Below are positions 1 to 64,000 of a stretch of 64,000 nucleotides of DNA, piece after piece (position 1 is the first letter of the stretch; each line of letters starts with the position of its first letter). The stretch spans positions 831 to 64,830 of the forward strand of contig NZ_PKUB01000003.1 in the NCBI RefSeq assembly GCF_002868845.1, read 5' to 3'. The position numbers and the translations under genes were made by a program. Under the pieces are notes generated by a model. The model was not told the DNA's origin and did not search any database. It worked only from the letters and a program-made list of their open reading frames with translations. The DNA is from Desulfuromonas sp. Lineage in GTDB: Bacteria > Desulfobacterota > Desulfuromonadia > Desulfuromonadales > BM501.

Positions 1-641
<641 letters not shown>

Positions 642-686
642 AGCGAGAACCGGAAACAGAACGCACATGTTGATCGCCTGACCCGC

Positions 687-730
687 AAGCAAAGCCCTCC
701 GAGCGACCCGCTTGGAGGGCTTTGCTTTCC
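687..730 (+). terminator. Intrinsic terminator after gdhA
   Basis: A perfect 14-bp inverted repeat (aagcaaagccctcc at 687-700 with ggagggctttgctt at 714-727) encloses a 13-nt loop. The downstream T-tract is short, so it is a strong hairpin but not a classical long-U terminator. Confidence 0.8.
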
Positions 731-827
731 CCGGGAACAGGGCTAGAATGAAGCGGGATCAGATTTCCTTCCGGGCGGGTACGAGAACCCGCTCGGGGGA
801 AGCGGCACTACAAGGACAGGAGACGGG

Positions 828-3440
828 ATGATGGCAGCAGCACGGGTAACGACCGGCTTTCAGGGACTGGACGACATTCTGGACGGCCTCCGCATCGGCG
901 ACAACGTGGTCTGGAAGGTCGACTCCATCGACGATTACCGTGACTTTGTCGGCCCCTTCGTCGAAAGTTCGCTGAAGGACGGCAGGAAAGTCGTCTACAT
1001 GCGCTTCGGTCAGCATGCGCCCCTGCTGGAGGAGATCGAAGGGGTGCGCACCTGCGAACTCGACCCCCGCCAGGGCTTCGAGCATTTCGCCACCCGGATT
1101 CACGCCATCATCACCGAGGAGGGCAAGGAGACCTTCTACGTCTTCGACTGCCTCTCCGAACTGCTGTCCGCCTGGGCCACCGACCACATGATCGGCAACT
1201 TCTTTCGCGTCACCTGCCCCTACCTGTTCGAGTTGGACACCGTCGCCTACTTCGCCCTCATCCGCGACCGCCACGCCTTCAAGACCATCGCTCGCATCCG
1301 GGAGACGACCCAGGTCCTTCTCGACGTCCACAACTGTGCCGGAGACATGTACATCCACCCCCTCAAGGTGTGGCAGCGCAACTCCCCCACCATGTTCCTG
1401 CCCCACCTGAGGGACGGAGACGTTTTCACCCCTCTGGCCAACAGCTACGACGCCACCAACCTCCTTACCGACATCCACCGCCGCGACTCGGTCAGCGCCA
1501 GCCGCCAGCTCGACCACTGGCATCGCCTCTTCCTGCAGGCCGAGGAACTCGACCGGAGCGCTTCGGCCGAAGACGAGCAGAAGGCCATGGTCGGCCACCT
1601 CTGCCATCACCTCATCGGGCGCGAGGAGCGGATGCTCTCCCTGGCCCGCGAACACCTCTCCCTGGAGGACCTGCTCAACATCAAGTCGCGCATGGTCGGC
1701 ACGGGGTTCATCGGCGGCAAGACGGTGGGCATGCTGCTGGCACGAAGGATCCTGGAAAAAGACCACCAGCTCGACTGGCAGACTCTGCTGGAGACCCACG
1801 ACTCTTTTTTCGTCGGCTCCAACGTCTACTACGCGTATATCGTCCACAACGGCTGGTGGAAGCTGTACATGCGCCAGAAGACCGAAGAAGGCTACTTCGA
1901 GGCCGCCGCCGAGCTGAAAGAAAAGATGCTCCACGGCACCTTTCCCGAGATGGTCGCCACCGGTTTCCGGCAGATGCTCGAATACTTTGGCCAGTACCCG
2001 ATCATCGTCCGCTCCAGTTCCCTGCTGGAGGACAGTTTCGGCAGCGCCTTCGCCGGCAAGTACGACAGCTTTTTCTGCGCCAGCCAGGGCTCCCTCGAGC
2101 AGCGCTACGAGGCCTTCGCCGACGCGGTGCGCAAGATCTTCGCCAGCACCATGAGCGAGGACGCCCTGACCTACCGAATCCAGCGGGGCCTGGACAAACA
2201 TGACGAGCAGATGGCCCTGCTCGTCCAAAGGGTCTCAGGAGCCTACCGCAAGCACTACTACTTTCCCGAGCTGGCCGGGGTGGGGGTGTCGCACAACACC
2301 TTCGTCTGGGACAAGGACATGGACCCGAAGGCGGGGATGCTGCGACTGGTCTACGGCCTGGGCACCCGGGCGGTTGACCGGGTGGAGGGAGACTACCCGC
2401 GCATCGTCGCCCTCGACGCCCCCCTGAAAAAGCCCCACAAAGGCTTCGAGGACACCCGCCGCTTTGCCCAGAGAGACATCGCCCTGATCAATCTCGAGGA
2501 CAACGCCGTCCAGACCGTCTCCATTCTGAGCCTGGCCAACGACGGGCTCGACCTGCGCCTGGAGCGGTTCGGGATCAAGGACCGTGAAACGATGCAAAAA
2601 CTGGCGGCGCGGGGCCGCAAGGGACAGGAGGTCTGGCTGCTGACATTCGACGAACTGCTCTCCGACGAGGGCTTCACCGGCCTGCTCCGCAACATGCTCA
2701 AGACCATCGAGACGGCCTACGGCTACCCCGTGGACGTGGAGTTCACCGTCAACTTCGCCACCGACGGCAGCCCCAAGATCAACGTCCTGCAGTGCCGCCC
2801 CCTCCAGACCAAGGGCCAGCGGAAAAAGGTCCAGATCCCCGAAAGGGTCGAGGCGAAAAACGTCCTTATCCGCTCGGAGGGGAATTTCATGGGAGGCAAC
2901 ATCTCCCAGCCCCTCAAGTGGGTGATCTGGGTGGATCCGGAGGAGTACACCCGCCTGGCCCTCTCCCAGAAGTACGAGGTCGCCCGCCTGGTGGGCCGCC
3001 TGAACAAGCGGATCGCCGACCGCCAAAAGAGCCCCACGATGCTCCTCGGTCCCGGCCGCTGGGGCACCTCCACCCCGAACCTGGGGGTTCCGGTGACCTT
3101 CTCCGAAATCAGCAACATCACCGCCCTGGGCGAGGTGGCCTTCAGCGCCGGCGGCCTCATGCCGGAACTCTCCTACGGCTCCCACTTCTTCCAGGACCTG
3201 GTCGAGGCCGACATCTTTTATCTGGCCGTTTTCCCGGAAAACAAAAGCTGCCATTTCAACGAAAAGTGGCTGAAAAGCCTGCCGAACAGCCTGGAACCCC
3301 TCATGCCCGCCAGCAGCCACTTCAAGAACGTCGTGAAGGCCTACCGAGTCGAGGAGGAACGACTGCTCCTCGTGGCCGACGTGGTGACCCAGGCCCTGCT
3401 CTGCTACCGGGGCGGCGCTCCCCTGCCGGAACAGAACTGA
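828..3440 (+). CDS. Degenerate KaiC/RecA-like domain fused to PEP-synthase-type ATP-grasp (PEP/pyruvate-binding) domain
   Basis: 870 aa; ATGATG start behind an acaggagacggg ribosome site. Residues 8-240 resemble a KaiC/RecadA-type domain: GFQGLDDILDGLRIGDNVV matches the KaiC entry, and a strand ending in FYVFDCLSELL sits where Walker B would be, but no glycine-rich Walker A follows. Residues about 285-655 are a PPDK_N/PEP-synthase nucleotide-binding domain (GFIGGKTVGMLLARR; RSSSLLEDSFGSAFAGKYDSFF; ending LQCRPLQ). No phosphohistidine swivel domain and no PEP-utilising barrel are visible, so it cannot be a complete PEP synthase. The last 200 residues carry a conserved-looking GPGRWGTSTPNLGVPV segment of unknown role. 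A regulatory or phosphotransfer role is possible, but substrate is unknown. Confidence 0.8.
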   Translation: MMAAARVTTGFQGLDDILDGLRIGDNVVWKVDSIDDYRDFVGPFVESSLKDGRKVVYMRFGQHAPLLEEIEGVRTCELDPRQGFEHFATRIHAIITEEGKETFYVFDCLSELLSAWATDHMIGNFFRVTCPYLFELDTVAYFALIRDRHAFKTIARIRETTQVLLDVHNCAGDMYIHPLKVWQRNSPTMFLPHLRDGDVFTPLANSYDATNLLTDIHRRDSVSASRQLDHWHRLFLQAEELDRSASAEDEQKAMVGHLCHHLIGREERMLSLAREHLSLEDLLNIKSRMVGTGFIGGKTVGMLLARRILEKDHQLDWQTLLETHDSFFVGSNVYYAYIVHNGWWKLYMRQKTEEGYFEAAAELKEKMLHGTFPEMVATGFRQMLEYFGQYPIIVRSSSLLEDSFGSAFAGKYDSFFCASQGSLEQRYEAFADAVRKIFASTMSEDALTYRIQRGLDKHDEQMALLVQRVSGAYRKHYYFPELAGVGVSHNTFVWDKDMDPKAGMLRLVYGLGTRAVDRVEGDYPRIVALDAPLKKPHKGFEDTRRFAQRDIALINLEDNAVQTVSILSLANDGLDLRLERFGIKDRETMQKLAARGRKGQEVWLLTFDELLSDEGFTGLLRNMLKTIETAYGYPVDVEFTVNFATDGSPKINVLQCRPLQTKGQRKKVQIPERVEAKNVLIRSEGNFMGGNISQPLKWVIWVDPEEYTRLALSQKYEVARLVGRLNKRIADRQKSPTMLLGPGRWGTSTPNLGVPVTFSEISNITALGEVAFSAGGLMPELSYGSHFFQDLVEADIFYLAVFPENKSCHFNEKWLKSLPNSLEPLMPASSHFKNVVKAYRVEEERLLLVADVVTQALLCYRGGAPLPEQN

Positions 3441-3491
3441 CCCCTGCCGGCCGAAGAAGGACGATCCCCTCTTCCGCCCGGCATCGAGGAT

Positions 3492-3662
3492 CTACTGCAA
3501 GGCCATCAGGACCTTGGCGAGGGTCTCCCTGCGCTCCTTGAGCATCTCCCGGTAGTCCAGCAGGTCGGTGCCGGCGATCTCCATTCCCAGGTTGGAGATG
3601 TCGTTGTTGAGGGTGTCGATCAGGATCTTCTGTTCCTCGGAGTTCAAGTCGATCTGGACCAT
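3492..3662 (-). CDS. Small 56-aa hypothetical protein
   Basis: An ATG at 3662 is preceded on the minus strand by ggggagg five bases upstream and opens a 56-codon frame ending in TAG. The product starts MVQIDLNSEEQKILIDTL and is strongly amphipathic and helical, rich in Glu, Leu and Lys, with a LDYREMLKERRE segment that looks like a helical hairpin. The charged composition and good ribosome site make it more convincing than a chance frame. It converges with the preceding large gene, and 220 bases separate its start from the DUF1847 gene on the other strand. I do not recognise the family and assign no function. Confidence 0.6.
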   Translation of the reverse strand: MVQIDLNSEEQKILIDTLNNDISNLGMEIAGTDLLDYREMLKERRETLAKVLMALQ

Positions 3663-3882
3663 GGCTACCTCCCCTTGACTGCGGGTGAACGAGGGCCGGC
3701 CCCATGGGCCGACCCTCCCTTTACCTTCAAGTCTAGGTCGTTATCCTCCCGGCGCAAGGCCGCCATAAACACACCCCCTCCCCCCTGAGCGCCCCCGACA
3801 AACCCCGCCCTTGATTTTTCCCCCAACAGAAGACAGAATGGAATTCGGTTAATCATTCCCCCCCCCGACAGGAGAATACGCC

Positions 3883-4635
3883 ATGAGCAAGGGCAAAACG
3901 ACCCCCCTCGCCTGCTCCCGCTGCAGCGCCATGTGGGCGAAGGAGGGCACCACCAACTGCTGGAGCGACCCGGCAGCCCGTCCGCCGCGGCCCGGCTACT
4001 GCCCCTCGGAGCGGAAGAGCGAGATCATCGACGATTCCTTCCAAAAATACACCGGAAACGACGAGGACGCCAAGCTGGCACGGGTCGCCGCCGTGGTCGA
4101 GGGCCTCTGCTACCAGCCGGTGCCAGGCTCCGATGCAGTCAACGCCCGGTGGAACCGGGTGGAGGATACGGTCGCCCTGGCCAAGCTCATGAACTACCGC
4201 AAGATCGGTATCGCTACCTGCATCGGCCTGCTCGATGAAACCGAGCGCCTCAGCGCCATCCTCTCGGCCCAGGGGCTGGAACCCTTCTCGGTCTGCTGCA
4301 AGGCCGGAAGCATCGACAAACGCCGGCTTGGCATCGCCGAGGAACACAAGGTGCGCCCCGGCACCTTCGAGCCGGCCTGCAACCCCATCGCCCAGGCCCA
4401 GCTCCTCAATCAGGAGGGGACCGACATGAACATCATCGTTGGCCTTTGCGTAGGCCACGACATGCTCTTCGCCAAAAACTCGGAGGCCCCGGTCACCACC
4501 CTGGTGGTCAAGGACCGGGTCACCGGCCACAACCCGGCGGCTGTGCTGTACGGCCAGAATTTCTACTACAAGCGGCTGCAGAAGCAGCCGGTGCTGAGTG
4601 ATGACCAGGTCTGCGAACTCCAGGAGGAGGGATAA
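3883..4635 (+). CDS. DUF1847 cysteine-rich putative metal-binding protein
   Basis: 250 aa, matching the DUF1847 family of anaerobes. The N-terminus has CSRC (residues about 11-14), then Cys at TTNCWSD and PGYCPSE, a likely metal or Fe-S site. Further conserved cysteines occur at GLCYQP, ATCIGLL, SVCCKAGS, PACNPIA and GLCVGHD. Residues ALAKLMNYRKIGIATCIGLLDET and the VGHDMLFAKNSEAPVTTLVVKDR stretch are typical of the family. The start is the ATG at 3883, behind gacaggagaatacgcc. The gene stands alone, with a terminator 150 bases downstream. Biochemical function is unknown. Confidence 0.85.
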   Translation: MSKGKTTPLACSRCSAMWAKEGTTNCWSDPAARPPRPGYCPSERKSEIIDDSFQKYTGNDEDAKLARVAAVVEGLCYQPVPGSDAVNARWNRVEDTVALAKLMNYRKIGIATCIGLLDETERLSAILSAQGLEPFSVCCKAGSIDKRRLGIAEEHKVRPGTFEPACNPIAQAQLLNQEGTDMNIIVGLCVGHDMLFAKNSEAPVTTLVVKDRVTGHNPAAVLYGQNFYYKRLQKQPVLSDDQVCELQEEG

Positions 4636-4780
4636 ACTACACCCCGAAGAGGGCCACCGGTCTCAGCGGCCCGACCCCGCTCGCCGCACCGCCGGAGGTC
4701 AAGACGACCGGCATCACCGACGGGCGCGATACCGGCCATCGCCTTGCAGATGAGCATGGATGGGGACATGGAGATGAGAA

Positions 4781-4808
4781 GGGCGGGTCCGAGACCCGCC
4801 CTTTTTAT
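4781..4808 (+). terminator. Intrinsic terminator downstream of DUF1847 gene
   Basis: A 9-bp stem (gggcgggtc at 4781-4789, gacccgccc at 4793-4801) with a 3-nt loop is followed by tttttattt. The remainder of the gene-free stretch 4636-4920 shows nothing else recognisable. Confidence 0.85.
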
Positions 4809-4920
4809 TTCGGAAACATAACCCAACCGAAGGTGACCAAGAAAATCAGTTTCTCTTTAACGCAGAGAGGCCGATACGAAAGGGAAAAGACCAGAAGCCC
4901 TGTCATGTCCTGCTTTTAGC

Positions 4921-6153
4921 TCAGGTGGTGCACTTTGAACTAGAATCTACCTTCCCCCTCACCCAGTACCACCCCCCCGCCAGCCCCTGCAGCCCCAGCA
5001 CCACCCCGAACCCGGCACGGTAGCCGGCCGGGTCGTACCCACCGGTCGCGGTCTCGGGCCAGAGCCCGATGATGGCGCCGATTGCCCACTGGGCGACGAA
5101 GGCGGCCACGAACACCGGCAGGTTGAGGCCGGTGTTGGCGCGGCCGGCGAGGTGCCGGGGGAAACCCTGTGAGAGGGCGGCGTAGGGAAGGATGCAGCTG
5201 GTGCCGCAAAAGCCGAACAGCAGCCACAGAGGAACCGTGCCGACCGCCGGCTGCAGGACAAGGAGGAACTGTACCCCCATGAATGCGCCCATGCCGGCCG
5301 CCGCGACGCGCATCGGCTTCACTCCCCGGCGACCGAGGCGGTCGGCGAGGGCGCCGAAAGAGAAGTAGCCGGCGATCATCGCCAGGGAGATCCCCATCAA
5401 AGTTCCCGCCACCTCCATCCGCCCGTAACCGGCGACGTCGCGCAGCCAGGGACCGGACCAGAGACCGAGAATGGAGAGGTAGGCGGCCTGGCCGGCGACC
5501 GCCCAGGGGGCGATACGCCGGAAAGTGCGGTCGGAGAGGACGGTGGCGATCCCCGAAATCGCCTCGCGCAGACTCTCGCCGACGCCCGGCCCCTCTTTCT
5601 CGGGGACGACCAGAAAGACGAGAATCGCCGCGAGCAGGGTCAGGGCGGCAACGGCCAGGAACACCCCGCGCCAGTCGGTGACCTGCAGGGCGAACTCCAC
5701 GGGGGCTGTTGCGGCCAGGGCGCCGACGCCGCCGGAGACCATCTGCACCCCGTTGACGAGAGGAAGCCGCTCCGGGGGAAACCACAGAGTGAAGGCCTTG
5801 AAGGCGGCCATCAGGCAAGCCGAGACCCCGAGACCGATGAGCGCCCGCCCGAGCATCAGACCGGCGAAGGTCTCTGCACGGGCGAAGACAAAGGCCCCGA
5901 CTGCGGCGAGAAGAAGCAGCGCCGCCTCCACGCGGCGCGGCCCAAAGCGGTCGAGAAGCACCCCGAGGGGGAGCTGAAAGGCGGCAAAGAAGAGGAAGTA
6001 GGCGGAGGTAAGCAGGCCGAGGCCGGCCGGGTCGAGCCCGACGTCGCGCACCAGGTCGGGGGCGATGACCGCATTGACCGTGCGGTACAAGTAGGAGAGG
6101 AAGTAGCCGAGAGAGAAGGGAAGAAAAACGCGCAACAGGGTCAGTGGTGCCAT
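4921..6153 (-). CDS. Major facilitator superfamily transporter
   Basis: 410 aa from the ATG at 6153, chosen over an upstream in-frame start because ggagg lies six bases before it and the upstream extension is polar and unlike a transporter. The protein is almost entirely hydrophobic with about 12 predicted membrane segments. The MFS motif-A loop between helices 2 and 3 reads GVLLDRFGPRR, and its second-half counterpart reads GALADRLGRRG. TM1 begins VFLPFSLGYFLSYLYRTVNAVIAP, a pattern common in organic-anion or nitrate/cyanate-type MFS proteins. Substrate cannot be read from the sequence. It is divergent from the Lrp/AsnC regulator at 6313, suggesting control by that regulator. Confidence 0.85.
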   Translation of the reverse strand: MAPLTLLRVFLPFSLGYFLSYLYRTVNAVIAPDLVRDVGLDPAGLGLLTSAYFLFFAAFQLPLGVLLDRFGPRRVEAALLLLAAVGAFVFARAETFAGLMLGRALIGLGVSACLMAAFKAFTLWFPPERLPLVNGVQMVSGGVGALAATAPVEFALQVTDWRGVFLAVAALTLLAAILVFLVVPEKEGPGVGESLREAISGIATVLSDRTFRRIAPWAVAGQAAYLSILGLWSGPWLRDVAGYGRMEVAGTLMGISLAMIAGYFSFGALADRLGRRGVKPMRVAAAGMGAFMGVQFLLVLQPAVGTVPLWLLFGFCGTSCILPYAALSQGFPRHLAGRANTGLNLPVFVAAFVAQWAIGAIIGLWPETATGGYDPAGYRAGFGVVLGLQGLAGGWYWVRGKVDSSSKCTT

Positions 6154-6259
6154 GGCAGTCCTCCAGAAGGACCATGATGGCCGAAATCCCCCGTGATGAC
6201 CAGGAAAACCCGGCCCCGAACAATCGTCCCCAGGAACCCCCGCCTTCTGACGAACGGAC

Positions 6260-6288
6260 TTGACAGAAAGCTCAAACAAGAATATCAT
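6260..6288 (+). promoter_or_regulatory. Sigma-70-type promoter for the Lrp/AsnC gene, with overlapping palindrome
   Basis: TTGACA (6260-6265) and TATCAT (6283-6288) are separated by 17 bp, about 25 bp before the regulator's ATG. The -10 box lies inside a 13-bp inverted repeat, agaat-atc-attct (6279-6291), a reasonable autoregulatory operator. Confidence 0.65.
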
Positions 6289-6312
6289 TCTCCCTCAAGG
6301 AGTTATTTTCGA

Positions 6313-6774
6313 ATGCTTGACGAAATCGACTTGCAGATACTGCACATTCTTCAGGAAAAGGCCCGCATTCCCAACGCCGAAGTGGCGCGCCGGGTCGGCA
6401 TGGCCCCCTCGGCAGTTCTGGAGCGCATCCGAAAGCTCGAGGAGCGGGGGATCATCGAGGGCTACGAGGTCCGGCTCAACCCGGGCCACTTCGGCCAGCA
6501 ACTGGCCGCCTTCGTCCTGGTCGATGTCGACCGCGCCGGCAACGGCAGCGTATCGGGCGAACTGGCGGCCATCCCCGGGGTCCAGGAGGTGCACCAGGTC
6601 GCCGGAGAGGACGGCTACCTGGTCAAGGTTCGCGTTGCCAGCGCCGAAGCCCTCGGCAAACTGCTGCGCGAGAACTTCACCCTGATCAAGGGAGTGCGCG
6701 GCACCCGCACCCACATCGTGCTTTCGACCTTCAAGGAAACGCGCCGGATCACCCTCAACGGGACGGGCGGATAG
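6313..6774 (+). CDS. Lrp/AsnC family transcriptional regulator
   Basis: 153 aa from the ATG at 6313 (caaggag upstream). The N-terminus MLDEIDLQILHILQEKARI is the classic AsnC helix-turn-helix entry, followed by NAEVARRVGMAPSAVLERIRKLEERGII as recognition helix and wing. The C-terminal half (AAFVLVDVDR to about residue 140) is the RAM ligand-binding, oligomerising domain, with VHQVAGEDGYLVKVRV in the usual position. The longer upstream frame has no ribosome site and would run through the promoter. It lies between a divergent MFS gene and a downstream PLP decarboxylase, so its effector is plausibly an amino acid handled by these two. That is inference from position. Confidence 0.92.
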   Translation: MLDEIDLQILHILQEKARIPNAEVARRVGMAPSAVLERIRKLEERGIIEGYEVRLNPGHFGQQLAAFVLVDVDRAGNGSVSGELAAIPGVQEVHQVAGEDGYLVKVRVASAEALGKLLRENFTLIKGVRGTRTHIVLSTFKETRRITLNGTGG

Positions 6775-6819
6775 GCTCATCTCCCCGGATCAGCACCCCC
6801 ATTAGGCGCAAAGATCTCG

Positions 6820-6835
6820 AGAGAACAATTTCTCT
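6820..6835. promoter_or_regulatory. Candidate operator upstream of the LysA-like gene
   Basis: A perfect inverted repeat, agagaa-caat-ttctct, lies just upstream of an AT-rich acaatataaaa element that could be the -10 region of the decarboxylase gene at 6883. It loosely resembles the agaat/attct repeat at the regulator's own promoter. Confidence 0.4.
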
Positions 6836-6882
6836 TACAATATAAAACCTGAAACCAAAAACCAGAACAGGAGACCCGTCCC

Positions 6883-8151
6883 ATGCCCATGTCCCAGAGC
6901 TTCAAGGACCGCCTATTTCCAGTGGCGGAGGAGATCGCCGCCCACTACGGCACCCCCTTTCACATCTACGACGAGGCCGGCATCCGCGAGACCGGCGAGA
7001 ACCTGAAAAAGGCCTTTTCCGGCATCGACGGCTTCCGCGAGTACTTCGCGGTCAAGGCCCTGCCCAACCTGCGCATCCTCGAAATCATGAAGGATATGGG
7101 CTTCGGCTTCGACTGCTCGTCGATCCCCGAGTTGATCATGAGCCGCCAACTCGGCGCGAAGGCCGAAGACATCATGTTCACCTCGAACAACACCGACCAG
7201 GAAGAATTCCGCTTCGCCGAGCAGGATGGCGGCTGCATTCTCAACCTCGACGACATCACCCTTATCGACAAGGTGCCGAACTTCCCGGAACTGGTCTGCT
7301 TCCGCTACAACCCGGGCCCGCGGCGCACCGGCAACGTGATCATCGGCAACCCGGTCGAGGCGAAGTACGGCGTCACCCACGAACAGGTGGTCGAGGCCTA
7401 CCGCAGGGCGCAGGAGCGCGGCGCCAAACGCTTCGGCCTGCACACCATGGTCGCCTCCAACGAACTCGACTACAGCTACATGGTCGAAACCGCCCGCATG
7501 GTTCTGGAGATCGCCGAGATGGTTGAGACCGAGCTCGGCATCCGCTTCGAGTTCGTCAACATCGGCGGCGGCTTCGGCATCCCCTACCAGCCCGACCAGC
7601 AACCGCTCGACGTCGACGCCATGAGCAAGGAGATCACCGCCCTGTTCGACGCCTTCAAAGCGAAGCACGGCTACGCCCCGGCGATGGTGATGGAGAGCGG
7701 CCGCTACATGGCCGGCCCCCACGGCTGCCTGGTGACCGCTGCCATCAACCACAAGGACACCTATCGCAAGTACATCGGCGTCGACGCCTGCATGAGCGCC
7801 CTGATGCGCCCGGCCCTGTACGAGGCCTATCATCACATCGACGTCATTGGCAAAGAGGGGGCGTCCAAAAGCGAGCTCTACGACGTGGTCGGCTCCCTGT
7901 GCGAGAACAACGACAAGTTCGCCGTGCAGCGCGAACTGCCCCCGATCGACGAGGGTGACCTGTTGGCGATCCACGACAGCGGCGCCCACGGTCACGCCAT
8001 GGGCTTCCAATACAACGGCCGCCTGCGCCCGATGGAACTTCTGCTGCGGATCGACGGCAGCGTCGAACTGATCCGCCGGGCCGAGACGGTGGAGGACTAC
8101 ATGGCCACCCAGGAATTCACCCAGGACGCCTTCAGCCCCTCCGGCGCCTAG
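6883..8151 (+). CDS. Diaminopimelate decarboxylase-like fold-III PLP decarboxylase
   Basis: 422 aa. The alanine-racemase/ornithine-decarboxylase barrel begins near residue 20 (YGTPFHIYDEAGIRE). The PLP lysine is in YFAVKALPN (about residue 58), the phosphate-binding glycine loop is FVNIGGGFGIPY (about 230), and the dimer-interface segment MESGRYMAGPHG is near 278. The active-site cysteine region reads SLCENNDKF (about 345), differing from the classical CESGD of LysA. Family knowledge gives a decarboxylase of an L- or meso-amino acid, most likely meso-diaminopimelate to lysine. The divergent CENND motif leaves room for another substrate. An Lrp/AsnC gene lies upstream and an FKBP gene follows at 103 bp. 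Confidence 0.8.
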   Translation: MPMSQSFKDRLFPVAEEIAAHYGTPFHIYDEAGIRETGENLKKAFSGIDGFREYFAVKALPNLRILEIMKDMGFGFDCSSIPELIMSRQLGAKAEDIMFTSNNTDQEEFRFAEQDGGCILNLDDITLIDKVPNFPELVCFRYNPGPRRTGNVIIGNPVEAKYGVTHEQVVEAYRRAQERGAKRFGLHTMVASNELDYSYMVETARMVLEIAEMVETELGIRFEFVNIGGGFGIPYQPDQQPLDVDAMSKEITALFDAFKAKHGYAPAMVMESGRYMAGPHGCLVTAAINHKDTYRKYIGVDACMSALMRPALYEAYHHIDVIGKEGASKSELYDVVGSLCENNDKFAVQRELPPIDEGDLLAIHDSGAHGHAMGFQYNGRLRPMELLLRIDGSVELIRRAETVEDYMATQEFTQDAFSPSGA

Positions 8152-8254
8152 AAAAAGAGCCTCGGGGAAACCCCGCTTTACGAAAAAAATCCCCATTCTG
8201 CATAGGGATTTGTTACGGTGAAAAACACATCAACCCGAATCCAAAGGAGAACTC

Positions 8255-8683
8255 ATGGCTCAGATCAAGAGCGGAGATACCGCCAAGGTCCATTACACCG
8301 GCAAGCTCGACGATGGGACGGTCTTCGACAGCTCTCGACAGGGCGACCCGATGGAATTCGAGGTCGGCGGAGGCCAGCTGATTCAGGGCTTCGACGAGGC
8401 GGTCCTCGGCATGTCCCTCGGGGAGAGCAAAACGGTCACCATCCCGTCGGAAAACGCCTACGGCCCGTACCGGGAGGAGATGGTCATGGAAGTCGAGCGC
8501 GGCCAGTTTCCCGAAGGGGTCTCCCCCGAAGTCGGGCAGCACTTCGAGATCCCCAACAACGACGGCCCCCCCCTGGTGGTGGAAGTCAAGGCCACCGACG
8601 AAGAGAAAGTGACCCTCGACGCCAATCACCCCCTTGCGGGCAAGGACCTGACTTTCGAAATCGAACTTGTCGAAGTCGCCTGA
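8255..8683 (+). CDS. FKBP-type peptidyl-prolyl cis-trans isomerase (SlyD/SlpA-like)
   Basis: 142 aa, cytosolic, no signal peptide. The FKBP N-terminal half (AKVHYTGKLDDGTVFDSS; GQLIQGFDEAVLGMSLGE) is followed by a chaperone-type insert (ENAYGPYREEMVMEVERGQF to about residue 100) and a return to the FKBP strand at HPLAGKDLTFEIELVEV. This is the SlyD/SlpA arrangement, without the histidine-rich metal-binding tail of E. coli SlyD. It is expected to accelerate proline isomerisation during folding. The start has an aaaggaga ribosome site, and a terminator follows. Confidence 0.93.
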   Translation: MAQIKSGDTAKVHYTGKLDDGTVFDSSRQGDPMEFEVGGGQLIQGFDEAVLGMSLGESKTVTIPSENAYGPYREEMVMEVERGQFPEGVSPEVGQHFEIPNNDGPPLVVEVKATDEEKVTLDANHPLAGKDLTFEIELVEVA

Positions 8684-8712
8684 CCCGCCCCGAAGAGAGA
8701 AGAAGGAACCTC

Positions 8713-8755
8713 AAGGCAGCCCCCCCCTGTTGCAGGGAGGGCTGCCTTTCCCTTT
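8713..8755 (+). terminator. Intrinsic terminator after the FKBP gene
   Basis: Stem aaggcagccc (8713-8722) with gggctgcctt (8739-8748) is followed by tcccttttcc. The remainder of 8756-8956 shows nothing recognisable. Confidence 0.7.
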
Positions 8756-8956
8756 TCCGAGCCAAACGACTTCTTCGTTTCCCCTCCTGCGGGCGGCGGT
8801 AATGGTCCGGCTGGCTTAAAAGTGCCCCGGTTGCCCACAACCTCGTTCGCGGGTGTCTTTCAAAAGAAAAACGCCGCCCTTTCGGCCGGCGTCTGATGTG
8901 CAATCAGGGGGATGGTTGGGTGGCGCGTTGCATGTTCGGTGAAGACAGCGCCTCGA

Positions 8957-9361
8957 TTAATGGGTGATCCGACGGGGCAGGTTCTGGGCCTGATGAATCC
9001 AGTCCTCTACCTGGCCCTGGGTCGGCAGCCGCCGCACCAGTTTCTTCTCTTGGTTGATCGCCTGCAGTTTCTGGAACAGATGCTCTGCGTTGCGTTGGCC
9101 CAGTTCGGGAACGGTATCGACTCCCGCCGCCTCCAGAAGGTCGGCATATTCCTCGCTGACCCCCTTGATCCGAAACAGGTCCACGATGTTGACCCAATGC
9201 AGGATCATCGATTCGGAAAGTCCCGATTTTTCTGCAATTTCCTTGCGTCCGTGCCGGGAAGCCCCCCTATCAAGCAGGGCCTCGGTGGACAGGATGCCTG
9301 CTTTCCTGAGCTTCTGGGCGTATGATTCGCCCACTCCTTCGATCTTGGTCAAGGTCGTCAT
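8957..9361 (-). CDS. DUF4332 helix-hairpin-helix protein
   Basis: 134 aa from the ATG at 9361, behind ggagg; an upstream in-frame GTG is ignored because the next ATG has the ribosome site. Two helix-hairpin-helix-like repeats are visible: LTKIEGVGESYAQKLRKAGI near the start and LFRIKGVSEEYADLLEAAGV near residue 66, as in DUF4332 proteins related to Rad51-N/HhH folds. Such repeats usually bind DNA non-specifically or mediate protein contacts. The gene is monocistronic between the thioredoxin-like gene and the FKBP terminator. Biological role is unknown. Confidence 0.8.
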   Translation of the reverse strand: MTTLTKIEGVGESYAQKLRKAGILSTEALLDRGASRHGRKEIAEKSGLSESMILHWVNIVDLFRIKGVSEEYADLLEAAGVDTVPELGQRNAEHLFQKLQAINQEKKLVRRLPTQGQVEDWIHQAQNLPRRITH

Positions 9362-9454
9362 TTTGAGCCTCCATTCGTTCGAAAGAACACCCAACCTGAC
9401 GCAATTATACCACCAATGCCTTGATTTACAGGCGAAAACCCTTTCGACCGCAAA

Positions 9455-10609
9455 TCAAAGCAAGCCCTCCTGGCGCAACTCGGCCAGCAGTTTCCTCCCC
9501 TGGCCCAAGCTGTCGAAAATTAGGGCGGAGGTGATGGTCGCCGTGGTCACGGCATCGACCTCGGGGTGGAAGAGCGGAGGCCGGTTCAGGCTCTGGCCCA
9601 CCATTCGCCCGCGGAGCTTTGCGATATCGGAATCGTCCCAGTGAACGTTGCCGTACTTGGTCAACAGCAGGGGGATGAAGCCGAGCACCTCGCCCGCCGT
9701 GTCGAAAAGGTAGACGAAATGCACGTCGTGGCAAAGATCGCAGACCGAGGGCCGGCTGATCGCCTCGGCGAAGAAGCGCCGTTCCCCGCCCTCCCCTCCG
9801 ACGAAGGCGGCATAGACCCTGCGCCCGCTGGGCAGGGCGACCCGCCTGAAGGCTTTTACCGGGGCGCCTAAAGTCGCAAAAGCGGCGCGCACCGTGGTCT
9901 CCATCCCCTCCTCGGAGACGATCGGCTCCACGCGAACGAGCGCATTACCCTGCGGGCCGCGCCGGCGCAGAAAAGACAGGTCCTGCTCCAGCAATCCCAG
10001 CAACTCTTCGAACAGGCGCCGGTATCGGCTGTTGGCGCCGAGGTGAGTCCCGGCGACGAGGCCCGCCCCGCCCCCGGGTTCGAACCGGACATAGGCGGCA
10101 AATGGAGTCGGGCTTCCCCCCAGGGCCCGGTGGAGAGCGAAACGAGGATCGGCGAGGACGGGAAAGGGAACCTCGTAGATGTCCCGAAAGTCCTCCACTT
10201 CCGCCCCCACGTTGCCGACGGCCACGGCGAGCATCTTGATGCGCCCCCGGGTCCGGGGATCTTTTTCGATGAGTTCGAAAAGACGGTTGAAAGGAAGGGT
10301 CTGCTTCTGGCAATGAGAGCAGTGAGTATTGAGAATTTCCACCAGGACCAGTTCGGCCCCGACCTGGCTGAGGGTGAAGCTCTCCCCCCCTCTCAGCCCG
10401 AGATAAGCCCGATCGGCCTGGGCGTCGGGCATGGGAAGAGGCTCCTCGGGGAAGGGCTCTCCGACCCGCAGGTAGCGGGCGTTTTCGGCGGCGGACAGGG
10501 CAGTGCCGAGCAGGAGGAAAAGCAGGGCAAACAGGACTCTGCCGAAGCAACGAAAAGCCCTAGCCGAGGAAATCTCTCCGGCCGGAGGGCCACCCGCCCG
10601 GCGACTCAC
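9455..10609 (-). CDS. Secreted thioredoxin-fold protein with CXXCH and FMN-bind-like C-terminus
   Basis: 384 aa from a GTG at 10609 that overlaps the stop of the preceding gene (GTGA). Residues 20-42 are an uncleaved or cleaved signal segment (RVLFALLFLLLGTALSA). A TlpA/peroxiredoxin-like domain follows with CSHC at about 97-100 (VLVEILNTHCSHCQKQ). Near residue 290 there is a CDLCH sequence, a possible covalent haem-c site. Near residue 355 the sequence DAVTTATITSALIFDSL resembles the FMN_bind signature of RnfG/NqrC-type proteins, in which a threonine carries FMN. A periplasmic electron-transfer or thiol-redox role is likely; the haem and flavin assignments rest on short motifs only. The start might be a later codon near the signal peptide. 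Confidence 0.65.
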   Translation of the reverse strand: MSRRAGGPPAGEISSARAFRCFGRVLFALLFLLLGTALSAAENARYLRVGEPFPEEPLPMPDAQADRAYLGLRGGESFTLSQVGAELVLVEILNTHCSHCQKQTLPFNRLFELIEKDPRTRGRIKMLAVAVGNVGAEVEDFRDIYEVPFPVLADPRFALHRALGGSPTPFAAYVRFEPGGGAGLVAGTHLGANSRYRRLFEELLGLLEQDLSFLRRRGPQGNALVRVEPIVSEEGMETTVRAAFATLGAPVKAFRRVALPSGRRVYAAFVGGEGGERRFFAEAISRPSVCDLCHDVHFVYLFDTAGEVLGFIPLLLTKYGNVHWDDSDIAKLRGRMVGQSLNRPPLFHPEVDAVTTATITSALIFDSLGQGRKLLAELRQEGLL

Positions 10610-11109
10610 GGGTAGGGGCCAGCGGAGGCAAAGGGCGCGAAGGGACCCAGGCCGGAAGGAAGGGTGCGCAGACCGACAGAATCGGGCAGGTGCAGGAAAA
10701 CCACTTCCCCGCAGAGCACCTGCTGGCCGTACCGGCTGTGCAGGGTGCCGCCGAGGCACTCGAGGCGGACCGGGCACCCCTCGAGCAGGGGAACGCCGGT
10801 GCCGGGTCCGGTGCACCAGTTCACATCGGAGGGAACCGGGCAGGGCCCGCGGGCCGGGCAACTCCCCTCCAAGGAAGGATCCCCCGGCCAGTCGCGGCCG
10901 GGAAAGTTGAGGGCGAAGGGCTCTCCCCTCCAAAGGGGATCGACCGTCGTCCCGGGCCTGATTCCCGCCGAAAGCATGACGGGACGGGTCCCGACAAGTC
11001 CCACCCAGGCGGCAGCCACAACCGCCGGCCGCCCCGAGTGCAGTTTGAAGGTCACCCAGGCGGGAGCGAGGGACGAGGAGTGAACCGGGGGACAAATCGA
11101 CGCCGTCAT
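10606..11109 (-). CDS. Flavin reductase-like (FMN-binding split-barrel) protein
   Basis: 167 aa, ATG at 11109. The middle part GTRPVMLSAGIRPGTTVDPLWRGEPFALNFP is characteristic of the flavoredoxin/flavin reductase-like domain, which binds FMN in a split barrel. The C-terminal part is rich in Gly and Cys (CTGPGTGVP; CPVRLECLGG). Its stop codon overlaps the GTG start of the secreted thioredoxin/FMN-bind-like gene, so the two are translationally coupled and may act in one redox process. No signal peptide is present, so this partner is cytosolic. Electron donor and acceptor are unknown. Confidence 0.72.
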   Translation of the reverse strand: MTASICPPVHSSSLAPAWVTFKLHSGRPAVVAAAWVGLVGTRPVMLSAGIRPGTTVDPLWRGEPFALNFPGRDWPGDPSLEGSCPARGPCPVPSDVNWCTGPGTGVPLLEGCPVRLECLGGTLHSRYGQQVLCGEVVFLHLPDSVGLRTLPSGLGPFAPFASAGPYP

Positions 11110-11186
11110 ATCCTGCCTCCGAAGTAAAATCTGTCTTCAACTTTAATCCAAAAGGCGAGATTCTCAAGGAAAACGTTAAATAATTC

Positions 11187-11216
11187 TTGACACCTTTCGT
11201 GGACTTTTAAATAATA
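11187..11216 (+). promoter_or_regulatory. Putative sigma-70 promoter of the Rrf2-cysK-larE cluster
   Basis: TTGACA (11187-11192) is followed at 15-18 bp by overlapping TAAATA/ATAATA elements (11208-11216). A short inverted repeat (ccaaa at 11217-11221, tttgg at 11230-11234) overlaps the ribosome site region and may be an operator for the Rrf2 product. Confidence 0.55.
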
Positions 11217-11247
11217 CCAAAACGAACAGTTTGGAGGATTATTACCT

Positions 11248-11715
11248 ATGAAACTATCGACCAAAGGCCGCTACGGGGTTCGTGCACTCTTTGACATGGC
11301 TTACCATTCGGGCACCCTCCCGTCCCAGATCAAAGACATCTCCCGCCGCCAGGAGATCTCGCCCCGCTACCTGGAGCAGATCTTTCAGGACCTGAAGAAA
11401 GGCGGTCTGCTGAAGAGCAAGCGGGGCCCGCAGGGGGGCTACTTCCTGGCAAAAAAACCGGACGAGATCACGGTCCAGGAGATCATCCTGGCGGCCGAGG
11501 GCGAGTTGGCCCTGGTTGAGTGTGCCAAGGCCCCGGAGGACTGCAAGAGCCAGTGCGACTTCATCAACCAGTGCGTGACCCAGAAGATCTGGGTCGAGGC
11601 CAGTCGCCGCCTCAACGAGTATTTTGAAAAGATCACCCTCAAGGATCTCTGCGAGGATGCGAAAGGGCTGGGGCTGGAAAAGGAACTGGATCACCGCTTC
11701 ATGTATTTCATTTAG
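11248..11715 (+). CDS. Rrf2-family transcriptional regulator (IscR/CymR-like)
   Basis: 155 aa. The N-terminus MKLSTKGRYGVRALFDMA, the recognition region QEISPRYLEQIFQDLKKGGLLKSKRGPQGGY and the VQEIILAAEG linker are diagnostic for Rrf2. Four cysteines cluster at residues 92, 99, 103 and 109 (VECAKAPEDCKSQCDFINQC), close to the IscR cluster positions 92, 98 and 104, so an Fe-S ligand is possible. The start codon follows a ggagg ribosome site. cysK begins 75 bp downstream, so the likely role is control of cysteine or Fe-S metabolism, as for CymR or IscR. Confidence 0.92.
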   Translation: MKLSTKGRYGVRALFDMAYHSGTLPSQIKDISRRQEISPRYLEQIFQDLKKGGLLKSKRGPQGGYFLAKKPDEITVQEIILAAEGELALVECAKAPEDCKSQCDFINQCVTQKIWVEASRRLNEYFEKITLKDLCEDAKGLGLEKELDHRFMYFI

Positions 11716-11790
11716 CCCACATCTCCGACCGCGCCCTCAGGCCTGGGCGCCCCACCCGAACCGGACTCAACTTTTTAAAGAGAGGTTCTC

Positions 11791-12711
11791 ATGCCGACCA
11801 CCATCAGTGACAATTCCATCGGCCAGGTAGGCAACACCCCCCTCGTGCGGCTCAACGCCCTTACCGAGGAGGGATCTGCCACCGTATGGGGCAAAATGGA
11901 GGGAACCAACCCCGGTGGCAGCATCAAGGACCGCATCGCCCTCGCCATGATCGAGCAGGCGGAGAAGGACGGTCTTCTCAAGCCGGGCGACACAATTGTC
12001 GAGCCGACCAGCGGCAACACCGGGATCGGCCTCTCCCTGGTCTGCGCCGTCAAGGGCTACAAACTGGTTCTGACAATGCCCGACACCATGAGCCAGGAGC
12101 GCCGCAGGCTTCTCGGGGCCTACGGGGCGGAACTGGTCCTAACGCCAGGTTCCCAGGGCATGCGCGGCGCCATCGATGCGGCCGAGGAGATCGTCCGCAA
12201 GAAAATGTGTTACCTGCCCCAGCAGTTCAAGAACCCCGCCAACCCCCGCGTCCACGAGCAGACCACCGGCCCGGAGATCCTCCAGGCCCTGGACGGCAAG
12301 GTGGACGCCTTCGTCGCGGGGGTAGGCACCGGCGGCACCATCACCGGGGTGGGCCACGTCCTCAAGGCCCACAACCCGGCGGTCCGCATCGTCGCCGTGG
12401 AACCCGCCGACTCCCCCGTCCTCTCCGGCGGAGACCCGGGGCCCCATCAGATCCAGGGCATCGGGGCCGGATTCGTGCCCGACGTCCTCGACACGACGAT
12501 CTACGGGGAAGTCATCACCGTCACCAACGACGAGGCGATGAGCACCGCCCGCCGCCTGGCCAGGGAGGAGGGCATTTTCACCGGCATCTCCGCCGGCGCC
12601 AACATTTTCGCCGCACTCAAGGTGGCCAAGGACCTCGGCCCCGGCAAGAACCTGGTCACCGTCCTCTGCGACACCGGCGAGCGCTACCTGTCGACGGGCA
12701 TATACGACTGA
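11791..12711 (+). CDS. cysK: Cysteine synthase A (O-acetylserine sulfhydrylase)
   Basis: 306 aa PLP enzyme that converts O-acetylserine and sulfide to cysteine. The PLP lysine is in [12 protein letters not shown] (about residue 45), the phosphate/acceptor loop is [11 protein letters not shown] (about 72), and the glycine-rich phosphate site is [14 protein letters not shown] near 180. The C-terminal [15 protein letters not shown] and [14 protein letters not shown] match CysK of bacteria. Length is typical. It lies between an Rrf2 regulator and LarE, a sulfur-metabolism grouping. Confidence 0.96.
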
Positions 12712-12765
12712 TTTTCCCCCGGGGATGGAGTTGGCTCCATCCCCCTCTCGGAGAAGAGACGCGCA

Positions 12766-13584
12766 TTGACCGGCACGCCCCTCGCCGCCAAGGCTCAAAA
12801 GCTCGGCACGGCCCTGGCCGAGATGACCCGGGTGGCGGTCGCCTTTTCCGGGGGACTCGACTCCAGCTTTTTACTGGGGGCCGCACGGGGAGAACTCGGC
12901 CCTGGAAACGTCCTGGCCCTCACTGCGGTCTCTCCCCTCTTCCCCCGCTGGGAACTCGAGGAGAGCCGGGCCCTGGCATCCACTCTTGGAGTTCGCCAGG
13001 TCCTGGTGGAGATCCCCTGGCTGAAAGAGCCCGGGCTGGTAGAGAACGGCCCCCGACGCTGCTATCACTGCAAACGGACCCTTTTCACCCGTTTGCTGGA
13101 GACGGCCCGGCAGAACGGAGATGCAGTCCTTGTCGACGGCTCCAACACGGACGACCTCGAAGACTACCGCCCCGGGCACGAGGCCGTTCGTGAACTGGGA
13201 GTCCGTTCCCCCCTGCTCGAAGCCGCCCTGTGCAAAGAGGAGATTCGCGCCCTCAGCCGCCGGATGGATCTCCCCACCCAAGACAAACAGCCCTTCGCCT
13301 GCCTGGCGTCCCGCTTCCCCTACGGAACCCCCCTGTCCCAAGCGGGGCTGGCCCGGGTGGAGCGCTGCGAGGACCTTCTGAGGGCGATGGGCTTCGCCAA
13401 CTACCGGGTCCGCTCCCACGGCGATTCGGCCCGCATCGAGGTCTGCGCCGAGGAGATGCCCCGGCTCCTTGAGGAATCCTTGCGAGCGAAACTGGTTCGG
13501 GATTTCAAGGAAGCCGGCTTCGCCTACGTCTCGGTTGACCTGGAGGGCTACCGCACCGGGAGCATGAACGAAACCCTCGCCTGA
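12766..13584 (+). CDS. larE: LarE-type sulfur insertase (PP-loop ATP pyrophosphatase)
   Basis: 272 aa from a TTG at 12766 with ggagaagaga upstream. The PP-loop AFSGGLDSSFLL (about residue 27) binds ATP. The conserved LarE cysteine lies in FACLASRFPYG (about 180). A CYHC pair (about residue 91) adds two cysteines, so three in all could ligate an Fe-S cluster rather than the single sacrificial cysteine of Lactobacillus LarE. In the lactate racemase cofactor pathway, LarE thiolates the pyridinium nucleotide used with nickel. Neither larB nor larC is visible within the window, so the biosynthetic partners must lie elsewhere or the enzyme has another sulfur role. Confidence 0.85.
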   Translation: MTGTPLAAKAQKLGTALAEMTRVAVAFSGGLDSSFLLGAARGELGPGNVLALTAVSPLFPRWELEESRALASTLGVRQVLVEIPWLKEPGLVENGPRRCYHCKRTLFTRLLETARQNGDAVLVDGSNTDDLEDYRPGHEAVRELGVRSPLLEAALCKEEIRALSRRMDLPTQDKQPFACLASRFPYGTPLSQAGLARVERCEDLLRAMGFANYRVRSHGDSARIEVCAEEMPRLLEESLRAKLVRDFKEAGFAYVSVDLEGYRTGSMNETLA

Positions 13585-13667
13585 CCGCTCCGGGAAGCAC
13601 GCCGGGGGGGGCCGGGCGGGATAAGAGATACACAGATGCATTGCACTGTTTTCACCTGGGAGGGGAC

Positions 13668-14093
13668 ATGCAGCGTAAGGGTGCTCTGTTTGCCGTCTGC
13701 TTCTTTGCCGGACTTCTCGGCGCCCTGGCCAACAGCCTGGCCGCCTGGCTCGCCGGAAGCTGGGGGCTGACCACCACCGCCGGGGTGGCCATGACCCCCG
13801 AACTCACCAAGACCTGGCTCTACCCGCGCCTGGTCTGGGGCGGCGTGTGGGGACTGGCCTACTTCTTCGTCGTCGCCTCCCCGCGCCACCGGCGCCGCTG
13901 GGTTCGCAAGGGCCTCTGGATCAGCCTGCTCCCCTCTGCGGTGCAACTCTACTACGTCTTCCCCTACCACACCCCCTTCGGCACCCTCGGCCTCGGCCTG
14001 GGCGCCCTCACCCCCCTCTTCGTCCTGATGTTCAACGGCATTTGGGGGTTTTTCACCGGCCTCTTCACCCGCATGATGTGGGGGCGGGGATGA
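13668..14093 (+). CDS. Small integral membrane protein of unknown function
   Basis: 141 aa from the ATG at 13668, chosen over an upstream in-frame ATG because gggagggg directly precedes it. Hydrophobic segments lie around residues 5-25, 50-70, 85-105 and 108-130, giving about four membrane helices, with a basic loop (RHRRRWVRKG) between the second and third. I do not recognise the family. Its TGA overlaps the ATG of the downstream nuclease lipoprotein (ATGA), so the two are translationally coupled. Confidence 0.65.
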   Translation: MQRKGALFAVCFFAGLLGALANSLAAWLAGSWGLTTTAGVAMTPELTKTWLYPRLVWGGVWGLAYFFVVASPRHRRRWVRKGLWISLLPSAVQLYYVFPYHTPFGTLGLGLGALTPLFVLMFNGIWGFFTGLFTRMMWGRG

Positions 14094-14638
14094 AATCGCC
14101 CCGACCGCCCCTCCCCCACCCTGCCCCGTCCATCACCCCGCTTATCCTCTTTCTCCTCGCCCTTCTCCTCGCCCTTCTCCTGCTCGCCGGCTGCGCCGGG
14201 GCCGACACCGAACAGATCACCGGCAGGGTCACCTGGGTCTACGACGGCGACACCCTGGAGGTGGAGGGTGCCGGAAAGGTGCGCCTGATCGGCATCGACA
14301 CCCCGGAGCGTGAAGCTTCCGGCCGCGACCGCTTCTTCCGGGAGAAGTTCGACATCTCTTCCGAAACCCTGCGCCGGGGCTACCGGCAGGCCCTGCAGTT
14401 CAACATCGCCACCGCCAAGGGGAATACCGTCCGCCTCGAATTCGACCGGGAAAAGCGCGACCGTCACGACCGTCTTCTCGCCTACGTAACCCTCCCAGAC
14501 GGCCGCCTGCTCAACCGCCTGCTGCTCCAAAAGGGGCTGGCCGTGGTCTACCGGCGCTTCGGCTTCCGCCTCAAGGACGACTTTCTCCGGGCCGAGGCGC
14601 AGGCCCGAAAGGAAGGCACCGGCCTGTGGAAAAGATAG
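14090..14638 (+). CDS. Thermonuclease-family lipoprotein (SNase-like)
   Basis: 182 aa, ATG overlapping the previous stop. A long hydrophobic signal of leucines ends in a lipobox LLLLAGC (Cys about residue 35), so it should be lipid-anchored outside the cytoplasm. The staphylococcal nuclease fold follows: ITGRVTWVYDGDTLEV, then KVRLIGIDTPERE with the catalytic Asp/Arg/Glu region, and RDRHDRLLAYVTLPDGRLLNRLLLQKGLAVVYRRF. Family members cleave DNA or RNA with calcium. The terminator at 14638 closes the pair. Confidence 0.9.
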   Translation: MKSPRPPLPHPAPSITPLILFLLALLLALLLLAGCAGADTEQITGRVTWVYDGDTLEVEGAGKVRLIGIDTPEREASGRDRFFREKFDISSETLRRGYRQALQFNIATAKGNTVRLEFDREKRDRHDRLLAYVTLPDGRLLNRLLLQKGLAVVYRRFGFRLKDDFLRAEAQARKEGTGLWKR

Positions 14639-14672
14639 CAAAGCCCTGCCGGCGCGGCAGGGCTTTGCGTTT
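14638..14672. terminator. Intrinsic terminator between the nuclease gene and acnA
   Basis: Stem gcaaagccctgcc (14638-14650) with ggcagggctttgc (14656-14668), 5-nt loop, followed by gtttcg. Being a strong palindrome between convergent genes, it could serve both strands. Confidence 0.8.
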
Positions 14673-14749
14673 CGCATGCCGGGGAAAAGCCGGCAATCCC
14701 GTTGGCCGTCCTCCCGCTTCGAGATTTCGGCGCAGCCCGCCCGCCTTTG

Positions 14750-17428
<2,679 letters not shown>

Positions 17429-17543
17429 GTCCCATCCTTTCGAAAGGGAGGCGAAGGGGGGATATCACCAGTCTTTCTGCCGGTTCCGAATCAAATTCTA
17501 GCAGAAATGGAGGCCGCCGCCAGCCCGGCCCGTCACGCCACCC

Positions 17544-17572
17544 TTGCCATAATTGCCCGATTTTGCTAATAG
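17544..17572 (+). promoter_or_regulatory. Putative sigma-70 promoter for mscS
   Basis: TTGCCA (17544-17549), 17-bp spacer, TAATAG (17567-17572), about 20 bp before the ggagga ribosome site of the gene at 17603. Confidence 0.5.
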
Positions 17573-17602
17573 ATGGGCAACCGGTTCCCAGGAGGACAAT
17601 GC

Positions 17603-18721
17603 ATGGACACCCTTGAGACGCTGCTGCGGGAGACCTTTCTCGGCATCAGCCTCGGCCGCTTCGCCGCCGCCTTCGCCATCCTCATCCTTTCCCTTGTCCT
17701 GAAAAGGGTCTTTTCCCACTTCTACGACCGGGTGGTCGCCCCCCTGGCGCAGAAGACATCCAACCGCTACGACGACCAGTTTTTGCAAGGGGTGAAAAAC
17801 CCGGCCGGGTTCATGGTGGTGATCGCCGGATTGTTCGTGGCGGTCCAGGTGCTGCATCTGCCGAGCGAGCCGATGGATCTGCACCGCTTCGCCGGCGCGG
17901 TCCTCAAGGTCCTGGTCACCTTCGACGTCGCCTGGTTCCTCTTAAACATGGTCGCCCTGCTCGAGGCCTACCTCGCCCAGTGGGTAACCCGCACCGAGTC
18001 GACCCTGGACGACCACCTGCTCCCCTTCATCCGCAAGAGCCTGCGGGTCTTCATTGTCTTTCTGGCCTTCATCATGACAGTCCAGAACCTCGGCTACTCG
18101 ATCAGCGGCCTGCTCGCCTCCCTCGGCATCGGCGGCCTCGCCGTCGCTCTCGCCGCCAAGGACACCCTCTCCAACATCTTCGGCTCGATCATGATCATCC
18201 TGGACCGCCCCTTCCACATCGGCGACTGGATCAAGGCCGGCGAGATGGAGGGAGTCGTGGAGGAGGTCGGCTTCCGCTCCACAAAGATCCGCACCTTTTC
18301 CAAGACCCTGATCAGCGTCCCCAACAACGTCATCGCCAACACGGAAATCAACAACTTCAGCCGCATGCCGAAGCGGCGCATCAAGATGACCGTCGGCGTC
18401 ACCTACGAGAGTTCCCCGGCGCAGATGCGCCGGGCGGTGGACGACATCCGCGCCATGCTGAAGGAACACCCGGCGATCCACCAGGAGTTCATGCTGGTCA
18501 ACTTCACCGACTTCGGCCCCAGCTCTCTCGACATCCTCGTCTACTGCTTCACCACGACAACGGTCTGGGGAGAATACCTCGAGGCCCGACAGGACGTCTG
18601 CCTGAGGATCATGGACATTATCGACGGGCTGGGGATGGAGATCGCCTTCCCCAGCCGCAGCATCTATCTGCGCGGCGGGGAGCAGGAAGAACTGCCGGCG
18701 GCATCGGGCGCGAAGGCATAA
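17603..18721 (+). CDS. MscS-family mechanosensitive channel
   Basis: 372 aa from the ATG at 17603 (ggaggacaatgc upstream). Four N-terminal hydrophobic segments precede the pore helix: GLLASLGIGGLAVALAAKDTLSNIFGSIMIIL is the TM3-like glycine/alanine pattern of MscS, followed by DRPFHIGDWIKAGEMEGVVEEVGFRSTKIRTFSKTLISVPNNVIAN, the beta domain signature. The C-terminal alpha/beta vestibule extends to about residue 340. It probably releases ions on hypo-osmotic shock. It is divergent from acnA and ends at a shared terminator. Confidence 0.93.
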   Translation: MDTLETLLRETFLGISLGRFAAAFAILILSLVLKRVFSHFYDRVVAPLAQKTSNRYDDQFLQGVKNPAGFMVVIAGLFVAVQVLHLPSEPMDLHRFAGAVLKVLVTFDVAWFLLNMVALLEAYLAQWVTRTESTLDDHLLPFIRKSLRVFIVFLAFIMTVQNLGYSISGLLASLGIGGLAVALAAKDTLSNIFGSIMIILDRPFHIGDWIKAGEMEGVVEEVGFRSTKIRTFSKTLISVPNNVIANTEINNFSRMPKRRIKMTVGVTYESSPAQMRRAVDDIRAMLKEHPAIHQEFMLVNFTDFGPSSLDILVYCFTTTTVWGEYLEARQDVCLRIMDIIDGLGMEIAFPSRSIYLRGGEQEELPAASGAKA

Positions 18722-18724
18722 AAA

Positions 18725-18746
18725 AAGGCGGGGATGCGTCCCCGCC
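18725..18746. terminator. Bidirectional terminator between mscS and hsp20
   Basis: Stem ggcgggga (18727-18734) and tccccgcc (18739-18746) with a 4-nt loop. The run of A before it gives a U-tract on the minus strand for the converging hsp20 gene. Confidence 0.75.
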
Positions 18747-18766
18747 CTTCTAACACAGACCTCGAA

Positions 18767-19204
18767 TCACTTCACCTCGATCTGCCGGGGATCGGGCACG
18801 GCCTTTTTGGGGAGGACCACCTTGAGCACCCCCATTTCGCAGTTGGCGCGAACCCGGTCCTGAGACACCGTAGCCGGCAGAGAGAAGGACCGGCGGAAAG
18901 GGCCGTAGCACCGCTCGATACGGTGGTAGTTTAGCTTGTTCTCCTCCCGCTCCAGTTTGCGCTCTCCCTCGATGATCAGCAGTTGGTCCTCGATGTGAAC
19001 GTCGATGTCCCGTTGTTGTACCTCGGGCAGTTCCATCTTGACCACCACCTCGTGCTCATCCTCGTAGATGTCCACCGGCGGCTGCCAGATCCCCTCTTCC
19101 TGAGGCTCGCCCGAGGCCCGGCTGCGGCTCATCTCGAACAGCCGGTTCATCTGCTCCTGCATCGCGGACAGTTCGCTCATCGGATCCCACTCCACCTCGG
19201 CCAT
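18767..19204 (-). CDS. Hsp20/alpha-crystallin small heat-shock protein
   Basis: 145 aa from the ATG at 19204 (gggaggtg upstream); the longer frame upstream lacks a ribosome site. Residues about 43-135 form the alpha-crystallin domain, with PPVDIYEDEHEVVVKMELPEVQQRD and the GPFRRSFSLP strand, and AxCxMGVLKVVLPKK near the end. The C-terminus DPRQIEVK carries the usual I-x-V anchor motif. It acts as an ATP-independent holdase for unfolded proteins. A clear heat-shock sigma-32 promoter was not found. Confidence 0.94.
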   Translation of the reverse strand: MAEVEWDPMSELSAMQEQMNRLFEMSRSRASGEPQEEGIWQPPVDIYEDEHEVVVKMELPEVQQRDIDVHIEDQLLIIEGERKLEREENKLNYHRIERCYGPFRRSFSLPATVSQDRVRANCEMGVLKVVLPKKAVPDPRQIEVK

Positions 19205-19377
19205 GACGACACCTCCCTCACTGAATCTCCCCCGCTCGGCTGCACAACGCTTTTCAATATACCGCGAAATGTTTCGGGCGGAAAGGACCTTTGCCCCCCA
19301 CGAACCTTTAGCGGGCATCTCTTCATCCCCACAAAAGCATTGATGGTTCAGGCTTTTTCATTTATCATCTCAAAACC

Positions 19378-21249
19378 ATGAATACTGACCCTCCCAATCC
19401 TCCCCTGCGCATCCTCCTCGTCGAGGACTCCCCCACCCACACGGACCTTATCCGCGGCGCCCTGGCGAAGGGACCCCGTCCCGTTGCCCTGACCGAGGCG
19501 AGAGGCCTGGCCGAGGCCCAGAGACTGATCGCCTCATTCCCCCCCGACCTGGCCGTCATCGACATGCACCTGCCCGACGGCCGGGGATCGGACCTGCTGC
19601 AGAACTGCCCCCACCCCCTGCCCTGCCCCGTGGTGATCCTCACCGGCCAGGGGAGCGAGGAAGCTGCGGTGGAGACCCTCAAGGCCGGCGCCCTGGACTA
19701 CGTGGTCAAATCGCCCCAGACCCTCGCGAACATGGGGCAGATCATCGACCGGGCGGTACGGGAATGGGGCCACGTCACCCGAAGGCGTCGGGCCGAGGTC
19801 GCCCTGAAGGAAAACGAACGGCTGCTCGGGGTCATTTTCGACCGGGCCTACCAGTACATGGGCCTGCTTGAACCGGACGGGACGCTCATCAAGATCAACC
19901 GGACGGCCCTGAAGGCCATCGGCGCAGAACCGGACGATGTCCTCGGCAGACCCTTCTGGGAGACAGTCTGGTGGACCCACTCCCCCGAGCTTCAGCAGCG
20001 GCTGCGGAAGGCCATCGAAAAGGCCGCCGGAGGGGAATTCGCACGCTTCGAGTCCTCCCACCCCTCGCCGCGGGGAAAGCATTTCCACCTCGACATCTCC
20101 ATCCAGCCGGTCCGGGACGAGGACGGCCGGGTGGTCCTGCTCGTTCCCGAAGGCCGGGACATCACCGAGCGCAAGCACGCCGAGGAGGCCCAGCGCCTCA
20201 GCGAGAACCGGATCCGGGCGATGTTCGACAACATGGCCGCCGGGGTGGTCGCCACCAACGAGAAGGGGCTCATGATTGAGGTGAACGACCGCTGGCTGGA
20301 GATGCTCGGCCGCAGCCGGGAGGAAGTCATCGGCCACTCGCCCCTCGAATTCACCCATCCCGAGGACCGGGAGGAGAGCCGGAAAGTCCTCGACGAGGCT
20401 CTGTCCGGCATACGACCCACCTTCCGCATGGAAAAGCGCTACGTGCGCAGCGACGGCAGCGTTTTCTGGGGCGATCTCTCCACCACCAAGGTCTTCGATG
20501 AGCAGGGCTGCCTGCAGACCTCCATCAGCATCGTCTTCAACATCAGCCAGCGCAGAGCCGCCGAGGAGAGGCTGAAGGAGGCAAACCGGGAGCTGGAGGC
20601 CTTCGCCTACACCGTCTCCCACGACCTGCGCACCCCCCTCACCCCGATCATCGGCTTCGCCGAGGTGTTGCAGGAGAGATACCGGGACCGGCTCGATGCC
20701 GAAGGGCTTGGCCTACTGAAGACGATCACGGCCGAGGGGCGCAAGATGATGGCCCTGATGGAAGACCTGCTCGGCCTGGCCAAAGTGGGCAGGCTGGAGC
20801 GGCCCGCCGAGCCGGTCGACGCGGAGGAAGTGGTGCGGGAGGTCCTGACCCGGCTCGGCAGCCGCATCGCCCAGGCGGGCGCCAGGATCGAAACGAAGAG
20901 CCTGCCGGCGGCGCGGATTCCGAAAACCCTCCTCCAGCAGATCTTCGAGAACCTGATCGGAAACGCCCTGCGTTACGGCGTTGAGGGTGGGAACGGTATC
21001 GAGATCGGCGGGACCCGCAGCGACGGCCGGGTCCGCTATTTCGTCCGCGACCACGGCCGGGGCATCCCCGAGGCTGAGCGGGACCGCATTTTCGAGCCCT
21101 TCTTCCGGGGCACGACGGGGGACGGGCAGCCGGGAACCGGCATCGGCCTTTCCATCGTGCAGAAAATAGCCCGGCTCCACGAGGGCCGGGCCTGGGTGAA
21201 GGAAACCCCCGGCGGGGGCTGCACCTTCTGGGTAGAGATGGCCGACTGA
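19378..21249 (+). CDS. Hybrid sensor: receiver-PAS-PAS-histidine kinase
   Basis: 623 aa, cytosolic, no membrane segment. An N-terminal receiver (residues 10-130) has the acidic pair VEDS, the phospho-acceptor Asp62 (AVIDMHLP) and LTG plus a lysine in DYVVKSPQ. Two PAS domains follow (about 150-265 and 275-390, each ending in DITER/NISQR-like sequence). The HisKA H-box is YTVSHDLRTPL with His at residue 415, then N-box ENLIGNALRYG, G1 DHGRGIPE and G2 GTGIGLSI of the ATPase. A receiver ahead of PAS input suggests it is itself phosphorylated by another kinase. It is convergent with the REC-GGDEF-EAL gene, whose receiver is similar. Confidence 0.93.
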   Translation: MNTDPPNPPLRILLVEDSPTHTDLIRGALAKGPRPVALTEARGLAEAQRLIASFPPDLAVIDMHLPDGRGSDLLQNCPHPLPCPVVILTGQGSEEAAVETLKAGALDYVVKSPQTLANMGQIIDRAVREWGHVTRRRRAEVALKENERLLGVIFDRAYQYMGLLEPDGTLIKINRTALKAIGAEPDDVLGRPFWETVWWTHSPELQQRLRKAIEKAAGGEFARFESSHPSPRGKHFHLDISIQPVRDEDGRVVLLVPEGRDITERKHAEEAQRLSENRIRAMFDNMAAGVVATNEKGLMIEVNDRWLEMLGRSREEVIGHSPLEFTHPEDREESRKVLDEALSGIRPTFRMEKRYVRSDGSVFWGDLSTTKVFDEQGCLQTSISIVFNISQRRAAEERLKEANRELEAFAYTVSHDLRTPLTPIIGFAEVLQERYRDRLDAEGLGLLKTITAEGRKMMALMEDLLGLAKVGRLERPAEPVDAEEVVREVLTRLGSRIAQAGARIETKSLPAARIPKTLLQQIFENLIGNALRYGVEGGNGIEIGGTRSDGRVRYFVRDHGRGIPEAERDRIFEPFFRGTTGDGQPGTGIGLSIVQKIARLHEGRAWVKETPGGGCTFWVEMAD

Positions 21250-21285
21250 AGGATTTTTTCTCGGAAAGCCCCGCCCGAGGCCCCG

Positions 21286-23421
21286 TCAGATCCCCGCCGC
21301 GACCTCCGCGGTCATCAGGCCCGCGACCTCCCCGGCCGGCAGAGGCCGGCAGAAGAGAAACCCCTGCCCCTGCCGGCACCCCTTCTCAAGCAGCACCCCC
21401 ACCTGCTCCTTCGTCTCCACCCCCTCGGCGATCACATCGAGCCTCAGATTACGCGCAAGGGCGATAATCGACGCGGCGATCGCAGCGTCGTCCGGGTTGA
21501 CGGCGATCTCTGCCACGAAAGAACGGTCGATTTTCAGTTTGGATATGGGAAAGCGCTTCAGGTAGCTGAGGGACGAGTAGCCCGTTCCGAAGTCGTCGAT
21601 CGAAAGGTGCACCCCCATCGCCTTGAGGGCACCGAGGGTCGCGATGGCCCCCTGCACGTCCTCCATGAGGAGCCCTTCGGTGATCTCCAGTTCCAGCAGC
21701 TCGGGGTCGAGTCCCGTCTGTCCGAGGACGCGCTCGACCCGCTCGACGAAGCGAGCCCCGCGAAACTGGCGGGGGGAGATATTGACTGCCATTCTGACGG
21801 GCGGCGAACCGGCGTCCTGCCAGGCCCTGGCCTGGCTGCAGGCGCGTTCCAGCACCCACTCACCGAGGGGGACGATCAGGCCCGTCTCTTCGGCCAGGGG
21901 GATGAAATCGCCCGGGGGGACAAGGCCCCGAGTCGAGTGCTCCCAGCGAAGCAGCGCCTCCACGCCGACGATCGCGCCCGTCTCCAGGTCGTGCTGCGGC
22001 TGGTAGTGGAGCAGGAACTGGTCTTCCTCCAGACCCGCGCGGAGACTTGCCTCCATCACCAGCGACTCCTCGGTTCGAACGTTCAGGGTCGGGGCGTAAA
22101 ACTGGTACGTGTTCCGCCCCTGGGCCTTGGCATGGTACATGGCGATATCGGAGTTTTTCAGCAGGGCGTCCAGGCTCTCCCCGTCATCAGGGAAGAGACT
22201 GATTCCGATGCTCGTGGTAATGAAAAGCTTGTGCCCCTCCAGGACGAACTCCCCGGCCAACGCCCGCAGGATCTTCCGGGCCACCTCAGCTGCCCCCCCT
22301 GCGTTCTCGACCCCCTCGAGAACGACGAGGAATTCGTCACCGCCCTGCCGGGCGACCGTGTCGGCCTCGCGGACGCACCCCCGCAGGCGTTCGGCAACCT
22401 TCATCAGCAACCGGTCTCCGGCGGGATGCCCGAGGGAATCGTTGATGTTCTTGAACCGGTCGAGGTCGAGAAAGAGGAGGGCGACCTTCCGCTCCTGGCG
22501 GCGCGCCTTGCCCATTGCCTGCTTCAAGCGGTCCCGGAGGAGGGCCCGGTTGGGCAGGCCGGTCAGGGGGTCGTGAAAGGCCAGATGCTGCAGCCACTTG
22601 TCGTTTTCCTCGAGAAGGGCTTCCACCTGAAGGCGTTCAGTAATGTCGCGAGAAGACTCGATGACCCCCCGCAGGGTGCCGTCATCGTTCCACAGGGGGG
22701 AGGCCTCCACTTCGAAAATCCGCCGCTCGCCGTCGCCTAAAAAGTGGTGATGGATTACCCGGGCCGCCTCCCCGCTCTTGCGGACCGTGTCAAGGGGACA
22801 GGGATGGGCCTCCCCATGGCAGGGGTGCTGAGAATGGTGGGAAACCTGGTAGCAGAAAAGATCCCCGTCGGACGGGGTCGATTCGGGGAGGTGGGCGGCC
22901 GCCGCCGCGTTCATCAGAAGAACGCGGAAATCGGGAGCGATGACCATGATCGGGTCCTGGACCCCGTCGATCACCGCCTGGAGGAACTCCTTATCCTTGC
23001 GGGACTCTTCCCGGGCCCTGCGGTCCTGGAGCTTGAGGAGCCACCGGCCCATGGTGCGGGCGACGATGGCGGGCAACTCCGCCAGGGTGTTTTCGCTCTT
23101 GACGACGTAGTCGAGGGCCCCGTCCCTCATCGCCTGAACGGCCTCCGCTTCATCGCCGGCCCCGGTCAGGATCACGACCGGATAGGGCGCCTGGTCGGGG
23201 TCTTCGGGCAGAAGCTTCGTCCCCCTCCCGTCGGGCAGCACCAGATCGGCAATGACCAGGTCGGGGACCGAATCGGCAAGGCGGGAACGGGCCTGCGCAA
23301 GAGAGGTCGCGACACTGACCCGCATCGGTTGGGTCCCGCACGATTCGACCGCCTGGCGGATCATCTCGGCCTGGCTGGCCGAATCTTCGACGAGGAGGAT
23401 GTGGATGTCTTGAGATATCAC
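21286..23421 (-). CDS. Receiver-PAS-GGDEF-EAL c-di-GMP signalling protein
   Basis: 711 aa. Receiver domain (residues 8-130) with VEDS and acceptor Asp in LVIADLVLPDGRG. A PAS domain (about 145-270) contains a cysteine/histidine-rich loop (CYQVSHHSQHPCHGEAHPC) that might bind metal or haem. GGDEF domain (about 285-440) has an intact RQGGDEFL active site; the EAL domain (about 455-705) has VEALLRWEH, DDFGTGYSSL and AEGVET intact. Both cyclase and phosphodiesterase activities are therefore possible. It is the third gene of a minus-strand set (24240, 23823, 23421 starts) with 6 bp between it and the preceding response regulator, so phospho-relay to c-di-GMP output is likely. Confidence 0.95.
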   Translation of the reverse strand: MISQDIHILLVEDSASQAEMIRQAVESCGTQPMRVSVATSLAQARSRLADSVPDLVIADLVLPDGRGTKLLPEDPDQAPYPVVILTGAGDEAEAVQAMRDGALDYVVKSENTLAELPAIVARTMGRWLLKLQDRRAREESRKDKEFLQAVIDGVQDPIMVIAPDFRVLLMNAAAAAHLPESTPSDGDLFCYQVSHHSQHPCHGEAHPCPLDTVRKSGEAARVIHHHFLGDGERRIFEVEASPLWNDDGTLRGVIESSRDITERLQVEALLEENDKWLQHLAFHDPLTGLPNRALLRDRLKQAMGKARRQERKVALLFLDLDRFKNINDSLGHPAGDRLLMKVAERLRGCVREADTVARQGGDEFLVVLEGVENAGGAAEVARKILRALAGEFVLEGHKLFITTSIGISLFPDDGESLDALLKNSDIAMYHAKAQGRNTYQFYAPTLNVRTEESLVMEASLRAGLEEDQFLLHYQPQHDLETGAIVGVEALLRWEHSTRGLVPPGDFIPLAEETGLIVPLGEWVLERACSQARAWQDAGSPPVRMAVNISPRQFRGARFVERVERVLGQTGLDPELLELEITEGLLMEDVQGAIATLGALKAMGVHLSIDDFGTGYSSLSYLKRFPISKLKIDRSFVAEIAVNPDDAAIAASIIALARNLRLDVIAEGVETKEQVGVLLEKGCRQGQGFLFCRPLPAGEVAGLMTAEVAAGI

Positions 23422-23427
23422 CGCGGT

Positions 23428-23823
23428 TCAGTCCCACCCATCCGGTTCACCCAGCAGCTTCTTCCCCTTCTCCCGCAGTTCAGAGATCCTGAAGGGCTTA
23501 TTGACAAAATCGTCGGCACCGGAGTCGAGAGCCACCGCCCTTTCGTTCTCCCCGCTTTTCGCCGTCATGATGATGATCTTGCACGACGAGGTTGCGGGAT
23601 CGTCTTTCAGGATCCGGGCGACCTCGAAACCGTCTTTTTCCGGCATCATGACATCGAGAACGACCAGGTCGGGCTTTTTCCTTCTCGCCTCCTCGATCGC
23701 CCCGCTTCCGTCTTCGGCATGGAAAAGGCACACCTCCGGGGCGGTAAAGGCGAACCCGGCCAGGCGCCGTATCTCCGGCTGGTCATCGACGATGAGGACT
23801 CTCTTCTTTTCCCTGCTCGACAC
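23428..23823 (-). CDS. Single-domain response regulator (CheY-like)
   Basis: 131 aa, essentially one receiver domain. VLIVDDQPEIRR gives the acidic pocket, DLVVLDVMMPEKDGF holds the acceptor Asp (about residue 53), IIMTAKS the conserved Thr, and DDFVNKPFRISEL the Lys. No output domain is present, so it acts by phospho-relay or protein contact. It is 6 bp upstream of the GGDEF-EAL gene and 21 bp downstream of the atypical receiver-like gene, forming an apparent operon. Confidence 0.93.
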   Translation of the reverse strand: MSSREKKRVLIVDDQPEIRRLAGFAFTAPEVCLFHAEDGSGAIEEARRKKPDLVVLDVMMPEKDGFEVARILKDDPATSSCKIIIMTAKSGENERAVALDSGADDFVNKPFRISELREKGKKLLGEPDGWD

Positions 23824-23844
23824 TCTTATATCCTTCTCTCGTTC

Positions 23845-24240
23845 CTATGACCGGGAGCTGTTTTCGAAACATCGCTTCACGCATGCGAGGAATTCATCGG
23901 GTCGGCAGGGCCTGACGCTGGGAACAGCCTCGAAACGATCAGGGCCCGCATGGGGCTCCTCCCCTTCGGGCAGTTTCACGGCAATTACCGGGAGTGTTTG
24001 TGCAACTCTCTCGACCTGCTCATACAACAGGGCATTCTCCTCGGCCAGAGAGGCCTGACTGATCACCAGCAGATGGGCACCGGTCGAGTCCTCCCGACAA
24101 AGGGATATCCAGTTCACCGCCTCCTCCAGCCCCCTGAAATAGGTCACCTGGAAGTCAGCGAGGTCGAGAAAAAAGAGGACTGTCTTGACGCTCCCCGGAT
24201 AGGGGAACGCATCGACGACAAGTACATGCCCTGGGGCCAT
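23845..24240 (-). CDS. Atypical receiver-like protein lacking the phosphorylation aspartate
   Basis: 131 aa from the ATG at 24240, behind aggagg; the long frame further upstream has no ribosome site and low-complexity sequence. The beginning HVLVVDAFPYPGSVKTVLFFLD and the order of hydrophobic strands (HLLVISQAS; LPVIAVKLP; SVRPCRPDEFLACVKRCF) follow a CheY-like fold. The usual acceptor Asp position reads VISQAS, so no phosphorylation is expected, and the DD pair is reduced to one Asp. It is the first gene of the receiver-receiver-GGDEF/EAL set and may be a phosphorylation-independent partner. Fold assignment is inference from pattern. Confidence 0.6.
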   Translation of the reverse strand: MAPGHVLVVDAFPYPGSVKTVLFFLDLADFQVTYFRGLEEAVNWISLCREDSTGAHLLVISQASLAEENALLYEQVERVAQTLPVIAVKLPEGEEPHAGPDRFEAVPSVRPCRPDEFLACVKRCFENSSRS

Positions 24241-24314
24241 CAGTACCCTCCTGGTCGGCGCGACAGAGGTGGAAAAGTGGAATCCGGCCCGGCACCAACA
24301 GAGTGGTAAAAAAA

Positions 24315-24330
24315 AGCATTTATGATGCCA
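24315..24330 (-). promoter_or_regulatory. Candidate sigma-54 (-24/-12) promoter
   Basis: On the minus strand the 16-mer TGGCATCATAAATGCT fits the TGGCAC-N5-TTGCW consensus except at two positions, keeping the GG and GC dinucleotides in correct spacing. The predicted start site is near 24303, about 60 bp before the gene at 24240. The 371-bp gene-free stretch 24241-24611 holds this site and a terminator for the gene at 24612, and nothing else recognisable. Confidence 0.5.
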
Positions 24331-24529
24331 AAAAAGAGGAGAGGCTTCGGAAGGCGGAAAACTGGGGGGGGATGCGGAGGACAGGAGGAGGGGGTTCCGC
24401 CCGAAGAGATACAACCAAAGACGCAACTGGCCCCGATGTTTCTTAATGATACGCCCAGGCGAGCACCTCGCCCCCCTGCAACCTCCCGCGGAAGGTGGCC
24501 CCGCCCCCCTTAAGGGAGAGTCGTTTCAT

Positions 24530-24582
24530 TAAAAAGAAGAGCCACAACCTGGACTGCTTTTACAATCCTGGTTGTGGCTCTT
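24530..24582 (-). terminator. Intrinsic terminator after the NtrC-type activator gene
   Basis: A perfect 13-bp stem (aagagccacaacc at 24537-24549 and ggttgtggctctt at 24570-24582) is followed on the minus strand by tcttttta. It separates the activator/kinase transcript from the downstream receiver operon. Confidence 0.85.
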
Positions 24583-24611
24583 AGGGGAAAAGGGGGCGCA
24601 AAAAGAGAGAT

Positions 24612-26009
24612 CTAGCGGCTGGTCTTTTTGAGGCGCTTGCTCAGGGCCTGCTGGGAGATACCGAGCAGGCCGGCAGCAATACTCTGGTTGCCTTTGGATC
24701 GTTTCATCGCTTCGCCGACGAGTAGGTCGGTCGTCTCAACAATGGTCGGCAGGCGCTGCGGAAAGACAAGGGCGGCTGGGGGGAGGACGCCCTCCCCGGC
24801 GGTAAGACCGATCTTCTGGCGAAAAGACTCCATCGAAAGGACTTTGGTACGGTGCAGGCTCACCGCGTCGTAGACCATGGCCCGCAGCTCCCGCACGTTG
24901 CCGGGGAAATGATGAGTGGCGAGGAGAACGGCAAGCTCGGCAGTGGGGGTTGGCGTCTTCTTGCCGAGCCCCCGGGCCGCCTCATCGAGAAAGGCGTCGA
25001 GGAGCAGGGGGATGTCCTCGGTGCGCTCCCGCAGGGGGGGCAGGTGCACCTGGTGGGAGCGGACGCGGAAGTAGAGGTCTTTCCGGAAGGCGCCCGCGTC
25101 CTGCCGGGCAGCGAGGTCGCGGTTGGTGGCGCAGAGGATCCGCGCGTTGCTCCGCTTCGGAAGGTCGGAGCCGAGGGGGAGATATTCCCCTTCCTGCAGC
25201 AGGCGCAGGAGCTTGACCTGGGAGGCCGGGCTCAGATCGCCGACCTCGTCGAGAAAGAGGGTGCCCCCCTGCGCCCGCTCTATCATGCCGGGCCGGGCCC
25301 TGTCCGCCCCGGTGAAGGCCCCTCTGGTATGGCCGAAGAGGGTGTCCGAGAAGACCTGGTCGTCGAGCCCCGCCGCGTTGACAGCGACCCACGGCCCGGC
25401 GGGGGTCCCCAACTCGTGGAGAGCCCGGGCGATCAGCTCCTTACCGGTGCCGCTTTCGCCGGTAATCAGCACCGGCTCGCCGCTGGGCGCCACCGCCTCG
25501 GCATAGAGGAAGAGCGCCTCCATCTTCGGGCTGCGGGTGATGATGGCGGAGAAAGCCTCCGGGTTCTCCAGTTCGCCCGCTTGATCCACTCTGCGCAAGG
25601 CGGAGTTCTCGCGGCGCAGAGCATAGACGTCCAGCGCCCGCCGCACCCCGGCGAGCAGGCGCTCCTCCTCACCGGTCTTGACGTAGAAGTCGAAGGCCCC
25701 CCGTTTCATGCACTCGACGGCGGTCTCCACCGTATTCATGCCGGTAAGGATGATGACCGGAACCTCGGGGTGCTCCTCGGCAATCATCATCAACAGCTCC
25801 CGGCCGGAAAGATGGGGCATGGTCAGGTCGAGAAGAATCAGGCTTACCTCCTGACCGGCCAGAATTCCCATCACATCCCGGCTGTCATGGCACTGGAGGA
25901 CGTGGTTGATCCCTGCGGAACCCCCGAGGGACAACGAGAGACTGCGCAACCAGGACGACTCGTCGTCGACGAGGAGGATCGGCAGATCCGGGAAAAGTTT
26001 CCTGCTCAT
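24612..26009 (-). CDS. Sigma-54-dependent response regulator (NtrC family)
   Basis: 465 aa. Receiver at 10-125 (VDDES pair; acceptor Asp in LILLDLTMPHLSG). The AAA+ domain has Walker A GESGTGKE (about residue 183), the sigma-54 contact loop GAFTGA intact (about 234), and Walker B GGTLFLDEVGD. The C-terminus SKGNQSIAAGLLGISQQALSKRLKK is a Fis-type helix-turn-helix. Its ATG is 2 bp after the stop of the large kinase gene, so kinase and activator form a two-component pair. A sigma-54-like promoter lies beyond its terminator in front of the next operon and is a plausible target. Confidence 0.95.
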   Translation of the reverse strand: MSRKLFPDLPILLVDDESSWLRSLSLSLGGSAGINHVLQCHDSRDVMGILAGQEVSLILLDLTMPHLSGRELLMMIAEEHPEVPVIILTGMNTVETAVECMKRGAFDFYVKTGEEERLLAGVRRALDVYALRRENSALRRVDQAGELENPEAFSAIITRSPKMEALFLYAEAVAPSGEPVLITGESGTGKELIARALHELGTPAGPWVAVNAAGLDDQVFSDTLFGHTRGAFTGADRARPGMIERAQGGTLFLDEVGDLSPASQVKLLRLLQEGEYLPLGSDLPKRSNARILCATNRDLAARQDAGAFRKDLYFRVRSHQVHLPPLRERTEDIPLLLDAFLDEAARGLGKKTPTPTAELAVLLATHHFPGNVRELRAMVYDAVSLHRTKVLSMESFRQKIGLTAGEGVLPPAALVFPQRLPTIVETTDLLVGEAMKRSKGNQSIAAGLLGISQQALSKRLKKTSR

Positions 26010-26011
26010 CT

Positions 26012-29000
26012 TCAGTCCTTCTCCTGAAAAACGGGAACTTCCAGAGTCGCCGTCGTCACTTTGCCCACGGTCGAGGAAAAGGCAAGCTTGGCGCCCATGT
26101 CCATGGCAATGCGGGAGGAAATGGAGAGACCGAGCCCGCTCCCCCCCTCTTCCCGCCGGGAGGTGTAGAAGGGTTCGGTGATGCGGGGGAGGTCCTCCGG
26201 GGCAATCCCGACCCCCTCGTCCCGGACCTCCAGCACCACCCTGTTCCGGTCTTCGTCGAAACGGGTCCTGATGCGAATCCCCCTGTCCTTCCCCTGCAGT
26301 GCATGATAGGCATTGGTAACCAGGTTGACCGTCACCTGGACCGTCCCCTGAAAATCCCCATACGCCGCGGGCAGCCCCGCGCCATAATCAGCCACGAAAT
26401 GGTCCGTCGCCTTGCGAACGGTACTGCCGGCAAGACGCAGTGCCGCCTCCACCGCCTCGTTCATGTCAAAGGGCCCGAGTTGCTGGGCTCTCGTCGGGCG
26501 GGAGAAGTCCTTCATGTCCTCGACGATGTGAGCGATGCGGCGGGAGGCGTCGAGCATTTCAGATAAGAGGAGCGGGATTTCGTCCCGCAGTTCCGAATAG
26601 GCCCATTCGCCCATAGTAAAGTCGCCATCCTGCCGGTAGCGCTCCTCCAAGGCCTCCAGTCCGACCGGCGCCGCTTTGGCGAGGATCGAGGCGTTGACCC
26701 TGACCAGAGCGTTGGGGTTGTTGATCTAGTGGGCCACCCCGGCGGCCAGTTCGCCGAGGGCCGCCAGGCGGCTCGAACGTTCGGCCTCCTCGCGAAGCCG
26801 AACTTGTTCGGTGATGTCGCTGGCAATCTCGATGACATTGATCACCCCCCCCGCCGAATCCTTCAGGGGAATCGCTTTGAGGTGCCAGCTGCGGCCGTCG
26901 CCCTTGGCAAACGTCCTCTCCACGATCTCTCCGCTGCGGAATGTTTCGACGGCAGGGCAGATGCCACAGGGGGTCGTGCGGTTGTGCCATGCCGAGTAGC
27001 AGGTCTCTCCGCTCAGGAACGCAGTGGAGGATGGGCGGAGGGCCGCGGCCGCCTGGTTGGCCCAGACAACTTCCAGGTCGGGAGAAAGGAGGACGATCAC
27101 GTCGGGGATGCCGTCGAGCAGGGTACGAAACTCTTGCGAAACCCTTTTGAACTCCCCTTCGCTGCGGCGCAGGGATTCTTCGACCTGCTTGCGCTCCGTG
27201 ATGTCCGTGATAATCCCTTCGAGAAAGAGCATCTCCCCGCCTTCGGAAAATATGCCTCTTCCCAACTCTGCAACCCACCGCTGCTTTCCCCCGGCGGTGC
27301 GGATGCGATATTCCAACTGAAAGGGCCGTTTCTTCACAAGGGAAGCCTTGATCATATGCCACACCCTTTCCCGGTCATCCGGGTGAATGATGTGAGCATA
27401 AGACACCTTATGACTGTCGAGCAGGTCTTCGGGCAGATAACCGGTCAGGTCGCGGCAGCCCTCGCTGACAAAATCCATTGTCCAGGCGCGGTCGTTCCTA
27501 CAGCGGTAAGCCATCCCCGGGAGGTTGGCCATCAGCGTGGCGAGCCTTCTTTCACTCTCCCGCACCGCCTCTACGGCCAGCTTGCGTTTGGAGATGTCCC
27601 GGATCGACTCGATTGCGCCAATGACATTCCCCTCGGTATCGTACAGGGGCGAGGCGACTCCCCAGAGATACTTCCCCGCGCGATTCTCCGCGGGAGGCAG
27701 GAAGGCCTCCCCCATGACCCTGCCGTCCTCTGTCCTGGCCACGCCGTAGAAGGTTTCAAGGTCCCGGTCGTCGCTTTCGACCAGGTCGATCAGGATCGGC
27801 CGGCGTTCCCCCCAGAACGGCAGCGCATAGGCATAATCCCCCTGCCCGAGGACCTCCTCCTTGGGCACTCCGGTCATCTCCTCGACGGCCCGGTTCCAGG
27901 CGACCACCCGCTTTTCCCGGTCGATGACGAAGGTGGCGTCGGGGAGGAAGTCGATGATGTCGGCCAGGCGCCGGTGGGTGGTCTGCAGATCTTCTTCAAC
28001 CACCTTGCGCTCGGTGATGTCGAGCGTCGTCCCGACAATCCGCACAGGCTTGCCCGCCGCGTCGCATTGGACTTCGCCCTGCACGTCGAAATGCCGGACG
28101 CTGCCGTCGGCGAGGATGACGCGATGCTCGAGCCGATAGGCGCGCTCCCCGGTCAGGGCCCGATCAAAAGCCCGCTGCATATCCTCTCGGTCATCGGAAT
28201 GGATGAGTTCGAACAATTGCTCGGCGGTAGGCGTAAAGGCGGCTGGCTCCTGCCCGACGAGGCGATACATCTCGTCGGACCAAAAAATATCGCCGGTCTC
28301 GAGGTCGGTATCCCAGCTGCCCACGCGGGCGATCCGCTGGGCTTCCGCCAGGCTGGCCCGGCTCTTCTACAGTTGCCGCCGGTATTCCACGCGCTCGGTG
28401 ATGTCCATGTGGGTGCCGAGCAGGCGCAGCGGCTGCCCCTCCCTGGTACGCTCGACCGCCTCGCAGCAGGAAAGGATGTGCCGGTACGCGCCGTCTTTGG
28501 TCCGCATGCGGAACTCGGCCATGTAGCTCCGGCCGTTGTCGAAAAAATCCTCGGCTGTGGCAATCGCCTGTTCGCGGTCATCCGGGTGCAGCAACTCGGC
28601 CCAGGATTCATAGGAGGCTTCAAGCTCGTCCGACTCGTAACCGAGCATCTGGTAATACCTGGAGCTGAAATAGGTTTCTCCGGTCTCGGTGTTCAAGTCC
28701 CAGACCCCCTGGTTGGAGACCTGCAGGGCCAGGGCCAGGCGCTTCTCGCTCTCCTGCAGGCGCCGTTCCACCTCTTTGCGCTCGGTGATGTCCTGAATCA
28801 TGGCGACGGACCGCATCGGCCCGTGCCCCGCCTGGGGCAGGTAGGCGACCGAAACTTGCCCCCAGACCGTGGATCCGTTCTTGCGCAGATAGCGCTTTTC
28901 CATTTCGATGTGCCGCCGCTGCCCGGCGGTGGCCTCGTCGATCTGCCGCGCGGTCAACTCGAGGTCCTCGGGGTGGGTCACATCGGCCACGGTGAGCTGT

Positions 29001-30223
29001 TGCAACTCGGCCTGGCTGTAGCCGAGGAGCCGGCACAGAGCCGGGTTGACATGATCAATCTTGCTTCCGGCTGAGAAGGTCGCCATGCCGACCGCGGAAG
29101 CCTCGAAAATTGTCCGGAACCACTCCTCGCTTTCGCGCAGCGCCCTTTCGGAGCGCTCGCGGGCAATGGCGCTGCCGAAGATCTCGCCGACGGTCTTGAG
29201 CCGGTTCAGCGTATCGTCATCCCAGGATTTCTCCGCATGGACGCTGTCAAACCCGAGCAGGCCGATCTGCTGTTCGGCCACGTAGATCGGCACCCCTGCC
29301 AGAGTGCGTATGCCATGTGCCTGCCAGAGTTCCTTTTCCGTCTGCGCCTCAGAGGGCAAGTCATCGACCCGCGGTACATAGAGCACCTTCTGGCTCCTGA
29401 TCTTCTCCAGGTACCAGGGCAGATCGCTTAAATTGACGGCCTGCTTCTCCTCCCGGGCTGCTGGAACACCCTCCGCGCACACCTCGTTGGTGCAGGACGC
29501 ATGCATTCCGCCCGGGGTACGCAAGAAGACATAGCTGCGGTCCGCTGCGATAAATTCGCCAAGTTCCTGCAGTGCCAGATCGATGCCCTGATTTATCTCT
29601 TCAGAGGGGAGTTCAACGAACCGGGTTGAGATATTGGCGATGAGTTTCTCGAAAGCCTCTCTGAATTCCAGTTCCCGATTAGCTGTCAGGTACCGCAACC
29701 GTTCCAGACCCATTCGGATGAGCACATCCAGAAAATGGGAGTGGAAGGCGAGGATTTCCTCGACCCGCTCCCGGGAGAAGATCGGCACCCGGCGCAACGC
29801 CTCGAGATAGACCTCCTCGTCGAAGCCGTGCTCCAGGGCCTGCGCCCTGAAGAACGCTTCGTCGGGGGGCTGGTAGAGGAACTGGCCGAGGTACAGGTTG
29901 GCGAGATGGTTGCCTTCGATGATGACCGGCATGCAGGCATCGATCAGGCCGTTTTGGCAGGTGTATTCGATGAAGCCGCAGGAGGGGAGTTCGGCATCGC
30001 CCGTCAGGTAGCGATCGATATAGGCGTCGCTCTCCCGGCAGCGCCGTGCGGTGGCCGGATGGACACGATGGAACTTGGTGCAGATGTCCTGCCAACCCGC
30101 CGCCAGCAGCACCGTCCCGTCGACGTCGATCATCCCCACGGGGATCCCCGCCGCCGCGTACAGACTGTCCACCATCGTCCGCACGGCGGGCAGGTCGATC
30201 AGGTCGGAGAGTCGATATTGCAT
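26012..30223 (-). pseudogene. PocR-GAF-PAS(x6)-histidine kinase gene interrupted by two in-frame TAG codons
   Basis: Start chosen at the ATG 30223 (aagga upstream). One uninterrupted frame of 1403 codons holds TAG at 28369-28367 (codon 619) and at 26728-26726 (codon 1166). Open pieces are 28367..30223, 26726..28324 and 26012..26650. Domains in order: PocR-type sensor (residues 1-185, with CRESD and CGF, CQNG cysteines), GAF (about 195-360), two PAS, then after the first TAG four more PAS, and HisKA-HATPase. The second TAG falls directly after the phospho-acceptor His (AAGVAH, then INNPN), where nearly all kinases have Glu; the first follows YRRQL ahead of KSRASLAEAQRIA. N-box NLVTNAYHAL, G1 DEGVGI and G2 GGSGLGLSI are intact, and no other defect is seen. 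Partner of the NtrC-type gene 2 bp downstream. Confidence 0.85.
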
Positions 30224-30534
30224 ACCATCATCCTTGAAGATACACACTGAACTCGTGCGCTCGGCCCCACCCCGGATGTCCCTGAAGGGCCCCCGAATTG
30301 AGCTCTACACAAACAAGTAGACTGAGACATGGTTTGACAATATTCAGACAAAAAGGATTAAAAGTCCATAAAATTACGGCAATTTAACTATTTACATGTT
30401 TGGCTTTTTGACTGCAAGGAAGGAAAATAGGCGGGGTTTAGGCAGGTGACATATGTGTTTTCTGGCCAGAAGAAGCCAGTGCTCACGGCAAGAGGCTGTA
30501 CCGTCACTCCAGATAATATTCAACCAGAAGGCCG
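30224..30534. other. Gene-free AT-rich stretch between the sensor kinase and ppsA
   Basis: Both flanking genes are on the minus strand, so this interval holds the promoter of the kinase and the 3' region of ppsA. Bases about 30300-30450 are clearly richer in A and T than the surroundings. I find no convincing hairpin terminator, no -24/-12 element and no gene; a short plus-strand frame from 30446 lacks coding character. Confidence 0.5.
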
Positions 30535-32937
30535 TCACCGGGCTTTTCGGGCATTCTGTTTTTTCTCCACCTCCAAAATCCGCACCGTCGTCGCCAGGAC
30601 GGTGTCGGGGTTGAGGGAGAGGCTGTCGATGCCGCACTCCACCAGAAACTCGGCGAACTCGGGATAGTCGCTCGGGGCCTGGCCGCAGATGCCGATCTTG
30701 CGCCCCGCCCTCTTCACCCGGGCGATGACGTCGGCGATCATCGTCTTCACCGCGGCGTTGCGCTCGTCGTAGAGGTGGGCGACGATCTCCGAGTCGCGGT
30801 CGAGGCCGAGGATCAGCTGGGTGAGGTCGTTGCTGCCGATGGAGAAGCCGTCGAAGATTTCCGCGAACCCCTCGGCGAGGACCACGTTAGACGGGATCTC
30901 GCACATCACGAAGACCTCCAGGCCGTCCTTCCCCCGCTCCAGCCCCGCCTCCGCCATCACATCCAGACCCTTCCGCCCCTCCTCCACGGTTCGACAGAAA
31001 GGGATCATGAGCTTGACGTTGCTCAGCCCCATCTCCTCCCGCACCCGCCGCATGGCCCTGCACTCGAGCAAAAAGCCCTCCCGGTAGCGCTCGTCGTAGT
31101 AGCGCGAGGCGCCCCGGAAGCCGATCATGGGGTTGGACTCCTGCGGCTCGAAGGCCGCCCCCCCGAGGAGCCCCGCGTACTCGTTGGTCTTGAAATCGCT
31201 CATGCGCACGATGACGTCGTTCGGGTAGAAGGCGGCGGCGAGGGTCGCCACCCCCTGGGCGAGCTTGTCGACGAAGAAGGCGGCCCCGTCGGGGTAGCCT
31301 TCGGTCAGTCGTTCGATGCGCCGCCGCTCCCCCCGGTCCGCGATCCGGTCGGGATGCAGCAAGGCGAGGGGGTGGGCCTGGATGGCGGTGTTGATGATGA
31401 ACTCCAGGCGCGCCAGGCCGATGCCGTCGTTGGGGATGCGGGAGAGGCCGAAGGCCTGCTCCGGGTCGCCGAGGTTCATCATGATCTTCGTCCGGGGCCG
31501 CTCCAGGGTGCCGAGGTCGGTCTGCTCCACGTCGAAGGGGAGAATTCCCTCGTAGACGAGGCCCGTCTCCCCGCCAGCGCAGGAGACGGTCACATCCTGC
31601 CCCTCTTTGAGCACGGCGGTGCCGTCGCCGGTGCCGATGACGCAGGGCAGCCCCAGTTCCCGGCTGACGATCGCCGCGTGGCAGGTGCGCCCGCCGCGGT
31701 TGGTGACGATCGCCGCCGCTTTTTTCATGACCGGCTCCCAGTCGGGGTCGGTCATGTCGGTGACCAGGACGCGCCCGGGCTCGAAGCGCCCGATGGCGTG
31801 GGCGTCCTTGATGACCATCGCTTTTCCCGCGCCGATCCGGTTGCCGACGCTCTTGCCGGTGGCGAGGACCTGGCCCTCCCCCTGCAGGCGGTAGGTCTCC
31901 AGGACCTGGCCCCGGCGCAGGGACTGGACCGTCTCGGGGCGGGCCTGGAGGATATAGAGTTCGCCGGACTCGCCGTCCTTGCCCCACTCGATGTCCATGG
32001 GACGGCGGTAGTGGTCCTCGATGACGCAGGCCAGGCGCGCCAGCTGCAGCGCCTCCTCCTCCACGAGGCAGAAGCGGCGCCGCTCCTCTGCAGGGACCGC
32101 CACCTCCCGGGTGGTGGCCTTCGCCCCCCCCTCGGTATAGACGACCTTCTTTTCCTTGCTCCCCAAAGTGGCGCGCAGCAGGGGTCGGAAGCCCTGGGCC
32201 AGGGTTGGTTTGAAGACGGTGTACTCGTCGGGGTTGACCGCCCCGGCGACGACATTCTCCCCCAACCCCCAGGCGGCGTTGATCAACACGACACCCTCGA
32301 AGCCGCTCTCCGTGTCGAGGGTGAACATGACCCCGGCGCACCCCTTGTCCGAGCGCACCATCTTCTGCACGCCGACGGAGAGGGCCACGGCGGAATGGTC
32401 GAAGCCCTTGTCCTGGCGATAGGAGATGGCGCGGTTGGTGAAGAGGGAAGCGAAGCAGTTGCGGCAGGCCTCGAGCAGCTCCTCGACGCCGCGGATGTTG
32501 AGGTAGGTCTCCTGCTGGCCCGCGAAGGAGGCGTCGGGGAGGTCTTCGGCGGTGGCGCTGGAGCGCACCGCCACGTCGCAGTCCTCGCCGAAGCGTTCTT
32601 CCAGCCGACCGTAGGCCCGGCGAACGGCCTCCTCGAGCCCCGCGGGAAGGGGGGCCGAGCGTAGCGCCCGGCGGATGCGCCGCCCCACGGAAGCGAGGTT
32701 GGCCATGGTCTCGGTGTCAAGCTCGCCCAACAGCCGCTCCAGCTTTCCCTCGAGGCCGGCCTCCCGGAGAAAGAGGCGGTAGGCGTCGGCGGTCACCGCG
32801 AACCCCGGCGGCACCCGTACCCCCCCGGGGCCGAGGTGGCGCACCATCTCCCCGAGGGAGGCGTTCTTGCCCCCGACCCGGGGGACGTCCTTCAGGCTGA
32901 CTTCCTCGAACCACAGGACCAGGTCTTCACGGGCCAT
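30535..32937 (-). CDS. ppsA: Phosphoenolpyruvate synthase (pyruvate, water dikinase)
   Basis: 800 aa from the ATG at 32937 (aggag upstream). All three parts are present: the PPDK_N ATP-grasp domain (GGKNASLGEMV at about residue 15; AVRSSATAEDLPDASFAGQQETYLN), the swivel phosphohistidine domain GGRTCHAAIVSRELG with His about residue 416, and the PEP/pyruvate barrel ending EIPSNVV, FSIGSNDLTQL and KIGICGQAPSDYPEFAEFL with the catalytic Cys. It makes PEP from pyruvate, ATP and water for gluconeogenesis. The pairing with a CorA gene 45 bp upstream is on the same strand and may be one transcript. Confidence 0.97.
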   Translation of the reverse strand: MAREDLVLWFEEVSLKDVPRVGGKNASLGEMVRHLGPGGVRVPPGFAVTADAYRLFLREAGLEGKLERLLGELDTETMANLASVGRRIRRALRSAPLPAGLEEAVRRAYGRLEERFGEDCDVAVRSSATAEDLPDASFAGQQETYLNIRGVEELLEACRNCFASLFTNRAISYRQDKGFDHSAVALSVGVQKMVRSDKGCAGVMFTLDTESGFEGVVLINAAWGLGENVVAGAVNPDEYTVFKPTLAQGFRPLLRATLGSKEKKVVYTEGGAKATTREVAVPAEERRRFCLVEEEALQLARLACVIEDHYRRPMDIEWGKDGESGELYILQARPETVQSLRRGQVLETYRLQGEGQVLATGKSVGNRIGAGKAMVIKDAHAIGRFEPGRVLVTDMTDPDWEPVMKKAAAIVTNRGGRTCHAAIVSRELGLPCVIGTGDGTAVLKEGQDVTVSCAGGETGLVYEGILPFDVEQTDLGTLERPRTKIMMNLGDPEQAFGLSRIPNDGIGLARLEFIINTAIQAHPLALLHPDRIADRGERRRIERLTEGYPDGAAFFVDKLAQGVATLAAAFYPNDVIVRMSDFKTNEYAGLLGGAAFEPQESNPMIGFRGASRYYDERYREGFLLECRAMRRVREEMGLSNVKLMIPFCRTVEEGRKGLDVMAEAGLERGKDGLEVFVMCEIPSNVVLAEGFAEIFDGFSIGSNDLTQLILGLDRDSEIVAHLYDERNAAVKTMIADVIARVKRAGRKIGICGQAPSDYPEFAEFLVECGIDSLSLNPDTVLATTVRILEVEKKQNARKAR

Positions 32938-32982
32938 GACTTTCTCCTCTTTGCCGTCCTGCCTCAATCTTGGCAGAAGTTC

Positions 32983-34047
32983 CTAAAGCCACTTTTTGCG
33001 CCGGAAAAAGCCGAACATGGCCCCGCCCAGCACCACGACCGCCAGCCAGAAGGCGGCATAGCCCCAACGCCACTTCAGTTCGGGGATGTGCTCGAAGTTC
33101 ATGCCGTAAATGCCGGCCAGAAAGGTCAGGGGAATAAAGATGGTGGCGATGATAGTGAGGACTTTCATGACCTCGTTCATGCGGTTGCTGATACTCGACA
33201 GGTAGAGGTCGAGCAGGCCGCCGATGAGGTCGCGAAAGGTCTCCACCGTGTCCACCACCTGGATGGTGTGGTCGTAGACGTCGCGCAGGAAGACCCCCGT
33301 CGCCTCGGTCACCAGGGGAGTCTCGTCCCGCTGCAGGGCCGCGAGGACCTCACGCAGGGGCCAGACGGACTTGCGCAGCAGGATCATCTCCCGCTTGAAG
33401 GCGTGGATCTTCTGCAGCGACTCGGGGGTGGCCTCGACGATCAATTCGTCCTCCATGCGCTCGAGCTGGTCGCCGATCTTCTCGAGGATGACGAAATAGC
33501 TGTCGACGATGGCGTCGAGCAGGGCGTAGGCCAGATAGTCGGGGCCCATTCGCCGGATGCGCCCCTTACCGCTGCGCAGGCGCTCGCGCACGCCGTTGAA
33601 GACGTCCCCCGCCTCTTCCTGGAAAGAGAGGACGTAGCCTGAACCGAGGACGAAGCTGACCTGCTCGGTGCGGATCTCGCCGGCCTCCTCGTCGTGGAAG
33701 AGCATCTTGGCGACAAGAAAGAGGTAGTCCCCGTAGTCCTCGAGCTTGGGCCGCCCGCCGGTATTGAGGATGTCCTCAAGGACCAGGGGGTGCAGGCCGT
33801 ACTTCTTGCCGAAAGCCTCGATCAGGGGCACATCGTGGAGACCGTCGAGGTTGAGCCAGGACACCCCGCCCGCCCCGGTCTCCCTCGCCTCGGAAGGGCT
33901 CCGGAGGGCGCCCTCCTCCAGCCGCTCCGGACCGTAGCTGATAAGGGTGATCCGGGCCTTCTCCCCCTTCTTCTCCCCGATGTGCACCAGGGTGCCCGGG
34001 GCCGCACCCACCTTTTTCTTCCTCACCGGAGCAAGTCGTCTCCTCAT
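32983..34047 (-). CDS. corA: CorA-family magnesium/cobalt channel
   Basis: 354 aa from the ATG at 34047 (gagggggctgga upstream). The large cytosolic N-terminal domain (to about residue 290) includes WLNLDGLHDVPLIEAFGKKYGLHPLVLEDILN and the long pore helix. TM1 ends with the signature YGMNFEHIPE (GMN motif) and TM2 follows before the basic C-terminus FFRRKKWL, as in CorA. It conducts divalent cations such as Mg2+. It is divergent from the second MscS-like gene and upstream of ppsA, an enzyme needing Mg2+; that link is only suggestive. Confidence 0.95.
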   Translation of the reverse strand: MRRRLAPVRKKKVGAAPGTLVHIGEKKGEKARITLISYGPERLEEGALRSPSEARETGAGGVSWLNLDGLHDVPLIEAFGKKYGLHPLVLEDILNTGGRPKLEDYGDYLFLVAKMLFHDEEAGEIRTEQVSFVLGSGYVLSFQEEAGDVFNGVRERLRSGKGRIRRMGPDYLAYALLDAIVDSYFVILEKIGDQLERMEDELIVEATPESLQKIHAFKREMILLRKSVWPLREVLAALQRDETPLVTEATGVFLRDVYDHTIQVVDTVETFRDLIGGLLDLYLSSISNRMNEVMKVLTIIATIFIPLTFLAGIYGMNFEHIPELKWRWGYAAFWLAVVVLGGAMFGFFRRKKWL

Positions 34048-34128
34048 TCCAGCCCCCTCTACAAAAGGCAACAAACCGCATGTCTTTTCATAAAGTTACC
34101 CCATTTCAACAAAGTAACAAGAGGGCCC

Positions 34129-34156
34129 TTGACGATCACCCCCGGTCGGTTAAGTT
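34129..34156 (+). promoter_or_regulatory. Putative sigma-70 promoter for the second MscS-like gene
   Basis: TTGACG (34129-34134), 16-bp spacer, TAAGTT (34151-34156), about 20 bp upstream of the aaggagg ribosome site. Confidence 0.45.
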
Positions 34157-34191
34157 TTTAATAAGTTTTTATCCCAAGGAGGCCTGCGCTC

Positions 34192-35253
34192 TTGGAAACC
34201 CTTGTCCTGCTGCTGAAACAATTCATTCTCCCCCTGGTGACGACCGCCCTGGTGGTGGGAGGCCTCGCCGGGAGCCACATCCTTCTCGAGGCCCGGTTCA
34301 AGGACCGGCCGGAGAGGAACCTGCACCGGCAGCTCATCATGCTGGGCTTGACCCTGTTCGGCCTGCTCCTCATCGTGCTCAGCCTGCCCCTGGGCGAAAC
34401 TCTGCGCGGCCAGGTGCTGAGCCTGATCGGCATCGTGCTGAGCGCCGCCCTCGCCCTCAGCTCCACCACCTTCCTGGGCAACGCCCTGGCGGGCATCATG
34501 CTGCGCACGGTGCGCAGCTTCCGCATGGGGGATTTCATCCGGGTCCAGGACCACTTCGGCCGGGTCTCCGGGCGCGGGCTCTTTCACGTGGAGATCCAGA
34601 CCGAGAACCGCGACCTGACCACCCTGCCCAACCTCTTCCTCGCCACCCACCCGGTCAAGGTGACCCGCGCCTCGGGGACCATCGTGACCTCGGAGGTCTC
34701 CCTCGGCTACGACGTCCCCCGCCAGCAGGTGGAGGCCCTGCTGGTCGAGGCGGCCGGAGCGGCCGGGCTCGAAGAGCCCTTCGTCTACCTCACCAGGCTC
34801 GGGGACTTCTCGGTTGCCTACCGGGTCCACGGCCTTCTCCCGGAGGTCAAGCAGTTCCTTTCGGCCGGCTCGCGCCTCAACGCCATGCTCCTCGACACCC
34901 TCCACCGGGAAGGGATCGAAATCGTCTCCCCAAACTTCATGAACACCCGGGCGACGGGAGACAAGATGTTCATCCCGCCCCGACAGGAGGCATCCGAAGA
35001 GAAAGCTCCGGAGACGGATCCCGAGGCGATCATCTTCGACAAGGCCGAGCATGCCGAAACCCTGGAGGAGAAAAAAGAACAGATGAAGACCATCGAGGCA
35101 ACCCTGGGAGAGCTCGAAAAATCCCTGGCCGGCGCGGCCGAGGGGGAACCGAGGGACAGGCTCCAGGAAAAGATCGGGCGCTGCACCGCGATCCGGGATC
35201 GGCTGAAATCACACCTCGAAGAGGCCTCCCGCCAGGCCGAGCGAAAAGAGTGA
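34192..35253 (+). CDS. MscS-like membrane protein with coiled-coil C-terminal tail
   Basis: 353 aa from a TTG at 34192, chosen because aaggagg lies at ideal distance. Three hydrophobic segments (about residues 8-28, 45-62, 72-105) lead to STTFLGNALAGIMLRTVRSFRMGDFIRVQDHFGRV, the pore and beta-domain entry of MscS proteins. The beta domain includes TTLPNLFLATHPV. The last 80 residues (about 270-353) are highly charged, predicted helical and coiled-coil (TLEEKKEQMKTIEATLGELEK), which ordinary MscS lack. It differs from the 17603 paralogue in this tail and in its short membrane part. Function as a tension-gated channel is inferred. Confidence 0.82.
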   Translation: METLVLLLKQFILPLVTTALVVGGLAGSHILLEARFKDRPERNLHRQLIMLGLTLFGLLLIVLSLPLGETLRGQVLSLIGIVLSAALALSSTTFLGNALAGIMLRTVRSFRMGDFIRVQDHFGRVSGRGLFHVEIQTENRDLTTLPNLFLATHPVKVTRASGTIVTSEVSLGYDVPRQQVEALLVEAAGAAGLEEPFVYLTRLGDFSVAYRVHGLLPEVKQFLSAGSRLNAMLLDTLHREGIEIVSPNFMNTRATGDKMFIPPRQEASEEKAPETDPEAIIFDKAEHAETLEEKKEQMKTIEATLGELEKSLAGAAEGEPRDRLQEKIGRCTAIRDRLKSHLEEASRQAERKE

Positions 35254-35315
35254 CCCCGGGGCAGGGGATCCCCGCCGTCGAAAAGACCGCTCCGACTGCC
35301 CCGAGGCAGGCCTTA

Positions 35316-35343
35316 TTGCAACGATAAATCGCGCTGTTATACT
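35316..35343 (+). promoter_or_regulatory. Putative extended -10 promoter for the universal stress protein gene
   Basis: TTGCAA (35316-35321), 16-bp spacer, and TGtTATACT with -10 at 35338-35343. The gene's ATG is 40 bp downstream. Confidence 0.6.
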
Positions 35344-35382
35344 GGAAACAGAGACTGGTGAAACGCTTTAAGGGAGGTCCTT

Positions 35383-35877
35383 ATGGCACACAAGATCCTG
35401 GTGGCGGTAGATGGTACGGACGAGTCCGAACGGGCCCTCGAATATGCAGCCAAAATGGCGCGCGAAATGGAGGACGCTCACCTGACCATCTTTTCCGTGG
35501 GAGAACCCGTCCCGAACGACTTCATCGAGCACGACAAGCTTCCCGAGGGTGAAACCGAGCGGGAACAATTGGAGAAATTGTGGGAGGGCTCGGACCGTTT
35601 CCATGCCGAGCATGAACAGGTCCGGGACAAGATGTTCAAGCGGATGGTCCGGCGGGCCGAAAAACTCGGAATGGAGCCCGACCACATCGATACAAAGTAT
35701 GCGTCACGGGAAGTGAGCATTCCGGCGGAGATCGTCAACGAGGCGGAAGAGGGCGCCTACGAGGCCATCTGCCTCGGCAAGCACGCGCACACCGGCCTGA
35801 AGGAGCTCTTCCACGGCAGCATCACCGACCGGGTCAAGCGGCAGGCCAAGGACTGCGCCGTATGGGTCGTCGAGTAG
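35383..35877 (+). CDS. Universal stress protein (UspA family)
   Basis: 164 aa behind agggaggtcctt. The N-terminal strand KILVAVDGTDESERALEYAAKMA is typical of UspA. The C-terminal segment AICLGKHAHTGLKELFHGSITDRVKRQAKDCAVWVV keeps the G-x-S phosphate-loop serine (HGSITD) seen in ATP-binding members, though the usual G-x2-G of the first loop reads GKHAHTG. An internal helix of charged residues (about 60-90) makes it slightly longer than average. Role in stress survival is assumed from the family. Confidence 0.92.
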   Translation: MAHKILVAVDGTDESERALEYAAKMAREMEDAHLTIFSVGEPVPNDFIEHDKLPEGETEREQLEKLWEGSDRFHAEHEQVRDKMFKRMVRRAEKLGMEPDHIDTKYASREVSIPAEIVNEAEEGAYEAICLGKHAHTGLKELFHGSITDRVKRQAKDCAVWVVE

Positions 35878-35976
35878 GACTTCCCGGCAGGGACGCATAG
35901 CCGCCCCGGCCCCTCCGAAGGGAGAGCGGCCCTGTTCTGTCCGGGCAGGCGATGGCCCGCCTCCCGCGTATCCCAA

Positions 35977-36020
35977 AAAAGATGGGGGGACGCCTCTCGT
36001 GGGCAGTCCCCCCATCTTTT
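35977..36020. terminator. Bidirectional terminator between uspA-like and Lon-like genes
   Basis: A 14-bp stem (aaaagatgggggga at 35977-35990; tccccccatctttt at 36007-36020) with A- and T-rich flanks serves both converging genes. Confidence 0.85.
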
Positions 36021-36050
36021 CTTTCTTCGCAATCCCTGCATGTCACATCG

Positions 36051-39000
36051 TTAGTTAAAGGGTCCCTTGGCCTTCTCCTCTTCCGTGGTCGCAGGCTGTG
36101 GCTGGCGAAGGATGCGCTCGAGGCTGGCGAGGGAGTCCCCTCCCTGCTCCACGTACTGGCGCATCGCCTCGAGGCGGCGGCGGATCTCCTCCTCGGCCTG
36201 CTTGCGCAAGGCGGCGGCGGCGGCCTCCAAATCGCCCCTCTCGTCGGCCTTCTCGTCCTCTCCCCGGCCCTGAAGGTCCGACTTGCGGCGCAGGTCCTGA
36301 TACTCTCCGAACTGCTGGAAGTGGGAGGGACCGAAGAACATGATCTCCGGGACAAGGCTGGAGAAGCTCTGCACCCCGCGGATGTCGCGCCCCTCGATAC
36401 GGTAAGCCTCGAGCAGTTCCGGCTCCAGGTCCTGGTAGTTCTGCAGGGGCATGAACATGCGCGACAGGTACTGAAGGACCTTTTCGGTCTTCTTCCGATG
36501 CCCGCCGATAATGACCGAAGCCCCCACCTCCCCCTTCTGCGCGCCCTTGGTCCAGGGGGCCCCGGTGATGCCGAAGTCGTTGAGCACCGGAAGGCAGAGC
36601 AGCACCGAGAGGGTATTGATAGCCAGGGCGAAGCCGGCAGACGGCCCCCCCACGTTGTAGGAGGCCGAGAGCAGCTGGTGGTGCAGGGTATACCCCTCCA
36701 GGTAGCGGCCGACCAGGCGGAAGACGTTGATATCGGGCTGCAGCGACTGCAGATAGTTCTCCACCAGGGTCAGAGCCTCCTGGGCGCTCTGCTGAGTCAT
36801 CTGCACCGCCAGGTCGAGTTCCGCCGCCCCGGGGGCTGAGGTGGAGACCGCCCCGGTGACAACGATCTTCTCCGGGTGGACCCGGTAGACGAGGGAAGAA
36901 GCGATGGGCAGCAGCACCCCGCTGGTGTCGTTGGCTCCGACTCCGACCACGAACCCCACCTGGGGCTCGCGGGACAGCTCGGTCTCAAGGAACTCGTCAA
37001 GCTGCTGCTTCCCCTTGCGGGTGGGGCTGCTGGCGATTTGCTGGCGGGCGCTATGGAGGTGCCAGGCCGTGATGGGGTGCTCGCCCTTGGCCCGCGCCCT
37101 GCCGAGCCTCTCGGCGACCGTGTCGAGGCAGGCCAGCAGGGCCTCCTCGCCCTGGCGGGCCCGGGCGGCCAGCTCTCCCTCTCCGGCGGTCCCCTCCAGG
37201 AGCCCCTGCAGGATCTTGTAGTTAAAGCGCACGAAACGGGCCCGATCCTCCTCCGGCTTGTCCACATCGTGCATCAGCTTGTCGAGGACCTCGATCTCGG
37301 TGGAGCGCTGAGAGCGCAGTTTCTCGGCGAAGGCGGTGAAGTCCGCCGGGGTCTCGCAGATCCCCCGCGCCTGGCGCAGCATCTCTTCGAAGGTAAGCCC
37401 CTCGTCCAGAGGGATCCCGACCAGTTCCTTGCGCATGATGCTCAAGGCGTCCTCGTCGCGCATGTGACCGATGACGTTGAGCACTTTCAGGCGCTTGGAG
37501 CGGATCAGGGCCGGGTCGAGAATATCGAGACGGTTGGTCGTCAGAACGGTGAAGACCCGGTTCAGGGTGGACTCGCCGTCGATAATGGAGAGGAACTTGT
37601 TGGTGACCTTGTCGTAGGGGCTGCCGCCCTGCTGAGAGCGGCGCGGCGCCACCGCGTCCCCCTCGTCGAAGAAGACCATGGCGGGCGAGAGCATCTTGGC
37701 GATGTCGTAGACCTTCTCCAGGTTCTCCACCATCCCCTCGACCGGCCGTACCGGGTCGGAGAGGTGGCCGAGGTGGACCGCCAGGTCCTGCACGTCCGTG
37801 TTGTCCCCGAGCCAGGAGCGCACCATGTAGGTCTTGCCCGAGCCCGGCGGGCCGGTGAGGACGACCCCCTTCTCCTCGCTGACGTGATAGTAAAGGGAGT
37901 TGTTGACCATCTCGGAGAACTCGTTCTTTATCCCGCCGATGTAGTCCTCCCAGCGGACGCCGCGGTCCATGTGCCCGACCACGTCCTTGAAGAGAGAGCC
38001 GTAGACGTTGCGCGCCACCTCCTTGAGGGCGTCGCGAACCAGGAGCTGGTCATCCAGATACCCGGGGCGGAAATCGCCCTTGATGGCAAGCAGAGAGTCG
38101 ATGAGACGGCGAACGTAGGCGGGGAGAATGCGCAGGCTGAGCTCCCGGAAGATGGGATAGAGTCGCTCCACAGCAGCCTCGAGGGCGGTCTCGGAGACGA
38201 CCAGCGGCCCGGTCCCCTCGCCGAAGGTGCAGTTGTTGCGCTTGAGCTCCATGCGCACCACCTCACGCAGGTTGGCCGGGTCCTTCCACAGGTCGCCGAT
38301 GTCGATGACCAGGCCCCGCTCCACGAAGCGCTGGTAAATGGCCGGGTCGAACTGCTCCGGCTGATCGGTGGTGGCGATCAGCAGGCAATCACGCTTGCCC
38401 TGGGTGATCTCGTCGATGAGGATGTTGGCGGCGTCGACGAGGGTGCTCTGCTGCGCCTTGACGCTGCTCATCTGGTCGGGGCGGCCGAAGGCGGAATGGG
38501 CCTCCTCCAGGTGGCGGATGCAGGTGTTGCGCGGGTCGCCCATCGCCTTGCGCAGGTAGTTGCCCGGCTCGCCGGCCCAGGCGGTCTGGTAGTCGTTGGG
38601 AGTGATCATGGCGTGATCGACCCAAACACCTTCCTCCTCCAGGGAGGAGAGGGCCTGGCCGATCCGTTCCCGAAACAGGTACTTGACCCCGGGAAGCCTG
38701 GAAATAAGCCTCAGCCGTTCGATCTTGCGGCGGCGCTCCAGGCGCACCGCCAGCTCCGGGTCGACGTCCTCGAGCTTGTACCAGAAGGGCAGCCCGGCCA
38801 TGACGTCGTCCTTCTTGGCCTGCAGGTCGATGAGGGGGCGCACCTCGGCGGCGAAGATCGCCCGCTCCACCGCCTCCTTTACGGTGGAGCTCTTGCCCCC
38901 GCCGGTCGGGCCGACCACCAGGACCAGGGGAGCCCGGGGGACGGTCGGGTCCTCTGTGTAGCCTTTGAGAATGTGGGCGTGGTAGAGCTTGCGGAAGATC

Positions 39001-39398
39001 TCGAGAAAGGATTCGGGGACGAAGATGTCCGAAGTCTGCTCGACCAGCAGGTAGAGCAGGTACTGGTAGTCGTGCCAGTCGAGTTCGCGGGAGAGGATCT
39101 TGTCCCAGGCCGCCCGGGCGTTGTGCGAGCCCGAGATCTCGAAGCGGCGCCGCCAGTCGCTGAGCAGCTCGGGGTCGCGCAGGATCGTGAAGCTGCGCTC
39201 GCCCGGCTTGAACAGGCGCTTCACCCAGCCGCGCAAAAAGGAAAGGGGGGTGCGGGTCGGGTCGTACTGGCGCAGCCGGCGCAAAACGAAGAGCTTGGTC
39301 TCGAAGCTCCAGCTCTCGGCCAGGGCCTCGATCTGCCTGATCCGCTTTTCCGAAAGGCGGATATAGACCGGCCGTCTAGTCTTTCGTGGTCGGGCCAT
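36051..39398 (-). CDS. Double-AAA+ protease with C-terminal Lon-type (S16) domain
   Basis: 1115 aa from the ATG at 39398 (a GTG at 39425 is an alternative). The N-terminal 150 residues are basic and helical. AAA+ domain 1 has Walker A GPTGGGKSS (about residue 163) and a sensor-like DCLLIATTDQPEQF; AAA+ domain 2 has Walker A GPPGSGKTY (about 515), Walker B AMVFFDEGDAV (about 573) and TVLTTNRLDILDPALIRSKR. The last part carries the Lon protease dyad: Ser in NVGGPSAGFALAI (about 918) and Lys in IIGGHRKKTEKV (about 963). A coiled, charged tail ends the protein. It should unfold and degrade proteins using ATP. It overlaps the upstream SPFH gene by 23 bp, so the two are co-translated and may form a membrane-tethered protease complex. 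Confidence 0.85.
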   Translation of the reverse strand: MARPRKTRRPVYIRLSEKRIRQIEALAESWSFETKLFVLRRLRQYDPTRTPLSFLRGWVKRLFKPGERSFTILRDPELLSDWRRRFEISGSHNARAAWDKILSRELDWHDYQYLLYLLVEQTSDIFVPESFLEIFRKLYHAHILKGYTEDPTVPRAPLVLVVGPTGGGKSSTVKEAVERAIFAAEVRPLIDLQAKKDDVMAGLPFWYKLEDVDPELAVRLERRRKIERLRLISRLPGVKYLFRERIGQALSSLEEEGVWVDHAMITPNDYQTAWAGEPGNYLRKAMGDPRNTCIRHLEEAHSAFGRPDQMSSVKAQQSTLVDAANILIDEITQGKRDCLLIATTDQPEQFDPAIYQRFVERGLVIDIGDLWKDPANLREVVRMELKRNNCTFGEGTGPLVVSETALEAAVERLYPIFRELSLRILPAYVRRLIDSLLAIKGDFRPGYLDDQLLVRDALKEVARNVYGSLFKDVVGHMDRGVRWEDYIGGIKNEFSEMVNNSLYYHVSEEKGVVLTGPPGSGKTYMVRSWLGDNTDVQDLAVHLGHLSDPVRPVEGMVENLEKVYDIAKMLSPAMVFFDEGDAVAPRRSQQGGSPYDKVTNKFLSIIDGESTLNRVFTVLTTNRLDILDPALIRSKRLKVLNVIGHMRDEDALSIMRKELVGIPLDEGLTFEEMLRQARGICETPADFTAFAEKLRSQRSTEIEVLDKLMHDVDKPEEDRARFVRFNYKILQGLLEGTAGEGELAARARQGEEALLACLDTVAERLGRARAKGEHPITAWHLHSARQQIASSPTRKGKQQLDEFLETELSREPQVGFVVGVGANDTSGVLLPIASSLVYRVHPEKIVVTGAVSTSAPGAAELDLAVQMTQQSAQEALTLVENYLQSLQPDINVFRLVGRYLEGYTLHHQLLSASYNVGGPSAGFALAINTLSVLLCLPVLNDFGITGAPWTKGAQKGEVGASVIIGGHRKKTEKVLQYLSRMFMPLQNYQDLEPELLEAYRIEGRDIRGVQSFSSLVPEIMFFGPSHFQQFGEYQDLRRKSDLQGRGEDEKADERGDLEAAAAALRKQAEEEIRRRLEAMRQYVEQGGDSLASLERILRQPQPATTEEEKAKGPFN

Positions 39399-40338
39399 AG
39401 GGCGGCTTCCGGTCTTTGCGGGCACCCGCGGTCGGAGCCGGCAGCGTCACGGGGGGCGCCGATCCCGTGGTGTTGAGCACGAAGGTGTTCTGCCCCTGCT
39501 GGTTCTTCTCGTAGGCGGTGGCCCACTTCTGCTGGTTGAGGAAATCGAAGAGGTAGCGGTCGCTGTCGGCGCTGAGGCCGAGGGAGCGGCGGAAATCGCT
39601 GATCGACTCGCTGTAGGCCGCGTAGAGCTTGCGGGTCCGGCTCGCCTCGAGGTCGGCGGCGTAGTTCTCCGCCTCGGCGATGAGTTCGCGGCGCTTCTTC
39701 TCCTCGCTGGCCGCGGCCAGGGTGTCGCCGAAGCGGGTGTCGCGCAACACGAATGAGACGACCTCGATGCCGTACTTCTCCTCCAGGGTCGGGCCCCCCG
39801 CGTTGATCGGGCGATCCTTGAGATCCGAGAAAATCTCCTCCTTAATCGTCTCGCGCCCGGAGATCAGCTCGTCGATGGTGCGGCTCTGCATGACGTCATT
39901 GACGATGCCGTCAAAGTCGTTCTGCAGAAGGCTCTGGGGGAGTTTGTTCTCGATCCCCCAGCGCTCCAGGTCCCTGATGCGGTAGGTGAGCATGGCGCTC
40001 GTCCAGAGGGCGACGTTCCCCTTGGAGATGATGCGCTGGGTCTCCGGCTGGCCCCCCAGATAAAGCTCCTGGTTCATCAGCGGCACCTCCAACTCCAGCC
40101 GGGTGAAGAAGGGTAGCCGCCCGTGCCAGCCGACGTCCTCCACCACCCGCCTCTCGCCGGAGAGGGTCTCGACGATCACCGCGTAGTTGCGGCGGACCTT
40201 GTAGATCGTCTTGGTGGCATAGACCAGAACCACCCCGTAATAAATCGCCCCCCCCACCAGGAGAGTGGAAAAGACCCGGCGCAGGAAAGTCTTGATTCTG
40301 GCCCGCTGCAGCAGTCGAAATCGTTGTTCCGGTTCCAC
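39376..40338 (-). CDS. SPFH/prohibitin-like membrane protein
   Basis: About 320 aa. One N-terminal membrane segment (VFSTLLVGGAIYYGVVLVY) precedes the SPFH/Band-7 core: YAVIVETLSGERRVVEDVGWHGRLPFFTRLELEVPLMNQ and LTYRIRDLERW, SRTIDELISGRETIKEEIF, GIEVVSFVLRDTRF, then a helical tail of alanine and glutamate (EEKKRRELIAEAENYAADLEA). GTG at 40338 has ggggg upstream and is preferred; GTG 40344 and TTG 40368 are alternatives, but 40368 overlaps the promoter box. Prohibitin/HflKC proteins scaffold membrane proteases. Its stop lies inside the Lon-like gene, which supports a functional pair. Confidence 0.82.
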   Translation of the reverse strand: MEPEQRFRLLQRARIKTFLRRVFSTLLVGGAIYYGVVLVYATKTIYKVRRNYAVIVETLSGERRVVEDVGWHGRLPFFTRLELEVPLMNQELYLGGQPETQRIISKGNVALWTSAMLTYRIRDLERWGIENKLPQSLLQNDFDGIVNDVMQSRTIDELISGRETIKEEIFSDLKDRPINAGGPTLEEKYGIEVVSFVLRDTRFGDTLAAASEEKKRRELIAEAENYAADLEASRTRKLYAAYSESISDFRRSLGLSADSDRYLFDFLNQQKWATAYEKNQQGQNTFVLNTTGSAPPVTLPAPTAGARKDRKPPYGPTTKD

Positions 40339-40367
40339 AGGCACACCCCCGAGTTGACGTTGGAACA

Positions 40368-40376
40368 ATTATAACA
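40368..40376 (-). promoter_or_regulatory. Extended -10 promoter of the SPFH/Lon-like operon
   Basis: TGtTATAAT on the minus strand is a perfect extended -10 element; no good -35 is seen. The predicted transcription start near 40361 excludes the TTG at 40368 as the start codon. Confidence 0.55.
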
Positions 40377-40589
40377 TCTTTTTATTGGATAAAGCCGGTC
40401 GGACAGAAATCGCTTTTATCATTAAAAAGATCGTCCGGACACAGCCATTCCAGACATCTCCATGAAGCACTGCCCCCTGAAATATCAAACAGTGTTTATC
40501 TCTACCCGATTGAAACCCGCGCCACCCTGTGGTAACGTTCGAAAATCATTAAAAACGACCCACTCACCCGCAGACGCCGGAGGGACCCC

Positions 40590-41720
40590 ATGGCCAGCAC
40601 CGTCTATTTCGCCGACATGCGCGCGGGACACCGCGAGAACCTTTTCGACAAACTGGAACGCCTCCTCGAAGAGGCGGGCATCGACGGCATCGTCGACCGC
40701 GGCGACCTCGCCGCCCTCAAGGTCCACTTCGGCGAGAAGGGAGGACACGCCTTTGTGCGCCCCCCCTTCCTGCGCCGGATCGTCGAGGCGGTCAAAGCCC
40801 TCGGAGGCCGCCCCTTCCTCACCGACAGCTGCACCCTCTACCCCGGCGAGCGCAAGGAAGCGGTCTCGGCCCTTTCCTGCGGCATCGAGAACGGCTTCGC
40901 CTACGCCGTCGTCGGCGCCCCCCTGGTCATGGCCGACGGCCTGCGCGGCCAGTCGGCCCGCCGGGTGGAGATCGGCGGCGAATTCTTCCAGGACGTGAGC
41001 ATCGGCCTGGAGATCCTCGAAGCCGATGCCCTGATCGCCGTCTCTCACTTCAAATGCCACGAGCTGACCGGCTTCGGCGGCGCTCTCAAGAACCTCGGCA
41101 TGGGCTGTTCCAGCCGCGAGGGAAAGCTGGATATGCACTCCAACGTCGCCCCGGTCGTCGCGGAGAAGTTCTGCACCGCCTGCGCCGCCTGCCTCAAGGC
41201 CTGCGTCCACGACGCCATCGCCATGGTGGAGGGAATCGCAAAAATCGACCCCGACAAGTGCGCCGGCTGCGGCCGCTGCATCACCGTCTGCGAGGAGAAG
41301 GCGATCCAGATCCAGTGGAACGCCGAGGCGCCCCTGGTCATGAAGAAGATGGCCGAGTACGCCAAGGGGGCGGTGCACGGCAAGCAGGGCAAGACCCTCT
41401 ACGTCAACTTCGTCACCCAGATCTCGCCGGCATGCGACTGCTACGGCCACTCGGACGCCCCGATCGTCGCCGACCAGGGGATCGCCGTCTCCACCGACCC
41501 GGTCGCCCTCGACCAGGCCTGCGCCGACCTCGTCAACGCCGCCCCGGGCCTGCCCGGCACCGTCCTCGGCGACCCGGCCGCCGCCGGGGCCGACAAGTTC
41601 CGCGCCGTCTACCCCCACATCGACTGGGAGGCCACCCTCGAGCAGGCCGAGAAGATCGGCCTCGGCAGCCGCCGGTACGAGCTGGTGAAACTGGAGCCGA
41701 AAAGCCCGAAGGGGTGGTAG
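40590..41720 (+). CDS. DUF362 protein with two [4Fe-4S] ferredoxin motifs
   Basis: 376 aa. The first 190 residues and the last 90 form a DUF362 fold (LAALKVHFGEKGGHAFVRPP; FLTDSCTLYPGERKEA; SHFKCHELTGFGGALKNLGMG). In the middle two CxxCxxCxxxC clusters are complete: CTACAACLKAC (about residue 194) and CAGCGRCITVC (about 223). It should be a soluble iron-sulfur electron carrier; DUF362 proteins sit in various redox operons and no substrate is known. Preceded by 245 bp of non-coding sequence and followed by a terminator. Confidence 0.93.
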   Translation: MASTVYFADMRAGHRENLFDKLERLLEEAGIDGIVDRGDLAALKVHFGEKGGHAFVRPPFLRRIVEAVKALGGRPFLTDSCTLYPGERKEAVSALSCGIENGFAYAVVGAPLVMADGLRGQSARRVEIGGEFFQDVSIGLEILEADALIAVSHFKCHELTGFGGALKNLGMGCSSREGKLDMHSNVAPVVAEKFCTACAACLKACVHDAIAMVEGIAKIDPDKCAGCGRCITVCEEKAIQIQWNAEAPLVMKKMAEYAKGAVHGKQGKTLYVNFVTQISPACDCYGHSDAPIVADQGIAVSTDPVALDQACADLVNAAPGLPGTVLGDPAAAGADKFRAVYPHIDWEATLEQAEKIGLGSRRYELVKLEPKSPKGW

Positions 41721-41751
41721 CGGGGCGAACGCCCCGGCAAGAGCAGGCTGA

Positions 41752-41787
41752 AAGCGCCGCGCCCGGAGGGTTGCGGCGCTTTTTTTG
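41752..41787 (+). terminator. Intrinsic terminator after the DUF362 gene
   Basis: Stem aagcgccgc (41752-41760) with gcggcgctt (41773-41781), followed by a run of seven T. The remaining gene-free bases to 42004 show nothing recognisable. Confidence 0.88.
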
Positions 41788-42004
41788 AGTGCGGCAACGG
41801 GAAGGCCCCCCGGGGAGACGGGAGGCCGGCAGAAACGAGCAGGCTGAATCACCTGCTTTCGGTTTGCCCTTGAAGCCCCCGCCCTGCCCTGAGCCCCCGT
41901 CGGCTTTTACGGTTCATCAGGGCCCCGCGCTTCCGCGGAAAGGCCCCGGGGCGGCGTGCTTCAAGGACAAACACTTGGAGAGCACCCGTTAAACGCGAAA
42001 CACC

Positions 42005-42436
42005 TCAGTGATGGCTCATCGACTCGATCGCCTCGTTGACCTGGGCGCGAAAGCTGTCGGAGGGGTGCACCACCACTTCACGACTGCCGACCGTCGCCTT
42101 ATAGCGATCATCGCTTTCGTTGGCCTCGTAGATCTCCCGCAACCGATCGGAGAGCGACTGCAGTTGCCGGGGCTCAACCCCATGCTCATCGACCAGGGTT
42201 TTGAAGTTGATCACCCGATCCCCCTCGATCCAGGCGATGCCGAACTTTTTCGGGGGCTTGCCGATAAAGACGATGCCTCCATCTTCTCCCGGCACCACCT
42301 CCACAGGCTCATGCACCTTTTCGAAGAGGGCCTGGAGCTGGCCGCTGATTTTTTCCAAATGTCCCGCGACCGGGCCAGCCGGGTCCAGGTCCGGGTAATC
42401 CAGCTTATTGCCGAACATTTTGTTGAAAAATCCCAT
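42005..42436 (-). CDS. Conserved hypothetical protein, 143 aa
   Basis: ATG at 42436 behind aaggag. The soluble acidic product starts MGFFNKMFGNKLDYPDLD. It contains helical stretches (VAGHLEKISGQLQALFEKVHEPVEVV) followed by beta-like sequence (GGIVFIGKPPKKFGIAWIEGDRVINFKTL) and a helical end. No catalytic motif, signal peptide or membrane segment is visible. I do not recognise the family. A TATAAT element (42486-42481) upstream on the same strand is a candidate promoter box. Confidence 0.7.
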   Translation of the reverse strand: MGFFNKMFGNKLDYPDLDPAGPVAGHLEKISGQLQALFEKVHEPVEVVPGEDGGIVFIGKPPKKFGIAWIEGDRVINFKTLVDEHGVEPRQLQSLSDRLREIYEANESDDRYKATVGSREVVVHPSDSFRAQVNEAIESMSHH

Positions 42437-42656
42437 AAGATGGCTCCTTTCCTGCCGACGGGTTAATTATTTATAACAGTATTATAGTCTGCCGCTTTTT
42501 CAAGACCTGAGGGACACTGCATAGGACGGATGGGGGTCAAGAGCCCCTGCCCCCGGCAGGAGCGGGGAAACAGAGGATGCCTTGTCGTTTCGGGGAGACG
42601 TGTGCTATAAGAGTTCGTCCATGAAGTGACTCTTTGGAGGGACGATGGAATGAAGC

Positions 42657-42693
42657 AAAAGGCGCCGTGACCGATTGGGTTGTGGCGCCTTTT
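42657..42693 (+). terminator. Hairpin with flanking T-tract in the 42437-42744 gene-free stretch
   Basis: Perfect 10-bp stem aaaaggcgcc (42657-42666) and ggcgcctttt (42684-42693). No gene precedes it on the plus strand within the stretch, so it might terminate an unannotated short RNA beginning near 42600. I see no further feature here. Confidence 0.5.
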
Positions 42694-42744
42694 CTCTTGA
42701 ACCCCAAAGAACAATTTGCCCAACCTGAACATTTGAGGTGATTC

Positions 42745-42990
42745 TTGACCGAAGAGAAGCAACCCGACCACCCCGAAGAGGGGGTGGAGGTCCCGTACGA
42801 GCAGATCAACCCGGACACGCTGCGGACCATGATCCAGGAATTCGTGACCAGGGACTGGTCGGACTTCGGGGACGACAGCTATACGATGGAGGGCAAGATC
42901 GCGCAGGTGCTTCAACAGTTGCGGGACAAAAAGGTCAAGGTCGTTTTCGACCTGAAGTCACAGACCGCCAATATCGTCGTTCGCCGCTGA
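42745..42990 (+). CDS. yheU: UPF0270 (YheU-like) small protein
   Basis: 81 aa from a TTG at 42745 (gaggtg four to five bases upstream). VPYEQINPDTLRTMIQEFVTRDWSDFG and the charged VLQQLRDKKVKVVFDLKSQTANIV segment match E. coli YheU of UPF0270, function unknown. It is soluble. OsmC follows 80 bp downstream on the same strand. Confidence 0.82.
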   Translation: MTEEKQPDHPEEGVEVPYEQINPDTLRTMIQEFVTRDWSDFGDDSYTMEGKIAQVLQQLRDKKVKVVFDLKSQTANIVVRR

Positions 42991-43070
42991 ACCGGGTCCC
43001 CACCGGCCCGAAGACGGAGACACCCCTCGGGGAGAAAACAGCCTCCCCACCAAACAGAAGAGGAGAACAT

Positions 43071-43460
43071 ATGTCCATGGAGATCACATTCCCCGGCGGC
43101 CTGGCCATCGAAGCCCACTTCGACGGCCTCACCCTGCGCACCGACCAGCCCGAAGCGGGCGGCGGCGAAGGCAGCGCCCCCTCCCCCTTCGACACCTTCC
43201 TCGCCTCCATCGGCACCTGCTCCGGTTTTTTCGCCCTGCGCTTCTGCCAGCAGCGCAAACTCTCCACCGACGGCCTGAAGATCACCCTCGACACCGCCAA
43301 GGGGAGCGGGGCGCGCAAGCTCGACCGCATCACCCTGACGATCCACCTGCCCGAGGGGTTCCCCGACAAGTACCGGGACGCCATCGTCAAGGCGACGGAC
43401 ATGTGCGCGGTGAAGAAGGTGATCCAGAATCCGCCCGATTTCGAGACGGTGGTGGTATAG
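43071..43460 (+). CDS. OsmC-family protein
   Basis: 129 aa from the ATG at 43071 (aggag upstream). Typical OsmC features: PSPFDTFLASIGTCSGFFALRFCQQRKL, with two cysteines (about residues 50 and 58) in the positions used as peroxidatic and resolving pair, and the C-terminal sheet DMCAVKKVIQNPPDFE. Such proteins reduce organic hydroperoxides or bind thiol adducts. Length is that of the short OsmC/YhfA-like branch. Confidence 0.9.
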   Translation: MSMEITFPGGLAIEAHFDGLTLRTDQPEAGGGEGSAPSPFDTFLASIGTCSGFFALRFCQQRKLSTDGLKITLDTAKGSGARKLDRITLTIHLPEGFPDKYRDAIVKATDMCAVKKVIQNPPDFETVVV

Positions 43461-43558
43461 GGACAGAGGTCTCGCCCCCTGACGGCAACGACTGGTGGGT
43501 GGGAGGCTTGGACCGAGTCGGCTCCAGGCATTTCAGGTAGACTGTATAAAAAAGGGAA

Positions 43559-43801
43559 CTAGAGAGGCGTGTAGTCCTGCGGGCGAGGCACCTCGACCAT
43601 TTCGCACTCCTGCTCCAGGGCCGCCAGCAGGGCCTCGGCGTCGGCCGAGCGGGAGGGGGGCCAGGCGATCTCCACGACCGCCTCGCGGGGTGCGAGGGTG
43701 CGCACGAAGGCGAGACCGTCGTAGCTCTCGAGGGTGAAGCGCAGGGTGGCGATCTGCTGCTTCGGCAGGCGGTAGCAGCGTTTTTCGAAGGGCGAGTCCA
43801 T
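43559..43801 (-). CDS. DUF4911-like small protein
   Basis: 80 aa, ATG at 43801 with aaggaaccc nearby. Sequence RCYRLPKQQIATLRFTLESYDGLAFVRTLAPREAVVEIAWPPS has the pattern I associate with DUF4911, a short alpha/beta domain of Geobacter-like bacteria. No motif suggests function. It is divergent from the alanine dehydrogenase gene, with 143 bp between them. Confidence 0.6.
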   Translation of the reverse strand: MDSPFEKRCYRLPKQQIATLRFTLESYDGLAFVRTLAPREAVVEIAWPPSRSADAEALLAALEQECEMVEVPRPQDYTPL

Positions 43802-43887
43802 GGGGTTCCTTCCGGGGAGTGGAAGGGGCCATCGTAGCAGAGCCGGAGCGGGGGGACAATCCCCGGAATGGGACCGCCCCTTTATGC

Positions 43888-43916
43888 TTGACGTATCGGG
43901 TAAAAAAAGTTATTTT
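43888..43916 (+). promoter_or_regulatory. Putative sigma-70 promoter for ald
   Basis: TTGACG (43888-43893), 17-bp spacer, TATTTT (43911-43916), 28 bp before the ATG at 43945. Confidence 0.6.
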
Positions 43917-43944
43917 CCCTAAACAATTTTTAGCAGAATTTAAA

Positions 43945-45051
43945 ATGATTATTGGCGTCCCCAAGGAAACCAAGACCCGCGAGTACCGGGTCGGCATGAC
44001 CCCCGCCGGGGTGCGCGCCCTGGTGGAAGACGGCCACACCGTCCTGGTGGAGACCGGCGCCGGGGCCGGCAGCGGCATCGCCGATGCCGAGTACCAGAAG
44101 GCCGGGGTCCGGCTGATCGAGGAGCCGGAGGCCCTCTTCGCGCAAGGGGAGCTGATCGTCAAGGTCAAGGAGCCCCTGGAGAGGGAGCTGGAGCTGCTGC
44201 GCGAAGGCCAGCTCCTCTTCACCTACCTGCACCTCGCCCCGGCCCCCCGCCTCACCGCGGCCCTGCTGGAGCGAAAAGTCACCGGCATCGCCTACGAGAC
44301 GGTGCAGCTGGACGACGGCAGCCTCCCCCTGCTCCACCCGATGAGCGAGGTGGCCGGCCGCATGGCGGTCCAGGTGGGGGCCCACTACCTGCAGAAGGAA
44401 CAGGGGGGCAAGGGAGTCCTGCTCGGCGGGGCGCCGGGAGTGAAGCCCGCCCGGGTGGTGATCCTCGGGGCCGGCACCGTCGGCAGCAACGCGGTGCGCA
44501 TCGCCGTCGGCATGGGCGCCGAGGTGACGGTGCTCGACATCGACCCGGGCCGCCTGGCCTTTCTGGACGACCACTACGGCAACCGGGTGCGGACCCTCAT
44601 GTCCAACTCGCAGAACATCGAGGACGAGGTCATCCGGGCCGACCTGATCGTCGGCGCGGTGCTGGTGACCGGGGGGCGGGCCCCGCTCCTGGTCAGCCGG
44701 GAGCTGGTCGGGCGCATGAGCCCGGGGAGCGTCATCGTCGATGTCGCCGTCGACCAGGGCGGCTGCGTCGCGACCACCCGGGCCACCACCCACGACGACC
44801 CGGTCTACACCGTCGACGGGGTGCTCCACTACGGGGTGGCCAACATGCCGGGGGCGGTGAGCCGCACCAGCACCTACGCCCTGACCAACAGCACCCTGCC
44901 CTGCGTGCGCAAGATCGCCGGGCTGGGCCTGGCCGGGGCGACCCGCGCGGACGCTCCCCTGGCGCGAGGGGTCAACACCCACGCCGGGGTGCTGCGCAAC
45001 GAATCGGTGGCCCGGGCCCTCGACCTGCCCTGGGAGCCCTACGGCCCCTGA
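43945..45051 (+). CDS. ald: Alanine dehydrogenase
   Basis: 368 aa. [23 protein letters not shown] is the family N-terminus; the catalytic Lys and His lie in KVKEPLERE and YLHLAP. The NAD-binding Rossmann loop is [17 protein letters not shown] (about residue 170) and the acidic residue after strand 2 is DIDPGR. The C-terminal [20 protein letters not shown] is a hallmark. It deaminates alanine to pyruvate and ammonia with NAD. The upstream extension of the frame is dropped because the promoter lies there; no strong ribosome site is visible. Confidence 0.96.
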
Positions 45052-45142
45052 AAGACGAACCAGAATTTCGCAGGTATTTCTTTTTCAGCCATCAAACCTC
45101 CTCCAAAGGCGGCTTTTCCCAGAAAAAGAAGTATTTTGCATC

Positions 45143-45172
45143 CCCCCGGGCTCCCACCCGGGGGTTTTTTTA
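45143..45172 (+). terminator. Intrinsic terminator after ald
   Basis: Stem cccccggg (45143-45150) and cccggggg (45157-45164) with a T-tract (ttttttta) directly after. Confidence 0.9.
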
Positions 45173-45255
45173 TCTTTTTTTTCGTGACATCGGCTGTGAA
45201 TTTGACTTCATCATCAATAACGGGAATGGCAGTTCACCCCAAACCCAAAGCCTGT

Positions 45256-45340
45256 CTCACGCAAAGCCGCAAAGACGCCAAGGAGGGCATCAAGGCGAGT
45301 TTCAACGACTTTCTTTGCGCCCTTTGCGGACTTGAGTGAG
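45256..45340. repeat. Imperfect palindrome with internal gcaaag direct repeats
   Basis: Outer arms ctcac (45256-45260) and gtgag (45336-45340) enclose cgcaaagccgcaaag on the left and ctttgcgccctttgcg on the right. This arrangement resembles the intergenic palindromic repeats common in Geobacter-like genomes; only one copy is seen in this window. The gene-free stretch 45052-45373 holds this and the ald terminator. Confidence 0.55.
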
Positions 45341-45373
45341 CGCAAGCGAAGGGGCGTGAGGCCGATTCTGGTT

Positions 45374-46240
45374 TCAAACGCCGGGGATGTGGTGATCGAG
45401 CAGAAAGCGGGCGATGCTCCGCTTGGGGGGCAGGGACGGCAGGTCATCGACGGGAAACCAGCGGGCGTCCTCCAGTTCCTTCTCCTCCACCTGCACCTCG
45501 CCGCCGTCGTACTCGGCGACGAAGCCCGCCATGAGCTGGCTCGGGAAGGGCCAGCACTGGCTGCCGACGTAGCGGACGTCCCGGATCCGAATCCCCGTCT
45601 CCTCCAGCACCTCCCGCGCCGCCGCCTCCTCCAGGGACTCGCCGAACTCCAGGAACCCCGCCACGAGGCTGTAGCGCCCGGGCGGCCACTCGGCCTTGCG
45701 GGTGAGGAGGACCTCTCCGGGGCGTCGCACCAGGACGATGGCGCAGGGGTGGATGTGGGGGTAGTGGAGGGCGCCGCAGGGGAGGCAGCTCTTGCCCCAC
45801 TCGCCGGCGATGGGCTCGAGGGCGCCGCCGCAGCGGGAGCAGAAGCGGCTGCCGCGCTCCCAGTGCAGGACCTGGCCGGCGACACCGCCGAGGGAGAGGA
45901 GATCGACCGGCAGGTCGGGCCGGGAAGCGAGGATGTCGCGGGCGACAAGGCCCGGCGGGAGGCCGGTCGCCCGGGACAGGGCCAGGGCGCGGCAGGGGCG
46001 GCCGTCCCAGGTGCCGAGGCGGACCGCCTTCGGCTCCAGGGCCCGGAGCTCCTCCGGCAGGAGGCCGAAGGAAAGTCCGGGGGGCTCTCCCTCGCGGACC
46101 AGCAATTCGGTGCCGCGCAGGATCGCCCAGACCCCCGCCTCGCCCCCGTCGGGGCCGGGAGGGAGCAGGCTCAGGCGTTCCTTCACGCACTCGCTGTTGA
46201 AGGGAAGGAAAAGGGGGGACGGGAAGGTCTCGGGGAGCAC
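45374..46240 (-). CDS. nudC: NAD(+) diphosphatase-type NUDIX hydrolase
   Basis: 288 aa from a GTG at 46240. Four cysteines form a zinc ribbon (FCSRCGGALEPIAGEWGKSC, LPC) near residue 134. The NUDIX box runs from GFLEFGESLEEAAAREVLEETGI (about residue 195) and the NudC-type SQCWPFPSQLM sequence follows directly. NudC cleaves NADH, NAD and NAD-capped RNA. It starts 5 bp after the end of a second NUDIX gene, so the pair is probably co-transcribed. Confidence 0.92.
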   Translation of the reverse strand: MLPETFPSPLFLPFNSECVKERLSLLPPGPDGGEAGVWAILRGTELLVREGEPPGLSFGLLPEELRALEPKAVRLGTWDGRPCRALALSRATGLPPGLVARDILASRPDLPVDLLSLGGVAGQVLHWERGSRFCSRCGGALEPIAGEWGKSCLPCGALHYPHIHPCAIVLVRRPGEVLLTRKAEWPPGRYSLVAGFLEFGESLEEAAAREVLEETGIRIRDVRYVGSQCWPFPSQLMAGFVAEYDGGEVQVEEKELEDARWFPVDDLPSLPPKRSIARFLLDHHIPGV

Positions 46241-46245
46241 CGCTC

Positions 46246-46767
46246 TCAGCCCTCCCCGGACCCGGCATAAAGGAGGAGGGCCAGCTGGGTCTTGCCGTCG
46301 GGGATCTCACCGGCCCGCACCATGCGCAGCGCCTCCTCGAGGGGGAGGGTGAAGACCTCGATGTATTCGTCGGGCTCGGGGGCCCGGGGGACGGGGCTCA
46401 GATCCCGGGCCAGGTAGAGGTGGACCACCTCGTCGCAGAAGCCGACGGCGGTGAGCATCTACCCGAGCTTCTCCACCCTGGCGGCGCGGTAGCCGACCTC
46501 CTCCACGAGTTCGCGGCGCACGCAGGCCTCGGGAGACTCGTCCGGCTCGAGGCGGCCGGCGGGGATCTCCACGACCATGCCGCCTCCGGCGGGGCGAAAC
46601 TGGCGGATCAGGACGACCTCGCCGTTCTCCAGCAGGGGCAGGACGGCGGCCCCGCCGGGATGGCGGACGATCTCGAAGTCGGCCTCGCGCCCGTCGGGCA
46701 GGCGGTGCCCCTCGATGGCGAGGGAGACGATCCGGCCGCTGAATATCTCCTCCTTCCTGACCTTCAT
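46246..46767 (-). pseudogene. ADP-ribose pyrophosphatase-like NUDIX gene interrupted by in-frame TAG
   Basis: Frame from ATG 46767 (ggagg upstream) to TGA 46246, 173 codons, with one internal TAG at 46461-46459 (codon 103). Pieces before and after are in the same frame: EIPAGRLEPDESPEACVRRELVEEVGY holds the NUDIX box, then YRAARVEKLG, the TAG, then MLTAVGFCDEVVHLYLARDL, a NudF-type continuation. Glu (GAG) is a plausible original residue. The first 102 residues alone would lack the C-terminal strands. It is followed 5 bp later by nudC. Real mutation, readthrough or sequencing error cannot be separated here. Confidence 0.8.
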
Positions 46768-46787
46768 GGCTGGGCCTCCGCGGGCGC

Positions 46788-47528
46788 CTAAAAGCCGAGG
46801 CTGATCTTGGCGGTGTAGACCGGCAGCTGGGAGTACTCCACGTCGAAGGTGAAGCGCAGCAGGGTCAGGGCCACCTGCACCCCGCCGAAGACCCGCACCT
46901 CGTTGTAGTCGTGGTCCCCGAGCACCCCGCGCAGCAGGGGGTCGTCGCCGTCGTACTTGCCCGCGATGTGCACCACCCCGATCCCGGCGTAGGGGGTGAG
47001 CATGAGCACCCCCTTGCTGATCACGGCGTCGGCGGCGTAGGTGTCGAGGGAGAGGTCGTCCACCCCGAGCAGGGTGGAGTAGCTGCCCCGCAGGGAGAGG
47101 GCCGGGGTGGCCACGGTCCCCTCCAGAAGGGCGACCTGGAGCTCGGCGCCGGCGAGTTCGACGTTGCTGTCCAGGACCTGGGCGTAGCTGGCCCCCACGT
47201 CGATATTGAAGGGCAGTCCCTTGCGGGCGTGAATCCGGGGCACGGCCAGGTAACCGGGGGCCGAACCGTTGCCCAGCCGGATGACCTCGTCCCACAGATC
47301 GTTGTCGATGTTGATGAAACTGACCTCGGCGGCGACATCGAAGCCTGTGATTCCCCCGGGCTCCGCCGGTGCGATCCCCCGGTAGGCGGCTGCCAGGCCC
47401 GCCTCCTTGACCAGGTCACCCAGCACGGAATTGGCCAGGTCCGAGGGGAACTCCAGGTCGTACTTGCCCGCCGCGGCGGGCCCGCAGAACATCAGGACCA
47501 CAAGAACCGCCAGAATCGAAGTCTTCAT
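46788..47528 (-). CDS. Putative outer-membrane beta-barrel protein
   Basis: 246 aa from the ATG at 47528; the earlier ATG at 47537 sits directly on the aggagg site and is unlikely. A signal peptide (MKTSILAVLVVLMFCGPAAAG) is clear. The rest alternates hydrophobic and polar residues (GYLAVPRIHARKGLPF, ALSLRGSYSTLLG, YAGIGVVHIAGKYDGD, FTFDVEYSQLPVYTAKISLGF) and ends in an aromatic residue, the usual sign of an outer-membrane strand. No known domain is recognised. It lies 20 bp upstream of the NUDIX gene on the same strand. Confidence 0.75.
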   Translation of the reverse strand: MKTSILAVLVVLMFCGPAAAGKYDLEFPSDLANSVLGDLVKEAGLAAAYRGIAPAEPGGITGFDVAAEVSFINIDNDLWDEVIRLGNGSAPGYLAVPRIHARKGLPFNIDVGASYAQVLDSNVELAGAELQVALLEGTVATPALSLRGSYSTLLGVDDLSLDTYAADAVISKGVLMLTPYAGIGVVHIAGKYDGDDPLLRGVLGDHDYNEVRVFGGVQVALTLLRFTFDVEYSQLPVYTAKISLGF

Positions 47529-47730
47529 CTTCTTCATCCTCCTTGTCAGATCGCAATCATTCCACCGGACTGGAGCGTTCTTCCCCCTGCGTGGAAGGCG
47601 AACCCCGATGGTGGGCGATGATATCACAGGCTTTCCTGCCGGGCCAGTGAAAGAACCGCCCCCCGACCGGGGCCGAAAAGCTGCACAGGCCGCCGATGGA
47701 GATAGAATACTAACAAAGGAGCGCCCGGCC

Positions 47731-48417
47731 ATGGCCCCCTCGCACCCGACATCGCCCCCATCGCCCCCGGAGACCGGCCGCCTGCTGGCGGTGGGGGACA
47801 TCCACGGCTGCCTCGACCACCTGAAGCGGTTGATGGAGCGGGTCCGGCCGCGAGCGGCGGACCGGGTCGTCTTCCTCGGCGACTATATCGACCGCGGCCC
47901 GGACGGCCGGGGCGTGCTCGACTACCTGCTCGCCTTCCGGCGGCGGCACCCCCGCAGCGTCTTTCTCAAGGGGAACCACGAGGCGATGTTCCTCGACTTC
48001 CTCGGCGGCGTGGACCAGTTGCCATTCCTGCTCAACGGCGGCGCCGCCACCCTGGAGAGCTACCGGGAGGACCGGGGCATCCGCATCCCGAAGGAGCACC
48101 TCGACTTTCTGGCGGGCCTGGCCCTCTATTACGAAACCGAGCGCTTCGTCTTCGTCCACGCAGGCCTGCGCCCGGTCCTGCCCCTGGAGGAGCAGTCGGA
48201 GCAGGACCTGCTCTGGATCCGCGACGAGTTCATCGGCTCGGCCTACGACTGGGGCAAGACCGTGGTCTTCGGCCACACCCCCCGAACCGAGCCCCTCTGG
48301 AGCGCCACCCGCATCGGCCTCGACACCGGCGCCGTCTACGGCCGGGTACTCACCTGCTGCGACGTGGAGCGGCGCCGCTTCTGGAACTCCGCGGCGCCGC
48401 CGGCCCTCCGTCCTTGA
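47731..48417 (+). CDS. PPP-family serine/threonine phosphatase-like metallophosphoesterase
   Basis: 228 aa from the ATG at 47731 (aaagga upstream). Metal motifs in order: VGDIHG (about residue 21), GDYIDRG (about 50) and GNHE (about 81), plus VHAGL and FGHTPR near the C-terminus. This is the bacterial PPP/ApaH-like fold; substrates may be phosphoproteins or dinucleotides. It is divergent from the outer-membrane-like gene and convergent with the U32 peptidase gene. Confidence 0.92.
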   Translation: MAPSHPTSPPSPPETGRLLAVGDIHGCLDHLKRLMERVRPRAADRVVFLGDYIDRGPDGRGVLDYLLAFRRRHPRSVFLKGNHEAMFLDFLGGVDQLPFLLNGGAATLESYREDRGIRIPKEHLDFLAGLALYYETERFVFVHAGLRPVLPLEEQSEQDLLWIRDEFIGSAYDWGKTVVFGHTPRTEPLWSATRIGLDTGAVYGRVLTCCDVERRRFWNSAAPPALRP

Positions 48418-48424
48418 ACCATTC

Positions 48425-49642
48425 CTACCCGGCCGCCTCGCGGCGCAGCAGGTCCCCCGGCCGCGCCCCCGGCGGCAGCGCCATAACGGCCCGAGCGTTG
48501 GGCTGGACCACCTGCAGCGGCTCCCCCCCCCCGGCAAAAACCTCCTCCACCGGGAAGGATGCCTGCCGCATTCCGGGGCCGATCAGCTCCAGGGTCTCCC
48601 CGGGGAAGAACCGGTTGCGCCCCTCGACCGTCCCGCGCCCCTGGCCGTCCACGCTCCGCACCACCCCGACGAAATCGTGGCTGCGCCGGTAGCGTGCATC
48701 GCCGCTCTGCACCCCTGCGTCGTCCCGGCCGCCGAACAGGAAGCCCGTGCCGTAGGGGCGATGACTGACCCGCTCCAACTCCCCGACCCAGTCGGGCTCG
48801 GGACGGTAGGCTTCCGGGTCGGCCAGGTAGCGGTCGAGGGCGGCCCGGTAGACCCGGGTCACGGCCGCCACGTAGTAACGGCTCTTCATCCGGCCCTCGA
48901 TCTTGAGGCTGTCCAGCCCCGCCCCGACGAGCTCCGGCAAGCGTTCGAGCAGGCACAGGTCGCGGCTGTTGAGAATGTAGGTTCCCCGGGCGTCCTCCTC
49001 CACCGGGAAATACTCCCCGGGGCGGGTTTCCTCCACAAGGGCGTAGCCCCAGCGGCAGGGGTGGGCGCAGCCGCCCTCGTTGGCGCTGCGCCCGACAAGG
49101 GCCGCCGAGAGAAGGCAGCGCCCCGAGTAGGCGACGCACATGGCCCCGTGGACGAAGACTTCGAGTTCCATGTCGGTGGCGGAGCGAATGGAGCGAATTT
49201 CCTCCAGGGTCAGCTCCCGGGCGAGGTTGATTCGCCGCACCCCGGCCCGCTGCCAGAACCGGGCGGCCCCGGCGTTGGTGGTGTTGGCCTGGGTGGAGAG
49301 GTGGATCTCCCGCCCCGGGTCGACCTCCCGCACCAGTTCCAGGACTCCGGGGTCAGAGACGATGTAGGCGTCCAGGCCCAGGGGCCTCAGTTCCTCCAGG
49401 TAGGACGCCAGGGAGGCCGCCTCGCAGGGACGCAGGTAGGCGTTGAGGGTGAGGTAGAGCCGCCGTCCCCTGGCGAGAGTCAGCTCCCGGGCCCGGGCCA
49501 GTCCCGCAAGGTCGAAATTACCGGCGTTGGCCCGCAGGCCGAAATGCTCGCCGCCAAGGTAAACCGCGTCGGCCCCGTAGTCGAGTGCGGTTTCCAGCTT
49601 TTCCATGTCCCCCGCGGGGACCAGCAATTCAGGTCGCGACAT
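48425..49642 (-). CDS. U32-family protein (TrhP/YegQ-like tRNA hydroxylation or peptidase)
   Basis: 405 aa from the ATG at 49642 (ggaggagag upstream). PELLVPAGDMEKLETALDYGADAVYLGG is the family N-terminus. The signature block EVFVHGAMCVAYSGRCLLSAALVGRSANEGGCAHPCRW (about residues 162-200) holds the cysteines conserved in U32 proteins such as TrhP and RlhA, which hydroxylate tRNA or rRNA bases. The shorter C-terminal beta domain resembles the YegQ branch. I cannot tell tRNA from rRNA substrate. Confidence 0.9.
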   Translation of the reverse strand: MSRPELLVPAGDMEKLETALDYGADAVYLGGEHFGLRANAGNFDLAGLARARELTLARGRRLYLTLNAYLRPCEAASLASYLEELRPLGLDAYIVSDPGVLELVREVDPGREIHLSTQANTTNAGAARFWQRAGVRRINLARELTLEEIRSIRSATDMELEVFVHGAMCVAYSGRCLLSAALVGRSANEGGCAHPCRWGYALVEETRPGEYFPVEEDARGTYILNSRDLCLLERLPELVGAGLDSLKIEGRMKSRYYVAAVTRVYRAALDRYLADPEAYRPEPDWVGELERVSHRPYGTGFLFGGRDDAGVQSGDARYRRSHDFVGVVRSVDGQGRGTVEGRNRFFPGETLELIGPGMRQASFPVEEVFAGGGEPLQVVQPNARAVMALPPGARPGDLLRREAAG

Positions 49643-49820
49643 GCCTCTCTCCTCCCGGTGAATTGCCCGCCAGCTTAACACAGCCAGGAACGAAAATGTT
49701 AGGCCCGAGAGGGTGCACCGCCACCATTCTTCACTTGACAATCGCCAAAAAACCCTATAATTGTTAAGATATTTTGTTTTCCCCCAATCAATCCCATCTT
49801 TCCTGGGAGGTAACAACATC

Positions 49821-50510
49821 GTGCGCACCCACCTGGCGAAACTGACCCTCATGGCGGCCCTGGCCACCATTACCGGATGCACCCTGCCCCAACAACCCCA
49901 GGGCCCCGTCTTTTCGGGGGAGATGGCTCAGATCAAACTCGACCAGCAGGATCTGTACAGCAAAATCAATCGGCTTCAGCAGGGGCTTCAAGATCTCCAC
50001 GACACCCTCGGCGAGCAACAAGTGCAGATCGAGACCATGCAGGAGAGCCTGGTGGCGCAAAAAGGCACCGCAGCCGGGGTAAAGACCGAAACCATGACGA
50101 CGGCGCCCCTCCCCGCACCGCCGCCAGCCCAGCCCCCCGGCAACGCCCCCTCCCCCACCAAGATCTACCTGCAGGCCTTCGCCGACTACGCCTCGAACCG
50201 GGTTTCCGAGGGCATTGACGGCTTCGAGACCTTCCTCCGACTCTACCCGGGCAGCGACTACGCCGGAAACGCCCAGTACTGGCTCGGAGAATGCTACTTC
50301 TCCCAGGAAAATTTCTCCCGGGCCGCCGACGAGTTCCAGAAGGTGGTGGACATCTACCCCCAGACCGGCAAAGCCCCCGACGCCCTTTTGAAAATGGCCC
50401 AGGCCTTGCAACGGCTAAACGAGCAGGAACGGGCCCTGCGGACCATGCAGACCCTGCGGGAACTCTACCCTGAAAGCGCCGCCGCGAAAAAGTCCCTGAG
50501 CAGGCCCTAG
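49821..50510 (+). CDS. cpoB: CpoB/YbgF-like lipoprotein, Tol-Pal associated
   Basis: 229 aa from a GTG at 49821 (ggagg 10 bases upstream). Lipobox ATITGC (Cys at about 20) makes it a lipoprotein. A coiled coil (LDQQDLYSKINRLQQGLQDLHDTLGEQQ) is followed by a proline-rich linker and three TPR repeats (KIYLQAFADYASNRVSEGIDGFETFLRLYPGSDYAGNAQYWLGECYF), as in CpoB, which links Tol-Pal to septal peptidoglycan synthesis. No tol or pal genes are next to it here; the LysM gene follows 71 bp downstream. Confidence 0.88.
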   Translation: MRTHLAKLTLMAALATITGCTLPQQPQGPVFSGEMAQIKLDQQDLYSKINRLQQGLQDLHDTLGEQQVQIETMQESLVAQKGTAAGVKTETMTTAPLPAPPPAQPPGNAPSPTKIYLQAFADYASNRVSEGIDGFETFLRLYPGSDYAGNAQYWLGECYFSQENFSRAADEFQKVVDIYPQTGKAPDALLKMAQALQRLNEQERALRTMQTLRELYPESAAAKKSLSRP

Positions 50511-50581
50511 CCGCGACGAAGTGCCCGGGGAGGCGATTGAAGCGAAATCGGTTATCTAGAATGCATACGCGAGGGAATGTA

Positions 50582-51583
50582 ATGATCTGGCCAAGGTTAC
50601 TGCTGTTTCTCTGCCTACTCCTCCTTCCCCTGACGAGCCTGGCCCAGGCGCCGCTCCAGACCTACGTCATCAAGAAGGGCGACACCCTGTGGGGCATTTC
50701 GGAGCGGTTCATCAACGACCCCGACTACTGGCCCAACCTCTGGTCCCACAACCCCTTCATCACCAATCCCCACTTCATCTACCCCGGCCAGAAGGTACTC
50801 ATTTACGACGGCCGGCTCGAGATCGTCCCGGCCCGTCCTGAGGCCGCCCCGGACGAGCCTGAGGCCCGCCCCGCACCGCCGGCTCCAGAGAAGGGCCAAT
50901 CGGTGACCATCAAGACCTTCGGCGGATCGGAGGGCTTCGTTACCCGGGCCGAGGTCGCCTCCGCCGGCACCCTCATAGACACCGTGGACAACCGACTCCT
51001 GATGGCCGAGGGAGACAAGGTCTTCCTGGACATGGAGAACCTCGCCTCTGTCGCCCCCGGCGACGAATTCACCCTGTTCGAAGTCGGCAAGGAAGTCAAA
51101 CATCCCCTCACGGATGCGCCCCTCGGCTTCCAGGTCGTCACCCTCGGCACAGTGCGGATTACCGCACTCGACCCCTCGGTGGCCACCGGGGTCATCACCG
51201 ACTCGTTCCTGGAGATCCAAAGGGGGGCCCGCCTTATGCCCCTCAGGGCGCCGGTTCGGGAAGTGGAGCTCAAGAGCGCCGCCCGCCCCATCCTCGGCAC
51301 CCTGATCGGTGCCCGCGGCAACCAGATCCTCCTTGGCCAGCACGATCTGGCCTATGTGGACCTCGGGACCCGGGACGGGCTGGAGGCGGGGAACATGCTC
51401 TACATCTCCCGGCCCCGCACGGCATCCGAATTCGGCCTTCAGGGCGAGGAGATCCAGTTGCCCGACGTGCTGCTGGGAGGTGCGGTGGTCCTGGAGGCTG
51501 GGCAGGAGAGCGCTTCGGTGCTGATTTTGAAGGCGGCCGGGCCCCTGTACCGGGGCGACCGGGTGACCACCGTCACCCCCTAG
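50582..51583 (+). CDS. Secreted LysM-domain protein
   Basis: 333 aa from the ATG at 50582 (gaggga upstream). Signal peptide (LLLFLCLLLLPLTSLAQA) then one LysM domain (YVIKKGDTLWGISERFINDPDYWPNLWSHNPFITNPHFIYPGQKVLI). The C-terminal 230 residues carry no named domain; they contain two similar beta-rich segments (GTLIDTVDNRLLMAEGDKVFLDM and GTLIGARGNQILLGQHDLAYVDLG). It should bind peptidoglycan in the periplasm and is next to cpoB, suggesting a cell-envelope function. Confidence 0.9.
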   Translation: MIWPRLLLFLCLLLLPLTSLAQAPLQTYVIKKGDTLWGISERFINDPDYWPNLWSHNPFITNPHFIYPGQKVLIYDGRLEIVPARPEAAPDEPEARPAPPAPEKGQSVTIKTFGGSEGFVTRAEVASAGTLIDTVDNRLLMAEGDKVFLDMENLASVAPGDEFTLFEVGKEVKHPLTDAPLGFQVVTLGTVRITALDPSVATGVITDSFLEIQRGARLMPLRAPVREVELKSAARPILGTLIGARGNQILLGQHDLAYVDLGTRDGLEAGNMLYISRPRTASEFGLQGEEIQLPDVLLGGAVVLEAGQESASVLILKAAGPLYRGDRVTTVTP

Positions 51584-51628
51584 GGAAGAGCCGCCCGGAA
51601 ACCGGCGCCTTCGAGTCAAAAGAACATT

Positions 51629-51665
51629 AAAAAAAGGGTTCAGGCCATGCCTGGACCCTTTTTTT
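51629..51665 (+). terminator. Intrinsic terminator after the LysM gene
   Basis: aaaaaagggttcagg and cctggacccttttttt pair with one G-U wobble around a 5-nt loop; flanking A and T runs suit both converging genes. Confidence 0.85.
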
Positions 51666-51688
51666 GGCTGCAGGCTCCTCCCCCGCGG

Positions 51689-51976
51689 CTATTCGTAGGG
51701 ATGGGGGAGCCCGGCGACATCGTGGAGGAGGTGACCCACCTCGTGCCCTGCGATCTCCCAGGTCAGAGGATCGTCATTGGGAAGTTGGCGAAGGATGATA
51801 ACGGCCGGCCGGACCGGGGTCGCAGGCAGGTAATGGCCGAGTCCTTCGAAATCCGGATCGACGACGATCATGTGCTCCGGGACATGGAGCACCCGGTAGG
51901 GGGTCCGCTCGGGCGAGGCGCAGCCCCCAAGGGCCACGAACAAAAGCAGAATGAGCGCCATCTTCACGCTTGGCAC
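51689..51976 (-). CDS. Small lipoprotein with HExxH zinc-peptidase motif
   Basis: 95 aa from a GTG at 51976 (gaggagg upstream); an ATG at 51961 is an alternative. Signal and lipobox ALGGC (Cys about residue 18) show it is lipid-anchored. The C-terminus contains WEIAGHEVGHLLHDVAGLPH, whose HEVGH fits the zinc-metalloprotease HExxH signature with a further His three residues on. At under 80 mature residues, it is too short for a known protease fold and may be a remnant or a minimal metal site. The family is not recognised. Confidence 0.6.
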   Translation of the reverse strand: MPSVKMALILLLFVALGGCASPERTPYRVLHVPEHMIVVDPDFEGLGHYLPATPVRPAVIILRQLPNDDPLTWEIAGHEVGHLLHDVAGLPHPYE

Positions 51977-52301
51977 CACTACGCCCTCCTCTCCACGGTC
52001 AATGCTCGCCGCCCGCAAGCGATCCGGGCAACTCCTCGGAAGATGAACCCCGGAGCCCCAAAAAGAAAGACCGTGCCTGCCGCAGGGTTTTCCCGTCGGC
52101 AGCCCGGCCATCTTCGGTTTTGAAGACCCGGCGCTTTCCGCCCCCCCCTCACAGGGGGTTTGGCTTTTTCGAGGTATCGATCGACCTTGCCTTAACAGAT
52201 ATCACCCCCCCTCCCCCTGTCAAGATCCCGCCAAAGGATCACGACAAAAATGAGCCATTGCTAACTTTAGCCATTGACATCGCCCTCCCCCTTTCGTAAA
52301 G
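51977..52301. other. Gene-free stretch upstream of dprA
   Basis: Bases 52140-52290 are mixed, with a c-rich run and two near-identical gccattg boxes (around 52252 and 52270). TTGACA at 52274-52279 might be a -35 element for dprA but no clear -10 follows. No gene or terminator is seen. Confidence 0.4.
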
Positions 52302-53408
52302 ATGGTCACCATGACTGCGGACGAAACAGCCTGGCTGCGCCTTCACCTCACCCCGGGCCTGGGACGGATCGGCCTCATCCACCTGATGAAGGCCTACGGC
52401 TGCCCCCGGGCCGCCCTCGCGGCCGGACCCGCAGGATGGTCCGGGTTGGCCGGATTCCGGTCCGGGAAGGTCCAGACCCCGCCCGCCGAGAACTCCCCCC
52501 CGGTGACCCAGGCCCGGGAAAGCCTCTCCAGAACGGGCGCGCGCATCGTCTCCCTCCTCGACCGGGAGGCGTACCCGCCCCTGCTCCGGGAGACCCACGA
52601 TCCCCCGGCGCTGCTCTACGTTCGAGGCAATCTGCCCTGCGGAGAGGCCCTGGCCGTGGTCGGCGCCCGCCGAGCCTCCACCGCGGGCCGGCGGCTGACA
52701 GCCGAGATCAGCAGGGAACTGGCCAGCCGGGACATCACCATCGTCAGCGGCCTGGCCCGGGGCATCGACACCGCCGCCCACCAGGGCGCCCTCGATGGAG
52801 AAGGCACCACGGTCGGAGTGCTGGGCTGCGGAATCGACCGAATCTACCCGCCCGAAAACAGGCGGCTCTTTCTAGAAGTTCTCGAGCGAGGCGCCATTCT
52901 TTCCGAATTCCCGCCGGGGACACCGCCGCTGGCCAGACATTTCCCGGGCCGCAACCGGATCATCAGCGGCATGTGCCGGGGGGTCTTGGTGGTGGAAGCG
53001 GCCGAGGGGAGCGGCTCCCTGATTACCGCCGACTTCGCCCTCGAGCAGGGACGTGACGTCTTCGCCGTGCCCGGTCCGGTCTACTCGCCCACCGGCGGAG
53101 GGGTCAACCGCCTTCTGAAGGAAGGGGCCAACCTGGTGACCGGAGCGGCCGACATCCTTGATGCGCTCTGGCCGCACCTGCCCTCCCCGGCCCTCCGCCA
53201 GCGGCAGGACACCTTCGCCGCCGCCCTGGCCGGAGACGCCCTGACCCTCTACGGACTTATCGGCGACACCCCCCTCCACCCCGATGAACTGGCCCGGAAA
53301 AGTGCCTTGACACCCATGGAGGTTTCGTCTATTTTACTGCACCTAGAACTCCAGGGAGGGATCGAACAGCTTCCGGGCATGCGTTTCGTGCGCTCCCGCA
53401 AACCATAG
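52302..53408 (+). CDS. dprA: DNA-processing protein A (DprA)
   Basis: 368 aa. N-terminal SAM-like region LTPGLGRIGLIHLMKAYG, then the Rossmann core: ALLYVRGNL, VVGARRAS, SGLARGIDTAAHQGAL, GCGIDRIYPPENR, EFPPGTPPLARHFPGRNRIISG and EAAEGSGSLITADFALEQGRDVFAVPG. A C-terminal winged-helix (about residues 305-360) is present. DprA loads RecA on incoming single-stranded DNA during transformation. It is followed 15 bp later by smg and then topA, the common dprA-smg-topA arrangement. The ribosome site is weak. Confidence 0.97.
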   Translation: MVTMTADETAWLRLHLTPGLGRIGLIHLMKAYGCPRAALAAGPAGWSGLAGFRSGKVQTPPAENSPPVTQARESLSRTGARIVSLLDREAYPPLLRETHDPPALLYVRGNLPCGEALAVVGARRASTAGRRLTAEISRELASRDITIVSGLARGIDTAAHQGALDGEGTTVGVLGCGIDRIYPPENRRLFLEVLERGAILSEFPPGTPPLARHFPGRNRIISGMCRGVLVVEAAEGSGSLITADFALEQGRDVFAVPGPVYSPTGGGVNRLLKEGANLVTGAADILDALWPHLPSPALRQRQDTFAAALAGDALTLYGLIGDTPLHPDELARKSALTPMEVSSILLHLELQGGIEQLPGMRFVRSRKP

Positions 53409-53422
53409 TCTCACGGCGGCTT

Positions 53423-53905
53423 ATGGCAGCAAATTCACAAAGAGAGCGGGTTCTGACCATTGTCAGCATCATCGCTCAGTACGTCATGGAGGAGCGCAAC
53501 CCGCTGACCGAGACCGACATCGTCGAAGAATTGCTGGCGGTCGGTTTTGACGAGGAGGAGATCGACGCGGCCTTCGTCTGGATGGAGGACTATTCCCTGG
53601 AGTCCCCCTCCGAAGCCGCCCCGTCCATGACCTCCTCATCCCAAAGGGTTTTCACCGCCGAAGAGGCCCGGGTCCTTTCCCCGGAGGCGCGGGGCTTTCT
53701 CCTGCGGCTGCGGACCATGGGGCTCCTCGACGACGCCAACCAGGAAGAGATCATCGACCGGGCGGTCGATACGGCCGAAGACGAGCTGAGCCTCAAGGAG
53801 CTGAAGACCCTCACAGTGCTGATTCTCTTCGCCCGATACCAAAACGACTGGCGGCGGGAATTCGACTGTATCCTGGACGACGACTGGTCAAGACTGTATC
53901 ACTGA
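53423..53905 (+). CDS. smg: Smg/DUF494 family protein
   Basis: 160 aa. The N-terminal helical part (LTETDIVEELLAVGFDEEEIDAAFVWMEDY) and VFTAEEARVLSPEARGFLLRLRTMGLLDDANQEEIIDRAV match Smg, a conserved protein of unknown function that typically lies between dprA and topA. Acidic, soluble, no catalytic motif. A hairpin terminator follows, yet topA has its own start region. Confidence 0.93.
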   Translation: MAANSQRERVLTIVSIIAQYVMEERNPLTETDIVEELLAVGFDEEEIDAAFVWMEDYSLESPSEAAPSMTSSSQRVFTAEEARVLSPEARGFLLRLRTMGLLDDANQEEIIDRAVDTAEDELSLKELKTLTVLILFARYQNDWRREFDCILDDDWSRLYH

Positions 53906-53911
53906 GACTTC

Positions 53912-53945
53912 AAAGGCTGCGGGCGACCCTGCGGCCTTTTTGCTT
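53912..53945 (+). terminator. Intrinsic terminator between smg and topA
   Basis: aaaggctgcggg (53912-53923) pairs with cctgcggccttt (53928-53939), two G-U pairs, 4-nt loop, followed by ttgctttcc. Confidence 0.75.
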
Positions 53946-54047
53946 TCCATCCCGTGAACCGAGCCGGTTCGGGGCGCTGCCCCGCGACGCCGCAAGGCGC
54001 TACGCATCGGCGCCGGCGAGCCGCCCCGCCTTCCAACCGAGGAGCAG

Positions 54048-56486
54048 ATGGCTAAATCACTCGTAATCGTCGAATCCCCGGCCAAGGCCAAGACCATAGA
54101 GAAGTTTCTGGGCAAGGGGTACAAGGTCCTTGCTTCTTACGGCCACGTGCGGGCCCTGCCGAGCAAGCAGGGGTCGGTAGACGTGGAACACGACTTCGAA
54201 CCCCTGTACCACGTCCTCCCCGAGAGCAAGAAGCAGATCGACCTGCTGAAGAAAGAGGCCGGGGGAAGCGACGAAATCATCCTCGCAACCGACCTCGACC
54301 GGGAGGGAGAGGCCATCGCCTGGCACCTGCTCGAGGCCATGGGGATCGACGAGAAGGGCGACTCCCCGAAGGTCAGGCGGGTGACTTTCCACGAGATCAC
54401 CGAGAGCGCCATCAAGAAGGCGATCGCCGAGCCGCGCACCATCGCACGCGACCTGGTGGACGCCCAGCAGGCCCGCTCCATCCTCGACTACCTGGTCGGC
54501 TTCAACCTCTCCCCCTTTCTGTGGAAGAAGATCCGCTACGGCCTCTCGGCCGGCCGCGTCCAGTCCGTGGCCCTGCGCCTCGTCTGCGAGCGGGAGAAGG
54601 AGATCGCCGCCTTCGTCCCACGGGAGTACTGGACCATCGAGGCGCAACTGCGCTCGGCCGGCGGGGACGACTTCCTGGCCCGCCTCCAGGCCGTCGACGG
54701 CAAGAAGCTCGACAAGTTCGCCATCGCCGATGAAGAGCAGGCAAAGGCGCTTTCCGAGGAGATCGCCCGCCAGAGCTTCGCCGTCTCCGAAGTAAAGCGC
54801 AGCGAAAAGAAGCGTAACCCTGCGGCCCCCTTCACGACCAGCACCCTCCAGCAGGAGGCCAGCCGCAAGATCGGCTTCTCGGCCCGCAAGACCATGGGCA
54901 CCGCCCAGAAGCTATACGAGGGGATCGACATCGGCGAGGGGGCGGTCGGCCTCATCACCTACATGCGTACCGACTCGATCGTCCTCTCCGAAGAGGCCAA
55001 GGCCGAAGCCAAGGAAGTGATCACCGAGAACTACGGCCCGGAATACGCCCTGGACAAGCCACGGGTTTTCAAGAACCGGGCAAAGAACGCCCAGGAGGCC
55101 CACGAGGCCATCCGCCCCACATCCATCGCCAACACCCCGGACAAGGTCAAGGCCTTCCTCTCCTCCGACCAGTTCCGCCTTTACCGCCTCATCTGGACCC
55201 GCACCGTCGCCTCCCAGATGGCCTCCGCCATCCTCGACGCCACCACCGTCGACATCGCCGCCGGCGAGCGCTTCTCCTTCCGGGTCAGCGGACAGGTCAT
55301 CCGGTTCCCCGGCTTCATGAAACTGTACATCGAGGGAACGGACGAGGAGGAGGAAAAGCCCGAAGGAACCCTCCCCGCCCTGGAGAAGGGGGACGGGGTG
55401 GAGAGCGGCGAGATCCTGCCCGACCAGCATTTCACCCAGCCCCCGCCCCGCTACACCGAGGCGAGCCTGGTCAAGACCCTGGAGGAGTACGGTATCGGCC
55501 GCCCCTCCACCTACGCCTCCATCATGAACACCCTGGTGACGCGCAAGTATGCCCGCCTGGAGAAGCGCGCCTTCTACGCCGAGGACGTGGGGATGGTCGT
55601 CAGCGACCTGCTGGTCAAGCACTTCCCCAAGTACGTGGACTACGACTTCACCGCCCAGCTCGAGGAGGACCTGGACGCCATCTCCCGCGGAGAGGAAAAG
55701 TGGCGGCCCTTGCTCCGGGCCTTCTGGGACCCCTTCATCGGCCTGCTGAAGCAGAATGAGAAAGAGGTCACGAAGGAGGAAGTCACCACCGAGAAGACGG
55801 ACAAGGTCTGCCCCGACTGCGGCAAGGAACTGGTCATCAAGCTGGGAAGGGCTGGACGCTTTCTGGCCTGCTCTGGCTTTCCCGAATGCCGCCACACCGA
55901 GCCCCTCTCCGGTGAGGAGCGCGAAGAGCCCGTCCTCTCCGAAGAGAAGTGCGACAAGTGCGGGGCCCTCATGCTCATCAAGGAGGGGCGCTACGGCAAG
56001 TTCCTCGCCTGCTCGGCCTACCCCGGCTGCAAGAACATCCAGCCCCTGGTCAAGCCGAAGGCTCTCGGCATCACCTGCCCCGAGTGCAAAGAGGGGGAGT
56101 TGATGGAGAAGAAGAGCCGCTACGGCAAGATCTTCTACTCCTGCAACCGCTACCCCAAGTGCAAGTACGCCCTCTGGGACCTGCCGATCCCCGAGCCCTG
56201 CCCGACCTGCGGATTCCCCCTGGTGGTGGAGAAGGTGACCAAGCGCTACGGCACCTATCGCAAGTGCCCGGCCGAGGAGTGCGACTACAAGCTGGTGCTG
56301 GTCGAACCGGAGAAGAAAGCGCCGGCGAAGAAGGCCGCGGCCAAGAAAGCGCCAGCCAAGAAAGCGCCAGCCAAGAAAGCGCCAGCCAAGAAAGCGCCAG
56401 CCAAGAAGGCTGCGGCCAAAAAGGCTCCCGCCAAAAAGGCCGTGGCCAAGAAGGCGCCGGCAAAGGCGACCAAGAAAAAGGACTGA
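54048..56486 (+). CDS. topA: DNA topoisomerase I with Lys/Ala repeat tail
   Basis: 812 aa. TOPRIM domain (SLVIVESPAKAKTIEKFLGKGYKV; ATDLDREGEAIAWHL), catalytic Tyr region GAVGLITYMRTDSIVLSEE (about residue 305) and the IRPTSI core. Three CxxC zinc ribbons (CPDCGKELV, CDKCGALML, CPECKEGEL) and a fourth (CPTCGFPLV) follow. The last 55 residues consist of KKAPA/KKAAA repeats, a histone-H1-like basic tail. The enzyme relaxes negative supercoils. Confidence 0.97.
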   Translation: MAKSLVIVESPAKAKTIEKFLGKGYKVLASYGHVRALPSKQGSVDVEHDFEPLYHVLPESKKQIDLLKKEAGGSDEIILATDLDREGEAIAWHLLEAMGIDEKGDSPKVRRVTFHEITESAIKKAIAEPRTIARDLVDAQQARSILDYLVGFNLSPFLWKKIRYGLSAGRVQSVALRLVCEREKEIAAFVPREYWTIEAQLRSAGGDDFLARLQAVDGKKLDKFAIADEEQAKALSEEIARQSFAVSEVKRSEKKRNPAAPFTTSTLQQEASRKIGFSARKTMGTAQKLYEGIDIGEGAVGLITYMRTDSIVLSEEAKAEAKEVITENYGPEYALDKPRVFKNRAKNAQEAHEAIRPTSIANTPDKVKAFLSSDQFRLYRLIWTRTVASQMASAILDATTVDIAAGERFSFRVSGQVIRFPGFMKLYIEGTDEEEEKPEGTLPALEKGDGVESGEILPDQHFTQPPPRYTEASLVKTLEEYGIGRPSTYASIMNTLVTRKYARLEKRAFYAEDVGMVVSDLLVKHFPKYVDYDFTAQLEEDLDAISRGEEKWRPLLRAFWDPFIGLLKQNEKEVTKEEVTTEKTDKVCPDCGKELVIKLGRAGRFLACSGFPECRHTEPLSGEEREEPVLSEEKCDKCGALMLIKEGRYGKFLACSAYPGCKNIQPLVKPKALGITCPECKEGELMEKKSRYGKIFYSCNRYPKCKYALWDLPIPEPCPTCGFPLVVEKVTKRYGTYRKCPAEECDYKLVLVEPEKKAPAKKAAAKKAPAKKAPAKKAPAKKAPAKKAAAKKAPAKKAVAKKAPAKATKKKD
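56343..56402 (+). repeat. 15-bp tandem repeat in the topA tail
   Basis: Unit aagaaagcgccagcc repeated four times exactly, encoding KKAPA. Copy number is likely to vary between strains by slippage. Confidence 0.9.
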
Positions 56487-56520
56487 GGCGGGCCTGACCC
56501 AACCCGAAAACACCCCCCGA

Positions 56521-56548
56521 TGGCCGGACCGCAAGGTCCGGCCACGCT
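56521..56548 (+). terminator. Hairpin after topA
   Basis: Perfect 10-bp stem tggccggacc/ggtccggcca (56521-56530, 56535-56544), weak T-tract. Confidence 0.6.
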
Positions 56549-56593
56549 CGTTTTGGCCCCGGCTCTTCCCGGCCGTATCGAAGGAGACATCAC

Positions 56594-57955
56594 GTGCAGG
56601 ACACAAACCGGATCACCATCATCGGCGGCGGTCTCGCCGGCTGCGAGGCCGCCTGGCAGGCGGCCCGCGAAGGGGCGCGGGTCACCCTCTACGAGATGAA
56701 GCCGCAGCGCTTTTCACCGGCCCATCACTCGGAGAAGCTCGGGGAACTGGTCTGTTCCAACAGCCTGCGCGGCGCGGGGATGAACAACGCCGTCGGCTGC
56801 CTCAAGGAGGAATTGCGGCGCTGCGGATCACTGTTCATGGAGGCGGCCGACGCCACCGCCGTCCCCGCCGGCGGCGCCCTGGCGGTGGACCGGGAGGCCT
56901 TCGCCGCCTACATCACCGAGGCGATCGAGACACACCCCTCTATCGAACTGCGCCGGGAAGAAGTCACCGCCATTCCCTCCGAGGGGACCGTCGTAATCGC
57001 CTCCGGGCCGCTGGCCTCCGAGGACCTCTCAGTGGAGATAGCCCGGCTCACCGGCGCCGAGCACCTCTACTTCTACGACGCCATCGCCCCCATTGTCGAA
57101 GCCGACTCCATCGACTTCGACCGGGCCTGGAGAGCCTCCCGCTACGGCAAGGGGGGGGACGACTACGTCAACTGCCCCCTGGACCGGGACGAGTACCTGG
57201 CCTTTGTCGATGCGCTGAACCGCTCAGAGAAGGTTCCCGCCCGGGACTTCGAGAAGATGATCCATTTCGAGGGATGCATGCCGATCGAAGAGATGGCGGC
57301 CCGGGGCGAGATGACCCTCGCCTTCGGCCCCATGAAGCCGGTCGGCCTGCCCGACCCGCGCACCGGCCGGGTGCCCTTCGCCGTGGTCCAGCTGCGCCAA
57401 GAGGACCGCCACGCCAGCCTCTTCAACATCGTCGGCTTCCAGACCAAGCTCACCTACCCGGAACAGCGTCGTATTTTCCGCACCATTCCCGGACTGGAGA
57501 AGGCCCGGTTCGCCCGGCTCGGCAGCGTCCACCGAAACACCTTCATCAACGCCCCGGCCTGCCTGGAGCGCACCCTGCAGCTCAAGAGCGACCCGCGGAT
57601 CTTCTTCGCCGGTCAGCTCAGCGGCGTGGAAGGCTACGTGGAGTCGGCGGCAGGAGGATTTCTGGCCGGACTCTTCGCCGCCCGCTGGAGCCGGTCGGAA
57701 GAGTCCCCCCTCCCCCCGCCGACCACCGCCCTTGGAGCCCTTCTTGCCCACCTGGCCGATTCCAGTCCCGAGAACTTCCAGCCGATGAACGTCAACTACG
57801 GCCTCTTCCCCCCCCTGGAGGGACGACGAATGAAACGCGCCCTGCGGCGCCTGGCCATGGCCGAGCGGGCCCTGGAAAGCCTCGAATCCTGGCGCCGGAC
57901 ACTCGCTCCGCCCGTCGGAGAATCCCCGGAAGCTTCAAACACACCTTTAAGATAA
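56594..57955 (+). CDS. trmFO: Methylenetetrahydrofolate-tRNA (uracil-54-C5) methyltransferase
   Basis: 453 aa from a GTG at 56594 (aaggag upstream). FAD-binding [16 protein letters not shown] at the start, the conserved [11 protein letters not shown] (Cys about residue 54) and [12 protein letters not shown] (Cys about residue 226), and the C-terminal [16 protein letters not shown]. It methylates U54 of tRNA using methylene-THF and FAD. Follows topA directly, a common gene order. Confidence 0.96.
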
Positions 57956-58124
57956 TCAAATTTGCGTATTGTTTTTTCCTTCCGTATTGAGTATGTTCAA
58001 TCATTGACGGTGCTTGAGCGGCGCCGCGCACGGCACCGCCCGAGCGGCCCTCCCCGAGAAAGCTCTTCTAACTGCCAGGAAGTGCTCTCAGAATGTCCCT
58101 CGCCACGGAAAACCGGGGCCTATC

Positions 58125-60062
58125 GTGACAGAGCGCAATGGAACAAGCGATGATGTTTGCAAGGACCTCTTACGGAACCTGAAACAGGGTTCCAGCCTGG
58201 CGGACTTTCATTTCACCCTGATTTCAGCTTCCCAGGCGGACGGGGGGAAAGTTCCCCCCTTTTGCCCCAAGGAAGTCTCCTCCTGCTGCAAAAACCACTG
58301 CCCGAAACTCTCCCTGGAGGCGGTGGGACACGTCCTCCGCACCAATAAGCCCAACATCTTCCGCTGCCCTTCGGGCTTTCTGAATTTTGCCCTCCCCGTC
58401 TTCTCCGGAGCCGGCGATCCCGTCTGCCTGGTCGGTTGCGGAGGCCGCGAAGACTCCCCCCCCCAATCCGTGGCCCACCTGGAGAAAGCCATTCGCTCCA
58501 TCCAGAAAATTCTCGCGACCGCCGCCCCGGAAAAGAAAAAACCGGCCGAAAAGCAAAGCAGCCTGCAGGCCCTGTCCCGGGTCTCCCAGGAAATCGACCG
58601 AATCACCTCTCCCACCCGGATCCTGGAAACCCTTACCGAGGCCCTTCTCGTTCTGTTCGATCTACGCCAGATCTTCGCCCTTTTCACCCCGGATGGAAGA
58701 AACGACTACAGCCTCGTCGGCGGTTACGGGTTATCCCGTGAGCTCGAAGCCATGAACCAGGAAGACCTGGCCGCACTCTTCCCCGCACTCTCCCCGGAAG
58801 GCCCGGCACAACAGAAGGAGACCCGTCCCATCCTCCCTCCGCTCCCGGGAGGAGAACCGGTCAGCATTCCCATGAAAAGCCAGGACCGGAACTTTGGCCT
58901 TCTCGTCCTGGTCAGCCCGACCATCCAGCCGGATGACCTCGCTGCCGTGCGCCTGTTGTGCGACCGGACCTCGACCCGACTGGCCCTCCTGAGCCAGCAG
59001 GAGAAACTTCAAAAGGTCAGTGCTCTTTCTTCCCAGCTCCTGAAGACGATCGACTCCTTCACACAGATAAAAAACCTGAAAGAACTCTCCGCGGCAATCA
59101 TCCATAAGGCCACCGACCTTCTTCAGACCTCCCGGGGCTCCCTGATGCTCATCGACCCCAGCAGAGAGAACCTCTGGATCGCCGCCGCCAGGGGGATGAA
59201 CCCGGCCCTGGCCCGTTCCCTCAAGGTCCGGGTCGGCACGGGAATCGCCGGAAGGGTTTTCCAGCAGGGCCATCCCCTGCTGGTCACAGATGTCGAGAAA
59301 AACGATCAACTGACCTTTTCCCCTCGCCCCCGCTTCCAGACCAAGTCCTTTATCAGCGTTCCGATCAAGAGCCAAGGCCATTCGATCGGGGTCATCAACC
59401 TTTCGGACAAACGGGATAAAAAATCATTCAGCAGGACCGATCTGGCCCTTCTCAAAACCTTCACTTCCTTCATCGCCATTCTCTTGGAGCAGACGACCGC
59501 CCTGGAACGGACCAGGACCATTGAAAACCAGGCCATCACCGATCCTCTCACCGGGCTCTACAATCGGCGCTACCTGACCAAGCGTCTCGAGGAGGAGTTC
59601 GGCCGCTCGGGCAGGCAGAATTTCAACTTCTGCATCATGCTGATCGACCTGGACAACTTCAAGGCCTACAATGATCTCTTCGGGCACTCCGTGGGCGACG
59701 AGGTCCTGCGCAAAAGTGCGGCGCTCATCAAGAGCGCGGCCCGGGACATGGACGCAGCCACCCGCTACGGAGGCGACGAATTCTGCATCCTCCTTCCCGG
59801 CACCTCCAAGCAGGAGGCCAAGCTGGTCGCCGAACGCATCCGCGCAACCATCGAGAAGACGGCCTTCCCCAAGGAGGATCGTTTCCCCACTGAAAAGCTG
59901 ACCATCAGCATCGGCATTGCAGGCTATCCCCATGACGGCAATACCGCAGACGCCCTGATCCAGAATGCCGACCAGGCCCTTTACCGGGCGAAGAACGGTG
60001 GCCGAAACCGGGTTTACCTCTTCGGCACAAAGTCCCCACAAGAAAAAATCGTCTTCCTCTGA
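58125..60062 (+). CDS. PocR-like/GAF/GAF/GGDEF diguanylate cyclase
   Basis: About 645 aa; a GTG at 58125 is used as start, with only weak gggg upstream; a TTG at 58014 is the alternative. Residues 10-105 form a cysteine-rich PocR-like sensor domain (FCPKEVSSCCKNHCP, FRCPSGFLNFALPVF, CLVGCGG). GAF domains span about 150-295 and 325-480 (SRGSLMLIDPSRENLWIAAARG; TGIAGRVFQQGHPLLVTD). The GGDEF domain (about 505-640) has DPLTGLYNRRYL and an intact RYGGDEFCILLPG. It should make c-di-GMP in response to a bound small molecule. No membrane segment. Confidence 0.88.
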   Translation: MTERNGTSDDVCKDLLRNLKQGSSLADFHFTLISASQADGGKVPPFCPKEVSSCCKNHCPKLSLEAVGHVLRTNKPNIFRCPSGFLNFALPVFSGAGDPVCLVGCGGREDSPPQSVAHLEKAIRSIQKILATAAPEKKKPAEKQSSLQALSRVSQEIDRITSPTRILETLTEALLVLFDLRQIFALFTPDGRNDYSLVGGYGLSRELEAMNQEDLAALFPALSPEGPAQQKETRPILPPLPGGEPVSIPMKSQDRNFGLLVLVSPTIQPDDLAAVRLLCDRTSTRLALLSQQEKLQKVSALSSQLLKTIDSFTQIKNLKELSAAIIHKATDLLQTSRGSLMLIDPSRENLWIAAARGMNPALARSLKVRVGTGIAGRVFQQGHPLLVTDVEKNDQLTFSPRPRFQTKSFISVPIKSQGHSIGVINLSDKRDKKSFSRTDLALLKTFTSFIAILLEQTTALERTRTIENQAITDPLTGLYNRRYLTKRLEEEFGRSGRQNFNFCIMLIDLDNFKAYNDLFGHSVGDEVLRKSAALIKSAARDMDAATRYGGDEFCILLPGTSKQEAKLVAERIRATIEKTAFPKEDRFPTEKLTISIGIAGYPHDGNTADALIQNADQALYRAKNGGRNRVYLFGTKSPQEKIVFL

Positions 60063-60167
60063 TCCCTTCTTGCAGCTTCCCCTTCCCCGCCCTTTGAGGC
60101 ATAATAACGCCCTTCATGAAGCAGCCGAACCCCCCAAACATTTTTCGACCACCTCCGAAAGACGACA

Positions 60168-60809
60168 ATGAAGCCTCTTGAAAAAAAAGGAGCGTCCACC
60201 GCTTCCGGAAAGACCCGGGGAATAGTCCTCGCCTCCGCCTCCCCCCGACGCCGGGAGCTGCTCGCCTCTGTCGGCATCGAATTCGACGTGGTGCCGAGCC
60301 GGGCCCCCGAGGAAGAGTTGCCCGGGGAGACACCGGAGCAGCACGTGATACGATTGAGCAGAGACAAAGCCCGTGAGGTCGCATCCCGGGACGACGTGGC
60401 GGGGCGCTGGTTCATCGGCAGCGACACGATCGTGCTGCGCGACGGCGACATCCTCGGCAAGCCGAAGGACGCCCCGGAGGCGGCGGACATGCTGCGCTCC
60501 CTCTCCGGGCGCAGCCACCGGGTGCTGTCCGGCTACGCCGTCCATGACCGCCACGACGGCGGCTGCGTGGCCGGCGCGGCGGTCACGGCAGTGCGGTTCA
60601 AGGAGTTGACAGAGCAAGAAATCGCAGGGTACATTGCCACGGGCGAGCCCTTCGACAAGGCCGGCTCCTACGCAATCCAGGGCATCGGCGCCTTTATGGT
60701 CCTCGCCATCGAGGGAAGCTACACCAACGTCGTCGGCCTGCCCCTGTGCGAGGTGGTGGAGGTGCTCGAGAACCTCGGGGCCGCCAGACTCTTCGCCGGC
60801 GCCCCCTAG
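60168..60809 (+). CDS. maf: Maf-type nucleotide pyrophosphatase
   Basis: 213 aa. The signature LASASPRRRELLASVGIEF, SDTIVLRDGDILGKPKD (catalytic Asp), and EPFDKAGSYAIQGIGAFMV are typical of Maf, which hydrolyses nucleoside triphosphates such as dTTP, UTP or modified ones. The N-terminal 15 residues are a basic extension beyond the usual start and the true start may be downstream. Confidence 0.93.
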   Translation: MKPLEKKGASTASGKTRGIVLASASPRRRELLASVGIEFDVVPSRAPEEELPGETPEQHVIRLSRDKAREVASRDDVAGRWFIGSDTIVLRDGDILGKPKDAPEAADMLRSLSGRSHRVLSGYAVHDRHDGGCVAGAAVTAVRFKELTEQEIAGYIATGEPFDKAGSYAIQGIGAFMVLAIEGSYTNVVGLPLCEVVEVLENLGAARLFAGAP

Positions 60810-60858
60810 GGCAGGGCCCTTTTCCTGCCCTCAAGTCCATATCCTGAGCGGTGACGCC

Positions 60859-61550
60859 ATGTCCATCGAATCGAACATACGGGCCATCAATGACCGCATC
60901 ACAGCCGCCTGTGCCCGCGCCGGGCGCTACCCGGCTTCGGTACGCCTCGTTGCGGTTTCCAAAACCAAACCGGCGGAAATGGTCGAAGAGGCCTATATCG
61001 CGGGCCAGACCCTGTTCGGAGAAAGCTACGCCCAGGAATTTTCCGCCAAGACCGAACAGGTGGGAGCCCCGGTGGAGTGGCACTTCGTCGGCGGACTGCA
61101 GACCAACAAGGTCAAGTACCTGCGGGGCAGGACGGCCCTGATCCACTCGGTGGACCGCCTCTCCCTCGCCAAGGAGATCGACCGCCAGTGGGGCAAACTC
61201 GAACGGAAGGCCTCGGTTCTGATTCAACTCAACCTGGGGGGGAAGCGACCAAGGCAGGCGCCGGGGAGGCCGACCTGGGAACCCTCGTGCGCCATGTATC
61301 CGCTCTGCCCAACATCCGCATCTGCGGCCTGATGACCCTCCCCCCCTACTGCCCCGACCCCGAGGAGGTGCGCCCCTACTTCCGCCGGCTGCGGGAGCTG
61401 GCGGCCGGCGTAGCCGCCCTTGCCATCCCCGGGGTGGAGATGGCGGAGCTCTCCATGGGCATGAGTCACGACTTCGAGGTCGCCGTGGAGGAGGGTGCCA
61501 CCCTGGTGCGGGTCGGCACCGCGATCTTCGGCGAGAGGATCAGGAGATGA
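60859..61550 (+). pseudogene. yggS: YggS-family PLP homeostasis protein gene with a frameshift in a G-run
   Basis: Frame 1 from ATG 60859 encodes SNIRAINDRITAACARAGR, VAVSKTKPAEMVEEAY (PLP Lys), GESYAQEF, WHFVGGLQTNKVKYL and ends LIQLNLGG; it then runs off at 61332. The homologous continuation (EATKAGAGEADLG, then ICGLMTLPPYCPDPEEVRPYF, MGMSHDFEVAVEEGATLVRVGTAIFG) is in the other frame and stops at 61550. The switch occurs in a run of seven G (61236-61242); eight G would restore the frame. Loss of one G in a homopolymer may be genuine or a sequencing artefact. Precedes the SNF symporter by 4 bp. Confidence 0.88.
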
Positions 61551-61554
61551 CCCG

Positions 61555-62937
61555 ATGAACACCACCCAACCACGCGCCCTGTGGGCGAGCCGCCTCGGCT
61601 TCGTGCTGGCCGCGGCCGGCAGCGCCGTCGGTCTGGGCAACGTCTGGAAGTTTCCCTACATCGCCGGCGAGAACGGCGGCGGCGCCTTCGTCCTCGTCTA
61701 CCTCCTGTGCATCGCCGTCGTCGGCCTGCCGATCATGATGGCCGAACTGATGATCGGCCGCCACACCCGGCGCGACGCCGTCGGCGCCTTTATCCAGATC
61801 GAGGGCAAGCGCTCCTTCTGGCAGTCGGCGGGGTGGGTGAGCGTCGGGGCGGCCTTCATCATCTGCTCCTACTATTCGGTGGTGGCCGGCTGGACCCTCG
61901 ACTACGTCTACCGGGCCGTCTCGGGAGCCTTCATCGGCCAGCCGGCCGAGGCTATCGAGTCGATGTTCAGCGGCCTGATCGCCGACGGCCCCAGGCAGCT
62001 GCTGTGGCACTTCTGCTTCATGTGCCTGTGCCTGGGGATCGTCATCGGCGGGGTGCAGAAGGGGATCGAGCGCTGGAGCAAGATCCTCATGCCGGTCCTC
62101 CTCTTCCTCCTCTTCCTCCTCTTCATGAACGGCATGCTCAGCAAGGGAGCCTGGGAGGGGATCACCTTCATGTTCCGCCCCGACTTCGCAAAGCTGACCC
62201 CCGGCTCTGTCCTCGAGGCCCTCGGCCACGCCTTCTTCACCCTGTCGCTCGGCATGGCGGCGATGATCACCTACGGCTCCTACCTCAGCCGCAAGGAGGA
62301 CCTGCTGGCGGCGAGCCTGCGGGTGGTGGTCCTCGACACCGTCATCGCCCTCATGGCGGGGCTGGCCATCTTCTCCGTCGTCTTCTCCGTCGGCATGGAG
62401 CCGGCCGCAGGCCCCGGACTCGTCTTCAAAACCGTGCCCGTCGTCTTCTCCCAGATCCCCGGCGGACACCTGCTGGCGATCTTCTTCTTCCTCCTCCTCG
62501 CCTTCGCCGCGCTGACAAGCAACATCTCGCTGCTCGAGGCCCAGGTCGCCTACCTCATCGACGAGCGGGGCTGGGGACGCAAGCGGGCCAGCGCGTTCCT
62601 CGCAGGGCTCGCCTTCGTGGTCGGCATCCCGACCGCCCTCTCCTACAACAGCCTCTCGGAATGGAAGGTCATCGGCGACCGGGTCTTCTTCGACTCGGCC
62701 GACCTGATCGCCTCCAATTACCTGCTGCCGATCAGCGGCCTGCTCATCGCGATCTACGTGGGATGGTTCTGGAGGGGTTCGGAGGAGAAGGAAGAACTCA
62801 TCGCCGGGGGCGCCGGATGGGTCTACCCGGTCTGGCACCTTCTCATCCGCTACGTCTCGCCGCTGGCCGTCGCCGTCGTCCTGTACTTCAAGGCGAAAGA
62901 GACGGGGCTCTTCGACTGGCTCGGCGCCCTCTTCTGA
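61555..62937 (+). CDS. Sodium-dependent SNF-family symporter
   Basis: 460 aa from the ATG at 61555 (aggagatga upstream). Eleven to twelve membrane segments; WASRLGFVLAAAGSAVGLGNVWKFPYIAGENGGGAFVLVYL is the TM1 signature of neurotransmitter:sodium symporters (LeuT-like), with GNVWKFPY. LeuT-like substrate and sodium site residues are in TM1 and in SLGMAAMITYGSYL (TM6). Substrate is probably an amino acid. Starts 4 bp after yggS. Confidence 0.93.
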   Translation: MNTTQPRALWASRLGFVLAAAGSAVGLGNVWKFPYIAGENGGGAFVLVYLLCIAVVGLPIMMAELMIGRHTRRDAVGAFIQIEGKRSFWQSAGWVSVGAAFIICSYYSVVAGWTLDYVYRAVSGAFIGQPAEAIESMFSGLIADGPRQLLWHFCFMCLCLGIVIGGVQKGIERWSKILMPVLLFLLFLLFMNGMLSKGAWEGITFMFRPDFAKLTPGSVLEALGHAFFTLSLGMAAMITYGSYLSRKEDLLAASLRVVVLDTVIALMAGLAIFSVVFSVGMEPAAGPGLVFKTVPVVFSQIPGGHLLAIFFFLLLAFAALTSNISLLEAQVAYLIDERGWGRKRASAFLAGLAFVVGIPTALSYNSLSEWKVIGDRVFFDSADLIASNYLLPISGLLIAIYVGWFWRGSEEKEELIAGGAGWVYPVWHLLIRYVSPLAVAVVLYFKAKETGLFDWLGALF

Positions 62938-63054
62938 GTCCGGCAGAAAGAAACATCCCGGAACCCTACGCCATTCGACCTTTCCCTTACACCTTCTCCC
63001 ATCACCTTTGCGCCACCGGGTTAAACCCTTCACCTCAACGGGCCCTGAAAAACC

Positions 63055-63690
63055 ATGCATTTCGACACCTTCCTCTTCGACCTCGACGGCACCCTCACCG
63101 ACTCCCTGCCGGACCTGACCGCCGCCCTCAACCTGCTGCGTGGCGAGATGGCCCTCCCCCCCCTGACACGGGAGACGGTGCGCGGCTATGTCGGCGACGG
63201 GGCGTCCATACTGCTCCAGCGTGCCCTCCCCGAGGGACTGTTCAGCGACGAGCGGCTGACGCGCTTTCTCGCCCTCTACGGTGAGCACCTGGCGGAGCAG
63301 ACCTCCGTCTACCCCGGCATCCGCGAATTCCTCGAACTGCACCGGGAGCGCCGGATGGCCGTGGTTACCAACAAGCCCCTGGCCCTGGCCCGGGGACTCC
63401 TCGAAGCCCTGGACCTCCTGCGCTACTTTCCCGTGGTGATCGGCCCCGATGGCGACAGAAAAAAGCCCCACCCCGGCCCCCTCCTGGCGGCCCTTGACCG
63501 ATTGGGGACCGGCCCCGCATCGGCGGTGATGATCGGCGACCACCACACCGACCTGCGCGCCGGACGGGCCGCCGGGATGCGGGTCTGCTTCTGCGCCTGG
63601 GGTTTCGGCAACGACGGCGGGGAGCCGGGCGACTTCTTCGCCGCCACCCCCTCCGACCTGCCCCGCCTCTTTCCGGCGGAGCCCCGGTGA
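63055..63690 (+). CDS. gph: HAD-family phosphoglycolate phosphatase
   Basis: 211 aa. HAD motif I FLFDLDGTLTDSL, motif II VVTNKP, motif III Lys in DGDRKKPHPGPLLAAL and motif IV IGDHHTDLRAGRAAGM are intact. The helical cap has the Gph-like DLTAALN/YVGDGASILLQRAL. It dephosphorylates 2-phosphoglycolate or related small phosphates. Its stop overlaps the next gene's GTG. Confidence 0.9.
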   Translation: MHFDTFLFDLDGTLTDSLPDLTAALNLLRGEMALPPLTRETVRGYVGDGASILLQRALPEGLFSDERLTRFLALYGEHLAEQTSVYPGIREFLELHRERRMAVVTNKPLALARGLLEALDLLRYFPVVIGPDGDRKKPHPGPLLAALDRLGTGPASAVMIGDHHTDLRAGRAAGMRVCFCAWGFGNDGGEPGDFFAATPSDLPRLFPAEPR

Positions 63691-64000
63691 GAGGTCCTCG
63701 CTCCATCACCCTGAAAGAGACCGCGCTCTTTTTCTTCCCCCTGCTGCTCAACGTGCAGCTGATGAGCGTCTCCCACTCGGTCATCAACGCCGCCCTCGCC
63801 CGCCAGGAGGACGCCGTGCGCATTCTGGCCGCCTTCTCGGTGGGAATGATCGTCCATCTCTTCTTCGCCTCCCCGAGCTACCAGAACCACACGGTGACCA
63901 TCGCCATGGTCAGGGGCCGCCGCTCCCTCAAAGGGACGATCGTCTTCGTCCTGCTGGTGGCCGCCTACGTCTCGATCATGCTCGGCCTCATCGCCTACAC
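63687..64000 (+). CDS. Membrane protein, N-terminal part (cut by window end)
   Basis: GTG at 63687 overlaps the gph stop (GTGA). About 104 residues are visible: ALFFFPLLLNVQLMSVSHSVINAAL, then AAFSVGMIVHLFFASPSYQNHTVTI and FVLLVAAYVSIMLGLIAY, i.e. at least three hydrophobic segments. The pattern is suggestive of a MATE/oligosaccharide-flippase-like transporter but the family cannot be fixed from this fragment. Confidence 0.6.
   Translation, partial: MRGPRSITLKETALFFFPLLLNVQLMSVSHSVINAALARQEDAVRILAAFSVGMIVHLFFASPSYQNHTVTIAMVRGRRSLKGTIVFVLLVAAYVSIMLGLIAY

Follow-up and report, generated by a model that had tools for sequence, protein, structure and literature searches.

The in-frame TAG that interrupts a NudF-like NUDIX hydrolase gene in the 64 000-nucleotide stretch of DNA analysed here (the window) is very probably a G:C>T:A consensus error of a draft assembly that is prone to errors, one of about 100 such sites by extrapolation, and would then be absent from the gene of the living cell. 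The genome behind the window is a 3.70 Mb draft in 56 contigs with a completeness of 99.84%. Our preference for sequencing error follows from the finding that some 100 false-looking stops are to be expected across this genome and that essential genes are included amongst those interrupted.

The NUDIX frame comprises 173 codons on the minus strand and reads VEKLG, then the TAG, then MLTAVGFCDEVVHLYLA. The match to the Pfam family PF00293 (NUDIX) runs across the stop, covering residues 38–147 with an E value of 9.6e-20 and a score of 71.4 bits against a curated cut-off of 21.1. Frame and domain match together confirm the in-frame TAG that a sequence-only reading of this DNA had described. The gene is matched in 123 of the 135 other genomes of the order Desulfuromonadales, and nearly all of the orthologues listed are free of an internal stop. 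The column occupied by the TAG is glutamate in 18 of 29 fetched orthologues, the ten closest being included; the remaining fetched orthologues carry Lys, Ser, Thr, Asp, Gly or Asn. The suggestion, also made in that reading, that GAG would fit the site is thus borne out. A second NUDIX-domain gene (45419–45751, minus strand) almost adjoins the interrupted one and is free of stops inside. Elsewhere in the window two very long open frames lie opposed over one stretch (36051–39425, minus strand, and 36876–39476, plus strand), one of which is presumably a shadow frame of high-GC sequence.

Table 1. Interrupted genes of the window and the sites at which they are interrupted (positions are those of the window)
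Feature	Position	Strand	Remarks
Multi-PAS/GAF histidine kinase gene, two in-frame TAGs	26012..30223	-	PAS, HisKA and HATPase_c domains
TAG in frame within the H-box, at the codon following the phospho-accepting His	26726..26728	-	Relatives have Glu (GVAHEINNPN)
In-frame TAG in the linker between PAS domains	28367..28369	-	One weak relative has Asp; no agreed residue
NudF-like NUDIX hydrolase gene (ADP-ribose pyrophosphatase type), interrupted	46246..46767	-	Pfam NUDIX match across the stop; orthologues at most 78% identical
In-frame TAG in the NUDIX gene	46459..46461	-	Most relatives carry Glu here
Gene for a yggS-like PLP-binding protein, broken by a frameshift	60634..61550	+	First frame to 61332, second from 61077
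Run of seven G at the yggS frame switch, homopolymer-type indel	61236..61242	+	

The histidine kinase gene of the window, with its two in-frame TAGs, has a single full-length match in the order, namely itself. A TAG that appeared to lie inside the kinase homologue of G135 was rejected, being the normal terminal stop of that gene. The TAG at position 1469 of contig C3 (window position 639) was considered as a fourth case and likewise rejected, since a glutamate dehydrogenase gene most likely ends there naturally.

Stops inside genes were sought with a model of coding potential able to continue past stop codons, after which each candidate was read by eye; the sample of 1.67 Mb consisted of the contig that holds the window and 80 stretches. 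About 46 in-gene stops were found (31 TAG, 12 TAA and three TGA), which extrapolates to about 100 for the whole genome. Many of these were called in-gene from their coding potential and by inspection; homologues were consulted for more than half, not always successfully. When 400 kb from a complete relative (G105) were scanned in the same manner, gene ends alone appeared and no in-gene stops. The frames that flank the stops are intact and show normal codon use. The sequence-only reading had advised setting in-frame TAG against TAA and TGA, and the ratio of 31:12:3 means that all three kinds interrupt genes. At about position 3188 of stretch L228, a gene pair judged by eye resembles the end of hgcA with an hgcB-like ferredoxin gene after it (mercury methylation).

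The interrupted genes include several that the organism would need. One copy each of the genes for leucyl-tRNA synthetase (LeuRS), aspartokinase and GcvPB was found in the genome, and each of these copies holds an internal TAG. The aspartyl-tRNA synthetase (AspRS) gene has an internal TAA at a glutamate that is conserved across the four solved structures shown, and the CTP synthase gene has an internal TAG where homologues carry serine; an internal TAA is found in GyrA and an internal TAG in KdsA. Amongst these interrupted genes, copies were counted for LeuRS, aspartokinase and GcvPB. The LeuRS site lies at about position 10250 of contig C46 and the AspRS site at about position 32530 of contig C13. 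The stops strike essential genes (LeuRS, aspartokinase, AspRS, GyrA, CTP synthase) regardless of function, and no cell could survive with the genes in this form.

The residues replaced follow a narrow pattern. Where relatives agree, TAG stands for glutamate in LeuRS, a UvrA-like protein, UvrB, a DHH protein, GcvPB, an AMP ligase, the NUDIX hydrolase and the H-box of the kinase, and for serine in a creatininase, MmdA and CTP synthase. TAA stands for glutamate in an alcohol dehydrogenase (ADH), an ExeA-like protein and AspRS, and mostly so in MutS2. For TGA the residue is glycine, as seen in one homologue of a class IV aminotransferase and in some homologues of TruD. Glutamine, tryptophan and arginine do not occur at any site on whose residue relatives agree; CAG codons are nearly as common in this genome as GAG codons (6608 versus 8524). 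As judged from these alignments, the pattern at the sites fixed by relatives is that of G:C>T:A substitutions (G>T or C>A).

If all changes occurred at equal rates, G>T or C>A would be expected to account for about 46% of new stops, so that an exceptionless run of such changes at about 14 resolved sites is unlikely by chance (about two in 100 000 by simple arithmetic). In a few cases, those of an S8 protease (Thr), KdsA (Thr) and GyrA (Asp), one G>T or C>A change would not lead from the residue of the relatives to the stop, but only distant homologues were compared there. TAG is also over-represented, since 31:12:3 is to be set against roughly 45:35:20% expected from even G>T/C>A change and the codon use. 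Amongst invariant columns, changes of the G>T/C>A type show no clear excess, numbering 23 of 3610 (six stops included) compared with 91 of 19 808 in relatives, and power is low, with only about five extra expected; radical missense changes of the same type number two of 3610 compared with two of 19 808, again with low power.

The assembly is rough in other respects. Short runs of N number 38 in the 1.67 Mb, mostly a single N, compared with none in the control. In the window the two frames of the yggS-like gene match positions 4–126 and 126–218 of the Ala_racemase_N profile, and elsewhere the asparaginyl-tRNA synthetase (AsnRS) gene is frameshifted near a G run. A proxy for frameshifts gave 39 events in 870 kb compared with eight in 400 kb of the control, some of the events being owed to the N runs.

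Errors of base substitution in the consensus would have turned GAG into TAG, GAA into TAA, GGA into TGA and TCG into TAG, and the cause may have been the oxidation of guanine, or the calling of a consensus at low coverage, when the DNA was sequenced. A C-to-A sequencing error with glutamate as the original residue had been put forward in the sequence-only reading, and the residue pattern, the interruption of essential genes and the spread over the genome all support it. The exception is the sequence context that was offered with it. All three TAGs of the window are indeed followed by A, giving the 'tct' noted on the plus strand, but the feature does not extend to the genome: A follows eight of the 31 in-gene TAGs, close to the 21% expected from what follows GAG codons, and the context in the window is thus attributable to chance.

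The alternative raised in the same reading, an amber suppressor of the pyrrolysine type or a Glu/Gln tRNA with a CUA anticodon, would have TAG read as glutamate or another residue by suppression or partial reassignment. The window holds three in-gene TAGs, two of them at glutamate positions of relatives, and TAG is the commonest of the in-gene stops; these observations would suit such a mechanism. Nevertheless, a genome-wide search with RF00005 gave 46 hits (45 over the cut-off), amongst which pylT did not appear; the genes read by ARAGORN have no CUA, only the usual anticodons and one tRNA-Sec, and no PylS exceeded the cut-off genome-wide (best score with TIGR02367 26.8 bits versus 178.15). 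TAG replaces conserved serine as well as glutamate, relatives lack TAG at these sites and genes are also interrupted by TAA and TGA. A TAG-only suppressor would be of no help to AspRS or GyrA, since both are interrupted by TAA, and in its simple form suppression is already refuted by these two sites. The point made earlier against reassignment, that TAG serves as an ordinary gene end, also holds well beyond the window: TAG closes 183 of 694 open reading frames of at least 300 residues (26%) compared with 75 of 356 (21%) in the control, some shadow frames being counted, and so is still a terminator. Suppression is accordingly a very improbable reading of the NUDIX stop. The tRNA-Sec gene lies on contig C56 (stretch L052, 496–591), and its presence suggests that some genes of the organism probably use UGA for selenocysteine. 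As improbable as suppression is a bacterium that tolerates about 100 real nonsense codons, TAG, TAA and TGA alike and within essential genes as well, by a general read-through free of suppressor tRNAs.

Two further readings would place the stops in the DNA itself. One is a mutator lineage that has lost the repair of 8-oxoguanine and accumulates G:C>T:A changes alongside ongoing gene decay. Defects in MutM or MutY give G:C>T:A changes, the pattern seen here, and the sole fpg/mutM match found is a remnant that lacks most of the gene; the query was an E. coli sequence, such that another copy may have been missed. In the remnant (contig C18, about 123.8 kb; stretch L393, about 1400–1680) an MPELPEVETT start and a C-terminal zinc finger lie within about 275 bases, and the missing middle is either a real deletion or a misassembly. 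Against this reading, mutY is present and open, the N runs and homopolymer frameshifts point to assembly error, and the interruption of the single LeuRS copy found, of AspRS, GyrA and CTP synthase should be lethal. With the only LeuRS copy found interrupted, a real mutator with decay is a weak rival, and we regard it as unlikely. The other reading, that these few genes are ordinary pseudogenes decayed through normal mutation, draws on the possibility that the cell could do without a histidine kinase of the PAS type or a NUDIX hydrolase. It does not account for the interruption of essential genes, for flanking frames that are intact with normal codon use, or for the absence amongst residue-resolved sites of the usual products of transition (Gln CAG/CAA, Trp TGG and Arg CGA to stop), and we consider it very improbable.

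Were the stops real, they would depart strikingly from the genetic code. Taken as artefacts of the consensus, they provide a useful warning, in that a completeness of 99.84% and an assembly of 56 contigs gave no hint of about 100 false stops. Claims of recoding made from single draft genomes should first be met by tabulating TAA and TGA and by inspecting essential genes.

Pyrrolysine decoding of UAG resembles the present case in placing UAG in frame inside genes; here, however, there is neither a PylS over the cut-off nor a CUA tRNA, TAA and TGA are affected as well, and the residues replaced are glutamate and serine across many unrelated families. Mutators deficient in MutM or MutY share the G:C>T:A substitutions, and an fpg remnant is present in this genome; they differ in that this genome retains mutY and has a stop inside the one LeuRS copy found. 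Homopolymer indel errors of draft assemblies are matched by the frameshifts at G runs in yggS and AsnRS, and account for those frameshifts but not for the in-frame stops. A parallel to the stops themselves is found in sequencing artefacts of 8-oxoguanine. In PMC12390751, oxidative damage is described as introducing G>T changes, with damage ex vivo giving strand-asymmetric mismatches. The substitution class is the same, G>T (C>A); the variants treated there are seen in reads, whereas those reported here would be fixed in a consensus.
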